NCBI GenBank assembly: GCA_027492275.1 | Contig: JAPUFC010000044.1 | Coordinates: forward strand, 1 to 64,000 | Length of the DNA: 64,000 nucleotides | Direction: 5' to 3' | Source of the DNA: Mesorhizobium sp. | GTDB lineage: Bacteria > Pseudomonadota > Alphaproteobacteria > Rhizobiales > Rhizobiaceae | Part shown: positions 1 to 64,000 of the stretch, one piece after another | Layout of the letters: each line of letters opens with the position of its first letter | Position numbering within the stretch: position 1 is the stretch's first letter | Notes under the pieces: model-generated | Told to the model about the DNA's origin: nothing | The model's database searches: none | The model's input: the letters and a program-made list of their open reading frames with translations, nothing else | Made by a program: the position numbers and the translations under genes

Positions 1-559
1 CGCTGACCATCCGTATGATGAACGGCAGCGCGCAGACGACGAGAAGAATCCGCGTCGACTGGATCAGCGCGACGACTGCCGTGTCCGCGTCATGTTCGTC
101 ACTGAGCGCGGTCATTTCCGTTACGCCCGCGGGCATGCCCGAGAAGAAGGCCGTTTTGGTGTCGAGACCGACCACGGCGCGGAAATAGGCGACGCAAACC
201 GCGCCTGCCACGGCAAGATTGAGCCAGAGGACGAGCACCGTGGGGTACCATTGTGTGACATGCGCCAGCAGCTCCCAGGTGAAGGTAGAGCCAAGCATGG
301 TTCCGATGACTGTCGTCATCACGGGCCGGACTTTCCCCGAAAGACGGACCGGCATGCCGGCTACGGCAGCCGTGAGGCAGAAGACGATCGGCCCGAGCAG
401 CCAGGGCAACGGTACATGCAGGTATCGGAAGACGAGGGCTCCAGCGAGGCCGATGACAAGTGTCAGCAGTATATGACCGTAAATGGCCCACTGAGGTTGC
501 GCCGCCAGTCCGTTCGTCGGGACAAATGAATTTTTTGCAAAACGGAAGCGCCGCGCCAT
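1..559 (-). CDS. AbrB-family integral membrane protein, partial (C-terminus beyond left edge)
   Basis: Reading the minus strand from the ATG at 559 gives about 186 uninterrupted residues that run off the window. The start is MARRFRFAKNSF. Family hallmarks follow: LPWLLGP near residue 55, then PVMTTVIGTMLGSTFTWELL, and FFSGMPAGVTEMTALSDEHD around residue 140. These resemble the AbrB/'ammonia monooxygenase' membrane family (PF05145), a two-fold repeated permease-like protein of uncertain substrate. The visible half holds several hydrophobic segments. The start lies 2 nt past the stop of the upstream oxidoreductase, so the two are very likely co-transcribed. The family match is from memory of its motifs; the function is unknown. 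Confidence 0.8.
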   Translation of the reverse strand, partial: MARRFRFAKNSFVPTNGLAAQPQWAIYGHILLTLVIGLAGALVFRYLHVPLPWLLGPIVFCLTAAVAGMPVRLSGKVRPVMTTVIGTMLGSTFTWELLAHVTQWYPTVLVLWLNLAVAGAVCVAYFRAVVGLDTKTAFFSGMPAGVTEMTALSDEHDADTAVVALIQSTRILLVVCALPFIIRMVS

Positions 560-561
560 GG

Positions 562-1779
562 CTAAGCGGGCAGGGAGGCCAGCACGGATTCCGGCTTGCC
601 CTCCAGTTCCTCGCGCGAGCGTATCATCTCCAGCAGCTTCTTGCGGCCCTTGGGCGGACCGATGATCACTGCGCCCACGAGGCGCCTGTCATGAAAGCAA
701 AGTTTTCGATACTGCCGTCCATCTTCGCCGACGACGGTGATCGTCTCCGCGCCTGCGGCATCGCGCCCGACATCGCCCAGCACGGCGATCGTGGAGCCGA
801 ACATTGTCGTGGTGTAGGTCGCAACCTCTTGGAAAGGCTGGTTGCCGCCGGCCATGTTGTCGGCGGCTATCTTGCCCTGCGCCATCGCGCTGTCCCAGGT
901 TCCCGTCTGCCGGTACCGGCGGGCGCCCTCGTCCTCGAACAACGCGATGTCGCCCGCTGCAAAAATGTCCGGTATTTTGGTTCGCAGGCGAGAGTTCGTC
1001 CGGATGCCTGGTTCGCCGACCAGCCCGGCGCTGATGGCTGCTTCGATATGGTAGTCGATGCCGATCCCCTGGGCGATCAAGTCGACCTCGAAGCGATGGC
1101 CGGTCATAGTGGAAACCCTGAAAACCTCGCCGACTTTTTCGACTGAGCGGATCTGGTCGGAATCAATCATATTGACCCCGGCCTGCTCGCCGAGATCCTT
1201 GCAGATCGCCCCTGCCTGCTGATCGAGGATGTTGGACAGGAACCACGGTCCCCGCATCAGCCACGTAACCTTGGCCTTGTTGCGAAAAGCGATGCCCTCG
1301 GCAAGTTCGTAGCCGATGAAGCCGCCGCCGACGACCAGCACGTTGCGGGCCTCGTCGCTGCGCGCGATAATGCGGCGTGCGTCGTCCACGGTTTGGAACG
1401 CCATGCTGCTTTCTGGAAGTTCCTCGATCTCCCACGGGCTGCGCTTCGGGCGTCCGCCAGTCGCGATCAGCAGCTTGTCGTACCGCGTTGAATGCCCGTC
1501 GCTCGTTTGCACAAACCGTTCACGCGCGTCGATGGCGGTTGCCGTCAGACCCGGCCTGAAATCGATGTCATATTCGGCATAGGTTTTCATGCTGCGCATG
1601 AAAACCTTGTCCTCGGCAATCTGTCCGCGGACATAGCGGGGAAGAGCTACCCTGCTGTAGTGGGGATGACGTTCTGCAGAGATGAGGACGATCTTGCTTT
1701 CCGCCTTCAGGGCGCGAATTCGTTCAGCTGCGGTCTGCCCGGCGGCGCCGTTTCCCAAGACAACGAAAGTTTCGGTCAT
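562..1779 (-). CDS. FAD/NAD(P)-dependent pyridine nucleotide-disulfide oxidoreductase
   Basis: A 405-residue flavoprotein of the NirB N-terminal / rubredoxin-ferredoxin reductase type. The FAD-binding Rossmann start is VLGNGAAGQTAAE (residues 7-19). A second dinucleotide fold, VLVVGGGFIGYELAE, near residue 147 binds NAD(P)H, and IFAAGDIALF near residue 290 is the FAD-contacting GD motif. No CxxxxC redox-active disulfide is seen, so it probably passes electrons to a separate acceptor rather than to a dithiol substrate. It sits directly upstream of the AbrB-like membrane gene. The electron acceptor cannot be named from sequence. The 5' region is AT-rich and contains a short inverted repeat. Confidence 0.85.
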   Translation of the reverse strand: MTETFVVLGNGAAGQTAAERIRALKAESKIVLISAERHPHYSRVALPRYVRGQIAEDKVFMRSMKTYAEYDIDFRPGLTATAIDARERFVQTSDGHSTRYDKLLIATGGRPKRSPWEIEELPESSMAFQTVDDARRIIARSDEARNVLVVGGGFIGYELAEGIAFRNKAKVTWLMRGPWFLSNILDQQAGAICKDLGEQAGVNMIDSDQIRSVEKVGEVFRVSTMTGHRFEVDLIAQGIGIDYHIEAAISAGLVGEPGIRTNSRLRTKIPDIFAAGDIALFEDEGARRYRQTGTWDSAMAQGKIAADNMAGGNQPFQEVATYTTTMFGSTIAVLGDVGRDAAGAETITVVGEDGRQYRKLCFHDRRLVGAVIIGPPKGRKKLLEMIRSREELEGKPESVLASLPA

Positions 1780-1792
1780 GCTCCGCCATTTT

Positions 1793-1808
1793 ATTCATAT
1801 TGATGAAT
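1793..1808. promoter_or_regulatory. Inverted repeat upstream of the oxidoreductase gene
   Basis: ATTCAT and ATGAAT form perfect 6-bp arms around a 4-nt centre, 14-29 nt upstream of the start codon at 1779, in AT-rich DNA. The position suits a repressor operator, but no regulator is adjacent and the chance likelihood in AT-rich sequence is appreciable. Confidence 0.25.
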
Positions 1809-2051
1809 TAAAATCGGATATTGGAATAAAATATGACCGTCAAGGGCAAACGCAAATTGACGTGAACGAGGTGGGACTTCGGGCTGAATCCAGCGTGCGG
1901 AACTGATTGCCGCTGAGAGTCCGCCGACCAGCGGATGGCACCTATGGGCGGCCAAAAAAATGGCGTCCGGCGGATTTTGAGTGGAGAAAACTTATGAAAT
2001 CCGGTGCGGACAACGTCGAAACCCGACGCTATTCATGGAAGAATTAGCCCA

Positions 2052-2574
2052 ATGATGGTTTTCGTCCCGCTTGCGCGACAGGACGACCGGATCTCGAAGT
2101 TCGCCTTCGCGCGGCTGATACAGAAGGCAACCACCGTCGCCGCGAGAACTTTCCTCGACGAACTGGTCGAAGCCGTCCCCTACAAGTCCACACCGACAAC
2201 GGCATCCAGTTAGCCGACCTCCCCAAAAACTGGGACACGCCTCCACCGCGCGCTGGCGCGGCCATCCCTTCGACCGGGCCTGCTGGGGACACGCCATAGA
2301 GCACCGCCTCATCAAACCTAACCACCCCTGGACCCAACGGTCAGATCGAACGGATGAGCAGAATATTAAAGGAGGTAACCGTTCAGCGATATCACGACGA
2401 AACTCACCGCCAACTCGAAGAACATCTCACCGCGTTCCTCGACGGCCACAACTTCGCAAGGCAGCTCAAGACCTTGCGCGGTCTTACACCATACGAAGCT
2501 ATCTGTACGGCATGAGCCAACCAGCCAGACCGCTTTCGGATCCCGTCCATTTGACCTCGGGACCAGACAACTAG
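2052..2574 (+). pseudogene. Decayed IS481-family transposase (integrase core remnant)
   Basis: Homology to the IS481 DDE transposase appears in successive pieces and several frames. RISKFAFARL with the following FLDELVEAVPYK is read to about 2175. HTDNGIQLADLPKNWD follows after a 1-base shift near 2180. ARWRGHPFDRACWGHAIEHR and LIKPNHPWT are in a third frame to about 2335. NGQIERMSRILKEVTVQRYH and FARQLKTLRGLTPYEAICTA run to a TGA at 2514-2516, in place of the Trp expected in relatives. One more shift would restore a tail ending at 2574. At least four disruptions are visible, the N-terminal DNA-binding part is missing, and no clear terminal inverted repeats were found. It cannot encode an active enzyme. 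Confidence 0.8.
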
Positions 2575-3175
2575 TCATTTTCCCTCAAGGCGATCAGCCG
2601 AGTAACCCACCCGAAGATGATGCCGCCGTCCACCGCGAGTTCGGTTCCGGTGATGAAGGATGCATCCTTGCCCAGAAGGAACTTCACCGCATTCGCGGTT
2701 TCCTCAAGCTTGCCGTAGCGACCGAGCGGTGTCGCCAGGCGCCACGACTCCCGTTTCGGATTGCCGGCATTGATGTCGGTCGCCATGACGCCGGGACAAA
2801 CGGCATTGACCCTGATCTTCCGGTCCACGAACTCAAGGGCTGCCGTTCGTGTCAGCCCCAGTATCGCGGCTTTCGACGCTGCATATGCCGGGTCGATGTG
2901 GGCAGTGAAGGCAGCCATCGACGAGATGTTCACGATCGCGCCTCCGCCCGAATCTCCGCTCAGGGGAGCCGCGGCCTGCATGCCGAGGAAGGTTCCGGTA
3001 ATATTGACATCGAGAACACGCTGCCAGCTTTCCGGCGGTGTCTCCACGATCCCGGTCCGGTTGACGATGCCGGCATTGTTGACCAGGTTGGTCAGATATC
3101 CTTCACGCTTCTTGCAGTCCGCCACCACCTGCGCCCAATCATGTGGCGACGTCACGTCGAGCTGGCAATATCGCG
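2571..3175 (-). pseudogene. 5'-truncated short-chain dehydrogenase/reductase
   Basis: The readable portion covers the C-terminal four-fifths of a classical SDR. It contains NNAGIV, the catalytic Ser in IVNISSM, the YAASK active-site Tyr/Lys, and VCPGVMATDI, ending with a normal tail. The N-terminal cofactor-binding TGxxxGIG motif is absent. Upstream of about 3170 the open frame continues to 3452, but that sequence is only the antisense of a livM fragment. The SDR has therefore lost about 55 residues at a recombination scar and could not bind NAD(P) normally. It could be expressed as a chimeric ORF of up to 293 residues, but function is unlikely. Confidence 0.7.
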
Positions 3176-3509
3176 CGTCGCCGGAGCCCTTTACGCCAAT
3201 TTGATGAGCTGCATAGCCGTCGAGAGCTTCACGGTCTGGATGTCCATCTATTTCTTCATAATGATTGTTCTCGGTGGCATGCGGTCCGTCAATGAAGCGG
3301 TGGTCGGCGCGGGCATCATTGTGATACTGCCCGAATTGCCGCGTGATCTGAAAGAATCCGCGGATGCAGTGATGGGAATACTTCCGATGCTCATCATCGT
3401 TTTCTTTCCATACGGGGTTCTTTCGATAGGCGAGCGTATCCGATCCAGCCATCCGTATTCGAAATGGCGCGGGAAGAGCGCTCGGGTCCGTCCGGTCGGG
3501 GAGGTGGAT
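3172..3509 (+). pseudogene. 3' fragment of livM-type branched-chain amino acid ABC permease
   Basis: Translation from 3172 gives VAGALYANLMSCIAVESFTV, then MSIYFFIMIVLGGM, VVGAGIIVILPEL and MLIIVFFPYGVLS. This is the C-terminal membrane part of LivM permeases, where VLGG and LPELLR are hallmarks. About two thirds of the gene is missing. The fragment abuts the opposite-strand SDR fragment with no spacer. Its frame lacks a nearby stop; a stop overlapping the livG ATG exists in another frame (TGA at 3509), so a frameshift in the tail is likely. With livG and livF following, this is the residue of a liv transporter operon. Confidence 0.7.
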
Positions 3510-4297
3510 GATGGAAAACAGACCGGCGGTGGAGGTGCGGAACGTCTCGATCAGGTTTGGCGGCGTTCAGGCCCTGCAGGCGGTCAGCTTCGGCATCGAG
3601 CGGGGGAGCACGTTCGGCATCATCGGTCCCAACGGGGCCGGCAAGACGACGCTGTTCAATTGCATAACCGGCTTTCTGCTCCCCGATCGGGGAGGGGACA
3701 TACTTCTCAACGGGGAGCTTATCCTTGACAAGACCGTCAATCAGATAGCCGGCATGGGAGTTGCCAGGACATTCCAGAATCTCGCTGGACGAAGGGCGGA
3801 CGGCGCGCGAAAACATCCTCGCCGGCATGCAGCTCGCACTCGACTACAATCCGCTTCGCGCTTTCTTTCCCAATGGTCGCATACGGGAGAAGGAGGGCAG
3901 GGCGACGGAAAAGATCGATCGGATCGCTTCCGACCTCGGCTTGTCGCAGGCTGTTCTGGATTCGAAGGTTTCGGCGCTGTCGCTCGGTCTGCAAAAGAAG
4001 ATCGAGATGGTTCGTGCCCTGGTGTGCAGCCTCAATCTCCTGTTTCTCGACGAACCAGCCGGCGGGCCGAACGACATGGAAAGTCGCGAGCTGCAGAAGG
4101 GATTGATGCAGATCGCGAAATCCAACCCCCAACTGACGATCGTCTTGATCGACCACGACATGAACTTCGTGATGCCGCTCTGTCACAGGATAGCCGTTCT
4201 GAATTTCGGGCAGCTTGTCGCGGTGGAGGATCCGCGAGGCGTCTTCCGCAACCCTGCTGTTGTTGCCTGTTATCTTGGCGAAGACGATGCAGCTTGA
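3508..4297 (+). pseudogene. livG: Frameshifted livG-type ABC transporter ATPase
   Basis: The N-terminal part reads MMENRPAVEVRNVSIRFGG with Walker A GPNGAGKTT and continues to ARTFQN near 3780. The reading frame then shifts by one base between about 3773 and 3800. The remainder is read in the next frame as ARENILAGMQLALDYNPL onward, ending YLGEDDAA. The ABC signature is degenerate (LSLGLQ for LSGGQQ), while Walker B LLFLDEPA and the H-loop region LIDHDMNFV are recognisable. LivG normally energises branched-chain amino acid uptake with LivF, LivH, LivM and LivJ. The frameshift, altered signature and lost permeases indicate a pseudogene. The second ORF starting at 3761 could make a fragment only. 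Confidence 0.75.
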
Positions 4298-4997
4298 AGT
4301 CAGGAACATCAGCGTCCACTACGGGCGCATGCAGGCGATCGCCAACATCTCGTTGAGCGTGTCGCCGGGACAGTTCGTGGCGATCTTGGGGGCGAACGGC
4401 GCGGGCAAAACGACCTTGCTGCGGGCCGTGTCGGGATTGGTCCGCCCGTCGTCCGGCATCCATCGAGCTGGATGGCCAGCCGATCGCCAGGCTCGCGCCG
4501 CATGAGATCGCCCGGCGCGGCATGGCGCATGTTCCCGAAGCCGGGGCATGCTGCCAAGCCTGACGGTCGCCGAGAACCTGAGGCTGGGTGCCGCATACCG
4601 GTCGGACAAGACCGATCTGTCCCGCGACTACGAGCGGGTTTTCGAGTATTTTCCTGTGCTGAAGGGCAAGATGTCGCAGAGGGCGTCCCTCCTTTCAGGC
4701 AGGGAGCAGCAGATGCTGTCCCTGTCGCGAGCGCTTCTGGCGGCGCCGCGTCTGCTGATGGTCGACGAGATGTCCCTCGGTCTGGCCTCGCAGCTGACGC
4801 GGCAACTGCTGGATGTCGTGGCCGATCTGCCTCGCAGCGGGACAGGCGTTCTTTGTGTCGAGCAGAACACCAAGCTGGTCCTGAAGAAAGCCGACTACGC
4901 CTATGTGCTGGAAACCGGCCGGGTGAGCCACAAAGGCACCGGGTCGAGCCTGAGTTCCGACGAGAGCATCGTCCACTCGTACCTCGGACAGGAATAG
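4287..4997 (+). pseudogene. livF: Frameshifted livF-type ABC transporter ATPase
   Basis: It starts inside the end of livG (11-nt overlap), as intact liv operons often do. [20 protein letters not shown] and Walker [10 protein letters not shown] lead to PSSG near 4460, where a shift moves the match to [21 protein letters not shown] second shift near 4545 moves it to MLPSLTVAENLRLGAAY. The last part has a near-normal signature LSGREQQ, Walker B LLMVDEMSLGL and VEQNTKLVL, ending YLGQE. The two frameshifts inactivate the gene. The last frame alone (from 4548) would lack Walker A. Confidence 0.75.
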
Positions 4998-5217
4998 TTT
5001 TGGGACAGGAGCAGTCCGGGTTGGGAGCGGCGGCAGATTGTCGGCTCGTATGAGGAAGCCGGCGCCAGGGTCCTGGGGCCGGGCATGCAGCGGCTGACGC
5101 GCGGCGGCGTGCCGGACGTTCGGGAACCAAGATCGCGCCGGTGTGTTGCCGTCGGAAGCATCTTTCCAGAAGGTGCGGGCAAAGCTATCTGTGGGCATCC
5201 GAATCTGACGGGACTCC

Positions 5218-6111
5218 ATGAGCAAGGACCGTTCGTCCTCCCCCGACTCGCCGTTCGTCCGCCGTTTCAGGCGAACCTCCGATCGCCTGAACGATCTCAA
5301 GGCGCGGTTGCAGGACCGGCTGCTGACGATCCACCGGAGCGATCACCTCGTGGTGGCCCAGCGCGGCCGGCCGGCGGAGCAGCACGAGCTGGTGGTCGCC
5401 TCCTACAACATCCACAAATGCGTCGGCATGGACCGGCGCTTCGATCCGATGCGGATCATCCATGTGATCGCCGAAATGGACGCCGACGTGGTGGCGATCC
5501 AGGAGGCCGACGAGCGCTTCGGCCGCCGCCGGGGCCTGCTCGACCTGCCCGCGCTGGAGAAGCACACGGGCCTGCGGCTCCTGCAGGCGTCGCTGGCCGA
5601 GCAGGGCCATGGCTGGCACGGCAACGCATTGCTGCTGCGCAAGGGGCGCGCGCGGACCGTTCGCCGCCTTGCCTTGCCGGGCGCGGAGCCGCGGGGGGCG
5701 TTGGTCGCAGACCTCGAATTGCCGTCGGGCGAATTGCGCCTCGTGGCCGCGCATCTCGGCCTGTTGCGGCAGAGCCGCCGCTGGCAGCTGCGAACCATCA
5801 TGGACGCGATCGAGGAGGGGCCGCGCATGCCGACCCTCCTGGTCGGCGATCTCAACGAATGGCGGCCCGGACGGCGTTCGTCGCTGCACGCGCTGCAGCC
5901 CATGTTCGGCAGGCTGCCGGGCGGGCTGCTCAGTTTCCCGTCCTATTTCCCGGTCATGGCGCTCGACCGGGCGATCGGCTCGCCCGGGCTGCTGACGTCG
6001 CTCGAGGTGCACGACACGCCGCTGGCGCAGATCGCGTCCGATCACCTGCCCATCAAGGCGCATATCGATATCGAAGCCGCGGGACGCAGCCTGAGCGGCG
6101 CCGCCGCCTGA
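5218..6111 (+). CDS. Endonuclease/exonuclease/phosphatase (EEP) family protein
   Basis: A 297-residue protein with the EEP (DNase I-like) metal-dependent phosphodiesterase fold. Visible catalytic motifs are SYNIHK (Asn), AIQEAD (metal-binding Glu), AHLGL (His), GDLNEWR (Asp/Asn) and the terminal SDHLPI. The first 55 residues are basic and charged, with no signal peptide or membrane segment. Substrates in this family range from DNA ends to sphingolipids and inositol phosphates, so the substrate is not assigned. It is the first intact gene after the pseudogene stretch and lies 71 nt before the phosphofructokinase gene, possibly co-transcribed. Confidence 0.85.
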   Translation: MSKDRSSSPDSPFVRRFRRTSDRLNDLKARLQDRLLTIHRSDHLVVAQRGRPAEQHELVVASYNIHKCVGMDRRFDPMRIIHVIAEMDADVVAIQEADERFGRRRGLLDLPALEKHTGLRLLQASLAEQGHGWHGNALLLRKGRARTVRRLALPGAEPRGALVADLELPSGELRLVAAHLGLLRQSRRWQLRTIMDAIEEGPRMPTLLVGDLNEWRPGRRSSLHALQPMFGRLPGGLLSFPSYFPVMALDRAIGSPGLLTSLEVHDTPLAQIASDHLPIKAHIDIEAAGRSLSGAAA

Positions 6112-6182
6112 CGAATATAAACCGATTCGTATTGCGCTTTTGCGCGACAGCGGCGATTCTGGAGCCAGTCAGGAGACAGGGC

Positions 6183-7349
6183 ATGGCCGAGACATTCGTG
6201 ATCGCGCAGGGCGGAGGCCCCACCACTGTGATCAACCAGACGCTGGTGGGAGCGGCGATCGAGATTCGCCGCCTCTACCCGGCCGCGCGGGTGCTCGGCG
6301 CGCGGCATGGCGTGCGCGGCGTGCGCGACGGCGATTTCGTCATCTTGTCCGACATGGACGAGCAGCGCTTGCGCCGCGTCGCGGGCATCCCGGGAGCGGC
6401 ACTCGGCTCGACGCGGGACAAGCCCGACGGGGCCTATTGCGAGCAGGTGCTGGCGGGGCTGAAGCGGGCCGGCGCGGACGCCTTCATCTATATCGGCGGC
6501 AACGACACGGCCGGCACGCAGGACATCCTGCACCAGGCGGCCGGCGGGTCGATCGCGATGGTCCACGCGCCGAAGACCATCGACAACGATCTGGTCGAGA
6601 ACGATCATACGCCGGGCTTCATATCGGCGGCGGAGTATGTGGCGGGTACCTTCGCCGGGGTGGACCTCGATTTCCGCTCGCTGCCAGGCATCTATGTCGG
6701 CATCGTCATGGGGCGCCATGCGGGCTTCCTCACGGCCGCCTCGGCCGCCTGGCGCATCGATGCCGACACCGGGCCGCATCTGATCTACGTGCCGGAACGG
6801 GCGTTTTCCATCGACCGCTTCGTGGACGACATGCGGCGCACGCTCGACCGTCACCGGCGCTGCGTCGTCGCCGTCTCCGAAGGCGTCGCGGAGGAGGATG
6901 GGCGCTCGCTGGTGGAGCACCTCGTGCCGCCCGACCGGCTGGAGCGCGACGCTCATGGCAACGTCAAGCTCGCGGGCGGCGATCTCGGCCAGGCCTTCGA
7001 GCGCGCCCTGCACGAGCGGCTGCCGGGCAAGCGGGCGCGTGTCGACGCCTTGGGCTACATGCCGCGCAGCCACGTCGCCTCCATCAGCCCTGTCGACCGG
7101 CAGGAAGCCTGGTCGGCGGGCGTCAAGGCGGTGGAAACGGCGGAGCAGGGCAGCGCCTCGGTGGCGCTGCAGTTCGAGGGCGGCAAAACCGTCTTCCGGG
7201 CCGTGCCGCTGGCGGCGGTGGCGGGCAAGACGCGGCACATGCCGGCGGACTTTCTGGACGCGGCGGGAACCGACCTTTCGCCAGCCGGCATGGCCTATTT
7301 CGAGCGGCTCGTGCCGCGCAAATACGATCTGGTGCTGCCGTTCGTCTGA
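6183..7349 (+). CDS. Phosphofructokinase, diphosphate-dependent type
   Basis: A 388-residue PfkA-superfamily enzyme that phosphorylates fructose 6-phosphate. It opens with IAQGGGPTTVINQTL (phosphoryl donor loop), followed by YIGGNDTAGT, APKTIDNDL and VMGRHAGFL. At the two positions that separate donors, it carries Asp (in GGND) and Lys (in PKTIDND), whereas ATP enzymes have Gly at both. This predicts pyrophosphate as donor, making the step reversible. The start ATG at 6183 follows CAGGAGACAGGGC, a good ribosome-binding site. Xylulokinase nearby hints at pentose/hexose metabolism, but the genes are not one operon. Donor specificity is inferred from residues only. Confidence 0.88.
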   Translation: MAETFVIAQGGGPTTVINQTLVGAAIEIRRLYPAARVLGARHGVRGVRDGDFVILSDMDEQRLRRVAGIPGAALGSTRDKPDGAYCEQVLAGLKRAGADAFIYIGGNDTAGTQDILHQAAGGSIAMVHAPKTIDNDLVENDHTPGFISAAEYVAGTFAGVDLDFRSLPGIYVGIVMGRHAGFLTAASAAWRIDADTGPHLIYVPERAFSIDRFVDDMRRTLDRHRRCVVAVSEGVAEEDGRSLVEHLVPPDRLERDAHGNVKLAGGDLGQAFERALHERLPGKRARVDALGYMPRSHVASISPVDRQEAWSAGVKAVETAEQGSASVALQFEGGKTVFRAVPLAAVAGKTRHMPADFLDAAGTDLSPAGMAYFERLVPRKYDLVLPFV

Positions 7350-7426
7350 GCGGCGCGGCTGTCGCTTCGCCATGCTTCGGCCATGCGTGGACGATACTGC
7401 GCCCCGACCGCCGGAATGGAACGCCC

Positions 7427-7900
7427 TTGAACAGACGCCTCTTCCTCCACGCCACGGCGCTGCTGGCCGTGCTGCCGCTCGCCGCCTGCCAGGGCGTTCT
7501 TTCGCCCCATGACGCCCGGACGAAAGGCGAATCCGTTTCCGGCGCCGCCTATCTGTCACGGATCCGCTCCGAGCATGGATTGCCGGCTCTGGCGGCCGAT
7601 TCCGGGCTCGAGACGGCGGCGGCGCAGCAGGCGGGCTACATGGCCGGCGCGGGCAGGATGAGCCACACAACGGGCTGGCGGCGGGATTTCGCCACGCGCA
7701 TGGATCGTAACCGAATCGCCGGGCCGGCGGCGGAAAACGTCGCCCATGGGCGCATGGACCTCGACCGGCTGTTCGACATGTGGATGAATTCGGCCGGGCA
7801 CCGGCGCAACATGCTCGACCCGCGCTTCGGAAAGTTCGGACTGGCCTCGGCGACCGCCGCCGACGGAGACCGCTACTGGGCGCTGGTGCTGGCGAAGTAG
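7427..7900 (+). CDS. CAP-domain (SCP/PR-1-like) lipoprotein
   Basis: The predicted product is 157 residues from a TTG start preceded by GGAATGGA at a suitable distance; no ATG is available in frame nearby. The N-terminus is a lipoprotein signal with lipobox LAAC (Cys near residue 21). The CAP core follows, with a conserved His in MSHTT, the AENVAHGR segment and the MNSAGHRRNMLDP motif. The family includes extracellular proteins of varied function, often without a known enzyme activity. It is about 80 nt downstream of the phosphofructokinase and convergent with the L,D-transpeptidase. Confidence 0.8.
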   Translation: MNRRLFLHATALLAVLPLAACQGVLSPHDARTKGESVSGAAYLSRIRSEHGLPALAADSGLETAAAQQAGYMAGAGRMSHTTGWRRDFATRMDRNRIAGPAAENVAHGRMDLDRLFDMWMNSAGHRRNMLDPRFGKFGLASATAADGDRYWALVLAK

Positions 7901-7901
7901 G

Positions 7902-8621
7902 TCACGAGACGACGATCGGCGATTTCCCGGACACGCGGCTGTAGAGGTCGATCACGTCCTGATTGATCATGCGCACGCAGCCGGACGACATGGCCTGGCC
8001 GATGGTCCACCATTCCGGCGAGCCATGCACGCGATAGCCGGTGTCCTGGTTGTCCTTGTAGATGTAGAGCGCCCGCGCGCCGAGCGGGTTGTCCAGGCCG
8101 CCGGGCTGTCCGCCGGCATATTTCACCAGCTCCGGCTTGCGGGCGATCATTTCCCTCGGCGGCGTCCAGGTCGGCCATTTCCTGCCGTACTGGATGTTGG
8201 CGCGGCCGGACCACAGGAACCCGTCGCGGCCGATCCCGACCCCGTAGCGGATCGCCTCGCCGCCCGGCTGGACCAGATAGAGGAACCGTTCCTGCAGGCG
8301 CACGACGATGGTGCCCGGCGCCTCGCCGGTGGGGTCGACCACGATCTGGCGCCGCCATCTGGGCTCCAGTTTCTGATAGGGGATTTCGGGCAGCACGAAA
8401 CCCTCGTCGGTGAAGGACGCATACATCACGTCGGGGCTGGTGACGGCCTTGTCGACGCTGATGCGCGGGCGCACCGTGCCCGTGCTGATATTGTCCAGTT
8501 CGAGCGGCTCGAAATCGAAGCTGCGCGAACAGCCGGCGGCCAGCGAGACCGCGCCGAGCCCCAGAAGGGCGCGGCGCGACAGGGAGCGAGGAAAGGCGGA
8601 GACTGATTTGGACGCGGACAC
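7902..8621 (-). CDS. L,D-transpeptidase (YkuD domain) lipoprotein
   Basis: The C-terminal half carries the YkuD signature HGSPEWWTIGQAMSSGCVRM with its catalytic Cys, the hallmark of enzymes that make 3-3 peptidoglycan cross-links or anchor proteins to peptidoglycan. The N-terminus has twin arginines in SRRALLGLGAVSLAAGC, giving a lipobox and probably periplasmic membrane anchoring. The GTG at 8621 places this signal properly. An upstream ATG at 8678 would add 19 residues with no signal character, so the shorter form (239 residues) is preferred but not certain. It ends 1 nt from the convergent CAP-domain gene. Confidence 0.85.
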   Translation of the reverse strand: MSASKSVSAFPRSLSRRALLGLGAVSLAAGCSRSFDFEPLELDNISTGTVRPRISVDKAVTSPDVMYASFTDEGFVLPEIPYQKLEPRWRRQIVVDPTGEAPGTIVVRLQERFLYLVQPGGEAIRYGVGIGRDGFLWSGRANIQYGRKWPTWTPPREMIARKPELVKYAGGQPGGLDNPLGARALYIYKDNQDTGYRVHGSPEWWTIGQAMSSGCVRMINQDVIDLYSRVSGKSPIVVS

Positions 8622-8890
8622 GAGACACCTGAGATCGCGACCGGCGGATTGCCGTTGTCTGCAATTTTCAACAATCATGGTTGAAGAAGGGTGAACGACT
8701 CAAATTATTGATTTTGTTTCTTTTCTTTCGAAAAGGCGGATTGTCGCGGTCGGAAATCGTGGCTTCCCGGCCACGGCCGGCGGCGCGGAAGGCGGCGGCA
8801 CACAAACACCTTTCGGCGGCCACAATCTTTGCACGAGCGCTGCCTATCTGGGCTGTCATCGGATGCGACACGGCCAACTGGAGAGGGATC

Positions 8891-9013
8891 ATGCGGTCGA
8901 CCTGGAAGACGGATCTGGCGCTGTTTTCGGCGGCCATCATCGCCACGGCGATGGTGCTGGGCGCCAATGTGAGCTTCGCCGAAGTGATGAACACGGTGCT
9001 GCGCGCCCATTGA
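8891..9013 (+). CDS. Hypothetical 40-residue single-pass or secreted peptide
   Basis: The ATG at 8891 is preceded by GGAGAGGG with a 3-nt spacer. The product MRSTWKTDLALFSAAIIATA continues with MVLGANVSFAEV and ends in RAH. It is a basic start followed by one hydrophobic stretch that could be a signal peptide (cleavage after SFA) or a membrane anchor. No family is recognised. It lies after a 212-nt AT-rich intergenic stretch that also holds the divergent L,D-transpeptidase promoter. Support is the ribosome-binding site and signal-like composition only. Confidence 0.4.
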   Translation: MRSTWKTDLALFSAAIIATAMVLGANVSFAEVMNTVLRAH

Positions 9014-9281
9014 ACCTTCGCGGCCCTTGTGCGCGCAAACAATCCAGCAGGCATGCCATGATCCATCACCAGTTGCATCTCGTCCGGCCCGACCGCGTTC
9101 AGCGGGCCCTGCCGCGCCGTCTTCTGGCCGGCGAGTTTTTTGCGCCCTGCCGGCGCTCGGAGCCGGTGACCATGGGGCCGACGCGCCGGCCGCTCGATCG
9201 CTGAGCCGCAGCCGGCGCCAGCCCCCTTTACAAACGGCGCGACGAAGCGATTGATGTCGCCTCGTCAGGAGCCCGTCGCCG

Positions 9282-9905
9282 ATGTCATTCGAAAGCTGGT
9301 TAGCCTTTGCCGCCGCCTCGACGGTGCTGCTGGTCATACCCGGACCGACGATCCTGCTCGTCGTATCCTACGCGCTGGGGCAGGGCTGGCGCACGGCGCT
9401 GCCCATGGCCGCCGGCGTCGCGCTCGGCGACTTCACGGCGATGACGCTGTCCATGCTGGGCATCGGCGCGCTGCTCGCCACCTCGGCCACGATTTTTACC
9501 GTGCTCAAATGGATCGGCGCAGCCTATCTCGTCTATCTCGGCATCAAGCTCTTCCGGGCCGGGGGGACGCTCGAAGCGCCTCCGCGCACCGAGCGCAGCA
9601 CCGCCGTGACGATGGTGGCGCATGCCTGGCTGGTGACGGCGCTGAATCCGAAGAGCATCACCTTCTTCGTGGCCTTTCTGCCGCAGTTCATCGACCGCCA
9701 CGGCGATTTCTGGACGCAGATGGCGATCTTCGAGGCGACCTTCCTGGCGCTGGCCTTCCTCAACGCCTTCGGCTACGCGCTGGCGGCGGCGCGGGCGCGC
9801 GCGCTGGTGGGCAGTCCGCGCGCGATCCGCGCCTTCAACCGCACCGGCGGCACGCTGCTGGTGGGCGCCGGCGTGGCGAGCGTCGCCATCCGGACCAACG
9901 GCTGA
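9282..9905 (+). CDS. LysE/RhtB-family amino acid exporter
   Basis: A 207-residue protein with about six hydrophobic segments and the family motifs PGPTILLVVSYALGQGWR (residues 20-37), GAAYLVYLGIKLFR near residue 78, and ALNPKSITFFVAFLPQFI near residue 122. These proteins export amino acids or derivatives such as lysine, threonine and homoserine lactone; the substrate is not deducible. The stop lies 9 nt before the xylulokinase start, so the two are probably co-transcribed. The 268 nt upstream (9014-9281) hold no convincing gene. Confidence 0.9.
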   Translation: MSFESWLAFAAASTVLLVIPGPTILLVVSYALGQGWRTALPMAAGVALGDFTAMTLSMLGIGALLATSATIFTVLKWIGAAYLVYLGIKLFRAGGTLEAPPRTERSTAVTMVAHAWLVTALNPKSITFFVAFLPQFIDRHGDFWTQMAIFEATFLALAFLNAFGYALAAARARALVGSPRAIRAFNRTGGTLLVGAGVASVAIRTNG

Positions 9906-9914
9906 GGACGGCGC

Positions 9915-11366
9915 ATGTATCTCGGCATCGACATCGGCACCTCCAGCATCAAGGCCCTGCTGATCGACGGCGATCAGGCGGTGCGCGGCTCGGTGTCGGC
10001 GCCGCTTTCCGTATCGCGGCCGCGGCACGGATGGTCGGAGCAGGACCCCGCCGACTGGATCGCCGCCGCCGGTCAGGCGCTGGACGCGCTGAAGCGCGAC
10101 CATGCGGCCGCCCTGTCGGCGGTGCGCGGCATCGGCCTGTCCGGCCAGATGCACGGTGCGACGCTGCTCGGCGATCGCGACGAGGTGCTGCGGCCGTGCA
10201 TCCTGTGGAACGACACGCGCGCGCATGAGGAGGCGGCGGCGCTGGACGCCGATCCCCGCTTCCGCCAGGTGACCGGCAACATCGTCTTCCCAGGCTTCAC
10301 CGCGCCCAAGCTCCTCTGGGTGAAGAGGCACGAGCCTTCGGTGTTTTCGGCGGTGCGCCGGGTGCTCCTGCCCAAGGATTTCCTGCGCCTGTGGCTGACC
10401 GGCGAGCATGCCTCGGACATGTCCGACGCATCGGGCACCTCCTGGCTGGACGTTTCCGCGCGGCGCTGGTCTGCCGAGCTGCTCGCCGCGACCGACCTGT
10501 CCGAGCGGCAGATGCCCAGGCTGGTGGAAGGCACCGAGCCCTCCGGCGTGCTGCGCGCCGATCTCGCGGCGCGCTGGGGGCTGGGCTCCGGCGTCGTGGT
10601 GGCCGGCGGGGCGGGCGACAACGCCGCCACCGCCTGCGGGCTCGGCGTGACGCGGCCCGGTGATGCCTTCGTGTCGCTCGGCACGTCGGGCGTGCTGTTC
10701 GCGGCCAACGCCTCCTACATGCCGAACCCGCAAAGCGCGGTGCATACGTTCTGCCACGCCATGCCCGACGCGTGGCACCAGATGGGCGTCATCCTGTCGG
10801 CCACCGATTCGCTCAACTGGCTGTCGGGCATCTCGGGCAAGAGCGCGCACGAGCTCGACGCGCTGGTCGGCGGGCGGCTGAAAGCCCCGTCGGGCGTGAC
10901 CTTCCTGCCCTATATCTCCGGCGAGCGCACACCGCACAACGATGCCGACATACGCGGGGTGTTTGCCGGCCTGTCGCGGGAGACGGAGCTGGCCGGCCTG
11001 GCGCAGGGGGTGATGGAGGGCGTCGCGTTCGCGTTCCGCGATTGCCTCGAGGCCTTGAAGGCCGCCGGCACGCAGCCGACGCGCGCGCTCGCGGCCGGCG
11101 GCGGCTCGCGGTCGCGCTACTGGCTGGAAGCCATCGCCACGGCCTTGGAGATTCCCGTCGACGTTCCGGCCGAGGGCGATTTCGGCGCAGCGTTCGGCGC
11201 GGCCCGCCTGGGGCTGATCGCGTCGGAGAAGGTCGATCCGCCGGCCGTCTGCGCGCCGCCCGCCGTCGCCGAGACGATCGATCCGGACCGCGCGCTGGAA
11301 GCGGCCTATGCCGATGCCTACCGGCGATACCGCGCGCTCTATCCCGCCGTCAAAGGCGTAGCCTGA
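9915..11366 (+). CDS. xylB: Xylulokinase
   Basis: A 483-residue FGGY-family carbohydrate kinase that phosphorylates D-xylulose to xylulose 5-phosphate. It begins YLGIDIGTSSIKALLID (ATP phosphate-1 motif) and has SGQMHGATLLG, the xylulokinase-typical substrate segment, near residue 77. PCILWNDTRAHEE, GAGDNAATACG, SLGTSGVLFA and the C-terminal AAGGGSRSRYWLEAIA complete the family pattern. Length and motif order are typical. It follows the LysE gene by 9 nt. No xylose isomerase or sugar transporter is adjacent, so its pathway partner lies elsewhere. Confidence 0.93.
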   Translation: MYLGIDIGTSSIKALLIDGDQAVRGSVSAPLSVSRPRHGWSEQDPADWIAAAGQALDALKRDHAAALSAVRGIGLSGQMHGATLLGDRDEVLRPCILWNDTRAHEEAAALDADPRFRQVTGNIVFPGFTAPKLLWVKRHEPSVFSAVRRVLLPKDFLRLWLTGEHASDMSDASGTSWLDVSARRWSAELLAATDLSERQMPRLVEGTEPSGVLRADLAARWGLGSGVVVAGGAGDNAATACGLGVTRPGDAFVSLGTSGVLFAANASYMPNPQSAVHTFCHAMPDAWHQMGVILSATDSLNWLSGISGKSAHELDALVGGRLKAPSGVTFLPYISGERTPHNDADIRGVFAGLSRETELAGLAQGVMEGVAFAFRDCLEALKAAGTQPTRALAAGGGSRSRYWLEAIATALEIPVDVPAEGDFGAAFGAARLGLIASEKVDPPAVCAPPAVAETIDPDRALEAAYADAYRRYRALYPAVKGVA

Positions 11367-11412
11367 CGATTCCCGAAAACCCGGGCCACGCTTTCCAAAA
11401 CCCGGGCGGATC

Positions 11413-11431
11413 GCGAAAAACCGATTTTCGC
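11413..11431. terminator. Possible hairpin downstream of xylB
   Basis: GCGAAAA and TTTTCGC form a 7-bp stem with a 5-nt loop 46 nt after the xylB stop, preceded by two direct copies of AAAACCCGGGC (11376-11386 and 11397-11407). There is no T-tract, so a terminator role is weakly supported. Confidence 0.2.
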
Positions 11432-11526
11432 AGACGTCTTATTCCCGACATGCGGGTGCCTTCGGCCTGTCATGGAACGGGAGTATGGTTGCGGGCATGA
11501 ACAATCCATCCGGCGAGGACTTTCCC

Positions 11527-11709
11527 ATGTCCGACCGACAGGCCCAGCATCCGGCGGCGGGTTCCATCGTGGACCGCCTGTTCGACATGCCCGTCGAAGA
11601 GACCGAGATTCCGGAATGGGATGCGGCCGTCTCGCGGCGGCTCGAACGCAGCATCGCCGACATGATGCGCGCCGCGCTTCGTGACGCTCCCGAAAAGCGC
11701 ACGGCGTAG
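11527..11709 (+). CDS. Small hypothetical soluble protein
   Basis: The frame is open from an ATG at 11485, but the ATG at 11527 has the best ribosome-binding site (GGCGAGGA, 7-nt spacer). It would give a 60-residue acidic/amphipathic protein starting MSDRQAQHPAAGSIVDRLFD and ending EKRTA. The sequence SRRLERSIADMMRAALRDA looks helical. No family is recognised. It ends 4 nt before the convergent deaminase gene. Confidence 0.45.
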   Translation: MSDRQAQHPAAGSIVDRLFDMPVEETEIPEWDAAVSRRLERSIADMMRAALRDAPEKRTA

Positions 11710-11713
11710 AGCG

Positions 11714-12307
11714 TCAGCCGAGCGGGATGTCGTTGCCGCCCTTGCCCGCCTGGTATCGCGCCGACAGGTCGTCGTAGCGCGCGGCGATGTCCGCCATGCG
11801 CAGCTCCAGCGGATCGCGTTCGGCCGGCGGCAGCGCGCGCACCAGCCGGCGCAGCGGATTGCTCTTCCAGTAGGCGTTCTCGGCCCGGTAGCCGCCGGGA
11901 TCGAGGCGAAAGACCTCCTTCAGGATCTTCAGGTCGTGCGGGATGGCGAAGCTGTCGCGCGAATCCTCGTGGCTGAAGAGGTAGTAGAAATTGTCGAAGC
12001 CGGTCCAGGTGATCGCCGACAGGCAGAGCGAGCACGGCTCGTGGGTGGCCAGGAAGACGCAGTCCTTCGTGTCCGGTCGGTCGGCCTTCGGCATCTCGTA
12101 GAACCGCTTCAGGCAATGCACCTCGCCGTGCCAGAGCGGGTTCTCGATCTCGTTGTTGGTCTCGGCCACGACAAGCGAGAGATCGTCCTTGCGCAGGATG
12201 GCGGCGCCGAACAGCTTGTTGCCGGCGGCGGTGCCCGCTTCCGTCTTCGGCAGGATATCGCGCTCGATAACGTCGAACAGCCGGTGGATCAGCGCGGCGC
12301 CGGCCAT
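11714..12307 (-). CDS. Nucleoside/nucleobase deaminase of the cytidine deaminase-like fold
   Basis: A 197-residue zinc hydrolase. WHGEVHC supplies the zinc His and catalytic Glu (HGE in place of the usual HAE), and HEPCSLCLSAITW the two zinc cysteines (PCxxC). The fold deaminates guanine, adenine (tRNA), cytosine or related rings. It is the last gene of the minus-strand operon that begins with puuE-uraD, starting 1 nt after the allA stop. A role in purine or ureide catabolism is therefore likely, but it is distinct from the guaD-type guanine deaminase at 24745-26058, so its substrate is unknown. The extra C-terminal 70 residues are longer than in small deaminases. Confidence 0.8.
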   Translation of the reverse strand: MAGAALIHRLFDVIERDILPKTEAGTAAGNKLFGAAILRKDDLSLVVAETNNEIENPLWHGEVHCLKRFYEMPKADRPDTKDCVFLATHEPCSLCLSAITWTGFDNFYYLFSHEDSRDSFAIPHDLKILKEVFRLDPGGYRAENAYWKSNPLRRLVRALPPAERDPLELRMADIAARYDDLSARYQAGKGGNDIPLG

Positions 12308-12308
12308 C

Positions 12309-12812
12309 TCAGATCGGCTCCGGCAGGCGGATGTCGTAGGCGTGCGAGAAATGGAACTCCTCCACGTTGGAGCCGTCGCCGCCGCGATCGACCACCACGA
12401 AATCCTGCGGCTCGCCGATGGGGGTCAAGACGGCGTGCCATGTGTTGCGACGGTAGTTCACCCCTTGTCCCGGCGCGGTGAGGAAAGCTTGCGGCTCGCC
12501 GGGGCCTTCGGGCGTGTCCGGGCAGACGATCACCACGAACGGGCGCGGCGCCAGCGGTATGAAGGCCTGGCTGCCCAGCGGGTGGCGCTCCACCATGGCG
12601 AGCCTCAGCGGGAAATCATAGGGCGTGCCGCGGAAGATGCTGACCAGCACGCGCGCGTTCGGCCCCTCGGCCTCCACCCGCGCGAGGTCGTGGTAGCGCA
12701 TGCATTTTCCGCCGTTGATCGGGAAGTGGTCGGCACCGTCGGTCCCGATCACGTCGCCGAAGGCAGCGAAAGAGGGGGCCGTCAGAGAGGTTGCCGTGAT
12801 CGTCCTCGTCAT
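12309..12812 (-). CDS. allA: Ureidoglycolate lyase
   Basis: A 167-residue cupin-fold enzyme that splits (S)-ureidoglycolate into glyoxylate and urea, the last step of allantoin breakdown. The start MTRTITATSLTAPSFAAFGD is chosen because the 26 upstream in-frame residues are merely a translated intergenic repeat. Family features include NGGKCMRYHDLARVE near residue 33, FRGTPYDFPLRLAMVERHPL and GQGVNYRRNTWHAVLTPIG with metal/substrate His. The ribosome-binding site GGAGGGGG is supplied by the end of that repeat. It is followed 1 nt later by the deaminase and preceded by allE. Confidence 0.92.
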   Translation of the reverse strand: MTRTITATSLTAPSFAAFGDVIGTDGADHFPINGGKCMRYHDLARVEAEGPNARVLVSIFRGTPYDFPLRLAMVERHPLGSQAFIPLAPRPFVVIVCPDTPEGPGEPQAFLTAPGQGVNYRRNTWHAVLTPIGEPQDFVVVDRGGDGSNVEEFHFSHAYDIRLPEPI

Positions 12813-12814
12813 CG

Positions 12815-12930
12815 CGCCCCCTCCGTCCCTTCGGGCCACCTCCCCCGTGAACGGGGGAGGATATGGCGTCGCGGCCGGCATCTCCTCCACTGCGAAGCGG
12901 GGGAGCTGGCGCGAAGCGACGGAGGGGGCG
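12815..12930. repeat. Composite inverted-end repeat, copy 1
   Basis: The ends are perfect 13-bp inverted repeats (CGCCCCCTCCGTC and its complement). Inside are two hairpin modules: CCTCCCCC-GTGAAC-GGGGGAGG near the left and a CTGCGAAGC-type module near the right. The copy lies between allE and allA in the minus operon. Four related copies occur in this window; this one has the orientation shared with copies 4 and 5. Confidence 0.85.
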
Positions 12931-12938
12931 TCACGAGC

Positions 12939-13766
12939 TCAACCCCACACTCCGCCGAGCTTCGCATGGCGGTTCACGTCCTTGTAGAGCAGATAGCGGA
13001 ACGTTGCCGGCCCGCCGGCATAGCAGGCCTGCGGGCAGAAGGCGCGCAGCCACATGAAATCGCCGGCCTCGACCTCCACCCAGTCCTGGTTCAGCCGGTA
13101 GACCGCCTTGCCCTCCAGCACGTAGAGCCCATGCTCCATCACATGTGTCTCGGCGAAGGGAATGACCGCGCCGGGCTCCAGCGTGACGATGGTGACATGC
13201 ATGTCGTGGCGCATGTCGTCGGGATCGACGAAGCGCGTCGTCGCCCAGCGTCCGGCCGTCCCCGGCATGGAAAGCGGCGTCACGTCCTGCTCGTTGCGGA
13301 ACAGCGGCGGCGGCACGTCGATGCCCTCGACGCGCTCGTAGCGTTTCCTGATCCAGTGGAAGCGCGCCGGTTCCGCGCCGCCGTTGCGCAACGTCCAGCC
13401 GCTCGACGGCGGCAGGTAGGCGTAGCCGCCCGGCTGCAGGCGGTGGCTTTCGCCGCCGACCGAGACCGTTGCCTCGCCCTCCATCAGGAACAGCACGCCT
13501 TCGGCTTCGGCGTCGGGCTCCGGCCTGTCCGACCCGCCGCCCGGCTGCACTTCCATGATGTATTGCGAAAAGGTCTCGGCGAAGCCGGACAGGGGCCGGG
13601 CGATGATCCAGGCTCTTGTCTTCTCCCAGAAGGGCAGCGCGCTGGTGACGATGTCGCGCATGACGCCCTTCGGGATGACCGCATAGGCCTCGGTGAAGAC
13701 GGCGCGGCCGGTCAGCAGGTCGCTCTGGGGTGGATGGCCGCCATGCGGCGCCTGATAGTGCGGCAT
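12939..13766 (-). CDS. allE: (S)-ureidoglycine aminohydrolase (bicupin)
   Basis: A 275-residue double-cupin protein that releases ammonia from ureidoglycine to give (S)-ureidoglycolate, the substrate of AllA. The N-terminal cupin includes GVLFLMEGEATVSVGGESH and LQPGGYAYLPPSSGW. The C-terminal, metal-binding cupin includes HDMHVTIVTLEPGAVIPFAE, THVMEHGLYVLEGKAVYRLN (His and Glu ligands) and GDFMWLRAFCPQACYAGG. It lies 9 nt downstream of the puuE-uraD stop, in the same operon. A repeat copy separates it from allA. Confidence 0.92.
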   Translation of the reverse strand: MPHYQAPHGGHPPQSDLLTGRAVFTEAYAVIPKGVMRDIVTSALPFWEKTRAWIIARPLSGFAETFSQYIMEVQPGGGSDRPEPDAEAEGVLFLMEGEATVSVGGESHRLQPGGYAYLPPSSGWTLRNGGAEPARFHWIRKRYERVEGIDVPPPLFRNEQDVTPLSMPGTAGRWATTRFVDPDDMRHDMHVTIVTLEPGAVIPFAETHVMEHGLYVLEGKAVYRLNQDWVEVEAGDFMWLRAFCPQACYAGGPATFRYLLYKDVNRHAKLGGVWG

Positions 13767-13775
13767 CGTCGTTCC

Positions 13776-15206
13776 CTACGAGGGCAGCATGTCCGTCAGC
13801 CGCAGCAGCGCGATGCGCTCGACCTGGCGGCAGGCGGTGTCGAATTCGGTGGTGCTGTCGTTGCCGATGCGCGCCTCGAAGGCCGACAGGATCTCGGCCT
13901 TGCTCCGCCCCTTCACCGCGATGATGAAGGGGAAGCCGAATTTTTCCACATAGGCGTCGTTGAGCCGCGAGAAGGTCTCGCGCTCGGCGTCGGTCAGGGC
14001 GTCCAGCCCGGCCGATGCCTGCTCGCGCGCCGAATCCGGCGTCAGCCGCCGGGCGGCGGCCAGCTTTCCGGCCAGGTCGGGATGGGCGTTGAGCACGCCG
14101 AGCCGCTCGTCTTGCGAGGCCGAACGGAAGACGCGCGCCAGCGCGTTGTGCAGCCCGCCGGCGCTGTCGTGGGCGGGGCCCAGCTCCAGCGCGAAGGCGC
14201 GCTCGGCGATCCAGGGCGAATGCTCGAAGACGCCGCCGAATCTTTCCACGAATTCCTGCCGCCCCATCCGCGACGGGCGCAGCGCCGGCGCGCGATAGGG
14301 GTGCCGCTCGCGCCAGTGGTTGGCGATGTCGATGCGGCGCGGCGTCCAGGCACGGTCGTGCGATCGCACGTAGTCGACGAAGCGGCGCAGGGCCTCGACG
14401 CGGCCGGGCCGGCCGACGAGCCGGCAATGCAGGCCGACGCTCATCATCTTGGGCGCGCCCGCCTCGCCCTCGCGATAGAGGGCGTCGAAGCTGTCCTTCA
14501 GATAGGTGAAGAACTGGTCGCCCGAACTGAACCCCTGCGGGGTGGCGAAGCGCATGTCGTTGGCGTCGAGCGTATAGGGGACGATCAGTTGCGGCGCGAT
14601 CGGACCGCCGTGACCGTCATGGTCGAGCCAGTAGGGCAGGTCGTCGTCATAGGTGTCGGAGATGTAGGCGAAGCCGTGTTCGGCGGCGAGACGCACGGTG
14701 TTCACCGAGGTGCGGCCCGTGTACCATCCCTGCGGGCGCTGGCCGGTGACTTCCTCATGCAGGCGGATGGCCTCGATCATGTCGGCGCGCTCGGCCTCCA
14801 TGCCGTGCTCGCGATAGTCGATCCATCTCAGCCCGTGCGAGGCGATCTCCCAGCCTGCCTCCTGCATGGCGGCGAGCTGGTCGGGCGAGCGGGCCAGCGC
14901 GGTCGCCACGCCGTAGCAGGTCGGCGCGATGCCGGCTTCGCGAAACAGCCGAAGCAGCCGCCAGAAGCCGGCGCGCGCGCCATATTCATAGATGGATTCC
15001 ATGTTCCAGTGGCGCAGGCCCGCCCAGGGCTGCGCGCCGACGATCTCGGACAGGAAGGCTTCGGACGCGGCGTCGCCATGCAGCACGCAGTTCTCGCCGC
15101 CTTCCTCGTAGTTGACGACGAACTGCACCGCGACGAACGCGCCGCCGGGCCATTTCGGGTCGGGCGGATTGGCGCCGTAGCCGCGCATGTCTCGAACGTA
15201 TCGCAT
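13776..15206 (-). CDS. puuE-uraD: Bifunctional allantoinase (PuuE type) / OHCU decarboxylase (UraD) fusion
   Basis: A 476-residue fusion. Residues 1-305 are a cofactor-independent allantoinase of the polysaccharide-deacetylase fold (MRYVRDMRGYGANPPDPKWP, FVVNYEEGGE, EIASHGLRWIDY, TGRTSVNT). It opens allantoin to allantoate. Residues 310-476 are OHCU decarboxylase (RMGRQEFVERFGGVFEHSPW, LGVLNAHPDLAGKLA with its catalytic His, GFPFIIAVKGRS), which converts OHCU to (S)-allantoin. The fusion joins consecutive steps of urate breakdown. The start at 15206 matches family N-termini; the frame stays open upstream to 15461 without homology. It heads the minus operon and diverges from uraH across 178 nt. 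Confidence 0.93.
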   Translation of the reverse strand: MRYVRDMRGYGANPPDPKWPGGAFVAVQFVVNYEEGGENCVLHGDAASEAFLSEIVGAQPWAGLRHWNMESIYEYGARAGFWRLLRLFREAGIAPTCYGVATALARSPDQLAAMQEAGWEIASHGLRWIDYREHGMEAERADMIEAIRLHEEVTGQRPQGWYTGRTSVNTVRLAAEHGFAYISDTYDDDLPYWLDHDGHGGPIAPQLIVPYTLDANDMRFATPQGFSSGDQFFTYLKDSFDALYREGEAGAPKMMSVGLHCRLVGRPGRVEALRRFVDYVRSHDRAWTPRRIDIANHWRERHPYRAPALRPSRMGRQEFVERFGGVFEHSPWIAERAFALELGPAHDSAGGLHNALARVFRSASQDERLGVLNAHPDLAGKLAAARRLTPDSAREQASAGLDALTDAERETFSRLNDAYVEKFGFPFIIAVKGRSKAEILSAFEARIGNDSTTEFDTACRQVERIALLRLTDMLPS

Positions 15207-15259
15207 CGACGGAAAAGTCCTCCATGGCCAGGATAGACAAAGGGCAGGCAAAGATTGCC

Positions 15260-15278
15260 TCGAAAATTTTTGAAAGTC
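15260..15278. promoter_or_regulatory. Candidate operator shared with the lysR/puuD intergenic region
   Basis: TCGAAAATTTTTGAAAGTC lies between the divergent puuE-uraD and uraH starts. The region between lysR and puuD carries TCGGATTTTTTTGAAAGTC at 23250-23268, identical at 16 of 19 positions and on the same strand. The left part, TCGAAAATTTTTGA, is nearly palindromic. The AT-rich block stands out in GC-rich DNA. LysR-type regulators usually bind such T-rich/A-rich partly palindromic sites in divergent promoters, so the LysR protein at 22291-23211 is the natural candidate. Confidence 0.5.
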
Positions 15279-15384
15279 TTTTGGCCGGCGCCGGCTTCTT
15301 TGGGCCCTTATGCGTCGCCTTGAATTGGCGCACAATTCGTTCACACTGGACGCAAGCACCCACGCTGCGGGCAAGAGGATGTCT

Positions 15385-15780
15385 ATGGCGAAGGCAGAGC
15401 GGATGGAACCGGGGGAGGCGAAGGCGGAAGGCGGGCGGCTGACCACGCATGTGCTCGACACGGCGCTTGGCAGGCCCGCGGCCGGGCTCCGGATCGCGCT
15501 CTATTCGGTGAAGGGGAATTCGCATCGCAAGATCAAGGACGTCGTCACCAATGCCGACGGACGGTGCGACGCGCCGCTGCTGGAGGGCAGGGATTTCCGG
15601 GCCGGGCAGTACGAGCTCGTCTTCTTCGCCGGCGACTATCTGCGCGCCGGCGCTGCCGCCTTGCCGGAACCGCTGTTCCTCGACCAGATCCCGATCCGCT
15701 TCGGCATGGCGGAGGCGGCGCACTATCATGTGCCGCTGCTGATCTCGCCCTTCGGCTATTCGACCTATCGGGGGAGCTGA
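15385..15780 (+). CDS. uraH: 5-hydroxyisourate hydrolase (transthyretin-like)
   Basis: A 131-residue transthyretin-related enzyme that hydrolyses 5-hydroxyisourate to OHCU. The family marks are all present: [19 protein letters not shown] near the start (His in THVLD), the central [16 protein letters not shown], and the C-terminal YRGS tetrapeptide that closes the active site. ATGs at 15379 and 15385 are in frame; AAGAGG at 15373-15378 is spaced better for the second. The stop is followed after 1 nt by xdhA. It is the first gene of the plus-strand purine operon. Confidence 0.93.
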
Positions 15781-15781
15781 G

Positions 15782-17263
15782 ATGGGGTCGCGGACGGTCC
15801 GTCACGAAATCCGCTTCATCCTCAATGGCGAGTATGTCGCGCTGGCGGATGTGCGGCCCGACGAGACGCTGCTGGATTTCCTGCGCCTGCGCCGCTCGCT
15901 GCGCGGCACGAAGGAAGGCTGCGCGGAGGGCGATTGCGGGGCCTGCACGGTGCTGGTGGGGCGGCTGCATGGCGGCCGGCTGGTCTATGAGAGCGTCAAC
16001 GCCTGCATCCGCTTCCTCGGCTCGCTCGATGCGACCCATGTCGTGACGGTGGAGCATCTGAAGGGCGCGGACGGCCGGCTGCATCCCGTGCAGCAGGCGA
16101 TGGTCGATTTCCATGGCTCGCAATGCGGCTTCTGCACGCCGGGCTTCGTCATGTCGCTCTACGCGCTGTGGATGCGCGCGCCCGAGCCGTCCGACGCCGA
16201 AATCGAGACGGCGCTGCAGGGCAATCTCTGCCGCTGCACCGGCTACGAGGCCATCCTGCGCGCGGCCAGGGCGATCTCGTCCTATGGCAAGGCAGGCAGG
16301 GATGTGCTGAGCGTCGAACGGCAGGCGGTGACGGCCCGGCTCCAGGCCCTGAAGGACGGCGCGCGGGTGGAGATCGGCATAGGCGCCGGGCGGCTGGTCG
16401 TGCCGGCGGATGTGGACGATCTCGCCGCCCTGCTGGAGGCCGAGCCGAAGGCCACGGTCGTCGCCGGCTCGACCGATGTCGGGCTGTGGGTGACGAAGCA
16501 CATGCGCGCCATCGCGCCAGCCGTGTTCATCGGCGGGCTGGACGGGCTGAAAGGCGTATCCGAGCGCGACGGCGTGCTGAGCATCGGCGCGGGCGTCACC
16601 TATTCGGAAGCGTCCTCGCTGCTGGCGGAAAAGATTCCGGCGCTGGGGCCGCTGGTCGCGCGCATCGGCGGCGAGCAGGTGCGCAACATGGGCACGATCG
16701 GCGGCAACATCGCCAACGGCTCGCCCATCGGCGACACGCCGCCGCCGCTGATCGCGCTGGGAGCACGGCTCACGCTGCGCAAGGGGACGGCGCGGCGCAC
16801 CATCCCGCTGGAAGCGTTCTTCATCGCCTACGGCAAGCAGGATCGCCGGCCTGGCGAGTTCGTGGAAGCCGTGCATGTGCCGCTGCCGGTTGCGGACGAG
16901 ATCTTCGCCGTGCACAAGGTGACCAAGCGGCGCGACGAGGACATCACCGCGACGCTCGGCGCGTTCCTGCTGAAGCTGTCCGGCGACGGCACGGTCGAAA
17001 AGATCCGCATCGCCTATGGCGGCATGGCGGCGACGCCGAAGCGCGCGCATGCCGTCGAGGCGGCGCTGCTCGGCAAGGCCTGGACCGAGGCGGCCGTGAG
17101 GGAGGCGATGGACGCCTATCCGCAGGACTATTCGCCGCTGACCGACATGCGCGCGACGGCGCAATACCGCGCGCTGGCGGCGCGCAACCTCCTGATGCGG
17201 TTCTGGCTGGAGACGACGGGAACGAAAGCCCCGATCACCGTGAAACAGCACGAGGCGGCGTGA
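15782..17263 (+). CDS. xdhA: Xanthine dehydrogenase small subunit (2Fe-2S/FAD)
   Basis: A 493-residue subunit that carries electrons from the molybdenum subunit to NAD. The N-terminal ferredoxin-like domain has cluster cysteines in GCAEGDCGACTVLVG (about residues 46-60) plus NAC. The second helical domain has CGFCTPGFV and LCRCTGYEAI. The FAD domain begins near residue 200, with TVVAGSTDVGLWVTK and IGGEQVRNMGTIGGNIANGS. It is preceded 1 nt by uraH and followed by a repeat and then xdhB. The complex oxidises hypoxanthine and xanthine to urate in the cytoplasm. Confidence 0.95.
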   Translation: MGSRTVRHEIRFILNGEYVALADVRPDETLLDFLRLRRSLRGTKEGCAEGDCGACTVLVGRLHGGRLVYESVNACIRFLGSLDATHVVTVEHLKGADGRLHPVQQAMVDFHGSQCGFCTPGFVMSLYALWMRAPEPSDAEIETALQGNLCRCTGYEAILRAARAISSYGKAGRDVLSVERQAVTARLQALKDGARVEIGIGAGRLVVPADVDDLAALLEAEPKATVVAGSTDVGLWVTKHMRAIAPAVFIGGLDGLKGVSERDGVLSIGAGVTYSEASSLLAEKIPALGPLVARIGGEQVRNMGTIGGNIANGSPIGDTPPPLIALGARLTLRKGTARRTIPLEAFFIAYGKQDRRPGEFVEAVHVPLPVADEIFAVHKVTKRRDEDITATLGAFLLKLSGDGTVEKIRIAYGGMAATPKRAHAVEAALLGKAWTEAAVREAMDAYPQDYSPLTDMRATAQYRALAARNLLMRFWLETTGTKAPITVKQHEAA

Positions 17264-17277
17264 TGGATGTCGTGGCA

Positions 17278-17392
17278 GCGCCCCCTCCGGCCCTGCGGGC
17301 CACCTCCCCCGCTTCGCAGGGGAGATGCCGGCCGCGACCGGTAATCCTCCCCCGTTTACGGGGGAGGTGGCCCGAAGGGCCGGAGGGGGCGC
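17278..17392. repeat. Composite inverted-end repeat, copy 2
   Basis: The ends GCGCCCCCTCCGGCC and its exact complement are 15-bp inverted repeats. The GTTTAC hairpin module lies on the right and the CTTCG module on the left, so this copy is in the opposite orientation to copies 1, 4 and 5. It separates xdhA from xdhB inside the operon, where its hairpins could influence mRNA stability or relative expression. Confidence 0.85.
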
Positions 17393-17420
17393 AAGCGCCG
17401 ACCTGTGAAAGGCTCGCCCC

Positions 17421-19784
17421 ATGACCTCCCACGCGCCCAACCTCGCCGCGAAGACAATCGCCGGAGGCGTGTCGACCGGGCAGCGGCACGATTCGGCGCA
17501 CAAGCATGTCGCGGGCGAGGCGGTCTATATCGACGATATGCCGGAGCCGGCGGGCACGCTGCACGGCTGCCTCGGCCTGTCGGCCAGCGCGCATGCCGAG
17601 ATCGTGTCCATGGACCTGACGGCGGTGCGGGCCGCGCCCGGCGTGGTCGAGGTGCTGACCGCCCAGGACATTCCCGGCGAGAACGACATCTCGCCGACCG
17701 GCCGCCATGACGAACCGGTGCTGGCGGACGGTCTGGTCCAGTTCCACGGCCAGCCGGTGTTCTGCGTCATCGCCGAGACGCGCGAGCAGGCGCGCCGCGC
17801 CTGCAGGCTGGCGAAGATCGAGTATTGCGAGAAGCCGTTCGTGACCGATATCGGCGAGCTCGATCCGCTGTCCCACAAACTGGTCACGCCGCCGCTGACG
17901 CTGAAACGCGGCGACGCGCGCGCGGCCATCGACGCCGCGCCGCGCCGCGTCAAAGGCCGGATGCGGGTCGGCGGGCAGGACCATTTCTATCTCGAAGGGC
18001 AGATCGCCCTCGCCGTTCCGGGCGAGGACGACGACGTCACCGTCCATTCCTCGACGCAGCATCCGAGCGAGGTGCAGCACATGGTGGCGCATGCGCTGGG
18101 CGTGCCCTCGCATGCGGTGACGGTGGAGATACGCCGCATGGGCGGCGGCTTCGGCGGCAAGGAGACGCAGGGCAACCAGTTCGCCGCGCTGGCCGCGATC
18201 GCGGCCAAGAAACTCGGGCGCGCCGTGAAAATCCGGCCCGACCGCGACGACGACATGATCGCGACCGGCAAGCGGCACGATTTCCTGATCGACTACGAGG
18301 TCGGTTTCGACGACGAAGGCGCCATCCTCGGCGTGGACTATGTCTATGCCGCGCGCTGCGGCTATTCCTCCGACCTCTCCGGTCCGGTGACGGACCGCGC
18401 GCTGTTCCATTGCGACAACGCCTATTTCTACCCGGCCGTCCAGGCGCGCTCGGCGCCGCTTTACACCAACACGGTGTCGAACACGGCGTTTCGCGGCTTC
18501 GGCGGACCGCAGGGCATGGTCGGCGCGGAGCGCGTGATCGAGGAAATTGCCTTCGCGGTCGGAAAGGACCCGCTCGACATCCGCAAACGCAATTTCTACG
18601 GGCAGTCTGGCGACAAGGCGGGCGAGCGGGACGTGACGCCCTATCACCAGCGGGTCGAGGACAACATCGTCCACCAGATCGTCGCCGAGCTGGAGGCGGA
18701 CGCGGCCTATGCGCGGCGGCGGCGCGAGATCGCCGCCTTCAACGCCAACAGCCGAATCGTCAAGCGCGGGCTGGCGCTGACGCCGGTGAAGTTTGGCATC
18801 TCCTTTACCGCCACGCACTACAACCAGGCCGGCGCGCTGGTGCATGTCTACACGGACGGCTCGGTGCACCTGAACCATGGCGGCACCGAGATGGGGCAGG
18901 GGCTCTATGTCAAGGTCGCGCAGGTGGTGGCGGAAGAGTTCCAGATCGACATCGACCAGGTGAAGATCACCGCGACGACCACAGGCAAGGTGCCCAACAC
19001 CTCGGCGACGGCGGCCTCGTCCGGCGCGGATCTGAACGGCATGGCCGCGCAGGACGGCGCGCGGCAGATCAAGACGCGGCTGGCCGATTTCGCCGCGGAC
19101 ACATACAGCGTGCCGGTCGAGCAGGTGAAGTTCCTGCCCAACCGGGTCCGTATCGGCAACCAGGAGATCGCTTTCGCAGACCTGGTGAAGCAGGCCTACA
19201 TGGCGCGCATCCAGCTTTCGGCGGCGGGCTTCTACAAGACGCCGAAGATCCACTGGAACCGCGACACGGGCGAGGGCCATCCCTTCTATTATTTCGCCTA
19301 CGGCGCGGCCTGTGCGGAAGTATCCATCGACACGCTGACCGGCGAATACATGGTCGAGCGGGTCGACGTGCTGCACGAGGTCGGCCGCTCGCTGAACCCG
19401 GCCATCGATCTCGGCCAGGTGGAGGGCGGCTTCGTGCAGGGCATGGGCTGGCTGACCACCGAGGAGCTGTGGTGGGACGAGAAGGGCCGGCTGCGCACGC
19501 ATGCGCCGTCGACCTACAAGATTCCGCTGGCCTCGGATCGCCCCAAGGTCTTCAACGTGAAGCTGGCGGACTGGTCGAAGAACCGCGAGCCCACCGTGCA
19601 CCGCTCCAAGGCGGTCGGGGAGCCGCCCTTCATGCTGGGAATGTGCGTGCTGCACGCGCTGTCGGACGCGGTGGCGAGCGTGGCGGAGCATCGCGTCTGT
19701 CCGCGCCTCGACGCGCCGGCGACGCCGGAGCGCGTGCTGATGGCCGTGGAGCGGCTGAGGGCGGAGGCAGGACAAACGCCGTGA
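17421..19784 (+). CDS. xdhB: Xanthine dehydrogenase molybdopterin-binding large subunit
   Basis: A 787-residue catalytic subunit. After HKHVAGEAVYIDDMPEP it shows the molybdopterin-contacting loops RRMGGGFGGKETQGNQFAA (near residue 237) and NTAFRGFGGPQGM (near residue 355, with the substrate-orienting Arg). NHGGTEMGQGLYVKVAQVVA also matches, and near residue 737 AVGEPPFMLGM contains the catalytic Glu. Length and motif order match bacterial XdhB. The Mo cofactor is matured by XdhC, whose gene overlaps its stop. It hydroxylates hypoxanthine and xanthine to urate. Confidence 0.95.
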   Translation: MTSHAPNLAAKTIAGGVSTGQRHDSAHKHVAGEAVYIDDMPEPAGTLHGCLGLSASAHAEIVSMDLTAVRAAPGVVEVLTAQDIPGENDISPTGRHDEPVLADGLVQFHGQPVFCVIAETREQARRACRLAKIEYCEKPFVTDIGELDPLSHKLVTPPLTLKRGDARAAIDAAPRRVKGRMRVGGQDHFYLEGQIALAVPGEDDDVTVHSSTQHPSEVQHMVAHALGVPSHAVTVEIRRMGGGFGGKETQGNQFAALAAIAAKKLGRAVKIRPDRDDDMIATGKRHDFLIDYEVGFDDEGAILGVDYVYAARCGYSSDLSGPVTDRALFHCDNAYFYPAVQARSAPLYTNTVSNTAFRGFGGPQGMVGAERVIEEIAFAVGKDPLDIRKRNFYGQSGDKAGERDVTPYHQRVEDNIVHQIVAELEADAAYARRRREIAAFNANSRIVKRGLALTPVKFGISFTATHYNQAGALVHVYTDGSVHLNHGGTEMGQGLYVKVAQVVAEEFQIDIDQVKITATTTGKVPNTSATAASSGADLNGMAAQDGARQIKTRLADFAADTYSVPVEQVKFLPNRVRIGNQEIAFADLVKQAYMARIQLSAAGFYKTPKIHWNRDTGEGHPFYYFAYGAACAEVSIDTLTGEYMVERVDVLHEVGRSLNPAIDLGQVEGGFVQGMGWLTTEELWWDEKGRLRTHAPSTYKIPLASDRPKVFNVKLADWSKNREPTVHRSKAVGEPPFMLGMCVLHALSDAVASVAEHRVCPRLDAPATPERVLMAVERLRAEAGQTP

Positions 19785-20587
19785 GCGCGCCGCTGGCAGC
19801 GCTTCGCGCCTTCCTTGCCGCCGCGCCGCGTCTCGCCATCGTGGAGATCCGCGAGGCGCTCGGCTCCACCCCGCGCGAGACCGATGCGTGGATGCTCGTC
19901 TCGCCTAACGCCATTCTCGGCACGATCGGCGGCGGACAGCTCGAATTCCTGGCGATCGAGCGCGCCCGCGCCATGATCGAGGCGGACATCGCCGGCGACC
20001 GGCTCGACGTGCCGCTCGGCCCCGAGATCGGCCAGTGCTGCGGGGGGCGGGTCAAGATCGACATCGCGCTGGCCGACGCCGCGTCGCGGGCGGCGCTGTG
20101 GCGCCGGGCCGAGGCGGAGGAGGCGCGGCGTCCGCACGTCCTGCTGTTCGGCGGCGGGCATGTCGGGCATGCGATGGCGGCCGCCTTCGCGCTGCTGCCG
20201 CTGCGCGTCATCGTCGTGGAGACGCGCGCCGAGGCGCTGGCGGGGTTCGCGCCGGCGGTCGAGACGCGGCTGACGGCCGTGCCGGAAGACATGGTGCGGG
20301 CCGCGCCCGCCGGCTCGGCCGTCGTGGTGCTGACGCACGACCATGCGCTGGACTTCCTGATCGTGGCGGAAGCGCTGAAGCGTGACGACGCCGCCTATGT
20401 CGGCATGATCGGATCGAAGACCAAGAAGGCGACCTTCCGAAGCTGGTATCTCAGGACCGCGGGCGGCACGGAGGCGGCCTTCGCGCGGCTTGTCTCGCCG
20501 ATCGGCGGCGACGCCGTGAAGGACAAGCGCCCGGCCGTCATCGCCGCGCTGGCCGCCGCCGAGATCGTCACGGCGCTGGCGCGCTGA
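19781..20587 (+). CDS. xdhC: Xanthine dehydrogenase accessory protein
   Basis: A 268-residue molybdenum-cofactor sulfuration/insertion chaperone for XdhAB. The GTG start overlaps the xdhB stop (GTGA), showing tight coupling. The N-terminal XdhC domain has EIREALGSTPRETDAWMLV, GTIGGGQLEFLAIE and QCCGGRVKI with conserved Cys-Cys. The C-terminal Rossmann domain starts LLFGGGHVGHAMAAAF near residue 123 and includes VLTHDHALDFLI and YVGMIGSKTKK. It completes the plus-strand uraH-xdhABC operon. Confidence 0.93.
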   Translation: MSAPLAALRAFLAAAPRLAIVEIREALGSTPRETDAWMLVSPNAILGTIGGGQLEFLAIERARAMIEADIAGDRLDVPLGPEIGQCCGGRVKIDIALADAASRAALWRRAEAEEARRPHVLLFGGGHVGHAMAAAFALLPLRVIVVETRAEALAGFAPAVETRLTAVPEDMVRAAPAGSAVVVLTHDHALDFLIVAEALKRDDAAYVGMIGSKTKKATFRSWYLRTAGGTEAAFARLVSPIGGDAVKDKRPAVIAALAAAEIVTALAR

Positions 20588-20673
20588 GGCGGCAGGCGCA
20601 ATTGGTCACACTGTGGCGGAACTTTGGCATCACACCGCCGTTACCCGGTCATTGCAACTGGGGAGTATCCGTC

Positions 20674-20748
20674 ATGCATGGCATCATCTACCTCGTCGGC
20701 CTCGTCGTCGTCGTCCTGTTCATCCTGTCCGCCCTCGGGCTGCGCTAG
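20674..20748 (+). CDS. 24-residue hydrophobic miniprotein
   Basis: The ORF has an ATG at 20674 behind GGGGAG (8-nt spacer) and encodes MHGIIYLVGLVVVVLFILSA ending LGLR. It would be a single transmembrane helix with a short basic C-terminus. The stop lies 15 nt before the next gene, whose AAGGAGG ribosome-binding site follows directly. The ribosome-binding site, position and purely hydrophobic composition support a real small gene, co-transcribed with the 296-residue membrane protein. No function is known. Confidence 0.55.
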   Translation: MHGIIYLVGLVVVVLFILSALGLR

Positions 20749-20763
20749 ACAAGGAGGCAACCC

Positions 20764-21654
20764 ATGTCGATCGCTGAAAGCTCTGCCGGCCGCTCGGCCG
20801 TTATCGTGGACGAAACCGCGGCCGGAGAGGGGCGCGCTTCCTATGTGGACTGGCCGGCGATCTTCGCCGGCGTGGTCGTGGCCAGCGCCATCTCCTTCAT
20901 CCTGCTCACCTTCGGTTCGGCCATCGGCCTGTCGATGACGTCGGCGCGGGAAGGCCAATCCGCGTCGCTGTTCTGGATCGCGGTGGTCGGCGGCCTGTGG
21001 ATACTCTGGGTGCATCTCGTGGCCTCCTTCGCGGGCGGCTATCTCACCGGGCGCATGCGCCGGCGCATCGGCGACGCGACCGAATATGAATCGGACGTTC
21101 GCGACGGTTCGAACGGCGTCGTGACCTGGGGCCTGGCGACGCTTGTGGCGGCCGTGATCGCCTGGTCGGGCGTCGTCGGCGCGGCCAATGTCGCCGGACA
21201 GGCGGCGGGCGCCGTCGCCAGCGCCGCGGGTCAGGCGGCATCCGAGCCGGCCGCGATGCTGGTCGACCGCACGCTGCGCGGACGGCCCGATGCGCCGGCC
21301 GTCAGCGACGCCGAGCGCGACGCCATCGGGCGCATCCTCGTGTCGGCCGCGACGAGCGAAACCGGCATCGACCAGTCGGACCGCGACTACCTGGCCGGCG
21401 TGGTGGCGGCGCGCGCCGGCATCCCTCCGGAAGAGGCGCAGGCCCGCATCGATCAGGTCGTGACCCAGGCGCGGGAACTCGAGGCGACGGCCCGCGACGC
21501 GGCGGAAAGCGCCCGGCGCGCCTCGATCATCGCGGCCTTCCTGACGGCGGCGGCGCTGGCGATCGGCGCGGCGGTGTCCTATTTCGCGGCGGCCATGGGC
21601 GGCAACCATCGCGACAAGCAGACCGTGGTCGAGGGCTGGTACAGGCCTTGGTGA
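20764..21654 (+). CDS. Hypothetical multi-pass membrane protein
   Basis: A 296-residue protein with about four hydrophobic segments: residues 29-55 (IFAAGVVV-type helix), 68-92, 120-140 and a C-terminal helix near 262-282. Between the third and fourth lies an Ala-rich soluble stretch with repeated small residues (AAGAVASAAGQAASEPAAML) and a charged helical region that may be coiled coil. GYLTGRMRRRIGDATEYESD is a cytoplasm-type basic loop. The family resembles unassigned 'PhnA-like' or hypothetical membrane proteins of rhizobia, and no function is claimed. It follows the 24-residue miniprotein by 15 nt and ends at a terminator shared with dps. Confidence 0.75.
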   Translation: MSIAESSAGRSAVIVDETAAGEGRASYVDWPAIFAGVVVASAISFILLTFGSAIGLSMTSAREGQSASLFWIAVVGGLWILWVHLVASFAGGYLTGRMRRRIGDATEYESDVRDGSNGVVTWGLATLVAAVIAWSGVVGAANVAGQAAGAVASAAGQAASEPAAMLVDRTLRGRPDAPAVSDAERDAIGRILVSAATSETGIDQSDRDYLAGVVAARAGIPPEEAQARIDQVVTQARELEATARDAAESARRASIIAAFLTAAALAIGAAVSYFAAAMGGNHRDKQTVVEGWYRPW

Positions 21655-21690
21655 CCGCCGCGACGATCCAAATCGTCTGAACCAAGAGAA

Positions 21691-21714
21691 AGGGCCGTGC
21701 GAACGGCCCTTTTC
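21691..21714. terminator. Bidirectional intrinsic terminator
   Basis: AGGGCCGT and ACGGCCCT form a perfect 8-bp stem with a 4-nt loop, followed on the plus strand by TTTT and preceded on the other side by an A-rich run. It lies between the convergent membrane-protein gene and dps and can serve both. Confidence 0.8.
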
Positions 21715-21730
21715 CTGTTCGGACCCGTTG

Positions 21731-22213
21731 TTAGCCCTGCATGTGCGATTCCAGGAACCACAGCATCTTGTCGAGCGAGCGGGAATAGGCGGTGAAGATG
21801 TCGGCGGCATCGGCGTCGCCCGCCTCGTCGGCCTGGTCGATCGCCTCGCGCGCCAGCTTCGCGGTGTCGGCATAGCGGTCGATCAGCGCCGCGAGATGGT
21901 CCTTGATGGAAGAAATGTCGGTCGGATAGGGCGCCAGCGGCGTCTCCTTGGCAACCACCTGCGCCGTGCCCAGGGCGGTGCCGCCGAGCTGCACCGCCCG
22001 TTCGGCGATGGTGTCGACATGGCCGTCCAGCTCCTTGCGGAAGCCGTCCAGCATCTCGTGCACGGCGATGAATTGCGGACCCTTCACGTTCCAGTGCGCC
22101 TGCTTGGTGATGAGCGCGAGGTCGATCGCGTCGGCGAGCCGCCCGTTGAGCAGCTCGATCGACACCTTGCGGGCATTCGATTTCAGGTCGTTGCGCGTGT
22201 CGTGCAGTTTCAT
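21731..22213 (-). CDS. dps: Dps-family DNA-binding ferritin-like protein
   Basis: A 160-residue four-helix protein of the Dps/miniferritin family, which oxidises and stores iron with peroxide and coats DNA in starvation. The ferroxidase-site residues are in [20 protein letters not shown] and [20 protein letters not shown] (His, His, Asp, Glu across the dimer interface). A basic N-terminal tail (NDLKSNARK) may bind DNA. GGGAGAAAGACG precedes the ATG. It is convergent with the membrane protein and shares its terminator. Confidence 0.93.
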
Positions 22214-22290
22214 CGTCTTTCTCCCTCGAAAAGATATTCGGCCTCAGGAAGATAGGCATCGGGCGTTCGCATGCGAGATGCGCTCCGAAA

Positions 22291-23211
22291 CTATTTTCCG
22301 GCGAGGATGTCGCCGATCAGACGCTGGCAGCGCTCGGTCATGAAGTCGAGCAGGACGCGCATCTTCGGGTCCTGGAATTTCCTGTGCGGGTAGATGGCGG
22401 CGAGCTTGATCGGCGTCGGCGGCGTGTCGGCCAGCACGACCTTCAGGCGGCGGTCGCGGATGAAGGGCTCGACCTCGAAGCGCGGCTTGTTGACGATGCC
22501 GCGCCCGGCCAGCGCCCAGCCCGTCAGCACGTCGCCGTCGTCGGAATCGAACGGGCCGCCGACCTCCAGCTTGACGATGCCGGCGGGGGTGCGCAACGCC
22601 CAGAAATGCTCCCTCAGGCCGGGATAGCGCAGCATCAGGCAGGCATGCGCGCGGCCGAGCAGGTCCTGCGGCGTCGCCGGTTCGCCGCGCGCCTCCAGAT
22701 ATTTCGGCGACGCCACCAGCACCCGCTCGCAATCGAGGATGCCGCGCATGGTGAGGCTGGAATCCTCCAGCACGCCGAGGCGGAAGGCGACGTCGATGCC
22801 TTCGCGCATGATGTCGACCTCATGGTCCGACAGGCGCAGCCGCACCTCGATCTCGGGGTAGCGGTCGTGGAATTCCGGGATTCCCGAGGCGATCAGCCGC
22901 CGGCCCAAGCCCAGCGGCGCGGTGACGCGCAGCGTGCCGCGCGGCTGGCCCGACAGCGCTGCGATCCCGGCCTCGGCCTCGCTGACGGCCTCCAGCACCT
23001 TCTTCGCACCGGCGTAGAAGACATGCCCGTGCTCGGTCGGCGTGAGCTGGCGCGTGGTGCGGTTGAGCAGGCGCACGCCGAGATATTTTTCCAGTTCCTT
23101 GATGCGGTTCGAGGCCACGGCCGGCGACAGGCGCATGTCGCGGCCGGCGGTCGAGAGACTGCCGAGCTCGACGACGCGAACGAAGACGGCGATGTTGTCG
23201 AGATAGGCCAT
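22291..23211 (-). CDS. LysR-family transcriptional regulator, likely of purine catabolism
   Basis: A 306-residue LysR protein. The N-terminal winged helix-turn-helix includes VRVVELGSLSTAGRDMRLSP and AVASNRIKELEKYLGVRLLN, followed by TRQLTPTEHG. The effector-binding domain begins near residue 90 (GTLRVTAPLGLGRRL). It is divergent from the urate oxidase gene (143 nt apart), the classic arrangement for a LysR protein and its target. The intergenic region holds a 19-bp motif also found between puuE-uraD and uraH, suggesting it controls the whole urate pathway. The inducer is not known; urate or a downstream ureide would be logical. Confidence 0.9.
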   Translation of the reverse strand: MAYLDNIAVFVRVVELGSLSTAGRDMRLSPAVASNRIKELEKYLGVRLLNRTTRQLTPTEHGHVFYAGAKKVLEAVSEAEAGIAALSGQPRGTLRVTAPLGLGRRLIASGIPEFHDRYPEIEVRLRLSDHEVDIMREGIDVAFRLGVLEDSSLTMRGILDCERVLVASPKYLEARGEPATPQDLLGRAHACLMLRYPGLREHFWALRTPAGIVKLEVGGPFDSDDGDVLTGWALAGRGIVNKPRFEVEPFIRDRRLKVVLADTPPTPIKLAAIYPHRKFQDPKMRVLLDFMTERCQRLIGDILAGK

Positions 23212-23249
23212 GAGCGGGCAAGTCCGGTTCGAAGGTGGCCCAGTATTCT

Positions 23250-23268
23250 TCGGATTTTTTTGAAAGTC
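23250..23268. promoter_or_regulatory. Candidate operator in the lysR/puuD divergent promoter
   Basis: TCGGATTTTTTTGAAAGTC is 39-57 nt upstream of the lysR start and 87-105 nt upstream of puuD. It matches the site at 15260-15278 at 16 of 19 positions, with TTTTTGAAAGTC identical. Finding the same AT-rich block in the only two divergent purine promoters suggests a common regulator, probably the adjacent LysR protein. Confidence 0.5.
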
Positions 23269-23354
23269 ATCGACCCACTTTGCTCTTTCCGCCGGCGCGC
23301 CAGGTCGTAAAGTCGCAGGCCGGGGCGGGAAGCGCGCGCCCCAAGGGGCTGCCG

Positions 23355-24572
23355 ATGACCGATGTCGCGATTTTCTGGGAATGGCTGAGCTTCGGCGTCC
23401 GCTGGCTGCACGTCATCACCGCGATCGCCTGGATCGGTTCCTCCTTCTATTTCATCGCGCTGGATCTCGGGCTGGTCCAGCGGCCCGGCCTGCCGGAAGG
23501 CGCGCATGGCGAGGAGTGGCAGGTCCATGGCGGCGGCTTCTACCATATCCAGAAATATCTGGTCGCGCCGGCCGCCATGCCCGAGCATCTCACCTGGTTC
23601 AAATGGGAATCCTACTGGACGTGGATGTCGGGCTTCGCGCTGCTGTGCGTCGTCTATTACGGCAGCGCCGAGCTGTTCCTGATCGACCGCAACGTGCTCG
23701 ACGTCTCGGCGACGACGGCCATCCTCCTGTCGCTGGCCTGCATCGGCGCGGGCTGGGTGCTCTACGACCTCCTGTGCCGGCTGTTCTACGACCGGAGCGA
23801 CACGCTGCTGATGGTGCTGCTCTATGGCGTGCTGGTGTTCATCGCCTGGGGGCTGACGCATCTCTTTTCCGGGCGCGCGGCCTTCCTGCATCTCGGCGCG
23901 ATCACCGCGACGATCATGTCGTGCAACGTCTTCATGGTGATCATCCCCAACCAGAAGATCGTCGTGGCCGACCTCAAGGCGGGCCGCAGGCCGGACGCGA
24001 AATACGGCAAGATCGCCAAGACGCGCTCGCTGCACAACAACTACCTGACGCTGCCGGTCATCTTCCTGATGCTGTCGAACCACTATCCGCTGGCCTTCGG
24101 CACGCAATTCAACTGGGTGATCGCGTCGCTGGTTTTCCTGATCGGCGTGCTGATCCGCCACTATTTCAACACGGTGCACAAGCGGGCCGGCAACCCGACC
24201 TGGACCTGGCTGGGCGCGGCGGTGCTGTTCATCGTCATCATCTGGCTGTCGACCGTGCCGAAGGTGCTGACCGGCGAGCCGAAGCTGTCGCTGGCGGGCG
24301 AACGATTCGTCGCCTCGGCGCATTTCCAGGCGGTGCGCGACACGGTGCTGGGCCGCTGCGCCATGTGCCATGCGGCCGAGCCGTCCTATGAAGGCATCCT
24401 GCATGCGCCGAAGGGCGTGGCGCTGGACACGGATGCGGCCATCGGCGAACATGCGCGCGAGATTTATCTGCAAGCCGGCCGCAGCCACGCCATGCCGCCC
24501 GGCAACGTCACGCAGATCACGCCGCGCGAGCGCGCGCTGCTGGTTGCCTGGTTCGAGGAGGCGCGGCGGTGA
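23355..24572 (+). CDS. puuD: Membrane urate oxidase with cytochrome c domain
   Basis: A 405-residue integral membrane enzyme that oxidises urate to 5-hydroxyisourate without making H2O2, passing electrons to the respiratory chain. The N-terminal 290 residues (urate oxidase N domain) hold about eight transmembrane helices with conserved His in WLHVITAIAWIGSSFYFIAL and GLTHLFSGRAAF. The C-terminal cytochrome c has the haem motif CAMCH near residue 336 and a Met ligand in AMPPGN. The start at 23355 is taken because upstream in-frame residues lack homology. It is divergent from lysR and followed by a repeat and guaD. Confidence 0.92.
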   Translation: MTDVAIFWEWLSFGVRWLHVITAIAWIGSSFYFIALDLGLVQRPGLPEGAHGEEWQVHGGGFYHIQKYLVAPAAMPEHLTWFKWESYWTWMSGFALLCVVYYGSAELFLIDRNVLDVSATTAILLSLACIGAGWVLYDLLCRLFYDRSDTLLMVLLYGVLVFIAWGLTHLFSGRAAFLHLGAITATIMSCNVFMVIIPNQKIVVADLKAGRRPDAKYGKIAKTRSLHNNYLTLPVIFLMLSNHYPLAFGTQFNWVIASLVFLIGVLIRHYFNTVHKRAGNPTWTWLGAAVLFIVIIWLSTVPKVLTGEPKLSLAGERFVASAHFQAVRDTVLGRCAMCHAAEPSYEGILHAPKGVALDTDAAIGEHAREIYLQAGRSHAMPPGNVTQITPRERALLVAWFEEARR

Positions 24573-24580
24573 CGGCTCCG

Positions 24581-24698
24581 GCGCCCCCTCCGTCCCTCCG
24601 GGCCACCTCCCCCCCTGCGCAGGGGCGGAGATGGCGGCCGCCGCGCCTGATCCTCCCCCGTTTACGGGGGAGGTGGCCCGAAGGGCCGGAGGGGGCGC
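24581..24698. repeat. Composite inverted-end repeat, copy 3
   Basis: The ends are GCGCCCCCTCCG and its complement. It has the same orientation as copy 2, with the GTTTAC hairpin module on the right. It fills most of the 172-nt gap between puuD and guaD; the guaD ATG is 47 nt past its end. Confidence 0.85.
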
Positions 24699-24744
24699 TT
24701 GCCAGGGCACGAGTCGCAACGCCCCGCAATCAACGGACACGGCC

Positions 24745-26058
24745 ATGACCGACCTCCTCCTGCGCGGCCGCACGCTGTCCTTCCTGCGCTGGCCGGACGC
24801 GCCCGACGACTATTCGGCCTGCCGCTACGAGGAGGATGGGGGGCTGTTGATCCGGAACGGCAAGATCGCCGCCGCCGGCGCTTTCGCCGATGTCCAGGCG
24901 CAGGCAGGCGAGGGCGTCACAACCGTCGACCACCGTCCGCATCTGCTGCTGCCGGGCTTCATCGACGCCCATATCCACATGCCGCAGGCGCAGGTGATCG
25001 CCTCCTACGGCGCGGAGCTGCTCGACTGGCTGAACGACTACACCTTTCCCGAGGAAACGAAATTCCGCGACAGCCAGCACGGGCGGCGCATCGCGCGGCT
25101 GTTCCTCGACGAGGTGATCCGCCACGGCACGACCACGGTGGCGGCGTACTGCACCGTGCACAAGGCATCCGCCGAGGCCTTCTTCGCCGAGGCGCTGTCG
25201 CGCGACATGCTGGTGATCGCCGGAAAGTGCCTGATGGACCGCAACGCGCCGGAAGGGCTGACCGACACCGCGCGATCCGGCTATGACGATACCAAGGCCC
25301 TCATCGCCGAGTGGCACGGCAGGGGCCGGCTCCACTACGCCGTCACGCCGCGCTTCGCCATCACCTCGACGGAGGAACAGCTCGACTTGGCCGGCGCGCT
25401 GGTGCGCGAGCATCCCGGCCTGCACATGCAGACGCACCTGTCGGAGAACCATGCCGAGATCGCGCTGACGCAGTCGCTGTTCCCATGGTCGCGCGACTAT
25501 ACGGACGTCTACGAACGCTACGGGCTGCTGGGTCAAAAGTCGCTGTTCGGGCACTGCGTCCATCTGTCGGAGCGCGAGGCGGACGCGCTGTCGGACAGCG
25601 GCTCGGTGGCGGTGTTCTGCCCGACCTCGAACTTGTTCCTCGGCTCCGGCCTGTTCGACTACCAGCGCTACCGGCGGCGTCGAAAACCGCTGCGCATCGC
25701 GGAGGCCACCGATGTCGGCGGCGGCACCAACTATTCCATGCTGCGCACCATGGACGAGGGCTACAAGGTGATCGCGCTCAACGGCGAGAAGCTGAACCCG
25801 CTCGCCGCGTTCTGGCAGATCACGCGCGGCAACGCCGAGGCGCTATCGATCGCGGACCGCGCGGGCACGCTGGAGCCGGGCACGGACGCCGATATCGTCG
25901 TGCTGGATTCCTCCGCCATTCCCGCCATGCGGCTGCGGATGGAAACGGTCAACTCGCTTGCCGAAGAGCTTTTTCTGCTGCAGACACTGGGCGACGACCG
26001 GGCGATATGCGAGGTCTATGTCGCCGGCCGGCCAGCCAAGTCCGCGATCCCCGCGTAA
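24745..26058 (+). CDS. guaD: Guanine deaminase
   Basis: A 437-residue amidohydrolase converting guanine to xanthine and ammonia. The metal-binding signature PGFIDAHIHMPQ is near residue 71. THLSENHAEI (His plus Glu), HCVHLSEREADAL and EATDVGGGTNYSMLRTMDEG complete the family set; DVGGGT supplies the metal-binding Asp. SNLFLGSGLF is a typical GuaD segment. It feeds xanthine into XdhAB. It lies downstream of puuD across a repeat and upstream of a UPF0303 gene and glycerate kinase. Confidence 0.94.
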   Translation: MTDLLLRGRTLSFLRWPDAPDDYSACRYEEDGGLLIRNGKIAAAGAFADVQAQAGEGVTTVDHRPHLLLPGFIDAHIHMPQAQVIASYGAELLDWLNDYTFPEETKFRDSQHGRRIARLFLDEVIRHGTTTVAAYCTVHKASAEAFFAEALSRDMLVIAGKCLMDRNAPEGLTDTARSGYDDTKALIAEWHGRGRLHYAVTPRFAITSTEEQLDLAGALVREHPGLHMQTHLSENHAEIALTQSLFPWSRDYTDVYERYGLLGQKSLFGHCVHLSEREADALSDSGSVAVFCPTSNLFLGSGLFDYQRYRRRRKPLRIAEATDVGGGTNYSMLRTMDEGYKVIALNGEKLNPLAAFWQITRGNAEALSIADRAGTLEPGTDADIVVLDSSAIPAMRLRMETVNSLAEELFLLQTLGDDRAICEVYVAGRPAKSAIPA

Positions 26059-26086
26059 GGCCGGCGGGCGGAGAGCGGGAGGGAGA

Positions 26087-26581
26087 ATGTCGGCCGAGGA
26101 TCTGGCGCAGATCGCCGCGCAGGAGCGCGCGCTCGTCTTTCGCGACTTCAACGAGGGCGTCGCCTTCGAAATCGGCTCGCTGATCCGCGCGCGCGGGCTG
26201 GCGCACGCGATGCCGATCGTGATCGACATCCGCGCCTTCGACCGGCCGCTTTTCTACGCCGCCCTGCCGGGGTCGACCGCCTCCAACACGGACTGGGCGC
26301 GGCGCAAGACCAACGTCGTCAAACGCTTCCTGCGCAGCACCTACGGCCTCGTGCTGCAGCAGCAGCGGCCGGACCGCACCTTCAAGCCGGGCGAAGGGCT
26401 GGACATCAAGGATTATGTACTGGCCGGCGGCGGCTTCCCCGTGACGGTGGCCGGGGCCGGCGTCGTCGGCGCGCTCGCCGTGTCGGGACTGCCGGAGCGG
26501 GACGATCACGAGACCATCGTGGCCGTGCTGTGCGGCTATCTCGGGCATGACGCCGGGGCGCTGGCGCTGGCGAAGGTCTGA
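26087..26581 (+). CDS. UPF0303 / haem-degrading-domain protein
   Basis: A 164-residue protein of the UPF0303 family (related to HbpS and the GlcG/DUF336 fold). Recognisable segments are VFRDFNEGVAFEIGSLIRAR, VIDIRAFDRPLFYAALPGST, WARRKTNVVKRFLRSTYG and a glycine-rich C-terminus GGGFPVTVAGAGVVGALAVS. The name comes from fold relatives; no catalytic activity is established. GGGAGGGAGA precedes the ATG. It sits 28 nt after guaD and 5 nt before the glycerate kinase gene, so the three are probably one transcript. Confidence 0.8.
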   Translation: MSAEDLAQIAAQERALVFRDFNEGVAFEIGSLIRARGLAHAMPIVIDIRAFDRPLFYAALPGSTASNTDWARRKTNVVKRFLRSTYGLVLQQQRPDRTFKPGEGLDIKDYVLAGGGFPVTVAGAGVVGALAVSGLPERDDHETIVAVLCGYLGHDAGALALAKV

Positions 26582-26586
26582 CTTTC

Positions 26587-27876
26587 ATGCCGCGTCCGAC
26601 CGCTCCGGGCATCGCTTCGGACCCGAAATTGTTCCTCACCGCGCTGTTCGACGCGGCGGTCGCCGCCGCGCTGCCGGAAAAAACCATCCGCGCGCATCTG
26701 CCGGAAAAGCCAAAGGGCCGGACGATCGTGATCGGCGCCGGCAAGGGCGCGGCGCAGATGGCGGCGGCGCTGGAGGATGCCTGGGACGGGCCGCTCGAAG
26801 GGCTGATCGTGACGCGGTACGGCTACGGCGCGAAGACGCGTTCGCTGGAGGTCGTGGAGGCGTCGCATCCCGTGCCGGACGAAGCGGGGCTGCGGGCGGC
26901 GGCCCGGCTGCGCAAGCTGGTCGAAGGCCTGAGCGAGGACAATCTGGTCATCGCGCTGATCTGCGGCGGCGGCTCGGCCCTGCTTCCCGCGCCCGCCGGC
27001 GGCCTGACCCTGGCCGACGAGATCGCGCTCAACGAGGCGCTGCTGGCCTCGGGCGCGCCGATCTCGGCCATGAACACGATCCGCAAGCACGTCTCGACCG
27101 TCAAGGGCGGGCGGCTGGCGGCGGCGGCCTGGCCCGCGAGAGTCGTGTCGCTCGTCGTCTCGGACATTCCGGGCGACGATGCGGCACTGATCGCGTCCGG
27201 CCCGACCGTGCCCAGCGCCGGCACCAGGCAGGATGCGCTGGACGCCATCGCAACCTACGGCATCGACCTGCCGGCGGCGGTGACGGCGCATCTCGCCTCG
27301 CCCGCCGCGGACGCGCCGTCGCCCGGCGATCCGCGCTTCGCGCGCAACGCGGTGCATGTGATCGCCTCGGCCGCCGTGTCGCTGGAAGCCGCAGCCGTGG
27401 AGGCCGGCCGGCGCGGCGTCGAGGCCGTCATCCTGTCCGATTCCATCGAGGGCGAGGCGCGCGACGTCGGCTCGATGCACGCGGCCATCGCGCGCGAGGT
27501 CGCGTCGAAGGACCGCCCGTTCCGCAAGCCGGTGGTCATCCTGTCGGGCGGCGAGACGACTGTGACCCTGCGGTCCAAAGGCGGCAAGGGCGGGCGCAAC
27601 AGCGAGTTCCTGCTGGCCTTCGCTATCGGCATTGCCGGCGTGGACTGCGTGCATGCGCTGGCGGCCGACACGGACGGCATCGACGGGTCGCAGGACAATG
27701 CCGGCGCTTTCGCGGACGGCGGCAGCGTCGGGCGGATGCGCGCCGCCGGCGTGGATGCCAAGGCGCGGCTGGCGGGCAACGATGCGTGGACGGCGTTCCA
27801 CGCCGTGGGCGACCTGTTCGTGCCGGGCCCGACTGGAACGAACGTCAACGACCTCAGGGCGATTCTGATCGTTTGA
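26587..27876 (+). CDS. Glycerate 2-kinase (TtuD/GckA type, MOFRL family)
   Basis: A 429-residue class II glycerate kinase. IVIGAGKGAAQMAAALEDAW near residue 49, LICGGGSALLPAPAGGLTLAD near residue 124, MNTIRKHVSTVKGGRLA, and the C-terminal MOFRL domain (VILSGGETTVTLR, GGRNSEFLLAFAI, ADTDGIDGSQDNAGAF) are characteristic. It phosphorylates D-glycerate to 2-phosphoglycerate. Glyoxylate from AllA can reach glycerate through glyoxylate carboligase and tartronate semialdehyde reductase, neither of which is in this window. This makes the kinase a plausible carbon outlet of purine degradation. It is convergent with udgX. Confidence 0.9.
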   Translation: MPRPTAPGIASDPKLFLTALFDAAVAAALPEKTIRAHLPEKPKGRTIVIGAGKGAAQMAAALEDAWDGPLEGLIVTRYGYGAKTRSLEVVEASHPVPDEAGLRAAARLRKLVEGLSEDNLVIALICGGGSALLPAPAGGLTLADEIALNEALLASGAPISAMNTIRKHVSTVKGGRLAAAAWPARVVSLVVSDIPGDDAALIASGPTVPSAGTRQDALDAIATYGIDLPAAVTAHLASPAADAPSPGDPRFARNAVHVIASAAVSLEAAAVEAGRRGVEAVILSDSIEGEARDVGSMHAAIAREVASKDRPFRKPVVILSGGETTVTLRSKGGKGGRNSEFLLAFAIGIAGVDCVHALAADTDGIDGSQDNAGAFADGGSVGRMRAAGVDAKARLAGNDAWTAFHAVGDLFVPGPTGTNVNDLRAILIV

Positions 27877-27878
27877 TG

Positions 27879-27920
27879 GTGCGTCCTTCGAGGCTCGCTC
27901 CGCTCGCACCTCAGGATGAG
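27879..27920. repeat. Hairpin repeat, left copy of an inverted pair
   Basis: The element runs from GTGCGTCCTTCGAGGCTCGC to CTCAGGATGAG and includes an imperfect palindrome, GAGGCTCGCTCCGCTCGCACC. It starts 2 nt after the glycerate kinase stop. An inverted copy lies at 27995-28037. Confidence 0.8.
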
Positions 27921-27994
27921 GGAGGCCGGCACCCTATAATCCTTCGCCTGGAGGTGTGAGGGATCATGGGACAAAGACAGGCGGCGCTTACGAC

Positions 27995-28037
27995 CCTCAT
28001 CCTGAGGTGCGAGCGGAGCGAGCCTCGAAGGACGCAC
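27995..28037. repeat. Hairpin repeat, right copy of an inverted pair
   Basis: This is the reverse complement of 27879-27920 over about 40 bases, ending 3 nt before the udgX stop codon. The pair fills the gap between two convergent genes. Each copy can fold alone and the two can also pair with each other, so they may act as transcription barriers or RNA-end protectors. No T-tract is present. Confidence 0.8.
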
Positions 28038-28040
28038 AGC

Positions 28041-29513
28041 TCACCCCATCAGCGCCTTCACCGCCTTCATGTCTTCCAGAAATCGCGCCCGTTCTGCCTC
28101 CGCCTCTTCCTTCTCGCGGATGCGCAGGATGAAGGACGGATGGATGGTGAGAAAAACCTTCAGCCCATCCTCGCGCTCGACCACCTGTCCGCGCATCTTC
28201 GTCACGGGAACCGCCTTGCCGAGAAGGCCGAGCGCGGCGGTCGCGCCGAGCGCCACGGCGAGGCGCGGCTTGAGCAGCGTCAGTTCGTGGTCCAGCCACC
28301 AGTTGCAGGCGCGCACCTCGCCGACATTGGGTTTCGAATGGATGCGCCGCTTGCCGCGCGGCTCGAACTTGAAGTGCTTCACGGCGTTGGTGACGTAGGT
28401 CTTTTGCCGCGCGATGCCGGCATCGTCCAGAATCGCGTCGAAGACGCGGCCGGCCGGCCCGACGAAGGGTTTTCCGGCGATGTCCTCCTGGTCCCCGGGC
28501 TGCTCGCCGACGAAAACCACCTCCGCCTGTTCCGGGCCTTCGCCGAACACGGTTTGGGTGGCGTCGCGCCAAAGCGGGCAACGCCGGCAGGCCTTGGCCG
28601 CCTCCCGCGCCTCGGCGATCGACGCATATTCTTCCTGCTCGGGCGCTTCCTGTCGCGTCGGCCAATGCCTGGCCTGCACCTTGGCGTGGTGAGGTGCCGG
28701 CGTGGTGGGCATCCTGGCGATCATGTCCTTCGCGGCCTCGTCCGCTCCTGCAATCAGATCAGGAATGAGCGAGGCTTCCGGCAGGTTCCGCCAGTATTTC
28801 TTCGGCATCTCCTTCTGCATGGCCTTCACCTTCAGCCGCGCCGGGTTGAAGATGTTGGCGAAGTAGGTGCGCCACAGATCCTCGGCTGCGTCGTCCGGCG
28901 GGGCGCTGTCCTTTTCGGCGCCGGGGCCGATGGTCAGGCGCGCGCCGTCCCAATCCGCCGAGGCGTGCGGCGTCAGGATGGTCCAGCGCATGCCGGTGAA
29001 GCGCCGCACGAAGAAGGGCGCGTTGCGCGCGACGATAAAGTGCGACGGCTCGAACCAGGCGACGTAGCGATCCTCGCCGCCGACTTGTCGGAAGCGCACG
29101 AAGGCGCGCATCTTGTGGATGTCGCGGCGGACCGCCTTCTCCATCGCCTCGAGATGGCGGACATCCGGGTCCGAGGCGATGCGCAGCAGGTTTTTCTCGG
29201 CGCGCAACCGCCACAGCAGGCGGTACAGAAACGCGAAGCGCTGCGGGTCCGAATGGCAGATTGCAGTTTCGGCGCGCTCGATGAATTCCTTCGGGACCGT
29301 GAGGGCGGCTTCTCCCTCGACCGGGGGCAAGGGCGCGGACGTTCCCTGAAAGAGATCGGTCGCCGCGTCGCCGACGCTCCAGAGAACCTGCTCCGGGCCG
29401 ATGCGCGCGAGAGCGAGGCTGCGCGCCGCGCTCCGCCAGCCGTCGAAATCGGTTTCGGAGGCGAGGACGACCGAAATGGGGTCGTTGGCTAGAATAGGCT
29501 CAGTTGCTCGCAC
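28041..29513 (-). CDS. udgX: UdgX-family uracil-DNA glycosylase fused to a DUF4130 domain
   Basis: A 490-residue two-domain protein. Residues 1-270 match DUF4130 (RFAFLYRLLWRLRAEKNLL, MRAFVRFRQ, FVRRFTGMRWTILTPHASAD). Residues 280-490 form a family-4-like uracil-DNA glycosylase with four FeS-cluster Cys expected (ACRRCPLW visible), VGEQPGDQED and the UdgX-specific loop GKRRIHSKPNVGEVRACNWW. In UdgX the His of KRRIH forms a covalent bond to DNA after uracil removal. The GTG start overlaps the stop of the radical-SAM gene by 25 nt, so both are made from one message. The fusion and pairing are a known but functionally unexplained DNA-repair association. Confidence 0.92.
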   Translation of the reverse strand: MRATEPILANDPISVVLASETDFDGWRSAARSLALARIGPEQVLWSVGDAATDLFQGTSAPLPPVEGEAALTVPKEFIERAETAICHSDPQRFAFLYRLLWRLRAEKNLLRIASDPDVRHLEAMEKAVRRDIHKMRAFVRFRQVGGEDRYVAWFEPSHFIVARNAPFFVRRFTGMRWTILTPHASADWDGARLTIGPGAEKDSAPPDDAAEDLWRTYFANIFNPARLKVKAMQKEMPKKYWRNLPEASLIPDLIAGADEAAKDMIARMPTTPAPHHAKVQARHWPTRQEAPEQEEYASIAEAREAAKACRRCPLWRDATQTVFGEGPEQAEVVFVGEQPGDQEDIAGKPFVGPAGRVFDAILDDAGIARQKTYVTNAVKHFKFEPRGKRRIHSKPNVGEVRACNWWLDHELTLLKPRLAVALGATAALGLLGKAVPVTKMRGQVVEREDGLKVFLTIHPSFILRIREKEEAEAERARFLEDMKAVKALMG

Positions 29514-30724
29514 GACTTCACCAGCTTCTCGCGCAGCCGCTCACCGTCCAGCGCCGCGCCGGGCGACCAGCCTTCGGCGACGATGAAGGGCCGCACCTTC
29601 GCCACCGACTGGCAGAGACGCCCTACATCCTCCAGCCGCAGCCGGCGGTGGCGGCGGGTGGCCAGCATGCGGTCCACGACCTTGGCGCCCAACCCCGGCA
29701 CGCGCAGCAGCGCTTCGCGCGGGGCGCGGTTGACGTCCAGCGGGAAAAAGGCGCGGTTCGCCAGCGCCCAGGCGAGCTTCGGGTCGATGGCGAGATCGAG
29801 CATGCCGTCCGGCCTGCCGGCGGTGATCTCCCTGCGCTCGAAGCCGTAGAAGCGCATCAGCCAGTCGGCCTGGTAGAGCCGGTGCTCGCGCATCAGCGGC
29901 GGCTTCCTGAGCGGCAGCGCCGAGGACGAATCGGGAATCGGGCTGAAGGCCGAGTAATAGACGCGGCGCAGCCGATAGCTGCCGTAAAGCCGCGCGCTGG
30001 TGGACAGGATGCCGTCGTCCGTCGTGGCGTCGGCGCCGACGATCATCTGCGTCGACTGCCCGCCGGGCGCGAAGCGCTGGCGGCGTTTTGTCCGCACGGT
30101 CGGCTCGGCCTTCTCCTCGATCTTTTCGCGCAGCTTCGCCATCGACAGGCGGATCGTCTCCGGCCGCTTTTCGGGCGCGAGCTGCTTCACGCCCTCGTCG
30201 GTCGGCAGCTCGACGTTGATCGACAGGCGGTCGGCATGGAGGCCGGCGGCCTCGACCAGGGCGGCGGAGGCTTCGGGAATCGTCTTCAGGTGGATGTAGC
30301 CGCCGAATTTCTCCTCCACGCGCAGGCGGCGCGCGATCTCCACCATCTCGGCCATGGTCTCGTCGGGCGAACGCACCACGCCGGACGACAGGAACAGGCC
30401 TTCTATGTAGTTGCGCCGATAGAAGGACATGGTGAGCTTCACCACTTCCTCGATCGTGAAGCGGGCGCGGCGCACGTTGGAGGAGGAGCGGTTGATGCAG
30501 TAGCTGCAGTCGTAGATGCAGAAATTGGTCAGCAGGATCTTCAAGAGCGAGATGCAGCGGCCGTCCGGCGCATAGGAATGGCAGATGCCCATGCCCTCGG
30601 TCGAGCCGATGCCGCCGGATTTCAGCGAATCCCGTTTCGCCGCGCCAGAGGAGGCGCAGGAGGCGTCGTATTTCGCGGCGTCCGACAGGACGGCCAGTTT
30701 CTCGCGGAGCGACAGCGCAGCCAT
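29489..30724 (-). CDS. Putative DNA modification/repair radical SAM protein
   Basis: A 411-residue radical SAM enzyme. TNFCIYDCSYCINR near residue 67 is the CxxxCxxC [4Fe-4S] motif. TIM-barrel segments follow: GLFLSSGVVRSPDETM, GGYIHLKTIPEA and DRLSINVELP. The C-terminus (APREALLRVPGLGAKVVDRM) is a helix-hairpin-helix typical of non-specific DNA binding. This family is known as the partner of the UdgX-DUF4130 fusion. The two genes overlap by 25 nt here. The reaction is not known; action on DNA bases is an inference from partner and HhH domain. Confidence 0.88.
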   Translation of the reverse strand: MAALSLREKLAVLSDAAKYDASCASSGAAKRDSLKSGGIGSTEGMGICHSYAPDGRCISLLKILLTNFCIYDCSYCINRSSSNVRRARFTIEEVVKLTMSFYRRNYIEGLFLSSGVVRSPDETMAEMVEIARRLRVEEKFGGYIHLKTIPEASAALVEAAGLHADRLSINVELPTDEGVKQLAPEKRPETIRLSMAKLREKIEEKAEPTVRTKRRQRFAPGGQSTQMIVGADATTDDGILSTSARLYGSYRLRRVYYSAFSPIPDSSSALPLRKPPLMREHRLYQADWLMRFYGFERREITAGRPDGMLDLAIDPKLAWALANRAFFPLDVNRAPREALLRVPGLGAKVVDRMLATRRHRRLRLEDVGRLCQSVAKVRPFIVAEGWSPGAALDGERLREKLVKSCEQLSLF

Positions 30725-30836
30725 ATGTTCATGTTACGTTCTATCGGCGGGTCGCGCTATAACATTTGTTCCGGCGGTCCTTCTTGACCGCCTGCCGGCG
30801 ATGCGGCCAATCTGCGTCACGGCTGGGGGATCGGTC

Positions 30837-31301
30837 ATGCGTGGAACAGGAACATTGCCGCTGGCGGCGCTCGTCGTCGCCGTGTGCGTCAGCCCGTCGG
30901 CATGGGCGTCGGGCGGGCTGTCCTGCACGATCGGCGACGCCAGCGTCGCCGCCGAGGTGCAAGCCGGTGTCACCCGCGGCATGGGCAGCCCGATCTTCAG
31001 CTTCGCCGGCACGCTCTCGGTCAAGGCGAAGGGGCTCGGCGCGGACCTCGCCAGAACGACGTTCGAGCAGGACCACGTCGCGCAATACTGGCTGGACGGC
31101 GAGGAATTGCGGCTGCTCCTCTACCGCGAGCGGATGCAGGGCGAGCATGGCTATGTCCAGCTCGACATCCGCACGACATCCGATCCGGACGAGGAATCCA
31201 CCTATTCTGGCGCATACAGCCTGTCCGCCTACGAGAGCGCGGGCGGCGGAGAGGGCAGGACGTTCGAGTTCGACGGCAAGGTGGAGTGTTTCGTCGAATA
31301 G
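30837..31301 (+). CDS. Hypothetical exported protein
   Basis: A 154-residue product with a cleavable signal peptide (MRGTGTLPLAALVVAVCVSP, cut near AWASG). Two Cys in the mature part, near each end (LSCTIGD and VECFVE), could form a disulfide. The rest looks like a beta-rich periplasmic domain (FSFAGTLSVKAKGLGADLAR, EELRLLLYRER). CTGGGGGATC precedes the ATG. No family is recognised. It is divergent from the radical-SAM gene and followed by a repeat. Confidence 0.65.
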   Translation: MRGTGTLPLAALVVAVCVSPSAWASGGLSCTIGDASVAAEVQAGVTRGMGSPIFSFAGTLSVKAKGLGADLARTTFEQDHVAQYWLDGEELRLLLYRERMQGEHGYVQLDIRTTSDPDEESTYSGAYSLSAYESAGGGEGRTFEFDGKVECFVE

Positions 31302-31319
31302 GCGCGCCACCGGGTGAAA

Positions 31320-31446
31320 GCGCCCCCTCCGGCCCTTCGGGCCACCTCCCCCGTGAACGGGGGAGGATCGGCGCTGCGGACGGCCTCGACCTCGATCCTC
31401 CCCTGCGAAGCGGGGGAGGGGGACCACGAAGTGGTGGAGGGGGCGC
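31320..31446. repeat. Composite inverted-end repeat, copy 4
   Basis: The ends GCGCCCCCTCC and GGAGGGGGCGC frame the GTGAAC hairpin module on the left and a longer right part with GGACCACGAAGTGGT. Same orientation as copies 1 and 5. It sits between the convergent exported-protein gene and the WD40 gene, the only copy not inside or beside a metabolic operon. Confidence 0.85.
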
Positions 31447-31480
31447 GACCTGATAAGCCGGCCCGCTCGCCGGGATTCTG

Positions 31481-32452
31481 TCAGGCCGAAATGTCGATCA
31501 CGCCGCATTCGCCTTCGGCGCCGCCGAAGGCGAGGCGGCGGCCTTCGCGGTCCCAGCCAAGGGCGCTGACGGCGCCCTTGCCGGAGCGGCGCAGCAGCAC
31601 CTCCTTGGAGTCGGCCATGCGGGCAGCCAGCACCATGCCATCCTCGTAGCCGACGGCGACGATCTCTTCCGCCGGATGGCAGGCGACGCAGGTGACCACG
31701 GTGTTGCCGCGCGTCCCGAGTTCCAACGGCGCCTTGCCCATCGGCCCGTCCTTGCTCGAGAAGGGCCAGACGATGGCCGCCGGCGCGCCGGACGAGGCCA
31801 GCCATTTGCCCTTCACGCTCCACGACAGGCTCTTGACCTTGGCGGGATAGCCGCTCATGCGCATGTGCTTGCCGTCGGCGAGCTTCCAGCCGTGCAGCGC
31901 GTTTTCCTGCATGGCGGTGACGAGGAAATTGCCGTCCGGCGAGAAGGTGACGGCGTTGTGGGCGCCCGCCCAGGTCAGCTCCACCGGCGCGCCTGCGGTG
32001 GCGGGGAAATGCAGCGTCGCGCCGTTGTAGCGGGCGACGGCCAGCCGCATGCCCTTCGGCGCGAAGGCCAGCCCCTCGACGGTGCGGGGATGGCTCAGTT
32101 CGCGCACCTTGCCGTCGGCGAAGCGCACATAGGCGTTGCGGCCGCTGGCATAGGCGACCGCGCCTTGCGGGCCGGCGGCCAGCGCGCCGATCCATTTGCG
32201 GCCGAGATCGGCAAGCTGCTCGACGGCGTCGCCGGCGACGGCGAAGACCTTGCCGTCCTCGCCGGCGGTCAGCAGACGGCTGCCGTCCTGGCTGGGCACG
32301 GCCGTGAGAAGCCCGTCATTCGTCCGCATGATCTTGTGGCCGTCGTCGAGGCGATGCACCGCGCCGTCGGCGAGCGCGAAATGCGGCGTCGCGCCGATGA
32401 AGGCGGCGGCAATGCAATGGGCGTCCAGGTCAAGCGGCGCGACCGTCGGCAT
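31481..32452 (-). CDS. WD40-repeat beta-propeller protein
   Basis: A 323-residue protein made of about seven weak WD40-like blades, with repeated patterns such as DGSRLLTAGEDGKVFAVAGD, PKGMRLAVARYNGATLHFPA, PDGNFLVTAMQENALHGWKL and EGRRLAFGGAEGECGVIDIS. There is no signal peptide, so it is probably a cytoplasmic scaffold. Its start overlaps the stop of the small upstream gene (TGATG), and a CobW-type metallochaperone gene lies next upstream. A WD40 gene beside such a GTPase is a familiar arrangement in rhizobia and suggests a role in zinc limitation, but no direct evidence exists here. Confidence 0.82.
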   Translation of the reverse strand: MPTVAPLDLDAHCIAAAFIGATPHFALADGAVHRLDDGHKIMRTNDGLLTAVPSQDGSRLLTAGEDGKVFAVAGDAVEQLADLGRKWIGALAAGPQGAVAYASGRNAYVRFADGKVRELSHPRTVEGLAFAPKGMRLAVARYNGATLHFPATAGAPVELTWAGAHNAVTFSPDGNFLVTAMQENALHGWKLADGKHMRMSGYPAKVKSLSWSVKGKWLASSGAPAAIVWPFSSKDGPMGKAPLELGTRGNTVVTCVACHPAEEIVAVGYEDGMVLAARMADSKEVLLRRSGKGAVSALGWDREGRRLAFGGAEGECGVIDISA

Positions 32453-32805
32453 CAGATCTCCTCGGGCATGGTGCGCCCCTCCTTGCGCAGAACGCGGACC
32501 TTTTCAACCGGGATCGCGCCCGGATGATAGGTATAGACCATCCAGGCGTCCCAATTGGCCCGCAGCCATGCCGCGCACAGGCCCGAGCCGGCAGCAGATC
32601 GGCTGTCCGCCGGAAAGACGTGCAGCACGAGCCCGGCCTTGTAGCCGGACGCGACGATCAGACCCAGTCCGCAGCCGTCGTCGCGCGGGTCGAAGACCAT
32701 CAGGTCGACCGGACCGGAGCCGGGTCCGAGGTCGTAATTGTCGCCGAGGCGCAGGATGTCGCCGGGATAGAGGCGCGGATCGTCCAGCGCCTGGAGCAAG
32801 GGCAT
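32452..32805 (-). CDS. Small hypothetical protein, possibly Imm45-like
   Basis: A 117-residue protein with the core PGDILRLGDNYDLGPGSGPV, DLMVFDPRDDG, LIVASGYKAGLVLHVFP and LRANWDAW. This pattern recalls proteins annotated as Imm45-family immunity proteins (GxIL...DFMV...GYKAGL...WLxxNW), but the assignment is from memory and no toxin gene is adjacent. It lies between the CobW-type and WD40 genes, 16 nt after the former and overlapping the latter, so it is co-expressed with them. A metal-stress role is as likely as immunity. Confidence 0.65.
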   Translation of the reverse strand: MPLLQALDDPRLYPGDILRLGDNYDLGPGSGPVDLMVFDPRDDGCGLGLIVASGYKAGLVLHVFPADSRSAAGSGLCAAWLRANWDAWMVYTYHPGAIPVEKVRVLRKEGRTMPEEI

Positions 32806-32821
32806 GGTCGGGGCCGGTCCG

Positions 32822-33901
32822 TCAGGCGAGGCAGGCCTCGAAACTGGTCTTCAGCTTGCCGGCGTCGAGATCGCGGCCGATGAAGACGATGCGGCTCTCG
32901 CGCGTCTCGCCATCCTTCCACGGGCGCTGGTGGTCGCCTTCCATGATCATGTGGACGCCCTGCACCACATAGCGGTCGGGGTCGTCCTTGATGGCGACGA
33001 TGCCCTTCAGACGCAGGATGTTGGGACCCTGCACCTGCGTCACCTTCTCCAGCCAGGGGAAGAAACGCTTTGGATCGACCGCCCCGCCGCGCAGCGACAC
33101 GGACTGCACCGTCACGTCGTGGATCGGCGAGACCTCGCCGTGATGGTGGTGCTCGTGGCCATGGTGGTGATGGTCGTGGTCGCAGTCCGGACCGCAGACA
33201 TGGTCATGGTCGTGATCGTGCGCGTCGAGGAAGTGCGGATCGCTTTCCAGCGCGCGGCTCAGGTCGAAGGCGCCGCGGTCGAGCACCTCGGTCAGCGGCA
33301 CGCCTGCGCGCTCGGTGCGGTGGATGCGGGCGGCCGGGTTGATGGCGCGCACGGTCGCCTCGACCGCGCGCAGCTCCTCCGGCGTTACCAGGTCGGTCTT
33401 GTTCAGGAGCACGACGTCGGCGAAGGCGATCTGGTCCTCGGCCTCGCGCGAATCCTTGAGGCGCAGGGGCAGGTGGCGGGCGTCGACCAGCGCCACCACG
33501 GCGTCGAGCCGGGTCTTGGCGCGCACGTCGTCGTCCATGAAGAAGGTCTGCGCCACGGGCGCGGGATCGGCCAGTCCGGTGGTTTCCACGACGATGGCGT
33601 CGAAGCGCCCCGGCCGGCGCATCAGCCCTTCCACGACGCGGATCAGGTCGCCGCGCACCGTGCAGCAGACGCAGCCATTGTTCATCTCGTAGATCTCCTC
33701 GTCGGATTCCACGATCAGGTCGTTGTCGATGCCGATCTCGCCGAACTCGTTGACGATCACCGCGTAGCGCTTGCCGTGGTTCTCCGAGAGGATGCGGTTG
33801 AGCAGCGTCGTCTTGCCGGAGCCTAGGTAGCCTGTCAGCACGGTCACGGGAATCTGCGCTGCGGCGGTCGTCCCGCTGGCGGTCGCGTTGGTGTCGGTCA
33901 T
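32822..33901 (-). CDS. CobW/ZigA-type GTP-dependent metallochaperone
   Basis: A 359-residue G3E GTPase. Walker A is [13 protein letters not shown], Walker B region [10 protein letters not shown], guanine specificity NKTD, and the metal-binding CxCC is in [14 protein letters not shown] striking His-rich stretch near residues 228-254 ([20 protein letters not shown] and more) would bind zinc or cobalt, and the C-terminal CobW_C domain follows. Start MTDTNATAS is chosen; an upstream extension to 34009 lacks homology. Such proteins deliver zinc to enzymes under limitation. It leads a three-gene operon with the Imm45-like and WD40 genes and is divergent from a MarR gene. Confidence 0.9.
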
Positions 33902-34129
33902 GGGAGCCTCCGGGCGAACAGAGGCCTCATATAGGACGCCGGGATGCGATTTGCACCTGCCGAATCGGCGCGCCGGAAGAACGCCGGACGCGCCGGATTC
34001 GTTTGTCATCTAACTGTTATGGAGGTCTGGCAAAAGTGCCGTGTCCGCCTTTCGGCGGGCACCATGTTGCGCAGTCCCGAACCCCTGCTATTGTCCGGCA
34101 GGCCAGGCTGGAACGGTGCGGAGAGGGAT

Positions 34130-34615
34130 ATGGCCAAGGCCAGCAAGAGCATGACGATGGGCAGGCTGCATTCCGCCGCGCGGCTGGCCCGCACGGCGCT
34201 CGCCACCCGGCTTCTCGCGCACGGCTTCTATGCCGGCCAGGACCAGATCATGGTGTCGCTGGACGCCGAGGACGGGCAGACGCCCGGTCAGCTCGCCATG
34301 CGCATCGGCGTGCGCCCGCCGACGATCACCAAGACCATCAACCGCCTGCAGGCGCAGGGCTTCCTGGAGAAGAAGGCGTCCGAGACCGATGCGCGCCAGG
34401 CGCATGTGTTCCTGACGGAAGCCGGGCGCGAGGCGATCCGCGCGATCCAGAAGTCGCTGCGCAAGACCGAGAAGCAGGCGCTCAAGGGTTTGGACAAGAA
34501 AGAGCAGAAGACGCTCGCCAAGCTCCTGTCGCGGATCGAGGCAAACCTTTCGGGCGCCGTGGTCGAGGACGGCGCGGCCGAGGAGGACGAACCCGAGGAG
34601 CAGGTCGCCGCCTGA
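34130..34615 (+). CDS. MarR-family transcriptional regulator
   Basis: A 161-residue winged helix-turn-helix protein. The DNA-binding part includes GQTPGQLAMRIGVRPPTITK, TINRLQAQGFLEKKASETDA and RQAHVFLTEAGREA (wing). The C-terminal dimer helix is Lys-rich and the tail is acidic (EDGAAEEDEPEEQ). GGAGAGGGAT precedes the ATG. It is divergent from the CobW-type gene, so it might regulate it, and is followed by lacI-type DNA. The ligand is unknown. Confidence 0.87.
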   Translation: MAKASKSMTMGRLHSAARLARTALATRLLAHGFYAGQDQIMVSLDAEDGQTPGQLAMRIGVRPPTITKTINRLQAQGFLEKKASETDARQAHVFLTEAGREAIRAIQKSLRKTEKQALKGLDKKEQKTLAKLLSRIEANLSGAVVEDGAAEEDEPEEQVAA

Positions 34616-34692
34616 ACATGCGGCGCCGCGCCGGCCCGACCGGAGCCCGTACAGAAAACCGTTGACCCCAGCCGGAACCATGGCGTAAGCCT

Positions 34693-34713
34693 CCGTTTAA
34701 ACGGTTTAAACGG
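34693..34713. promoter_or_regulatory. LacI-type operator, probable autoregulatory site
   Basis: CCGTTTAAAC and GTTTAAACGG are perfect 10-bp arms around a single central G, 22 nt before the proposed start of the LacI-family gene. LacI-family operators are symmetric sites with a central CG or CpG-like step, and such proteins often repress their own gene. AT-rich arms in GC-rich DNA make chance occurrence unlikely. Confidence 0.75.
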
Positions 34714-34734
34714 ACGTGCCGGGGAGGGGCGGAA

Positions 34735-35757
34735 CTGGCCCAGAAGATCAAGCTCTCGACCATAGCGGACGCGCTCGGCATCTCGACGGCCACGGTTTCG
34801 CTGGCGTTGCGCGACAGCCCGCTGGTCGCTGCCACCACGCGCGAACGCATCAAGGCGCATGCGCGCGAGATCGGCTACATCTACAACCGCCGCGCGGCGA
34901 GCCTCCGGACATCGCGGTCGGGCATCGTCGGCGTCGTCGTGCACGACATCATGAACCCGTTCTTCGCGGAAATCCTGCGCTCCATCGAAAGCGAGCTCGA
35001 CCGCAGCCGGCAGACCTTCATTCTGTCCAACCACTACGACGACCTTGAGAAGCAGCGCACCTTCCTCGACATGCTGCTGCAGCTCGGCGCCGACGGGGTG
35101 ATCATGTCGCCGGCCATCGGCACGCCGCCGGAGGATATCCGCATGGCCGTCGACAACGGCCTGCCGGCCGTGCTGATCGCGCGCACGGTGGAAGGCGCCA
35201 ACGTGCCGGTCTTCCGCGGCGACGACAGCTACGGAACGGCGCTCGCCACCAACCATCTGATCTCGCTCGGCCACACCCGCATCGCCATGGTCGGCGGCAC
35301 CGACCAGACCTCGACCGGCCGCGACCGCTTCAACGGCTATCTCAGGGCGATGCAGAAGGCCGGGCTGGAGGCGAAGGGCGACTGGCGCATCCCGGGCCCG
35401 CGCACCAAGCAGGCGGGTTTCGAGGCGGCGAGCCAGTTCCTGGCGCTGAAGGACAGGCCGACCGCGGCCTGCTGCTGGAACGACCTCGTGGCCATCGGCA
35501 TGATGAACGGCATCGCCCGCGCCGGGCTGGTGCCGGGCGTCGACATCTCCGTGACCGGCTATGACGATCTGGAGGAGGCGGCGATCGCCATGCCGGCGCT
35601 GACGACGGTGTGGAACGGGCAGCGCGAGGTCGGGCGGCGCGCGGCGCGCACGCTGCTCGACATGCTGAACGGCGTCGACGTCAAGCCCTCGCAGGAGCTG
35701 ATCCGGCCCGAACTGCATGTGCGCCAGTCCACCGGCAAGCCGGTGGAGCGGGGCTGA
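34735..35757 (+). CDS. LacI-family transcriptional regulator
   Basis: About 340 residues. The helix-turn-helix IKLSTIADALGISTATVSLA and hinge RDSPLVAATTRERIKAHARE precede a periplasmic-binding-protein-like sensor (SGIVGVVVHDIMNPFFAEIL, GADGVIMSPA, GHTRIAMVGGTDQTSTGRDR, ISVTGYDDLEEAAIAMPALT). No ATG, GTG or TTG fits the start of the DNA-binding domain. A CTG at 34735 with GGGGAGGGG six nt upstream does, and the first ATG (34807) would delete half the helix-turn-helix. The effector is probably a sugar or related small molecule, not identifiable here. The gene is convergent with the amidotransferase. Confidence 0.88.
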   Translation: MAQKIKLSTIADALGISTATVSLALRDSPLVAATTRERIKAHAREIGYIYNRRAASLRTSRSGIVGVVVHDIMNPFFAEILRSIESELDRSRQTFILSNHYDDLEKQRTFLDMLLQLGADGVIMSPAIGTPPEDIRMAVDNGLPAVLIARTVEGANVPVFRGDDSYGTALATNHLISLGHTRIAMVGGTDQTSTGRDRFNGYLRAMQKAGLEAKGDWRIPGPRTKQAGFEAASQFLALKDRPTAACCWNDLVAIGMMNGIARAGLVPGVDISVTGYDDLEEAAIAMPALTTVWNGQREVGRRAARTLLDMLNGVDVKPSQELIRPELHVRQSTGKPVERG

Positions 35758-35761
35758 AAAG

Positions 35762-37921
<2,160 letters not shown>

Positions 37922-37940
37922 GCCATCAGCCCATCGCAAG

Positions 37941-37970
37941 AAAAAGGCCCGGTGTCGTCCGGGCCTTTTT
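37941..37970. terminator. Bidirectional intrinsic terminator
   Basis: AAAAAGGCCCGG and CCGGGCCTTTTT form a perfect 12-bp stem with loop TGTCGT, giving a T-run on each strand. It separates convergent dctP and dctM and can end both transcripts. Confidence 0.9.
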
Positions 37971-37978
37971 TGTTGCGC

Positions 37979-39724
37979 TCAGTTGAAGCTGGGCGGCTGG
38001 CCAAGATCGGGCCCGGGCGCCGGAACCGCGGGCGCGGCGGGCGCGCCGTCGACCGGCGGCGGCGACCCGAACGGCGGCAGACCGAGACCGCCCGGCATGC
38101 CGGGCTGGTCGCCGCCCATCGGCGGCAGGACGATCTCCACCGCTCCCGGGTCGACCACCGGTCCCTTGTAGTGCATCACGATCTGCGGGAACATGATGGT
38201 CAGGCCCACCATGACGATCTGGATGCAGACGAACGGCACCGCGCCCCAGTAGATCTGCCCGGTGGTGACGGGCGCGATCTGCTTGCCCGTGATCCTGTCC
38301 AGATAGGGAACGCGTGCCGCCACGGAGCGCAGGTAGAACAGCGCGAAACCGAAGGGCGGATGCATGAAGCTCGTCTGCATGTTGATGCCGAGCAGCACGC
38401 CGAACCAGATCAGGTCGATGCCGAGCCGTTCCGCAGCCGGCGCCAGCAGCGGAACGATGATGAAGGCCAGCTCGAAGAAGTCGAGGAAGAAGGCCAGGAA
38501 GAAGACGAGGATGTTGACCACGATCAGGAAGCCCGTCTCGCCGCCCGGCAGCGAAACCAGCAGGTGCTCCACCCACAGATGTCCGTTCACGCCGTAGAAG
38601 GTGAGGGAAAAGACGCGCGCGCCGATCAGGATGAAGATGACGAAGGAGGACAGGCTGGTTGTGGACGTCAGCGCCTGGCGGACCACGCCGTAGTTCAGCC
38701 TGCCCTTGGCCGCCGCCATGACCAGCGCGCCGACCGCGCCCATCGCGCCACCTTCGGTCGGCGTGGCGATGCCCAGGAAGATCGTGCCCAGCACCAGGAA
38801 GATCAGCGCCAGCGGCGGGATCAGGACGATGATGACCTGCTGCGCGAGGCGCGACATCAGGTTGACGCCGAACGACCGATCGGCCAGCGCCACGACGTAG
38901 ATAAAGATGACGCCGACCACGGCGCCGAGGATGTCGGCGTTCTCGCCATGCGTCGGGTAGAGGTAGACATGGGCCGCGTAGGCGATTGCCGCCGCCGCCG
39001 CCAGCGCCACGATCAGCGAGGTGACGCCGTGGCCGAGCGTGCGGGCTTCCAGCGGCAGGGCCGGCATGGATTCCGGCTGGAAGATGGATTTCGCGAAGAT
39101 GTAGCCCATGTAGAGCCCGGTCAGGAGCAGGCCGGGAATGAGCGCGCCGGCATACATGTCGCCGACGGAGCGGCCGAGCTGGTCCGCCAGCACGATCAGG
39201 ACCAGCGAGGGCGGAATGATCTGCGCCAGCGTGCCGGAGGCCGCGATGACGCCGGACGACAGGCGCCTGTCGTAGCCGTAGCGCAGCATGATCGGGAGCG
39301 AGATCAGGCCCATGGCGATCACCGAGGCCGCGACGACGCCGGTTGTGGCTGCCAGCAGCGCGCCGACGATGATGACGGCGTAGGCGAGGCCGCCGCGGAT
39401 CGGCCCGAAGAGCTGGCCGATCGTATCCAGAAGGTCCTCCGCCATGCCGGACCGCTCCAGCACGATGCCCATGAAGGTGAAGAAGGGGATGGCGAGCAGC
39501 GTCTCGTTCGCCATCACGCCCCAGAACCGCTCGGGGAGGGCGTAAAGCAGAGGCCAGGACAGGTTGATCGTGCCGTTCGACAGCGGCGCGAGCTCGACGC
39601 CGATGAAGAAGAACAACAGTCCGTTCGCGGCCAGCGAAAACGCGACCGGATAGCCGATCAGCAGGAAGATGATGAGCGAGACGAACATGATCGGCGCCAT
39701 GTTCTGGGCGATGAACTCCATCAT
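37979..39724 (-). CDS. dctM: TRAP transporter large permease (DctM family)
   Basis: A 581-residue membrane protein with about 12 or more helices, the ion-coupled translocation subunit. LLIGYPVAFSLAANGLLFFF, VMANETLLAIPFFTFMGIVL, ATTGVVAASVIAMGLISLPI, GTLAQIIPPSLVLIVLADQL, ATPTEGGAMGAVGALVM and NMQTSFMHPPFGFALFYL are family signatures. Unusually, the last 50 residues are a Pro/Gly-rich cytoplasmic or periplasmic tail (PPMGGDQPGMPGGLGLPPFG and on), absent in most DctM proteins. The ATG overlaps the dctQ stop (ATGA), showing translational coupling. Confidence 0.92.
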   Translation of the reverse strand: MMEFIAQNMAPIMFVSLIIFLLIGYPVAFSLAANGLLFFFIGVELAPLSNGTINLSWPLLYALPERFWGVMANETLLAIPFFTFMGIVLERSGMAEDLLDTIGQLFGPIRGGLAYAVIIVGALLAATTGVVAASVIAMGLISLPIMLRYGYDRRLSSGVIAASGTLAQIIPPSLVLIVLADQLGRSVGDMYAGALIPGLLLTGLYMGYIFAKSIFQPESMPALPLEARTLGHGVTSLIVALAAAAAIAYAAHVYLYPTHGENADILGAVVGVIFIYVVALADRSFGVNLMSRLAQQVIIVLIPPLALIFLVLGTIFLGIATPTEGGAMGAVGALVMAAAKGRLNYGVVRQALTSTTSLSSFVIFILIGARVFSLTFYGVNGHLWVEHLLVSLPGGETGFLIVVNILVFFLAFFLDFFELAFIIVPLLAPAAERLGIDLIWFGVLLGINMQTSFMHPPFGFALFYLRSVAARVPYLDRITGKQIAPVTTGQIYWGAVPFVCIQIVMVGLTIMFPQIVMHYKGPVVDPGAVEIVLPPMGGDQPGMPGGLGLPPFGSPPPVDGAPAAPAVPAPGPDLGQPPSFN

Positions 39725-40305
39725 GATTTGAGCTCCTCGACCAGCGCCTCGCCTTCCTTCTGCGCCGCCTGATGCGACGACACGAAGGGGTTCGGATCTT
39801 CCATGTCGCCGCGCATGATGGCGATCTTCTTGATGATCTCCGAGATGCCCTGAAAACCCAGCTGGATGAAGCCCACGAGCAGCAGCGCCTTGGCCGGCCA
39901 CAGGATGAGCCCGCCGGCGCTTCCCGACATCTCGCCCGAGCGGTAGGACAGGCTGACATAGGGGACGAAATAGACCACCATCAGAATGACGAAGGGCATC
40001 AGGAACAGCACGTGCCCGAGCAGGTCGATCCAGTGCTGCACCCGGCGCGAGAACATGCCGTAGACGATGTCGATGCGGATGTGCTCGTTCTGCTTCAGCG
40101 TGTAGGCGGCGGCCAGCATGAACGCCGCGCCGAACAGGTACCACTGCAATTCCAGCCAGGCGTTCGACGACATGTTGAACGTCTTGCGGACGATCGCGTT
40201 GGCGGCGCTCACGACGATGGCGAGCAGGATGGCCCAGGCGATCCAGCGTCCGATGAATTCGTTGATGCGGTCAATCGTGGACGATATGGCAAGCAGAGCG
40301 GCCAT
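39721..40305 (-). CDS. dctQ: TRAP transporter small permease (DctQ family)
   Basis: A 194-residue four-helix membrane protein. Visible segments are IAWAILLAIVVSAANAIVRK, the conserved LELQWYLFGAAFMLAAAYTL, KQNEHIRIDIVYGMFSRRVQ and a last helix around LLLVGFIQLGFQGISEIIKK. It pairs with DctM to form the membrane part of the transporter; the binding protein gene lies beyond dctM on the opposite strand. The N-terminus includes a short soluble start and the C-terminus a charged tail. Confidence 0.9.
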   Translation of the reverse strand: MAALLAISSTIDRINEFIGRWIAWAILLAIVVSAANAIVRKTFNMSSNAWLELQWYLFGAAFMLAAAYTLKQNEHIRIDIVYGMFSRRVQHWIDLLGHVLFLMPFVILMVVYFVPYVSLSYRSGEMSGSAGGLILWPAKALLLVGFIQLGFQGISEIIKKIAIMRGDMEDPNPFVSSHQAAQKEGEALVEELKS

Positions 40306-40653
40306 TCATGCTCCTCCCGGTGATCGCCGCCGCGCCCCTTTTTCCGTCGACGGTTGCAACGGTATGCGGCCGTCCATTTGACACGTCAACTCGACAGATG
40401 GCGAGTTCGGGGAACATAAGACTATAGGGGGAGAGCGGACGCGCAGGCGCCGCGACAATGCATCCGCTGCGAAACGTTCGTGCGGCAAGGCCGTATCCTC
40501 CCTTTCGTTTGTTATCCATAAGGCGCCCGGCCGGTTCGTCCGTTGCTATTTCGAATCTCACGCGGATTTCGTTTGACCGCGTGGAAAACCGGGGAAAAAC
40601 TACCCGAATACACGGATGTCGAGCCTCGCGTACGTTTTCGGAGGAAGGACGGC
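40306..40653. other. Divergent intergenic region between dctQ and the indolepyruvate oxidoreductase gene
   Basis: These 348 nt carry the promoters of two divergent genes. A 96-residue ORF on the minus strand overlapping dctQ's start (40271-40561) has no family features and is judged spurious. AT-richer stretches occur near 40415-40430 and 40505-40560. No strong inverted repeat or terminator was seen. Confidence 0.5.
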
Positions 40654-43600
40654 ATGACGCTTCACACGGTGACGCTGGACGACAAGTTCGACCTGGACAG
40701 GGAGCGCATCTTCCTCTCCGGTTCGCAGGCCGTGGTGCGCATGCTGCTCATGCAGCGCGAGCGCGACCGGCGCGCGGGCCTCGACACGGCGGGGTTCGTG
40801 TCGGGCTATCGCGGCTCGCCGCTCGGCGGGCTCGACCAGCAGTTGTGGCGGGCCAAGGGGCATCTCAAAGAGTCCGGCATCGTCTTCCAGCCGGGCCTCA
40901 ACGAGGAGCTGGCGGCCACCGCCGTGTGGGGCTCGCAGCAGACCGAGCTGCTCGGCGAGGGCCGGCATGACGGAGTCTTCGGCCTCTGGTACGGCAAGGG
41001 GCCGGGCGTCGACCGCTCGGGCGACGTGTTCCGCCACGCCAACCTGGCCGGCACCTCGAAGCATGGCGGCGTGCTCGCGCTGATGGGCGACGACCATACG
41101 GCGGAATCCTCCACCAACGCGCACGCGACGGAGTTCCTGTTCGTCGACACGATGATCCCGATCCTCAATCCGGGCGGGGTGCAGGAACTGATCGACTACG
41201 GCCTGATCGGCTATGCCCTGTCGCGCTTCGCCGGCACGTGGACGGCGATCAAATGCGTGAAGGACAATATCGAATCGACCGCCTCCGTCGACGCCTCGCT
41301 GGAGCGGCTGAAGATCATCATCCCCGATTTCGACATGCCGCCGGGCGGCCTGAACATCCGGATGGAGCTCGACCAGCTCGGCCAGGAGCGGCGGCTGCAC
41401 GAGTACAAGCGCGCGGCGGCGGCCGCCTTCATCCGCGCCAACGGCCTGAACCGCATCGTCTATTCCGGCGGCTCGAGCCCGAAGATCGGCATCATCACGG
41501 TCGGCAAGAGCTATCTGGACGTGCGCCAGGCGCTGGACGACCTCGGCATCGACGAGGCGGAGGCGGACCGTCTCGGCATCAGGCTGTTCAAGGTCGGCTG
41601 CCCGTGGCCGCTCGACATCGAGCACATCAAGGATTTCGCGCGCGGCGTCGAGATGATCGTCGTCGTGGAGGAGAAGCGCTCGCTCATCGAGGTGCAGGTG
41701 CGCGAGGACCTCTACGGCACGGCCATGCAGCCGACCGTCATCGGCAAGAAGGACGAGCGCGGCGACTGGCTCTTCCCGGCCAAGGGCGCGCTCGATCCCA
41801 ATGACATCGCCATCGCCATCGGCGAGCGCGTGCTCAAGGTCATCGGACCCTCGGAGCGGATCGCATCGCGTGTGGACCGGCTGAAGCAGTTCCAGGCGAT
41901 GCTGGCGGATACGGTCGATGTCGGCTCGCGCACGCCCTATTTCTGCTCGGGCTGCCCGCACAACACCTCCACGCAACTGCCCGAGGGCTCGGTCGCCGGC
42001 GGCGGCATAGGCTGCCATTTCATGGCGCTGTGGATGGACCGCGGCACCGTCGGCTTCACCGCGATGGGCGGGGAGGGCGCGCAGTGGGTCGGCCAGGCGC
42101 CGTTCTCGAAGCGCGGGCATGTGTTCCAGAATCTCGGCGACGGCACCTACAACCATTCCGGCGTGCTGGCGCTGCGCTTCGCGCGCGCGTCGGGCGTCGA
42201 CATCACCTACAAGATCCTGTTCAACGACGCCGTCGCCATGACCGGCGGCCAGCCGCACGAGGGCGGGCTGACGGTGGACATGATCGCGCGGCAGGTGCGG
42301 GCCGAGGGCGTCGAGCGCATCGCCGTCGTCTCCGACGACCCGGACAAATATGCGCGCGGCGATTTTCCGGCCGGCGCGACCTTCCATCACCGCGACGACC
42401 TCGACTTCGTCCAGCGCGAGCTGCGCGAGGTGAAGGGCGTGTCGGTGCTGCTCTACGACCAGACCTGCGCGGCGGAAAAGCGGCGGCGGCGCAAGCGCGG
42501 CACCTATCCCGACCCGGACCGGCGCGTCATCATCAACGAGCTGGTGTGCGAGGGCTGCGGCGATTGCGGCGTGAAGTCCAACTGCGTCTCGGTGCAGCCG
42601 GTGGAGACGGAGTTCGGCCGCAAGCGGCGCATCGACCAGTCCTCCTGCAACAGGGATTTCTCCTGCGTCAACGGCTTCTGCCCGTCCTTCGTGACCGTCC
42701 ACGGAGCGAGGATCCGCAAGGTGGAGGGCCGCGCCGGCGCGGCCGATCCGCTAGAGGGCGTGCCCGCGCCGACGCTCTTTCCGATCGACGGCGACGGCTG
42801 GGCGGCGATCATCGACGGCGTCGGCGGCACGGGCGTGGTGACGGTGGGCGCGATCCTCGGCATGGCCGCGCATATCGAGGGCCTGGGCTGCGGCATGATC
42901 GACATGGCTGGGCTGGCGCAGAAGGGCGGTTCGGTGTTCAGCCATGTGCGCATCGCGCGCACGCCGGAGCACATCAACGCCATCCGGGTCTCGGCGGGCA
43001 AGGCCGATCTCGTGCTCGGCTGCGACCTCGTCGTATCGGGCGCGAAGAAGGTGATCGCCTCGGTGCGCGAGGGGCATACGATCTTCGTCGCCAACACGGC
43101 CGAGATCATGCCCGGCGACTTCACGCGCTCGCCCGACTTCTCGCTGCGGGTCGAGCGGCTGAAGAAGGCGATCCACAAGGCGGCGGGCGACGACAACGCG
43201 CATTTCTTCGACGCCACACAGACGGCCGCCGCGCTGTTCGGCAATTCGCTGGGCGCCAACATGATGATGCTCGGCTTCGCCTGCCAGTATGGCGGGCTGC
43301 CGCTGTCGGCGGAGGCGGTCGAGCAGGCCATCGCGCTGAACGGCCAGGCGGTGGACATGAACATAGCCGCCTTCCGCTGGGGGCGGCGCGCCGCGCACGA
43401 TCCGCAATTCGTGCGCCGTCTGGCCGCTCCGGCCGCCGACGCCGCGCCTGGGCTTTCGGTCACGCTGGACGAGGTGGTCGCCCGGCGCGCGGCGTTCCTC
43501 AAGGACTACCAGAACGAGGCCTATGCGCGCCGCTACCTGGACCGGGTCGCGGCGATCCGCGCGGCGGAGCAGCGCGCCATTCCCGGTTCCGTCGCGGTGA

Positions 43601-44121
43601 GCGAGGCGGTCGCGAAGGGGCTTTTCAGGCTGATGGCGGTGAAGGACGAATACGAGGTCGGCCGGCTCTACACGGACGGCTCGTTCCGGCGCCAGCTCGC
43701 CAAGGAATTCCAGAGCTATGACAGGCTGGAGTTCCACATGGCGCCGCCGATCCTTGGCCGGCATGGTCCGGACGGCGCGCCGCGCAAGTCGCGTTTCGGT
43801 CCGTGGATGATGACGGGCTTCAAGGCGCTGGCGACGCTCAAGGTGATTCGCGGCAGCGCGCTGGACGTCTTCTCCTACACGGCCGAACGGCGGCTGGAGC
43901 GGGCGCTGCTGGCTCAATACGAGGCGGATGTCGGGCTGATCGCGGAAAGGCTGTCGCCGCGTTCGCTGGAAGCGGCCGTGGCCCTCGCCTCTCTGCCGGT
44001 GGTGATTCGCGGCTACGGCCATGTGAAGGCCGCCAACGCGGCGCGGGCGGCCGAGGAAAGGATGCGCCTGCTCAAAAGGCTTTCTTCGCCCGGAAGCCCG
44101 GTTTTGCAGGCGGCGGAGTGA
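40654..44121 (+). CDS. Indolepyruvate ferredoxin oxidoreductase, fused alpha-beta-gamma type
   Basis: A 1155-residue thiamine-diphosphate enzyme that oxidatively decarboxylates aryl pyruvates to acyl-CoA and reduced ferredoxin. The N-terminal domain has GFVSGYRGSPLGGLDQQLW and GDDHTAESSTNAHATEFLF. The TPP-binding part is around YFCSGCPHNTSTQLPEGSVA and GIGCHFMALWMDRGTVGFTA. A Cys-rich FeS segment near residues 630-675 holds CEGCGDCGVKSNC and CNRDFSCVNGFCPSF. The gamma domain begins IDGVGGTGVVTVGAILGMAA, and a C-terminal DUF6537-like domain follows. The start ATG has GGAGGAAGGACGGC upstream. This single-chain form is common in alpha- and betaproteobacteria. Confidence 0.92.
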   Translation: MTLHTVTLDDKFDLDRERIFLSGSQAVVRMLLMQRERDRRAGLDTAGFVSGYRGSPLGGLDQQLWRAKGHLKESGIVFQPGLNEELAATAVWGSQQTELLGEGRHDGVFGLWYGKGPGVDRSGDVFRHANLAGTSKHGGVLALMGDDHTAESSTNAHATEFLFVDTMIPILNPGGVQELIDYGLIGYALSRFAGTWTAIKCVKDNIESTASVDASLERLKIIIPDFDMPPGGLNIRMELDQLGQERRLHEYKRAAAAAFIRANGLNRIVYSGGSSPKIGIITVGKSYLDVRQALDDLGIDEAEADRLGIRLFKVGCPWPLDIEHIKDFARGVEMIVVVEEKRSLIEVQVREDLYGTAMQPTVIGKKDERGDWLFPAKGALDPNDIAIAIGERVLKVIGPSERIASRVDRLKQFQAMLADTVDVGSRTPYFCSGCPHNTSTQLPEGSVAGGGIGCHFMALWMDRGTVGFTAMGGEGAQWVGQAPFSKRGHVFQNLGDGTYNHSGVLALRFARASGVDITYKILFNDAVAMTGGQPHEGGLTVDMIARQVRAEGVERIAVVSDDPDKYARGDFPAGATFHHRDDLDFVQRELREVKGVSVLLYDQTCAAEKRRRRKRGTYPDPDRRVIINELVCEGCGDCGVKSNCVSVQPVETEFGRKRRIDQSSCNRDFSCVNGFCPSFVTVHGARIRKVEGRAGAADPLEGVPAPTLFPIDGDGWAAIIDGVGGTGVVTVGAILGMAAHIEGLGCGMIDMAGLAQKGGSVFSHVRIARTPEHINAIRVSAGKADLVLGCDLVVSGAKKVIASVREGHTIFVANTAEIMPGDFTRSPDFSLRVERLKKAIHKAAGDDNAHFFDATQTAAALFGNSLGANMMMLGFACQYGGLPLSAEAVEQAIALNGQAVDMNIAAFRWGRRAAHDPQFVRRLAAPAADAAPGLSVTLDEVVARRAAFLKDYQNEAYARRYLDRVAAIRAAEQRAIPGSVAVSEAVAKGLFRLMAVKDEYEVGRLYTDGSFRRQLAKEFQSYDRLEFHMAPPILGRHGPDGAPRKSRFGPWMMTGFKALATLKVIRGSALDVFSYTAERRLERALLAQYEADVGLIAERLSPRSLEAAVALASLPVVIRGYGHVKAANAARAAEERMRLLKRLSSPGSPVLQAAE

Positions 44122-44164
44122 TTTAAGGCACGCCGCCCGAGGCCCTTCGTGACGCCCTTGCGAA

Positions 44165-46540
44165 GTGCTTTCTAAGTCTTTCTTAAGGCGATTGTGGCAC
44201 GTCTTGGTTCCAGCGCGGGATCGAGACGTGTCTGCAGGACGAAGGAACGACATACCGGTCGACGTCTACATTCCGTTTGTCGAAACCCTGTTTCGCGACG
44301 GGACGACGCTTGCCATCGGCATGGTGGCGCAGACGATGCTGGTCATCCTCTGCTACTGGAAGACATCCGATCCGATCTATCTCGCCGTCGCCGTCGGAAT
44401 GGTGCTCGTCGGCACGCTGCGCCTGATCAATTTCCGCAAGTACAACGCCATGCCGCCGCCGCGGACGCGCGAGGAGGCGCGGGCGCGCGAGAACGAATAC
44501 ATCCTGTTCGGCTCGATGCACGGCTTCCTGCTCGGGACGTTCTGCTTCGTGGGCATCTATGCCGCGCCGGACCCGTTCGCCGAAATCTCGGCCGTCTGCG
44601 TGACGCTGGCGTCGGCCTCCTCGATCGCCGGCCGCAACTACACCTCGCCGCGCATGGTGATGATCTTCATCGTCTCCATGATCTGGCCGATCTCGGCCGG
44701 CTTCCTGCTGCGCGGCGACGGCTATCACATCGCGCTCGGCCTGCTGTCCGCCCCCTTCCTGTTCACCATCAAGAAGTTCGCCGAGAACACGCGCGGCGCG
44801 CTGTTCACCGCGATCTCGGAAGAGAAAAAGGCGAACAAGCTGGCCGAACGCTTCAACCGCGCGCTCAACACCATGTCGCACGGCCTGGTCATGCTGGGCC
44901 CCGACGGCCGCGTCGTCGTCGCCAACGCGGAAGCGGCGCATCTCATGTCGTTCAAGTCGCCGTCGTCGCTGCTGGGGCGCTCGATCCACTCCATGCTGAT
45001 GCGCGGCGTGGCGGGCGGCGTGCTGGCGCCGAAGGACTGCCGCTACATCGAGGCGCAGCTGACGCGCGCGCTGCGCGAAGGGCGCGACCGCAAGGTGCTG
45101 GTGTCCTTCACCAACGGGCAGCACTACGAGTTCTCGGCCCGCGAGGGCAGCCAGGACCTCGGCGTGATCACCTTCGAGGACGTGACGCAGCGCGTCGAGG
45201 CGGAGGAGAAGATCCGCACCATGGCGCGCTACGACAGCCTGACCGGCCTGCCGAACCGCGCCTACTTCCACGAGCTGGTGGTCGAGACCATGGCGACGGG
45301 CCCGCGAGACCGCTATTGCGCGATCGCCGTGCTGGACCTCGACGATTTCAAGAGCGTCAACGACACGCTGGGCCATCCCGTCGGCGACGGGCTGATCTAC
45401 GCCGTGGCCGAGCGGCTGGCCGCGTTCGCGTCGGATACGCTCAAGGTCAGCCGCTTCGGCGGCGACGAGTTCATGGTCTATATCGACCGGGTCGAGGACG
45501 AGGCGCATCTGGGAACCATCCTCGACGGGCTGTTCGCCGGACTCGAGGGCGAGGTGGACGTCGCGGGCCACTCGCTGCGCGTCCAGGCCAGCGGCGGCGC
45601 GGTGCTGTCGCGGGTGCGCGAGACCGATGTCGACGCCATGATCGTCAAGGCCGACCTGGCGCTCTACAAGGCCAAGGAGCTGGGCAAGAACGACTGGCGC
45701 CTGTTCGAGACGGCCATGGACGCCGCCTTCCGCAACCGCCAGTTGATGAAGGCGGACCTGCGCACGGCGATCGAGACGCGCGCGCTGCGCGTCGTGTTCC
45801 AGCCCATCGTGTCGCTGGATTCCATGCGGATCGCGAGCTGCGAGGCGCTGTGCCGGTGGGACCATCGCGACCTCGGCCCCATCTCGCCCGCCATCTTCAT
45901 CCCGCTGGCGGAGGAGATGGGCATCGTCTCCGAGATCAGCAGCATCGTGCTGGAGGCCGCCTGCACGCAGTGCCTGCGCTGGCCGGACCCCATTTCGGTG
46001 TCGGTCAACCTGTCGGCCAAGGATTTCCGCAGCCACGAGGTGGTCGACAAGGTGCGCGGCGTGCTGGAATCCTCCGGCCTCGCGCCGCATCGTCTGGAGA
46101 TCGAGGTCACCGAGACCGCGCTGCTCGACGACAAGTCGATGACGCGGGCCTATATCGAGGAATTGAAGGCGATCGGCGTGCGCATCGCGTTGGACGATTT
46201 CGGCACCGGCTATTCCAGCCTGAGCTACCTGCACAAGCTGCCGCTCGACAAGATCAAGATCGACCGCAGCTTCCTGATGGACGTGACGCAGAACAAGCGC
46301 TCGCTGGAGCTGCTCAAGGGCGTCGTCAACCTGTCGCGGCCGCTCGGCCTGCAGGTCACGGTGGAGGGCGTCGAGACCTTCGACCAGCTCAAGGTCCTGG
46401 CGCTCGACGTCAAGCCCGATCTCGTCCAGGGTTTCCTGTTCGGCTCGGCGCTGTCGGCCTCGGGCATCGAGACCATGTCAAACACCGTCTGGCCTTTCGC
46501 CAACGACATAAGGCTGGCCAAGCGCGCCGCGCGCCGCTGA
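44165..46540 (+). CDS. Membrane-bound GGDEF-EAL cyclic-di-GMP enzyme with PAS domain
   Basis: About 790 residues from a GTG at 44165 (later GTG/TTG starts at 44228 and 44205 are possible). The N-terminal 190 residues hold about five helices of a membrane sensor. A PAS-like segment lies near 225-335 (ALNTMSHGLVMLGPDGRVVV). The GGDEF domain has an intact SRFGGDEFMVY near residue 435 and YDSLTGLPNRAYFHE. No RxxD inhibitory site precedes it. The EAL domain has CEALCRW, NLSAKDF, EVTETALLD, ALDDFGTGYSSLSYLHKL, IKIDRSF and VEGVET, so the phosphodiesterase residues look complete. Both activities are possible. Confidence 0.92.
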   Translation: MLSKSFLRRLWHVLVPARDRDVSAGRRNDIPVDVYIPFVETLFRDGTTLAIGMVAQTMLVILCYWKTSDPIYLAVAVGMVLVGTLRLINFRKYNAMPPPRTREEARARENEYILFGSMHGFLLGTFCFVGIYAAPDPFAEISAVCVTLASASSIAGRNYTSPRMVMIFIVSMIWPISAGFLLRGDGYHIALGLLSAPFLFTIKKFAENTRGALFTAISEEKKANKLAERFNRALNTMSHGLVMLGPDGRVVVANAEAAHLMSFKSPSSLLGRSIHSMLMRGVAGGVLAPKDCRYIEAQLTRALREGRDRKVLVSFTNGQHYEFSAREGSQDLGVITFEDVTQRVEAEEKIRTMARYDSLTGLPNRAYFHELVVETMATGPRDRYCAIAVLDLDDFKSVNDTLGHPVGDGLIYAVAERLAAFASDTLKVSRFGGDEFMVYIDRVEDEAHLGTILDGLFAGLEGEVDVAGHSLRVQASGGAVLSRVRETDVDAMIVKADLALYKAKELGKNDWRLFETAMDAAFRNRQLMKADLRTAIETRALRVVFQPIVSLDSMRIASCEALCRWDHRDLGPISPAIFIPLAEEMGIVSEISSIVLEAACTQCLRWPDPISVSVNLSAKDFRSHEVVDKVRGVLESSGLAPHRLEIEVTETALLDDKSMTRAYIEELKAIGVRIALDDFGTGYSSLSYLHKLPLDKIKIDRSFLMDVTQNKRSLELLKGVVNLSRPLGLQVTVEGVETFDQLKVLALDVKPDLVQGFLFGSALSASGIETMSNTVWPFANDIRLAKRAARR

Positions 46541-46630
46541 GCGGCAGCCTCGATCAATCGTCCACTCCCGTTGCGGACAGCGGCCCTGCGCCTGCGGCCG
46601 TCCGACGCCTGTCGAAAATTTGAAACAAAG

Positions 46631-46688
46631 TTTACCTTTTATTAACGTTAACGTTCGGTAAAGGACCCTCTGTTCATTTAAAGCTTTA
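46631..46688. promoter_or_regulatory. Palindrome-rich AT-rich leader of the FeeM-like gene
   Basis: Within an AT-rich 120-nt stretch, TTTACC (46631-46636) and GGTAAA (46657-46662) flank a perfect 12-bp palindrome AACGTTAACGTT (46644-46655). A second palindrome, TAAAGCTTTA, follows at 46679-46688. The block ends 55 nt before the start codon. It looks like a regulated promoter with at least one dimeric protein site; the regulator is unknown. Confidence 0.45.
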
Positions 46689-46742
46689 CTTACTTTTCGG
46701 TTTTCGTACCCTTTCCGTCAGGCGGCTTACGGGGAAATAGAC

Positions 46743-47522
46743 ATGACCGGCCAGTGGACCGCGACCCGCGACCTTGCGGGCGTGCAGCGTAGCACCGTGC
46801 CCAGCGCGAGCTCGGATTTCGTCCGCCGGATCGAGGCCCTGCTCGACCGGACCGAGTACCGGCGCTGCGACAAGGGCGAGGATCTGGAGGACATCTACCG
46901 GCTCCGCTACAAGTCATACCGCTTGAGCGACATGGTGTCGGAGCAGGCCGAGCACACGATCCATGATGCGCTCGACGAAGCCGAGAACTGCCACAAGTTC
47001 GGCATCTACATCGACGGCGCGCTGGTCAGCACGCTGCGCGTGCACCATGCCGATGCGCGCACGCCGTGCTCGCCCTCGACCATGGTCTATGGCGACATCC
47101 TGCGCCCGATGATGGCCGAGGGCGCGAGCTTCGTCGATCCGAGCCGCTTCGCCGCCGATCCGGAATGGTCGCGGGTCTATCCGCAGATCCCGTATCTGAC
47201 GCTCCGGCTCGCCGGCATGGCCTGCTTTCATTTCGGCGCGCCGTTCTGCCTGGCGACGATCCGCGAGGATCACGCGGGCTTCTACAAGCGCATCTACGAG
47301 TCGCGCCAGATCGGCGGCCTGCGCAGCTATCCGGGCCTCAACTACCCGGTGGTCCTCTACTGCGCCGACGTCAACGCCATCCGCGAGCGGTCCTTCGCCC
47401 GCTTCCCCTTCTTCCGCTCGACCCGGATGGAGCAGAGGCTGATGTTTGGCGAGACCAAGCCCGGCGACATAGCGCCGCTGACCATCCTGCCGACGGCGAA
47501 GTATTACCGCGAGGCCGCCTGA
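46743..47522 (+). CDS. FeeM-like N-acyl amino acid synthase / GNAT-fold acyltransferase
   Basis: A 259-residue protein resembling the FeeM/autoinducer-synthase branch of the GNAT fold. YRRCDKGEDLEDIYRLRYKS, the following YRL, FGIYIDGALVSTLRVHHADA, and a strand with EGASFVDPSRFAADPEW match N-acyl amino acid synthases, which join long acyl chains from acyl carrier protein to amino acids. PYLTLRLAGMACFHFGAPFC and ATIREDHAGFYKRIYESRQI continue the acceptor region. No LuxR-type regulator is adjacent, so signalling is not implied. GGGGA precedes the ATG. The long AT-rich leader suggests tight control. Confidence 0.72.
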   Translation: MTGQWTATRDLAGVQRSTVPSASSDFVRRIEALLDRTEYRRCDKGEDLEDIYRLRYKSYRLSDMVSEQAEHTIHDALDEAENCHKFGIYIDGALVSTLRVHHADARTPCSPSTMVYGDILRPMMAEGASFVDPSRFAADPEWSRVYPQIPYLTLRLAGMACFHFGAPFCLATIREDHAGFYKRIYESRQIGGLRSYPGLNYPVVLYCADVNAIRERSFARFPFFRSTRMEQRLMFGETKPGDIAPLTILPTAKYYREAA

Positions 47523-47581
47523 CCTTTCCGGCGCCGCAAGCGCCCCTACATCAGTCAGGTCCCTTTGCCGAAGGAGGTCTC

Positions 47582-47731
47582 ATGGACATCGCCGCCATTC
47601 CGCTGACGCCGTTGGTTTCGCTGATCGCCGGCGTGCTGATCCTGGTCATGCCGCGCCTGCTGAACTACATCGTGGCGCTCTACCTGATCGTCGTGGGCCT
47701 GCTCGGCATCTTCCCGCAGCTTGCCGGCTGA
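47582..47731 (+). CDS. DUF3096-type 49-residue membrane protein
   Basis: The ATG at 47582 behind AAGGAGG encodes MDIAAIPLTPLVSLIAGVLI followed by LVMPRLLNYIVALYLIVVGL and LGIFPQLAG. Two hydrophobic helices with a central PRLLNYIVAxYLIxxGLLG match the DUF3096 family of small membrane proteins of unknown role. It lies 59 nt after the FeeM-like gene and about 100 nt before the oxidase subunit. Confidence 0.75.
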   Translation: MDIAAIPLTPLVSLIAGVLILVMPRLLNYIVALYLIVVGLLGIFPQLAG

Positions 47732-47835
47732 GCCGCGCGCCGGCGCTCTCATCGTCCTGTTGAGCGAAGGGCGATGGTGCATTGCCCTCCGCCTTGCTTT
47801 TCGCTATGTGCCATCCCCAGATTTGGGAGACTAAC

Positions 47836-48063
47836 ATGGCCGATCATTCGCCTGCCGGGCCCGCCGAACTCGGTGCTCAGATGGACTATGCCGAGCACGA
47901 GAAGACCTATGGCCGCTTCATCGTCCTGGCGAAATACGGCACGCTGGCCTGCGTCGCGCTGATGATCGCCATGGCGTTCGGCTTCTTCACCAGCGCCGGC
48001 TTCATCTCCGCCACGATCCTGTTCGTGCTGATCTGCGCGCTGGGCGGCTACCTGCTTCGGTAG
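47836..48063 (+). CDS. aa3-type cytochrome c oxidase subunit IV (bacterial)
   Basis: A 75-residue single-pass or hairpin membrane protein. The N-terminal soluble part has AQMDYAEHEKTYGRFIVLAK, the signature of the small alphaproteobacterial aa3 oxidase subunit IV (COX4_pro_2). It is followed by hydrophobic segments ending ALGGYLLR. MADHSPAG is chosen as the start, with GGGAGACTAAC upstream. The other oxidase subunits are not in this window. Placement just ahead of the transhydrogenase operon is common in rhizobia. Confidence 0.85.
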   Translation: MADHSPAGPAELGAQMDYAEHEKTYGRFIVLAKYGTLACVALMIAMAFGFFTSAGFISATILFVLICALGGYLLR

Positions 48064-48142
48064 CGGCGGGCGACCGTGCTTTGCGGCCGCCGGTGAAGCG
48101 GCGGATACTGGATGTCGGGCAGGGGACTGCCGGGGGGTGGGT

Positions 48143-49285
48143 GTGAGCCAAACGATCTTCGTATCGAAGGAAGCCGACTCGGGTGAAACGCGCGTCGCGG
48201 CGTCGCCGGACACGGTGAAGCGTCTGGTCGGCCTCGGCTTCGCGGTCGTGGTGGAGACCGGCGCGGGGCTGTCGTCGCGCATCGTCGACGCCGAGTTCGA
48301 GAAGGCGGGGGCGAGGATCGGCTCCGCCGCCGACGCGGCGCAGGCAGACGTGGTGCTGAAGGTGCGGCGGCCGAGCGAGGCCGAACTGGCGGGCTACAAG
48401 GCCGGCGCGGCGGTGCTGGCGACCATGGACCCCCATGGCCACGAGGCGGCCGTCGAGGCCATGGCCCGGGCCGGCGTCACCGCCTTTGCCATGGAATTCA
48501 TGCCGCGCATCACGCGCGCGCAGGTGATGGACGTGCTGTCCTCGCAGGCGAACCTGGCCGGCTACCGCGCGGTGATCGACGCGGCCGCCGTCTACGACCG
48601 CGTGCTGCCGATGATGATGACCGCCGCCGGCACGGTTCCGGCGGCCAAGGTGTTCATCATGGGCGTCGGCGTCGCCGGCCTGCAGGCGATCGCGACAGCG
48701 CGCCGAATGGGCGCGGTCGTGACGGCGACGGACGTGCGCCCCGCCGTGAAGGAGCAGGTGCAGTCGCTCGGCGCGAAATTCCTTGCGGTCGAGGACGAGG
48801 AGTTCAAGGCCGCCGAGACGGCCGGCGGCTACGCCAAGGAGATGTCGAAGGAATACCAGGCCAAGCAGGCTGCGCTGACGGCCGAACATATCGCCAAGCA
48901 GGACATCGTCATCACGACGGCGCTGATCCCCGGCCGGCCGGCGCCGAAGCTGGTGTCGGCGGCGATGGTCGCCTCCATGAAGCCGGGCTCGGTGCTGGTC
49001 GACCTCGCCGTCGAGCGCGGCGGCAATGTCGAGGGCGCGAAGGCCGGCGAGATCGTCACCACGGACAATGGCGTGAAGATCGTCGGCCATCTCAACGTTC
49101 CGGGCCGGGTGGCGGCTTCGGCCTCGCTGCTCTACGCCAAGAATCTCTTCGCCTTCCTGGAGACGATGGTCGACAAGGAGACGAAGACGCTCGCCATCAA
49201 CCGCGACGACGAGCTGGTCAAGGCGACGATGCTGACGGATGGCGGCAGGATCGTGCATCCGGCTTTCGCCAAGGCGCAGGGCTAG
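48143..49285 (+). CDS. pntAA: NAD(P) transhydrogenase subunit alpha part 1
   Basis: A 380-residue soluble NAD(H)-binding domain I of the proton-translocating transhydrogenase. It begins [20 protein letters not shown] and has [20 protein letters not shown], then [20 protein letters not shown] (dinucleotide fold) and [39 protein letters not shown] follows. GTG starts at 48137 and 48143 are possible; the run of six G at 48132-48137 is best placed for the second. It transfers hydride from NADH to the NADP domain, driven by the proton gradient. It heads pntAA-pntAB-x-pntB. Confidence 0.93.
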
Positions 49286-49295
49286 GAGAGGGACA

Positions 49296-49718
49296 ATGGA
49301 ACACACGCTTCAGCAGGCTCTGGACAGGCTTGACGCGGCGGCCCAGGGCGTGCGCCGCGCCGCCGAGGGGCTGGCCGCGCCCGGCCCGGCCGATGCCATG
49401 GGCGACGCCGCGCACGCGCTGTCGGGCGGTGTCATCGACCCGTTCGTGTTCCGCTTCGCGATCTTCGTGCTGGCGATCTTCGTCGGCTACTACGTGGTTT
49501 GGTCGGTCACGCCGGCGCTGCACACGCCGCTGATGGCCGTGACCAACGCCATCTCCTCGGTCATCGTGGTCGGCGCGCTGCTGGCGGTCGGCATCTCGGC
49601 ATCCGGCCTGGCGACCGGCTTCGGCCTGATCGCGCTGGTGCTGGCGGCGGTCAACATCTTCGGCGGCTTCCTGGTGACGCAGCGCATGCTGGCCATGTAC
49701 AAGAAGAAGGAGCGGTAG
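49296..49718 (+). CDS. pntAB: NAD(P) transhydrogenase subunit alpha part 2
   Basis: A 140-residue membrane subunit (N-terminal part of domain II). After a soluble, Ala-rich start it has [40 protein letters not shown] and a final helix [20 protein letters not shown]. The TNAISS loop and [10 protein letters not shown] ending are diagnostic. The gene starts 10 nt after pntAA. In three-subunit bacteria this is separate from pntAA, as seen here. Confidence 0.93.
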
Positions 49719-49722
49719 GAGC

Positions 49723-50025
49723 ATGCAGGCCTATCTCGCTCCGGTGTTCCAGCTCCTGTTCGGGCTCAGCCTGATCCTGTTCCTGGTCGCCGCCATGCGC
49801 TGGCGCACGCCGCTCCACGCGCGCGGGGGCCATCTCATGCTGGTCGGCCTGTTCCTGGTGCCGCTGGCTCTGTTCTTCCTGTCGCGCGGCGTGGGAAGCT
49901 ACGGCGACAGCGCCCGCACGGCCCTGTTCATCGCGGGCGGCGTGCTCATGGCGGCGGTGCTGATCCAGTTCCTGGCTATTCGCAAATTCGTGTCGGCGCC
50001 GGGCGCCATCGAGGGGCGCAACTGA
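49723..50025 (+). CDS. Small three-helix membrane protein inserted in the pnt operon
   Basis: A 100-residue protein, MQAYLAPVFQLLFGLSLILF onward, with three hydrophobic segments (FLVAAMRWRT, LMLVGLFLVPLALFFLSRG, TALFIAGGVLMAAVLIQFLA). It starts 4 nt after pntAB, and its stop overlaps the pntB ATG (TGATG), so it is translated within the operon. No transhydrogenase domain is missing from the neighbours, so it is an extra component. It may aid assembly or modulate the membrane part; no family is recognised. Confidence 0.75.
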   Translation: MQAYLAPVFQLLFGLSLILFLVAAMRWRTPLHARGGHLMLVGLFLVPLALFFLSRGVGSYGDSARTALFIAGGVLMAAVLIQFLAIRKFVSAPGAIEGRN

Positions 50026-51425
50026 TGTCGGTCAATCTCGCGTCCTTCCTCTACCTCGTCTCCGGCATCCTGTTCATCCTGGCGCTGCGCGGCCTGTCGC
50101 ATCCGACGACCAGCCGCCAGGGCAACATGTACGGCATGATCGGCATGGCCATCGCCATCGCCACCACGCTGGCGCTGGCGACACCGTCGCCCGGCGGCTT
50201 CGCGCTGATCGTCATCGGCCTTTTGGTCGGCGGCGGCGTCGGCGCGGTGGTTGCCCGGCGCATCGCCATGACGGCGATGCCGCAGCTCGTCGCCGCCTTC
50301 CACAGCCTGGTCGGCCTCGCCGCCGTCATGGTGGCGGCCGCGGCGGTCTACGCGCCGGAAAGCTTCGGGATCGGCACGGTCGGCCATATCCACGCCCAGG
50401 CCATCATCGAGATGAGCCTCGGCGTCGCCATCGGCGCCATCACCTTCACCGGCTCGATCATCGCCTTCCTCAAGCTTGACGGGCGCATGTCGGGCAAGCC
50501 GATCATGCTGCCGGGCCGGCACGTCATCAACGCCGGGCTCGGCATCGCGCTCGTGGTGCTGATCGTGCTGCTGGTCACCACGCAGTCGACGCTGGTGTTC
50601 TGGCTGATCGTGCTTTTGTCGCTGGCGCTCGGCGTGCTGCTCATCGTGCCGATCGGCGGGGCCGACATGCCGGTCGTGGTGTCGATGCTCAACTCCTATT
50701 CGGGCTGGGCGGCGGCGGCGCTGGGCTTCACGCTGGGCAATCTGGCGCTGATCATCACCGGCGCGCTGGTCGGCTCGTCGGGGGCGATCCTCAGCTACAT
50801 CATGTGCAAGGGCATGAACCGGTCCTTCATCTCGGTCATCCTCGGCGGCTTCGGCGGCGAGACGGCGACCGCCGGTGCGGATGACGGCATCCAGCGCACG
50901 GTCAAGCAGGGTTCGGCTGACGACGCGGCCTATCTGATGATGAACGCGCAGAAGGTCATCATCGTGCCGGGCTACGGCATGGCGGTGGCGCAGGCGCAGC
51001 ACGCGCTGCGCGAAATGGCCGACAGGCTGAAGGCACATGGCGTCGAGGTGAAGTACGCGATCCACCCGGTGGCGGGACGCATGCCCGGCCACATGAACGT
51101 GCTGCTGGCCGAGGCCAACGTGCCATACGACGAGGTGTTCGAGCTGGAGGACATCAACTCCGAGTTCGCGCAGGCGGACGTCGCCTATGTCATCGGCGCC
51201 AACGACGTGACCAACCCGTCCGCGCGGGACGACAAGTCTAGCCCGATCTACGGCATGCCGATCCTCGACGTCGACAAGGCGCGCACCTGCCTGTTCGTCA
51301 AGCGCAGCCTCGGCTCTGGCTATGCCGGCATCGACAACACGCTATTCTACAAGGACGGCACCATGATGCTGCTCGGCGACGCCAAGAAGATGACCGAGGA
51401 AATCGTCAAGGCCATGGAGCACTGA
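50025..51425 (+). CDS. pntB: NAD(P) transhydrogenase subunit beta
   Basis: A 466-residue subunit with the rest of membrane domain II and the NADP(H)-binding domain III. About eight to nine helices cover residues 1-270. SFLYLVSGILFILALRGLSH, PQLVAAFHSLVGLAAVMVAA, TGSIIAFLKLDGRMSGKPI and SYSGWAAAALGFTLGN are membrane signatures. Domain III has VIIVPGYGMAVAQAQHALRE, HPVAGRMPGHMNVLLAEANV, GANDVTNPSAR and VFVKRSL-like FVKRSLGSGYAGIDN. It ends the operon, followed by a strong terminator. Confidence 0.95.
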   Translation: MSVNLASFLYLVSGILFILALRGLSHPTTSRQGNMYGMIGMAIAIATTLALATPSPGGFALIVIGLLVGGGVGAVVARRIAMTAMPQLVAAFHSLVGLAAVMVAAAAVYAPESFGIGTVGHIHAQAIIEMSLGVAIGAITFTGSIIAFLKLDGRMSGKPIMLPGRHVINAGLGIALVVLIVLLVTTQSTLVFWLIVLLSLALGVLLIVPIGGADMPVVVSMLNSYSGWAAAALGFTLGNLALIITGALVGSSGAILSYIMCKGMNRSFISVILGGFGGETATAGADDGIQRTVKQGSADDAAYLMMNAQKVIIVPGYGMAVAQAQHALREMADRLKAHGVEVKYAIHPVAGRMPGHMNVLLAEANVPYDEVFELEDINSEFAQADVAYVIGANDVTNPSARDDKSSPIYGMPILDVDKARTCLFVKRSLGSGYAGIDNTLFYKDGTMMLLGDAKKMTEEIVKAMEH

Positions 51426-51460
51426 TCGGGTAGCACTGACCGGCGGCGATCCGCTTCCAT

Positions 51461-51489
51461 AAAAAAGCCCGGCATCGCCGGGCTTTTTT
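51461..51489. terminator. Intrinsic terminator of the pnt operon, bidirectional
   Basis: AAAAAAGCCCGGC and GCCGGGCTTTTTT pair as a 13-bp stem with a 3-nt loop, leaving T6 on the plus strand and, from the A6 run, T6 on the minus strand. It sits between pntB and the convergent DUF992 gene. Confidence 0.9.
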
Positions 51490-51509
51490 CATGGTGCTTG
51501 CGTCGCGTG

Positions 51510-51977
51510 CTACTTCAGCGAATGGGTCAGCTCCATGGAGGCGACCGCAAGGGCGAGGTTGAGGCCGGTCTGCGACTGGACGCTCAGCGGCTGCAGCGTG
51601 AAGGACTTGTTGAAGCCTCCCACGAGCAGGTTGGCGCCGCCGCCGGTGACGATGCTGGCCTCGGCGTTCACGCCGAAATAGCGGCCGGCGAGCTGGCCTT
51701 CGTCATATTTGCGGTCGAGCGCCAGCACTGCCCATTGCAGGGCGCCCTGGTGCGTCGTGCCGAGGTCGACGCCGAGCTTGGAAATGACGCCGGAATAGCG
51801 CTCCTCCGGCCCGCCGTTGGAAAAGCGGAAGGTGCAGGTCAGCGTCTTGTTCGACGTGACGACGAAGCCGGTGCCGCCGTCGATGGCGCAGTCCAGGATG
51901 CCGAGCCTCACCTCCGCGCCCGCCGGCGCGGAAAAAGCGAGGCCGAGCAGGGCCGCGGCGAAAAGCTTCTTGAACAT
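51510..51977 (-). CDS. DUF992-type exported protein
   Basis: A 155-residue periplasmic protein with a signal peptide (MFKKLFAAALLGLAFSAPAG, cut near AGAEV). The mature part starts VRLGILDCAIDGGTGFVVTS and contains LTCTFRFSNGGPEERYSGVI and GRYFGVNAEASIVTGGGANL, the DUF992 pattern with two conserved Cys. Function is unknown. The ATG at 51977 is preferred over 51998 because it places the signal correctly. Confidence 0.83.
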   Translation of the reverse strand: MFKKLFAAALLGLAFSAPAGAEVRLGILDCAIDGGTGFVVTSNKTLTCTFRFSNGGPEERYSGVISKLGVDLGTTHQGALQWAVLALDRKYDEGQLAGRYFGVNAEASIVTGGGANLLVGGFNKSFTLQPLSVQSQTGLNLALAVASMELTHSLK

Positions 51978-52081
51978 GGAAATCCCTCTGTGACTCACCG
52001 CCGCAAAACGGCGGCGCGGAGCGATGGTTCCAGAACACCTTGGCGGTTCGATGACGCAGGCAGGACAGCCGGGCGGCGGCC

Positions 52082-52951
52082 TCAGCCGCGCGTGCGGGCC
52101 AGTCCGTCCGTTGCGGGCCGGTAGTTGGGGTCGAGCTGGGCCGCCCGTGCATAGGATTTCGCCGCGCGGGACTTGTCGCCGCGCCGCTCATAGACGAGCG
52201 CCTGGTTGGCCCAGCTTTCGGCGATGCGGTCGTTCAGCTTGATCGCCATGTTGAAGTCGGCGAAGGCGTTGTCCTCGTCGTTCAGCGCGATGTAGGACAG
52301 GCCGCGCCCGTTGTAGGGCTCGGGCGAATCCGGCGACAGCGAGATCGCCGTCGAGAAATCCTCGATGGCGAAATTGTGCTGATTCTGGCTCTGATAGATC
52401 AAGCCGCGATTGTGATAGGCGCGCGCGTCGGTGGTGTCGAGCTGGATCGCCTTCTGGAAGTCGTTGAAGGCGTCCATGGTGCGCCCGGCGCGGCGGTAGA
52501 GGTTGCCGCGGCCGATATAGGCGGCGTCGTAGCTGGCGTTGAGCTGGATGGCGCGGTTGTAGTCGGCCAGCGCCTGCGGCTGGTTGCCCAGGAAGCGATG
52601 GATCAGCGCCCGGTTGGAATAGGCCTGGAAGAAGTCCGGCCGCAACTGGATGGCGGTGTCGAAGTCGCGCAGCGCCTCCTGGTAGCGTCCGCCGCGCCCA
52701 TAGGCGGAGCCGCGGACATTGTAGGCTTCCGGATCGCGCGGGTTGCGCTCGATGACGGCGGTCAGCGAGGATATGTTCTCCTGCGAGCCCTGCGCGGGAT
52801 CGATAGAGGCGAGCTCGCCCATCGGGTTCGTCTGGCAGGCGGCGATCGCCAGCATGAGGCCGAGCATGGCGGAGCGCACGAGGGCGCGCGTCGGCGAGGC
52901 CCTTCCGGCGGAAGCCGCATGCAAAAAGCCGGTGTACTGGACGTCAGGCAT
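52082..52951 (-). CDS. Tetratricopeptide-repeat lipoprotein (NlpI-like)
   Basis: About 289 residues. A lipoprotein signal ends in LGLMLAIAAC, followed by the linker ASIDPAQGSQENISSLTAVI. Then six to seven TPR units run to the C-terminus, each with the pattern A-YxxRGxxY...G---A--DF--AIQL, for example PEAYNVRGSAYGRGGRYQEA and ARAYHNRGLIYQSQNQHNFA. It should be a periplasmic-face outer- or inner-membrane scaffold. Start is uncertain: 52999 and 52867 are alternatives, none with a strong ribosome-binding site. No partner gene is implied by the neighbours. Confidence 0.85.
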   Translation of the reverse strand: MPDVQYTGFLHAASAGRASPTRALVRSAMLGLMLAIAACQTNPMGELASIDPAQGSQENISSLTAVIERNPRDPEAYNVRGSAYGRGGRYQEALRDFDTAIQLRPDFFQAYSNRALIHRFLGNQPQALADYNRAIQLNASYDAAYIGRGNLYRRAGRTMDAFNDFQKAIQLDTTDARAYHNRGLIYQSQNQHNFAIEDFSTAISLSPDSPEPYNGRGLSYIALNDEDNAFADFNMAIKLNDRIAESWANQALVYERRGDKSRAAKSYARAAQLDPNYRPATDGLARTRG

Positions 52952-53090
52952 TCCGGGATCGATCCAGACCATCGCGCGGAGCATCGCGCCGATTATCACG
53001 CATCACGGCGCAAAAAACGCAAAATCGCGGGATGACGATCGTCACCCCACGAAGCGCGTATTTCCTGAAAGCGACGAAAAAGCGGCAGCG

Positions 53091-53348
53091 TCAGCGAGCC
53101 GGGCGAGCCGCGCCGGCAGCCGGAACCGGGCGCGGCGTCATCGGCAGCAGCCCTTCGCGCTGGGCGCGCTTGCGGGCCAGCTTGCGGGCGCGGCGCACGG
53201 CCTCGGCCTTTTCGCGGGCGCGCTTCTCGGACGGCTTCTCGTAGTGACCGCGCATCTTCATCTCGCGGAAGATGCCCTCGCGCTGCATCTTCTTCTTGAG
53301 CGCGCGGAGCGCTTGGTCCACATTGTTGTCGCGAACGAGTACCTGCAC
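53091..53348 (-). CDS. rpsU: 30S ribosomal protein S21
   Basis: An 85-residue basic protein starting [20 protein letters not shown], then [20 protein letters not shown] and [20 protein letters not shown], the S21 signature. The C-terminal Pro/Ala tail is longer than in enterobacteria but usual in rhizobia. S21 helps the 30S subunit select mRNA start sites. It is transcribed away from the MFS gene. Confidence 0.95.
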
Positions 53349-53585
53349 TGGTTGTCCTGTCTTTCGTGTTCAGGGGTCGGCGCACGGAAAAGCTGCGCCA
53401 TCGCGGCGGCTTCCGTCGCGAATTGTGGCGGCTGATAGCAGAATCGCGGCGGCTTGTCCATCGGCCTTGACGCGCTCGGCAGGCATCGGGTAGCGCTGGC
53501 CTTGCAGGCCGGTCGGTCTGCACCATCACCTCGACGGTGCGAACGCGCTAAGCGCTACGCTTGGCACGTCAGGAGTCCCCGAGCC

Positions 53586-54788
53586 TTGAGCCAAGCCACC
53601 CTACAGACCCGTGCGCCCGGCGGCGGCGATACCGCCATCATGGTCATCCTGGCGATCAGCTTCTGCCACCTCATCAACGACGTGCTGCAGTCGATGCTGA
53701 CGGCGCTCTATCCGCTGATGAAGGAGACTTACGACCTGGATTTCTGGCAGATCGGCCTGCTGACCCTGACCTTCCAGTTCACCGCCTCGCTTCTGCAGCC
53801 GGTGGTCGGCCTCTATACAGACAAGCATCCGGCGCCGCGCTCGCTGCCGCTCGGCATGGTCTCCTCGCTGATCGGGCTGATCCTGCTCGCCTTCGCCCAT
53901 CATTACTGGACGCTGCTGCTCGGCGCTGCGGTCATCGGCATCGGTTCGGCGATCTTCCACCCGGAATCGTCGCGCATCGCGCGGCTGGCCTCCGGCGGCC
54001 GGCACGGCTTCGCCCAGTCGACCTTCCAGGTGGGCGGCAATCTCGGCCATGCGCTCGGACCGCTGCTCGCCGCCTTCATCGTCGTCCCGCGGGGGCAGAC
54101 GAGCGTCGCCTGGTTCTGCCTCGTCGCGATGGTCGGCATCCTCGTTCTGCGGCGCGTCAGCGGCTGGTACGCCGCCCACATGCGCGAGACCGCCAAGCGC
54201 CCGGCGGCGGCCGCGCGCTATCCGCTTCCGGCCAGGCGCACGCAACTGGCGATGGCCGTGCTCTTCCTGCTGGTGATCACCAAGAACATCTACACCGCCA
54301 GCCTGGGCAGCTACTACACCTTCTACCTGATCGAGAAGTTCGGGGTATCGGTGCAGGCCTCGCAGGTGCTGCTGTTCGTGTTCTACGGCGCCTCGGCGAT
54401 CGGCATCTTCATCGGCGGCCTGGTCGGCGACCGGTTCGGCTCCAAGGCGGTCATCTGGATCTCGATCCTCGGCGTGCTGCCCTTCACGCTGGCCATGCCC
54501 TATGCCGGCCTCACGCTGACCGTGATCCTGTCGATCCTGGTCGGGCTGATCCTGTCGTCCGCCTTCACGGCCATCGTCGTTTTCGCGCAGGAGCTGATGC
54601 CGGGACGCGTCGGCATGGTGGCGGGCATCTTCTTCGGCTTCTCCTTCGGCGTCGGCGGGCTCGCCGCCGCCGGCCTCGGCATCCTGGCCGACCATCAGGG
54701 CATCGACTACGTCTTCCGCATGGTCTCCTACCTACCGCTGCTCGGCCTGCTGACGATCCTCCTGCCGCGCATGGACGAGCTGCGCTGA
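53586..54788 (+). CDS. MFS transporter, fosmidomycin-resistance (Fsr)-like
   Basis: A 400-residue permease with about 12 helices. SFCHLINDVLQSMLTALYPL, DLDFWQIGLLTLTFQFTASL, QPVVGLYTDKHPAPRSLPLG, FHPESSRIARLASGGRHGFA and FQVGGNLGHALGPLLAAFI match the Fsr branch, which exports drugs and other small molecules. A TTG at 53586 with AGGAG upstream (11-nt gap) is the likely start; upstream in-frame sequence has no homology. The natural substrate cannot be told. Confidence 0.87.
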   Translation: MSQATLQTRAPGGGDTAIMVILAISFCHLINDVLQSMLTALYPLMKETYDLDFWQIGLLTLTFQFTASLLQPVVGLYTDKHPAPRSLPLGMVSSLIGLILLAFAHHYWTLLLGAAVIGIGSAIFHPESSRIARLASGGRHGFAQSTFQVGGNLGHALGPLLAAFIVVPRGQTSVAWFCLVAMVGILVLRRVSGWYAAHMRETAKRPAAAARYPLPARRTQLAMAVLFLLVITKNIYTASLGSYYTFYLIEKFGVSVQASQVLLFVFYGASAIGIFIGGLVGDRFGSKAVIWISILGVLPFTLAMPYAGLTLTVILSILVGLILSSAFTAIVVFAQELMPGRVGMVAGIFFGFSFGVGGLAAAGLGILADHQGIDYVFRMVSYLPLLGLLTILLPRMDELR

Positions 54789-54882
54789 GGCCCCAGCGTC
54801 AGGCCGGGTCGCAAACGGCACAAGGGTGACAGCGGCCGACGGCTAATGGTAGCCTTCGGCGAACGGCGCCATCGGACAGGCT

Positions 54883-56136
54883 ATGCGGAAGTTCTCGGTA
54901 TTCGCCATCGCGCGCGAGGCCATGCGCGCTCACAAGGGATGGGAGGAGCAGTGGTCCTCGCCCGAGCCGCGGCGGCAATACGACGTCGTCATCGTCGGGG
55001 CCGGCGGCCACGGTCTGGCGACGGCCTACTACCTCGCCAGGGAACACGGCGTCACCAATGTCGCGGTGCTGGAAAAGGGCTGGCTCGGCGGCGGCAACAC
55101 GGGCCGCAACACCACCATCATCCGCTCCAACTATCTCTATGACGAGAGCGCCGGCATCTACGAGCATGCGCTGAAGCTGTGGGAGGGGCTGAGCCAGGAG
55201 CTCAACTACAACGTCATGTACTCGCCGCGCGGCGTCATGATGCTGGCGCACAATGTGCACGACGTGCAGGTGCTGAAGCGCCATGTCCATGCCAACCGGC
55301 TGAACGGCATCGACAACGAATGGCTGACGCCGGAAGAGGCCAGGGCCTTCTGCCCGCCGCTGAACATTTCGCAGGGGGCGCGCCATCCTGTGGTGGGCGC
55401 GTCGCTGCAAAGGCGCGGCGGCACGGCGCGCCATGACGCGGTCGCCTGGGGCTATGCCCGCGCGGCCAGCGACCGGGGCGTCCACATCATCCAGAACTGC
55501 GAGGTGACCGGCATCCGCCGCGACGCGACGGGCCGCGTCGAGGGTGTGGAGACCAGCCGCGGCTTCATCGGCGCGCGCAAGGTCGGCGTCGTGGCGGCGG
55601 GGCACAGCTCCGTCGTCATGCAGATGGCCGGCGTGCGCATGCCGCTGGAAAGCTATCCGCTGCAGGCGCTGGTGTCGGAGCCGGTGAAGCCGGTGTTCCC
55701 CTGCGTGGTGATGTCCAACACGGTGCATGCCTACATCTCCCAGTCCGACAAGGGCGAGCTGGTGATCGGCGCGGGCACCGACCAGTATCCGTCCTATTCG
55801 CAGACCGGCGGGCTGCATGTCCTGCAACACACGCTGGAGGCGATCGTGGAGATGTTTCCGATCTTCTCGCGCATGAAGATGCTGCGCTCGTGGGGCGGCA
55901 TCGTCGACGTGACGCCGGACCGCTCGCCGATCCTGGCGAAGACGCCGGTGCCGGGCCTCTACGTCAATTGCGGCTGGGGCACGGGCGGCTTCAAGGCGAC
56001 GCCGGGCTCCGGCCATGTCTTCGCCCACACGATCGCGCGCGACGCGCCGCACCCGATCAACGCGCCCTTCACGCTGGAGCGCTTCCGCACCGGGCGGCTG
56101 ATCGACGAGGCGGCGGCCGCCGCCGTGGCGCATTGA
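54883..56136 (+). CDS. soxB: Sarcosine oxidase subunit beta
   Basis: A 417-residue flavoprotein, the FAD/FMN-binding catalytic subunit of heterotetrameric sarcosine oxidase. [20 protein letters not shown] (FAD fold) begins near residue 33. [56 protein letters not shown] and [20 protein letters not shown] are subunit-beta signatures. The His of TARHDAV is the FMN-attachment position by family. It oxidises sarcosine to glycine, passing formaldehyde to tetrahydrofolate. First gene of the sox operon. Confidence 0.95.
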
Positions 56137-56543
56137 TGAGGGTGCCGGCCCTCGTCGTCGCGGCGATGATCACCGCCGCCGGTCCGGCCAAGGCCGAGGG
56201 CGGGTTTCGCTTCAGCGAGGATCTGGTCATCCGCAAGCACGAGACCGCGCATGAATGGCCGTTCTCGGTGGACGAGGGCGAATTGAACTGCATCGCCGTG
56301 GACGGGCAGAAATTCGTCTTCTTCGCGGAGATGCTGGCGCCGGAGAAGCAGGGCGGCTTCGGCAAGATGGTCCTGCCGCGCCGCGTGGTCGTCTCGGCCA
56401 ATCTGGTCGCGCTCCTCGCCTCGCTGGAGGACAGGGCGCTCTATGCGCCGTATGACGGGCTGGAGACGTTGATCAAGCGGCTGGCGCCGTTCGAGCGCAT
56501 GGGCTGGGCGCTTTGCGACAAGGCCGAAGGGAAGGGAATCTAG
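56136..56543 (+). CDS. Hypothetical exported protein inserted between soxB and soxD, DUF2511-like
   Basis: A 135-residue product whose ATG overlaps the soxB stop (TGATG). The N-terminus [20 protein letters not shown] is a signal peptide, so the mature protein is periplasmic, unlike the cytoplasmic sox enzyme. The mature part contains EWPFSVDEGELNCIAVDGQK, recalling the DUF2511 (YebY-like) pattern of an xPxxVDEGxLxC segment. The C-terminus is charged, with one late Cys (ALCDKAEGKG). soxD begins 1 nt after its stop, so it is co-expressed. Function unknown. Confidence 0.68.
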   Translation: MRVPALVVAAMITAAGPAKAEGGFRFSEDLVIRKHETAHEWPFSVDEGELNCIAVDGQKFVFFAEMLAPEKQGGFGKMVLPRRVVVSANLVALLASLEDRALYAPYDGLETLIKRLAPFERMGWALCDKAEGKGI

Positions 56544-56544
56544 C

Positions 56545-56829
56545 ATGCTTCTCATCCGCTGCCCCTATTGCGAGGAGGAGCGCCCGGAGCTCGAATTCCG
56601 CCATACCGGCGAGGCGCATGTGGCGCGTTCGTCCGATCTCGCCGCCGAGAGCGACGAGGGTTTCGAAAAATTCCTGTTCGTCCGCAGCAATCCGAAAGGC
56701 GTCGTGTTCGAGCGCTGGCGGCACATCCATGGCTGCGCGCGCTTCTTCAACGCGGCGCGCGACACGGTGAGCGACAGGTTTTTGATGACGTACAAGGCTG
56801 GGGAGCCGAAGCCGGAGAAGCTGGCATGA
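56545..56829 (+). CDS. soxD: Sarcosine oxidase subunit delta
   Basis: A 94-residue zinc-binding subunit. MLLIRCPYCEEERPELEFRH gives the CPYC pair, and RWRHIHGCARFFNAARDTVS the conserved HxxGCxxFFNxxRDT motif; these supply the Cys/His zinc ligands. It stabilises the alpha-beta core. A repeat copy lies between it and soxA. Confidence 0.93.
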   Translation: MLLIRCPYCEEERPELEFRHTGEAHVARSSDLAAESDEGFEKFLFVRSNPKGVVFERWRHIHGCARFFNAARDTVSDRFLMTYKAGEPKPEKLA

Positions 56830-56842
56830 AGATGCTTTCCAT

Positions 56843-56964
56843 CGACGCCCCCTCCGTCCCTCCGGGCCACCTCCCCGGTGAACGGGGGAGGATCGCAGGT
56901 CGCGGCCGGCATCTCCTCCCCTGCGCAGCGGGGGAGGAGGCCCGAAGGGACGGAAGGGGCGTCG
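56843..56964. repeat. Composite inverted-end repeat, copy 5
   Basis: CGACGCCCCCTCCGTCCC and GGGACGGAAGGGGCGTCG are inverted ends with one mismatch. The GTGAAC hairpin module is on the left and the CTGCGCAGC module on the right. It separates soxD from soxA within the operon, ending 22 nt before the soxA ATG. Confidence 0.85.
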
Positions 56965-56986
56965 ACGTCGAAGGAAAGGTGCGGCG

Positions 56987-59972
56987 ATGACCCAGCCGTT
57001 CCGCATTTCCGGCAAGGGCCGCCTGACGCCGGCGCGGACCGTGCGCTTCACCTTCGACGGCACGGCCTACACGGGCCTGGAAGGCGACACGCTCGCCTCC
57101 GCCCTGCTGGCGAACGGCGTGCATCTCGTCGGGCGTTCGTTCAAGTATCATCGGCCGCGCGGCATCCTGTCCGACGGGCCAGAGGAGCCGAGCGCGCTGG
57201 TGACGGTGGCGCGCGACGGGGCGCGGCGGACCCCGAACGTGCGGGCGACGGTGCAGGAGATCCATGACGGGCTTTGCGCCGTCTCGCAGAACCGCTGGCC
57301 GTCGCTCGCCTTCGACATCGGCGCGGCGGGCAATCTGGCCGCGCCGCTGTTGTCGGCCGGCTTCTACTACAAGACCTTCCTGTGGCCGCGCTGGGCGTGG
57401 AAGCGGCTCTACGAGCCGGCGATCCGCCGCGCGGCGGGGCTTGGCAAGGCGCCGTCGGAGCGCGATCCGGACGTCTACGCCTCCCGCTTCGCCCATTGCG
57501 ACGTGCTGGTGGTCGGCGGCGGACCGGCCGGGCTGACGGCGGCGCTGGCGGCGGCCGAGACGGGCGCGCGCGTCATGCTTGCCGACGAAAGGGCCGAGTT
57601 CGGTGGCGCGCTGCGCTTCGACACCGATGCCCGGATCGACGGGCAGGACGGCTGGACGTGGGCACGGGAGACCGTGCGGCGGCTGGCCGGGATGGCGAAT
57701 GTGCGGCTGCTGCGGCGCGCCACCGCCTTCGGTTACCACGCGCAGAACCTCGTCGGCGTGGTGGAGCGGCTCACCGACCATCTGCCCGATCCCGAACCGC
57801 GCATGCCGCGTGAACGGCTGTGGCAGATCCGGGCGAAGCGCGTTGTGCTGGCCACCGGCGCGATCGAGCGGCACATGGTGTTTCCCGGCAACGACCGGCC
57901 GGGCATCATGCTGGCTTCCGCGGCGCGCGCCTATCTCAATCATTACGGCGTCGGCGTCGGCCGGCAGGTCGGCGTCTATACGGCGGATGACGGCGCCTAT
58001 GCGGCGGCGCTCGACCTGCACCGCGCCGGCGTGCGGGTCGCCGCGATCGTCGATCTGCGCGACGAGCCGGGAGGACCGCTGGTGGAGGCGGCGCGGGCGG
58101 CGGCGATCGAGGTGAATGCCGGCCGGGCGGTGGTCGCAACGTCGGGGCGGCTGCGCGTCGCCTCCATGACGGTCGCCACGAAGGACGGCGGTCCCGGCAG
58201 GCGCATCGCCGTCGATGCGCTGCTGGTGTCGGCCGGCTGGACGCCGAGCGTGCATCTGTTCTCGCAGTCACGCGGCAGGCTAGCCTTCGACGAGCGGACG
58301 CAGTCGTTCCTGCCGGACGAGCCGGTGCAGGACTGCGTCTGCGTCGGCGCGTGCGCGGGAAGCTTCGAGCTTGCCGCCGCAATTGAGGAAGCGCACGCAG
58401 CCGGGCAGGCGATGGCGCGTCAGGCGGAGGGCGGCCGTTCCATCACCACGGGCCCCGTTGCGCAGGCGCAGCCGAGCGGCCCGGGCGGCATGATCGGCGC
58501 CGCGCCTGGCGCGGGGCCGGACGACAAGGGCCGCGCGTTCGTCGATTTCCAGAACGACGTGACCGCCAAGGACATCAGGCTTGCGGTGCGGGAAGGTTTT
58601 CGGTCCATCGAGCACGTCAAGCGCTTCACCACCAACGGAATGGCGACCGACCAGGGCAAGACCTCCAATCTGCACGGCCTGGCCATCGCGGCCGAGGCGC
58701 TCGGAAAATCCGTGCCGGAGGTCGGGCTCACCACCTTCCGCGCGCCGTTCACGCCGGTGACCTTCGGCGCGCTGGCGGCGCATGGGCGCGGCCGGCTGTT
58801 CGATCCGACGCGGCGCACGCCGATCCACGGCTGGGCCGAGCGGCAAGGCGCGGTGTTCGAGCCGGTGGGCCAGTGGCAGCGCGCCCGCTATTTTCCGCGT
58901 CCCGGCGAGGACATGCGGGCGGCGGTGGACCGCGAATGCGCGGCCGTGCGGCGTTCCGCCGGCCTGTTCGACGCCTCGACGCTCGGCAAGATCGAGGTGG
59001 TGGGGCCGGATGCGGCCGCCTTCATGGAACTGCTCTACACCAATCCCTGGCGGAAGCTCGAACACGGCCGCTGCCGCTACGGCATCATGCTGCGCGAGGA
59101 CGGGTTCATCTATGACGACGGCGTCGTGGGACGGCTGGCGCCCGACCGCTTCCACGTCACCACCACGACCGGCGGAGCGGCGCGCGTGCTCAACCACATG
59201 GAGGACTATCTCCAGACAGAGTTCCCGCATCTAAAGGTGTGGCTCACCTCGATTTCCGAGCAATGGGCGGTGATCGCCGTGCAGGGGCCGGCGTCGCGGG
59301 AGATCGTCGCGCCGCTGGTCGAGGGCGTCGACCTGTCGGACGCCGCCATGCCGCACATGTCGGTGCGCGAGGGACGGATCTGCGGTGTGCCGGCGCGCCT
59401 GTTCCGCATGTCGTTCACCGGCGAGCGCGGCTTCGAGGTCAACGTGCCGGCCGACTACGGCGAGGCCGTCTGGGAAGCGCTGTGGGCGGAGGGCCGGAAG
59501 CACGGCGCCTGCGCCTACGGCACGGAGGCGATGCATGTGCTGCGCGCCGAGAAAGGCTACATCATCGTGGGGCAGGACACCGACGGCACCGTCACGCCCG
59601 ACGATGCCGGCCTGGGCTGGGCGGTTGGAAAAGCGAAAGCCGACTTCGTCGGCATACGCGGCCTGAAGCGGTCCGATCTCACGGCCCCCGGCCGCAAGCA
59701 GCTTGTCGGACTGAGGACGAAAAATCCAGCGATCGTGCTGGAGGAGGGGGCGCAGATCGTCGCCGACCCGGCGCAGGCCGTGCCGATGCGCATGATCGGG
59801 CACGTGACCTCGTCCTACTGGTCGGCGAATTGCGGCCGCTCGATCGCGCTGGCGCTGGTGGCGGACGGCCGCGCGCACGTCGGGCGGACGCTTTATGTGC
59901 CGATGCCGGACGGCGCGGTGGACGTCGAGGTCACCGGGACGGTCTTCCTCGACGAGGCAGGGGAGCGGCTGC

Positions 59973-59980
<8 letters not shown>
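56987..59980 (+). CDS. soxA: Sarcosine oxidase subunit alpha
   Basis: A 997-residue subunit. The N-terminal ferredoxin-like domain (GTAYTGLEGDTLASALLANG, HLVGRSFKYHRPRGILSDGP) precedes an NAD-binding domain with CDVLVVGGGPAGLTAALAAA near residue 168. A central FAD-type segment includes VLATGAIERHMVFPGNDRPG. The C-terminal half, from about residue 610, is an aminomethyltransferase (GcvT)-like folate domain (RRSAGLFDASTLGKIEVVGP, GFEVNVPADYGEAVWEALWA, GACAYGTEAMHVLRAEKGYI), where formaldehyde is passed to tetrahydrofolate. Length and order match known alpha subunits. It overlaps soxG by 8 nt. Confidence 0.95.
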
Positions 59981-61272
<1,292 letters not shown>

Positions 61273-61281
61273 TCCCGAGGC

Positions 61282-61647
61282 TCAGCCGTCGTTCGACGCG
61301 TTGAGCTGCTCCGGCGTCAGTCCGGCTTCGGGCTGCCCGGAGCCGGCCACGAGCGAAAAAATCTTTCGCCTGGATTTCACGAGCGGCGCCAGAGCCGCTC
61401 CGAGCGGCTGCATGCGCGGGCCGGCCTCATGCGCGCTCACCGCCGCCTCGCCGGCATAGGTTTCGCTGACGATCACCTTGCCCGGCACCGGCCTGCCGTC
61501 GCGCTCGATCGGCCGCAGCACTTCGAAGCCCAGGCATCCATCCTCCTCGGAAAGCGTGCGGCGCGCGTGATCGCCGAGCAGGGCGGCGACATCGTCCTCG
61601 CGTCCGTCCTGCGTCTCGAATTCGACAATGATCGACCAATGCGGCAC
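61282..61647 (-). CDS. Antibiotic biosynthesis monooxygenase (ABM) domain protein
   Basis: A 121-residue dimeric alpha-beta barrel protein of the ABM/YgiN type. WSIIVEFETQDGREDDVAAL starts the domain, and CLGFEVLRPIER with VSETYAGEAAVSAHEAGPRM continues it. Such domains include quinol monooxygenases and haem-degrading enzymes, but many have no known activity. It is downstream of the MaoC-like gene on the same strand (39 nt gap), possibly co-transcribed. Confidence 0.78.
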   Translation of the reverse strand: MPHWSIIVEFETQDGREDDVAALLGDHARRTLSEEDGCLGFEVLRPIERDGRPVPGKVIVSETYAGEAAVSAHEAGPRMQPLGAALAPLVKSRRKIFSLVAGSGQPEAGLTPEQLNASNDG

Positions 61648-61686
61648 GGCGCTTTCCTTCCAAGTGGGCGGCCGGCGGCCGCGATT

Positions 61687-62157
61687 TCATTCTGCCTTCG
61701 GTTCGACGAAGGTCAAGGTCAGCCAGCGGGCCGTCAGTGCCGGCTTGGCGCTGTCCTCGATCTCGATGGTCACGTCGTTGGCGATCTGGATCCAACCGGA
61801 CGGGCGGACCTTCACGTCGGCCAGCACGAAGCTTGCCCGGATGCGCGCGCCGGTCCTGACCGGGGTGACGAAGCGAACGGAATCGAAGCCGTAGTTCACG
61901 CCGACATTCGCCCCCTGCAGCAGCGGAATCGTCTCGAAGGCCATGGCCGAGAGCATGGACAAGGTGAGGAAGCCGTGCGCGATGGTGCCGCCGAAGGGGG
62001 ATTCGGCGGCGGCGCGCACCGGATCGACGTGGATGAACTGGTGATCGTCGGTCGCGTCGGCGAACTGGTCGATCATCGTCTGCGTGACCGTGCGCCAGGA
62101 CGAGGTCCGCTTGCCGCCGATGCCGGCGAGGAGGTCGTCGACGGTGATGGATCGCAT
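61687..62157 (-). CDS. MaoC-family hot-dog hydratase/dehydratase
   Basis: A 156-residue hot-dog fold protein. QTMIDQFADATDDHQFIHVD and PVRAAAESPFGGTIAHGFLT contain the catalytic Asp/His pair of (R)-specific enoyl-CoA hydratases (D-x4-H and GGTIAHGF). Its closest pattern is the NodN/MaoC branch of short proteins. MRSITVDDLL is taken as the start; an 18-residue upstream extension lacks family features. It likely acts on an acyl-CoA, substrate unknown. Confidence 0.88.
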   Translation of the reverse strand: MRSITVDDLLAGIGGKRTSSWRTVTQTMIDQFADATDDHQFIHVDPVRAAAESPFGGTIAHGFLTLSMLSAMAFETIPLLQGANVGVNYGFDSVRFVTPVRTGARIRASFVLADVKVRPSGWIQIANDVTIEIEDSAKPALTARWLTLTFVEPKAE

Positions 62158-62232
62158 GCGCGTCGCTCCGGAATGCGGCGCACAGATAGAGCGTTCGGCG
62201 GGACCTGTCACCTGTCCGGAAGCGCCCCGCGC

Positions 62233-64000
62233 CTATTCGGCGGGGGCGGGGTGGCCGGCGGCGGCGGCGAGTTCCCGCCGCAAGCGTTTCTCCTCCTCGA
62301 CCTTGGGCGTCACGAAGCGGCCGAGAAGCAGGTAGGCGACGGGCGTCAGGAACAGCGTCGACAGCGTCGCCAGGCCGAGGCCGCCGACGATGACCCAGCC
62401 CAGCGCGATGCGCGCCTCGGCGCCGGCGCCGCTCGCCATCACCAGCGGCACGCCGCCGAGGATGGTGCAGATCATTGTCATCATGACCGGCCGCAGCCGG
62501 ATGTTGGAGGCCTGTTCGATGGCCTCGCGCACGCTCGCGCCGCGATCGCGGAGCTGGTTGGCGAACTCGACGATCAGGATGCCGTTCTTGGCCATGACGC
62601 CGACCAGCAGGACGAGGCCGATCTGGCTGTAGGCGTTCAGGCTGGTGCCGGTCAGAACCAGCGCGAAGACCGCGCAGGCCAGCCCCAGCGGCACCGTGGC
62701 CATGATGATAATGGCGCTGACGAAACTTTCGAACTGCGCCGCCAGCACCAGGAGGATGATGACGATGGCGAAGCCGAAGATGACGGTCATGCCGCTCGAC
62801 TGCTCGCCCAGCGTCGCCGCTTCCGCCAGCGGGATGATGCGGCTGCCCGGCGGCAGCAGCGGCTCGACGATTCGCTGCACGGTCCGGTAGGCCTCGCCCA
62901 GTGGTAGATCCGCGCGCAGGCCGGTGGTGAGCGCCACGGAGCGCAATTGCTGCTCACGCGACAGCGACGGCGCCACCGCGCGCTCGGTGAGCGTGGCGAT
63001 GGTGGAGACGGGCACGTAGCGTCCGTCTCCGGTCTGCATGAAGATGTTTTCCAGATCGGTCGGGTCGTTGATCGGGTTGGTGGTCGAGACCAGCTTCACG
63101 GGGTAGGAGCGGTCCTCGATGAACACCTCCGCCACCTTGCGGCCGTCCAGCATGGCCTGGACCGCATCGGCGAGGCCGGTGATGTTGATGCCGAGATCGG
63201 AGGCGCGCTCGCGGTCTATGGAGATGCCGAGCTGCGGCTGGGTGACGTCGTTGGTGAGGCGCGGCTGCTGGAAGCGCGGGTCCTTCTCCATCTCGGCCAG
63301 CACCTTCTGCGCCGCCGCGCCGAGCTGCTCGTAGCTGTTGCCGACCAGCGCGAACTGGAGCCCGTTGCCGGCGCCGCGGATGCCCAGGCTGTTGGGCTGC
63401 AGCACGAAGACGCGCACGCCCGGCACCTGCGCGCTGAGCCTGGTGATGTCGGCGGCGATCTGCTGCTGCGTGCGCTCGCGCTGGTCCCAGGGGGCGAGCG
63501 ACAGGACGATGAAGCCGCTGTTGGTCGAATTGCCCATTCCCGCGCTGACGAAGGTGCTGACGATCTCGCCCGACGCGATCAGCGGCTGCACGAGCTGCTC
63601 GATGCGGCGCATCTGCTGCGCTGTGTAGTCGAGGCTGACGCCCTGCGGGGCGGAGACGCGCAGCGCCACCTGCGAACGGTCTTCCGTCGGCGTCAGCTCC
63701 TGCTTGACCATGCCGAAGGCGGCGACGGCCGCGCCGGCGAACAGCACGCTGACGAGGACGACCAGCGCCGGCGCGTCGAGGCAGGCGTGCAGGCAGCGCC
63801 GATAGAGCCCCGACAGCCAGCCGCCGACGCGGCCGCCGATGCCGCCGCGCACGGCGTGGCCCTCGCCGTCCAGCGGGCCGTGATGGGCCTTGAGCATGCG
63901 CGAGGCGAGCATCGGGCAGAGCGACAGCGCCACCACGGAAGACAGGAGCACCGCCATGGCCAGCACGAAGCCGAACTCGCGGAACAGGCCGCCGGTCTGG
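62233..64000 (-). CDS. RND efflux permease (AcrB/HAE-1 type), partial (N-terminus beyond right edge)
   Basis: The visible 588 residues are the C-terminal half of an inner-membrane proton-driven exporter; the frame stays open to the window edge. TGGLFREFGFVLAMAVLLSS and VVALSLCPMLASRML mark the middle transmembrane segment. A periplasmic porter part follows (GMGNSTNSGFIVLSLAPWDQ, PRLTNDVTQPQLGISIDRER, VAEVFIEDRSYPVKLV). The final helices include LLVGVMAKNGILIVEFANQL and VIVGGLGLATLSTLFLTPVA. Substrate and partner adaptor are not visible. Confidence 0.92.
   Translation of the reverse strand, partial: QTGGLFREFGFVLAMAVLLSSVVALSLCPMLASRMLKAHHGPLDGEGHAVRGGIGGRVGGWLSGLYRRCLHACLDAPALVVLVSVLFAGAAVAAFGMVKQELTPTEDRSQVALRVSAPQGVSLDYTAQQMRRIEQLVQPLIASGEIVSTFVSAGMGNSTNSGFIVLSLAPWDQRERTQQQIAADITRLSAQVPGVRVFVLQPNSLGIRGAGNGLQFALVGNSYEQLGAAAQKVLAEMEKDPRFQQPRLTNDVTQPQLGISIDRERASDLGINITGLADAVQAMLDGRKVAEVFIEDRSYPVKLVSTTNPINDPTDLENIFMQTGDGRYVPVSTIATLTERAVAPSLSREQQLRSVALTTGLRADLPLGEAYRTVQRIVEPLLPPGSRIIPLAEAATLGEQSSGMTVIFGFAIVIILLVLAAQFESFVSAIIIMATVPLGLACAVFALVLTGTSLNAYSQIGLVLLVGVMAKNGILIVEFANQLRDRGASVREAIEQASNIRLRPVMMTMICTILGGVPLVMASGAGAEARIALGWVIVGGLGLATLSTLFLTPVAYLLLGRFVTPKVEEEKRLRRELAAAAGHPAPAE

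Follow-up and report, generated by a model that had tools for sequence, protein, structure and literature searches.

Radical-SAM genes linked to uracil-DNA glycosylase genes are covered by the NCBIfam models TIGR03916 (rSAM_link_UDG), TIGR03915 (SAM_7_link_chp) and TIGR03914 (UDG_fam_dom), which name an uncharacterised 'DNA modification/repair' protein, and plasmid records of Bacteroides, Parabacteroides, Spirosoma, Pusillibacter and Azospirillum show annotated genes in the same order as in the locus described here. The NCBIfam comment on the family presumably mentions that the genes are paired and that a UDG is often fused. By COG assignment, the COG1573-COG4277 operon is the same two-gene unit; passages of PMC8565304 present this operon as a predicted SOS target in Bacteroidetes and cite SOS control of a UDG-based system for Verrucomicrobia and Alphaproteobacteria. 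The system described in these passages is a uracil-DNA glycosylase base excision system, whereas the loci analysed here have DUF4130 as their constant component, with UdgX optional, and the account of COG1573-COG4277 in the same passages includes neither the clamp motif nor the extra cysteines reported below. The prediction for CAC3343-CAC3344 of Clostridium acetobutylicum, as given in an extract of PMC3828012, comes from footprinting and expression only, and the partner is not named there. The pair of a radical-SAM protein (hereafter rSAM) and a DUF4130-UdgX protein is thus already catalogued and its SOS link reported; two papers suggest a role, and we found in the literature no experimental test of the reaction of the family. 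New here are the clamp motif, three extra cysteines, the recognition of rSAM and DUF4130 as the constant unit, the SOS box data and a weak likeness of DUF4130 to DHH proteins.

The locus is located in a 64-kb stretch of Mesorhizobium sp. DNA, the whole of which is referred to below as the window. The ORF check of the window recovers both genes on the minus strand, with exactly the positions and the 25-nt overlap proposed in the initial annotation, rSAM being the first gene. The SOS box, the C-terminal clamp motif, the extra cysteines and the dispensability of UdgX were not mentioned there. The features of the locus are as follows.

30727-30741, no strand assigned: predicted SOS (LexA) box GTTCATGTTACGTTC, 2 nt upstream of the rSAM start codon
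29489-30724, minus strand: rSAM gene, ATG start, 411 aa, with a weak C-terminal HhH, TIGR03916 rSAM_link_UDG (profiles, predicted fold)
30656-30658, minus strand: C23, the first extra conserved Cys, in YDxSCxSSG (Cys in 140/141 rows)
30581-30583, minus strand: C48, extra conserved Cys, in GICHS (Cys in 140/141 rows)
30554-30556, minus strand: C57, extra conserved Cys, in DGRC (Cys in 140/141 rows)
30497-30520, minus strand: CX3CX2C, residues 69-76, radical-SAM [4Fe-4S] site (141/141 rows)
29651-29740, minus strand: HhH-like stretch, residues 329-358 (HHH_3 E 0.024, HHH_5 E 0.006)
29492-29506, minus strand: C-terminal QLSLF, residues 407-411, predicted beta-clamp-binding motif (conservation)
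29489-29513, minus strand: gene overlap, 25 nt (ORF coordinates)
28041-29513, minus strand: gene of the DUF4130-UdgX fusion, GTG start, 490 aa (ORF and profiles)
28773-29459, minus strand: DUF4130 domain, TIGR03915 (profile; AF2 pLDDT 90.1, pTM 0.86)
28059-28769, minus strand: UdgX domain, TIGR03914 (profile)
28482-28508, minus strand: UdgX motif A, GEQPGDQED, residues 336-344 (alignment with UdgX)
28338-28352, minus strand: UdgX R-loop, KRRIH, residues 388-392, with the presumed cross-linking His392 (alignment)
28134-28142, minus strand: UdgX motif B, HPS, residues 458-460 (alignment with UdgX)

All three NCBIfam models match far over their cut-offs, so that both proteins are members of the respective families: TIGR03916 scores 553.6 bits on rSAM (cut-off 343.5), and TIGR03915 and TIGR03914 score 226.8 bits (cut-off 112.25) and 322.9 bits (cut-off 189.95) on the fusion protein, in which DUF4130 is N-terminal to UdgX as had been proposed. 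Among the Pfam families, PF13566 (DUF4130) scores 137.1 bits against a cut-off of 27, and PF03167 and PF04055 are also above their cut-offs. The 25-nt overlap is tied to the GTG start in the Mesorhizobium sp. genome and is not general to homologous loci, where the latest possible DUF4130 start most commonly precedes the rSAM gene end by 1 nt (30/138 loci) or 4 nt (20/138) and an overlap is unavoidable in 51/138. The suggestion that the two proteins are made together is compatible with the overlap but does not extend to the relative G021, in which the rSAM and DUF4130 genes are 494 kb apart.

The rSAM and DUF4130 genes are carried by the identical 31 of 200 sampled Pseudomonadota genomes, where matches below the cut-off (6/37 for rSAM; 1/32 for DUF4130, in G130) are not counted. 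Among 240 genomes, rSAM was detected in 12 (10/22 matches, below the cut-off, left out) and DUF4130 in 12, with 11 in common; the two unpaired cases are a decayed operon and a contig end, where the contig stops inside the rSAM gene (L177) in an 85% complete genome (G295) without a DUF4130 match. Two of 19 rSAM loci, L007 and L009, have no DUF4130 within 1.5 kb and were considered as broken pairs; this was rejected since DUF4130 is found 2.2 kb away in G026 and, as noted, at a distance in G021, so that both partners are retained. A distant rSAM relative from Gemmatirosa has no DUF4130 within 4 kb, and at two further loci (L113 and L137) the stretch is too short to judge the neighbour. UdgX follows a different pattern: it is over the cut-off in 23 of the 31 pair-bearing genomes (adjoining DUF4130 in 22, on another contig in one) and below it or missing in the other 8, is present in 6 genomes without the pair, and in three genomes is kept with a mere DUF4130 stub, which in one case an SOS box precedes by 6 nt. 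Outside Pseudomonadota, UdgX is beside the pair in none of the 8 loci examined (Bacteroidota 4, Fusobacteriota 1, Bacillota 3). The co-occurrence counts refer to Pseudomonadota, and the loci of other phyla come from plasmid and phage collections, in which some records are megabase-sized and may be chromosomes. Judging by these distributions, the constant unit is rSAM and DUF4130, with UdgX optional. Because rSAM pairs with DUF4130 and not with UdgX, the chemistry of UdgX, the sole part for which chemistry is known, cannot be the core reaction. The initial annotation took frequent separation of the two genes as a sign against a DNA-repair pair; in Pseudomonadota rSAM and DUF4130 stay together but UdgX does not, and while a role in DNA damage is well supported by the SOS box and by passages of the literature, the partner in the pair is DUF4130 rather than UdgX.

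The UdgX domain scores over the family cut-off, has in common with M. smegmatis UdgX the KRRIH loop, GEQPG and HPS, and matches the 6ail/6io9 chain with a phmmer E-value of 3e-51 (an extract of PMC10776899 names 6IO9 UDGX). The KRRIH loop, already pointed out in the initial annotation, aligns with identical letters in the solved UdgX chains, and its His is kept in 107/108 aligned UdgX domains (the 74-bit match of L003 was left out). In contrast to the solved chains, which have 205-229 residues and consist of the glycosylase domain alone, UdgX of the window is located behind DUF4130, and the fusion gene shares its SOS operon with the gene of a radical-SAM protein. The cross-linking His is H109 in M. 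smegmatis UdgX (extracts of PMC10359453 and PMC10776899), which, according to the latter, forms the cross-link in a step coupled to the excision of uracil and does not form it with an AP site made beforehand. Hence the residue expected to trap abasic DNA is indeed present, but the capture goes with uracil excision, at least in the M. smegmatis enzyme.

The homologue set of rSAM consists of 143 closed ORFs, 141 of them unique (the rows of the feature list); the weak or partial matches L020, L021 and L138 are left out of all homologue counts, the rows are mostly related alphaproteobacterial sequences, and 80 loci are the best-scoring ones of a single scan. The cysteine motif that had been described as intact is C69-C73-C76, without exception among these sequences, and together with the predicted fold it places the protein in the radical SAM superfamily. 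The three additional cysteines, C23, C48 and C57, are conserved nearly as strictly, which suggests a second Fe-S cluster; the AF2 model has pLDDT <50 at residues 23-45 and is unreliable there. The closest folds are those of HydE (Z 16.7), LipA (16.4) and BioB (16.1); the spacing of the extra cysteines in these enzymes differs from that in rSAM, and we know of no DNA role for any of them. The C-terminal HhH proposed earlier is recognizable by eye in DVNRAPREALLRVPGLGAK, but its profile support is weak, with both HHH_5 and HHH_3 under the Pfam cut-off on the full protein.

The rSAM protein ends with QLSLF, which conforms to the clamp-binding consensus QL[S/D]LF given in an extract of PMC12309361. 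The same source describes QLSLF as the C-terminal clamp-binding motif of B. subtilis PolC; PolC, unlike the radical-SAM enzyme of the window, is a replicative polymerase. A strict form of the motif is present within the last 12 residues of 111/141 distinct homologues, against 0.22 expected from shuffles, and a wider form in 131/141 within the last 75 residues as opposed to 1/141 in the preceding 75; the other 10 have near variants, and Q407 is conserved in 140/141 rows. Comparison ORFs were 961 mechanically defined 'other ORFs' of at least 250 residues, many of which are surely not genes. The tail has pLDDT <50 in the model, so that the motif is in a predicted accessible segment, and dnaN is present in the Mesorhizobium sp. 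genome. The QLSLF codons are located inside the 25-nt overlap of the window and the rows are related by descent, and the tail might be no clamp motif at all, its letters being due by chance to the downstream frame that overlaps it or to common descent. We consider this very unlikely, given that the motif persists at loci where rSAM and DUF4130 are separated by a gap or by another gene: among 17 loci with >120 nt between the rSAM stop and DUF4130, 14 match the loose pattern within their last 14 residues and the remaining three have QASLF, QRSLF and an internal QLSIF. The G021 protein, with DUF4130 at 494 kb, has the tail QLELF; four of the five QLSLF codons differ synonymously between the window and the Mesorhizobium locus L057; and the motif recurs in loci from Bacteroidota, Fusobacteriota and Bacillota and, as QLSLW, in a distant Gemmatimonadota relative. 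From its sequence conservation, we infer that rSAM docks on the beta sliding clamp via QLSLF.

The exact GTTC-N7-GTTC pattern, the type of LexA motif given for Alphaproteobacteria in a passage of PMC8565304, occurs once in the window, immediately upstream of the rSAM gene, with 1.54 occurrences per 64 kb expected by shuffling. It is found at 115/142 homologous loci (duplicate sequences skipped; background 0.006 per 190 nt), is replaced by the E. coli-type CTGT-N8-ACAG in 7 of the other 27, and neither type is present in the stretch examined at 20/142. Each of the 19 whole-genome loci, including that of the window, has a single box, located at the 5' end of rSAM. In the Mesorhizobium sp. genome, GTTC-N7-GTTC boxes precede the profile matches of lexA and recA by 51 nt and 168 nt, respectively. 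The genome contains 102 such sites against ~90 expected (window shuffles scaled up), and hence the raw genome-wide count carries no evidence and was dropped as an argument; the weight of the box comes from its position and conservation. A reversed-pattern control gave 36 sites genome-wide, although its expected number may differ from that of GTTC-N7-GTTC. The separated DUF4130-UdgX gene of G021 has no exact box within 3.7 kb. With a box at the promoter that is kept in relatives, as expected of a LexA regulon member, rSAM and DUF4130-UdgX are predicted to form a LexA-controlled, SOS-inducible operon.

For the DUF4130 model, structural comparison gave a best Z of 7.3, that is, below 8, among 50 matches listed, with RecJ and Cdc45 aligned over 165-189 residues. 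We take all 50, in part from their titles, to be DHH/DHHA1 proteins. Foldseek produced a mixed list (also DsbA, metal-binding proteins and others) with a best E of 3e-3 and nothing at E <=0.001. Profile proof of DUF4130 as a DHH protein was sought and rejected: hhalign against a profile of 25 alphaproteobacterial RecJ homologues gave a probability of 0.2%, and a search of the PDB sequences with hmmsearch, with E allowed up to 10, returned a single designed protein (E 1.8). The predicted fold weakly resembles DHH proteins of the RecJ/Cdc45 type, a match that we treat as a weak lead. The DHH catalytic Asp/His set is not conserved in DUF4130, and no Asp, His or Cys is invariant among 31 rows; the charged residues invariant in 31/31 are R140, R171 and R226 only, followed by E246 (30/31), H133 and E155 (26/31 each) and D115 (25/31). 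Because of this lack of invariant Asp, His or Cys combined with the middling fold match, DUF4130 is probably a non-catalytic nucleic-acid-binding or scaffolding partner; a contrary suggestion, in an extract of PMC3765255, calls it an enzyme.

The best reading, and one that we regard as fairly probable, is an SOS-induced rSAM unit that docks on the clamp and works on damaged DNA at replication forks. This reading builds on architecture, co-occurrence, SOS boxes and motif conservation, all of which are seen in the sequences. Under this scenario, LexA derepression in the SOS response would induce the operon, and rSAM, probably with two Fe-S clusters, would dock through QLSLF on the beta clamp, which would deliver it together with its DUF4130 partner to stalled or gapped replication sites. 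There, with DNA as the presumed substrate, radical chemistry on a damaged base or sugar could reverse the lesion or make it copyable. The UdgX domain, which this lineage has as a fusion to DUF4130, would be an accessory that excises uracil from ss or dsDNA and remains covalently attached, presumably shielding the site. A more specific version, which we put forward tentatively and consider doubtful, is a machine for radical-based DNA repair or editing that is coupled to the replisome, in which a two-cluster rSAM with a QLSLF tether and a catalytically dead RecJ/Cdc45-like ssDNA presenter chemically reverse or modify a lesion in gaps behind forks during SOS. If true, the bacterial replication clamp would here be steering a radical enzyme, possibly one that inserts sulfur into DNA or works on it through a sugar radical, a chemistry for which we know of no precedent. 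The family is widespread, with the 31 Pseudomonadota genomes and loci in Bacteroidota, Bacillota and Fusobacteriota. The near-invariant tail indicates a place of action and the three conserved cysteines indicate mutants, so that an orphan repair annotation now comes with a few concrete experiments.

Other readings distribute the roles differently. The two-enzyme step favoured by the initial annotation, whereby UdgX captures a damaged or abasic site and rSAM then processes the adduct or base, agrees with the intact and conserved R-loop and catalytic motifs and with the frequent adjacency of UdgX to the pair, but appears improbable given the 8/31 genomes and the 0/8 loci of other phyla discussed above, as well as the survival of UdgX after loss of the pair. 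The pair might instead modify template or damaged bases for SOS polymerases, with no repair involved. Translesion factors, too, have SOS control and a clamp motif, and a legend in PMC3765255 labels DUF4130 a 'predicted mutagenesis-related enzyme'; no link to a polymerase was found here, and we regard this reading as unlikely. The same extract names SplB-like radical SAM proteins as associates of DUF4130, and a direct-reversal enzyme of the photoproduct lyase (SPL) type with DUF4130 as a helper would be in line with the radical-SAM fold and the DNA-damage control. Against it, the closest predicted folds are those of HydE, LipA and BioB. Three conserved N-terminal cysteines are, to our knowledge, not an SPL feature, and we consider such an enzyme a rather poor candidate. 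SplB membership of rSAM was set aside as no SPL is among the 12 phmmer matches to PDB or the structural matches listed, an absence that proves nothing and excludes nothing.

Phage defence could be invoked on account of a full-length rSAM copy on an IMG/VR contig (L137), but is extremely improbable: neither protein has a PADLOC match at E <=0.001, and many bacterial genomes and plasmids carry the family, together with SOS boxes. The INPHARED 'Acinetobacter phage' record L056, which was inspected more closely than the others, bears glyQ/glyS and looks chromosomal; on this and the PADLOC result, phage defence was rejected. INPHARED contains 10 records with a match, 8 of which are metagenome scaffolds named only 'Bacteriophage sp.' and two Acinetobacter; two of the former (L054 and L055) and one of the latter were inspected. 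The viral-contig scan yielded two loci, one of them partial.

The radical SAM protein (rSAM) and the DUF4130-UdgX fusion protein are encoded by overlapping genes, on the minus strand and at exactly the positions assigned in the initial annotation:

29489-30724, minus strand, rSAM gene, 411 residues
28041-29513, minus strand, DUF4130-UdgX gene, 490 residues, DUF4130 N-terminal and UdgX C-terminal

The end of the rSAM gene overlaps the DUF4130-UdgX gene by 25 nt. The NCBIfam models TIGR03916 (rSAM), TIGR03915 and TIGR03914 (the fusion) are all matched well over their curated cut-offs, and PF04055, PF13566 and PF03167 also score above theirs. The KRRIH loop previously noticed in UdgX is present along with the GEQPG and HPS motifs, and its R-loop His is conserved in 107 of 108 aligned domains; the HhH assigned to the rSAM at the same time finds weak profile support. 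The best relative among the 80 best loci of the named-genome scan, from Mesorhizobium sp. SOD10, shows 85% identity over the whole rSAM. The locus is an ordinary representative of a catalogued family, and its interest lies in a predicted clamp-binding tail, not found in print, in conserved N-terminal cysteines, and in the revised standing of UdgX.

UdgX, taken in the initial annotation as one half of the pair, is an optional accessory of a constant rSAM-DUF4130 unit. Among 200 Pseudomonadota genomes, the rSAM exceeds its cut-off in 31 and DUF4130 in the identical 31, with the two genes close together on the same contig. Another sample, of 240 genomes from the class and partly shared with the first, contains 12 genomes with rSAM and 12 with DUF4130 over the cut-offs, 11 of them in common; the exceptions are a locus whose rSAM gene runs off a contig of 3,918 bases (L177) and a genome with a visibly broken rSAM, DUF4130 and UdgX copy (L176). 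Among 19 close relatives with rSAM, own genome counted, DUF4130 lies within the 1.5 kb examined in 17, at 2.2 kb in one, and at 494 kb in the genome G021, which thus retains both components even without linkage. Of the 200 genomes, 29 have UdgX above its cut-off, and 23 of these belong to the 31 genomes with the pair (one on a separate contig and one partial). Thus, the co-occurrence check proposed at the outset came out, in the Pseudomonadota samples, in favor of rSAM and DUF4130 and against UdgX, which is found without the pair in 6 of the 200 genomes. UdgX is not encoded beside the pair in any of eight loci from Bacteroidota (4), Fusobacteriota (1) and Bacillota (3). In four genomes of one genus, UdgX is kept and rSAM was not found. 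In three of these four (G130, G110 and G114), a C-terminal DUF4130 stub precedes the retained UdgX, hence UdgX has outlasted the loss of rSAM and of the greater part of DUF4130. In particular, the stand-alone UdgX gene of G130 (L172, 1307-2173), with its short stub, is preceded by an SOS box, 6 nt ahead of the stub; rSAM and the bulk of DUF4130 were apparently deleted here, with the box either kept or gained.

The LexA motif of Alphaproteobacteria is given as GTTC-N7-GTTC in a passage of PMC8565304. Its single exact occurrence in the 64-kb window, compared with a chance mean of 1.54 per window, is 2 nt upstream of the rSAM start codon. Both lexA and recA are present in the genome, and each has the box in front of its match, at a distance of 51 nt for lexA and 168 nt for recA. 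In all 19 whole-genome loci, own genome counted, the 4 kb contain a single box, located at the 5' end of rSAM, and of 142 homologous loci 115 have the box within the 190 nt surrounding the rSAM start, where the remainder of these loci predicts 0.006. Seven of the remaining 27 loci contain CTGT-N8-ACAG, the E. coli-type box, and the other 20 have neither box, so that SOS control has in part been retained across a change of motif. In the split operon of G021 (L181 and L183), the box is located at rSAM, and no exact copy of it accompanies the distant DUF4130-UdgX gene. SOS control of the operon is not new in kind. A COG1573-COG4277 operon is listed in the predicted Bacteroidetes SOS network, with Verrucomicrobia and Alphaproteobacteria cited as well, in the corresponding passage of PMC8565304, and LexA control of CAC3343-CAC3344 is predicted in a section of PMC3828012. 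A gene so annotated is induced in desiccated Acinetobacter Tol 5, as reported in a passage of PMC13130816, which fits a use under stress.

The rSAM ends in CEQLSLF. The common bacterial clamp-binding motif is QL[S/D]LF, or more generally QxxLF, and the C-terminus of B. subtilis PolC is QLSLF, according to a passage of PMC12309361. Of 141 distinct rSAM homologues, which are related, mostly alphaproteobacterial sequences and not 141 independent events, 111 have the strict form Q[LM]xL[FL] within their last 12 residues (mean of 0.22 when the last 40 residues are shuffled), and 126 have a loose form, compared with 1.6 in shuffles. Elsewhere at the same loci, the strict form is found in none of 124 DUF4130 ORFs and in 2 of 961 other mechanical ORFs of at least 250 residues. 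A widened form (ending in F, L, I or W, and including a six-residue form) occurs in the last 75 residues of 131 homologues and in the preceding 75 of only one, the remaining ten having near variants (QQSLF, QGSLF, QASLF twice, QFELF, QRSLF, QPRLL, internal QLSMF, QLSFF and QLSIF). The motif glutamine is conserved in 140 of the 141 aligned rows. The overlapping gene is very unlikely to impose the motif, given its persistence at separated loci and synonymous codon changes. Of 17 loci with a spacer of over 120 nt or an additional gene between rSAM and DUF4130, 14 match the loose pattern within the final 14 residues of rSAM, and the remaining three have QASLF, QRSLF and internal QLSIF; the G021 rSAM, with DUF4130 elsewhere, ends in QLELF; and four of the five QLSLF codons differ synonymously between the window and L057, a homologous locus. 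The last six residues have low confidence in the AF2 model, and the C-terminal end is read as a flexible tail. We found no literature joining radical SAM with a clamp-binding motif, and no title on this rSAM family among papers mentioning radical SAM, sliding clamp and DNA repair. In two proteins from Clostridia and two from faecal metagenomes (L054, L055, L139 and L141), a C-terminal extension of 15-34 residues follows the motif.

Three cysteines, C23, C48 and C57 (in YDxSC, GICHS and DGRC), are found in 140 of 141 rows, N-terminal to C69, C73 and C76, and likely form a second iron-sulfur site. In its predicted fold, the rSAM most resembles HydE, LipA and BioB (Z 16.7, 16.4 and 16.1); LipA and BioB carry auxiliary clusters. 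Low model reliability over residues 23-45 prevents a reading of the cluster geometry. In a distant, divergent rSAM relative from Gemmatirosa (Gemmatimonadota; L053, 4034-5266; 34% identity), QLSLW stands near the end of the protein even though the three extra cysteines are missing and no DUF4130 partner is encoded within 4 kb.

The DUF4130 domain is modeled confidently (AF2 pLDDT 90.1, pTM 0.86). The 50 structural matches listed are DHH or DHHA1 proteins (two of them carry no title beyond 'DNA replication protein'), and include RecJ, Cdc45, DhhP, PggH, family II pyrophosphatase, NrnA-like nucleases and GdpP, as well as PAP phosphatase and the C-Ala part of alanyl-tRNA synthetase; the best Z is 7.3, and values under 8 can reflect a common arrangement. 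Foldseek returned a mixed list with a best E of 3e-3, and profile comparison found no similarity between DUF4130 and RecJ. Charged residues that are invariant across 31 sequences from four phyla are limited to R140, R171 and R226, and a conserved Asp/His set is absent.

The architecture, pairing, promoter box, tail and cysteines are all read from the sequence, and a mechanism can be proposed in which LexA would repress the operon and DNA damage would cause rSAM and DUF4130 to be produced together. The rSAM might then dock on the clamp via QLSLF, its radical chemistry acting on a lesion in template or gap DNA, and UdgX, if present, would excise uracil and stay covalently on the site. In UdgX, excision and the covalent step are coupled, and an existing AP site gives no reaction, as described in a passage of PMC10776899.

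Several loci encode additional proteins next to the pair. An ORF of about 165 aa, which by its motif we take to be a hemerythrin (HHE) di-iron protein, is located between rSAM and DUF4130 in L033, L112, L115, L118 and L130, and just after rSAM in L137; three of these loci come from Sphingomonas or Sphingobium. An ORF resembling nucleoside or cytidine deaminases by eye (HPE...CPMCA) immediately precedes DUF4130 in L013, L061, L182 (7373-7864) and L183 (2289-2813), and in G021 it precedes the DUF4130-UdgX gene, 494 kb from rSAM. The IMG/VR contig of L137 (1836-5797) contains an ORF that by eye is tape-measure-like, followed by the rSAM gene and the hemerythrin-like ORF, and may represent the boundary of a prophage or else a mobile copy. 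The INPHARED record 'Acinetobacter phage MD-2021a' (L056) carries glyQ and glyS as well as the operon and has the appearance of a chromosomal contig.
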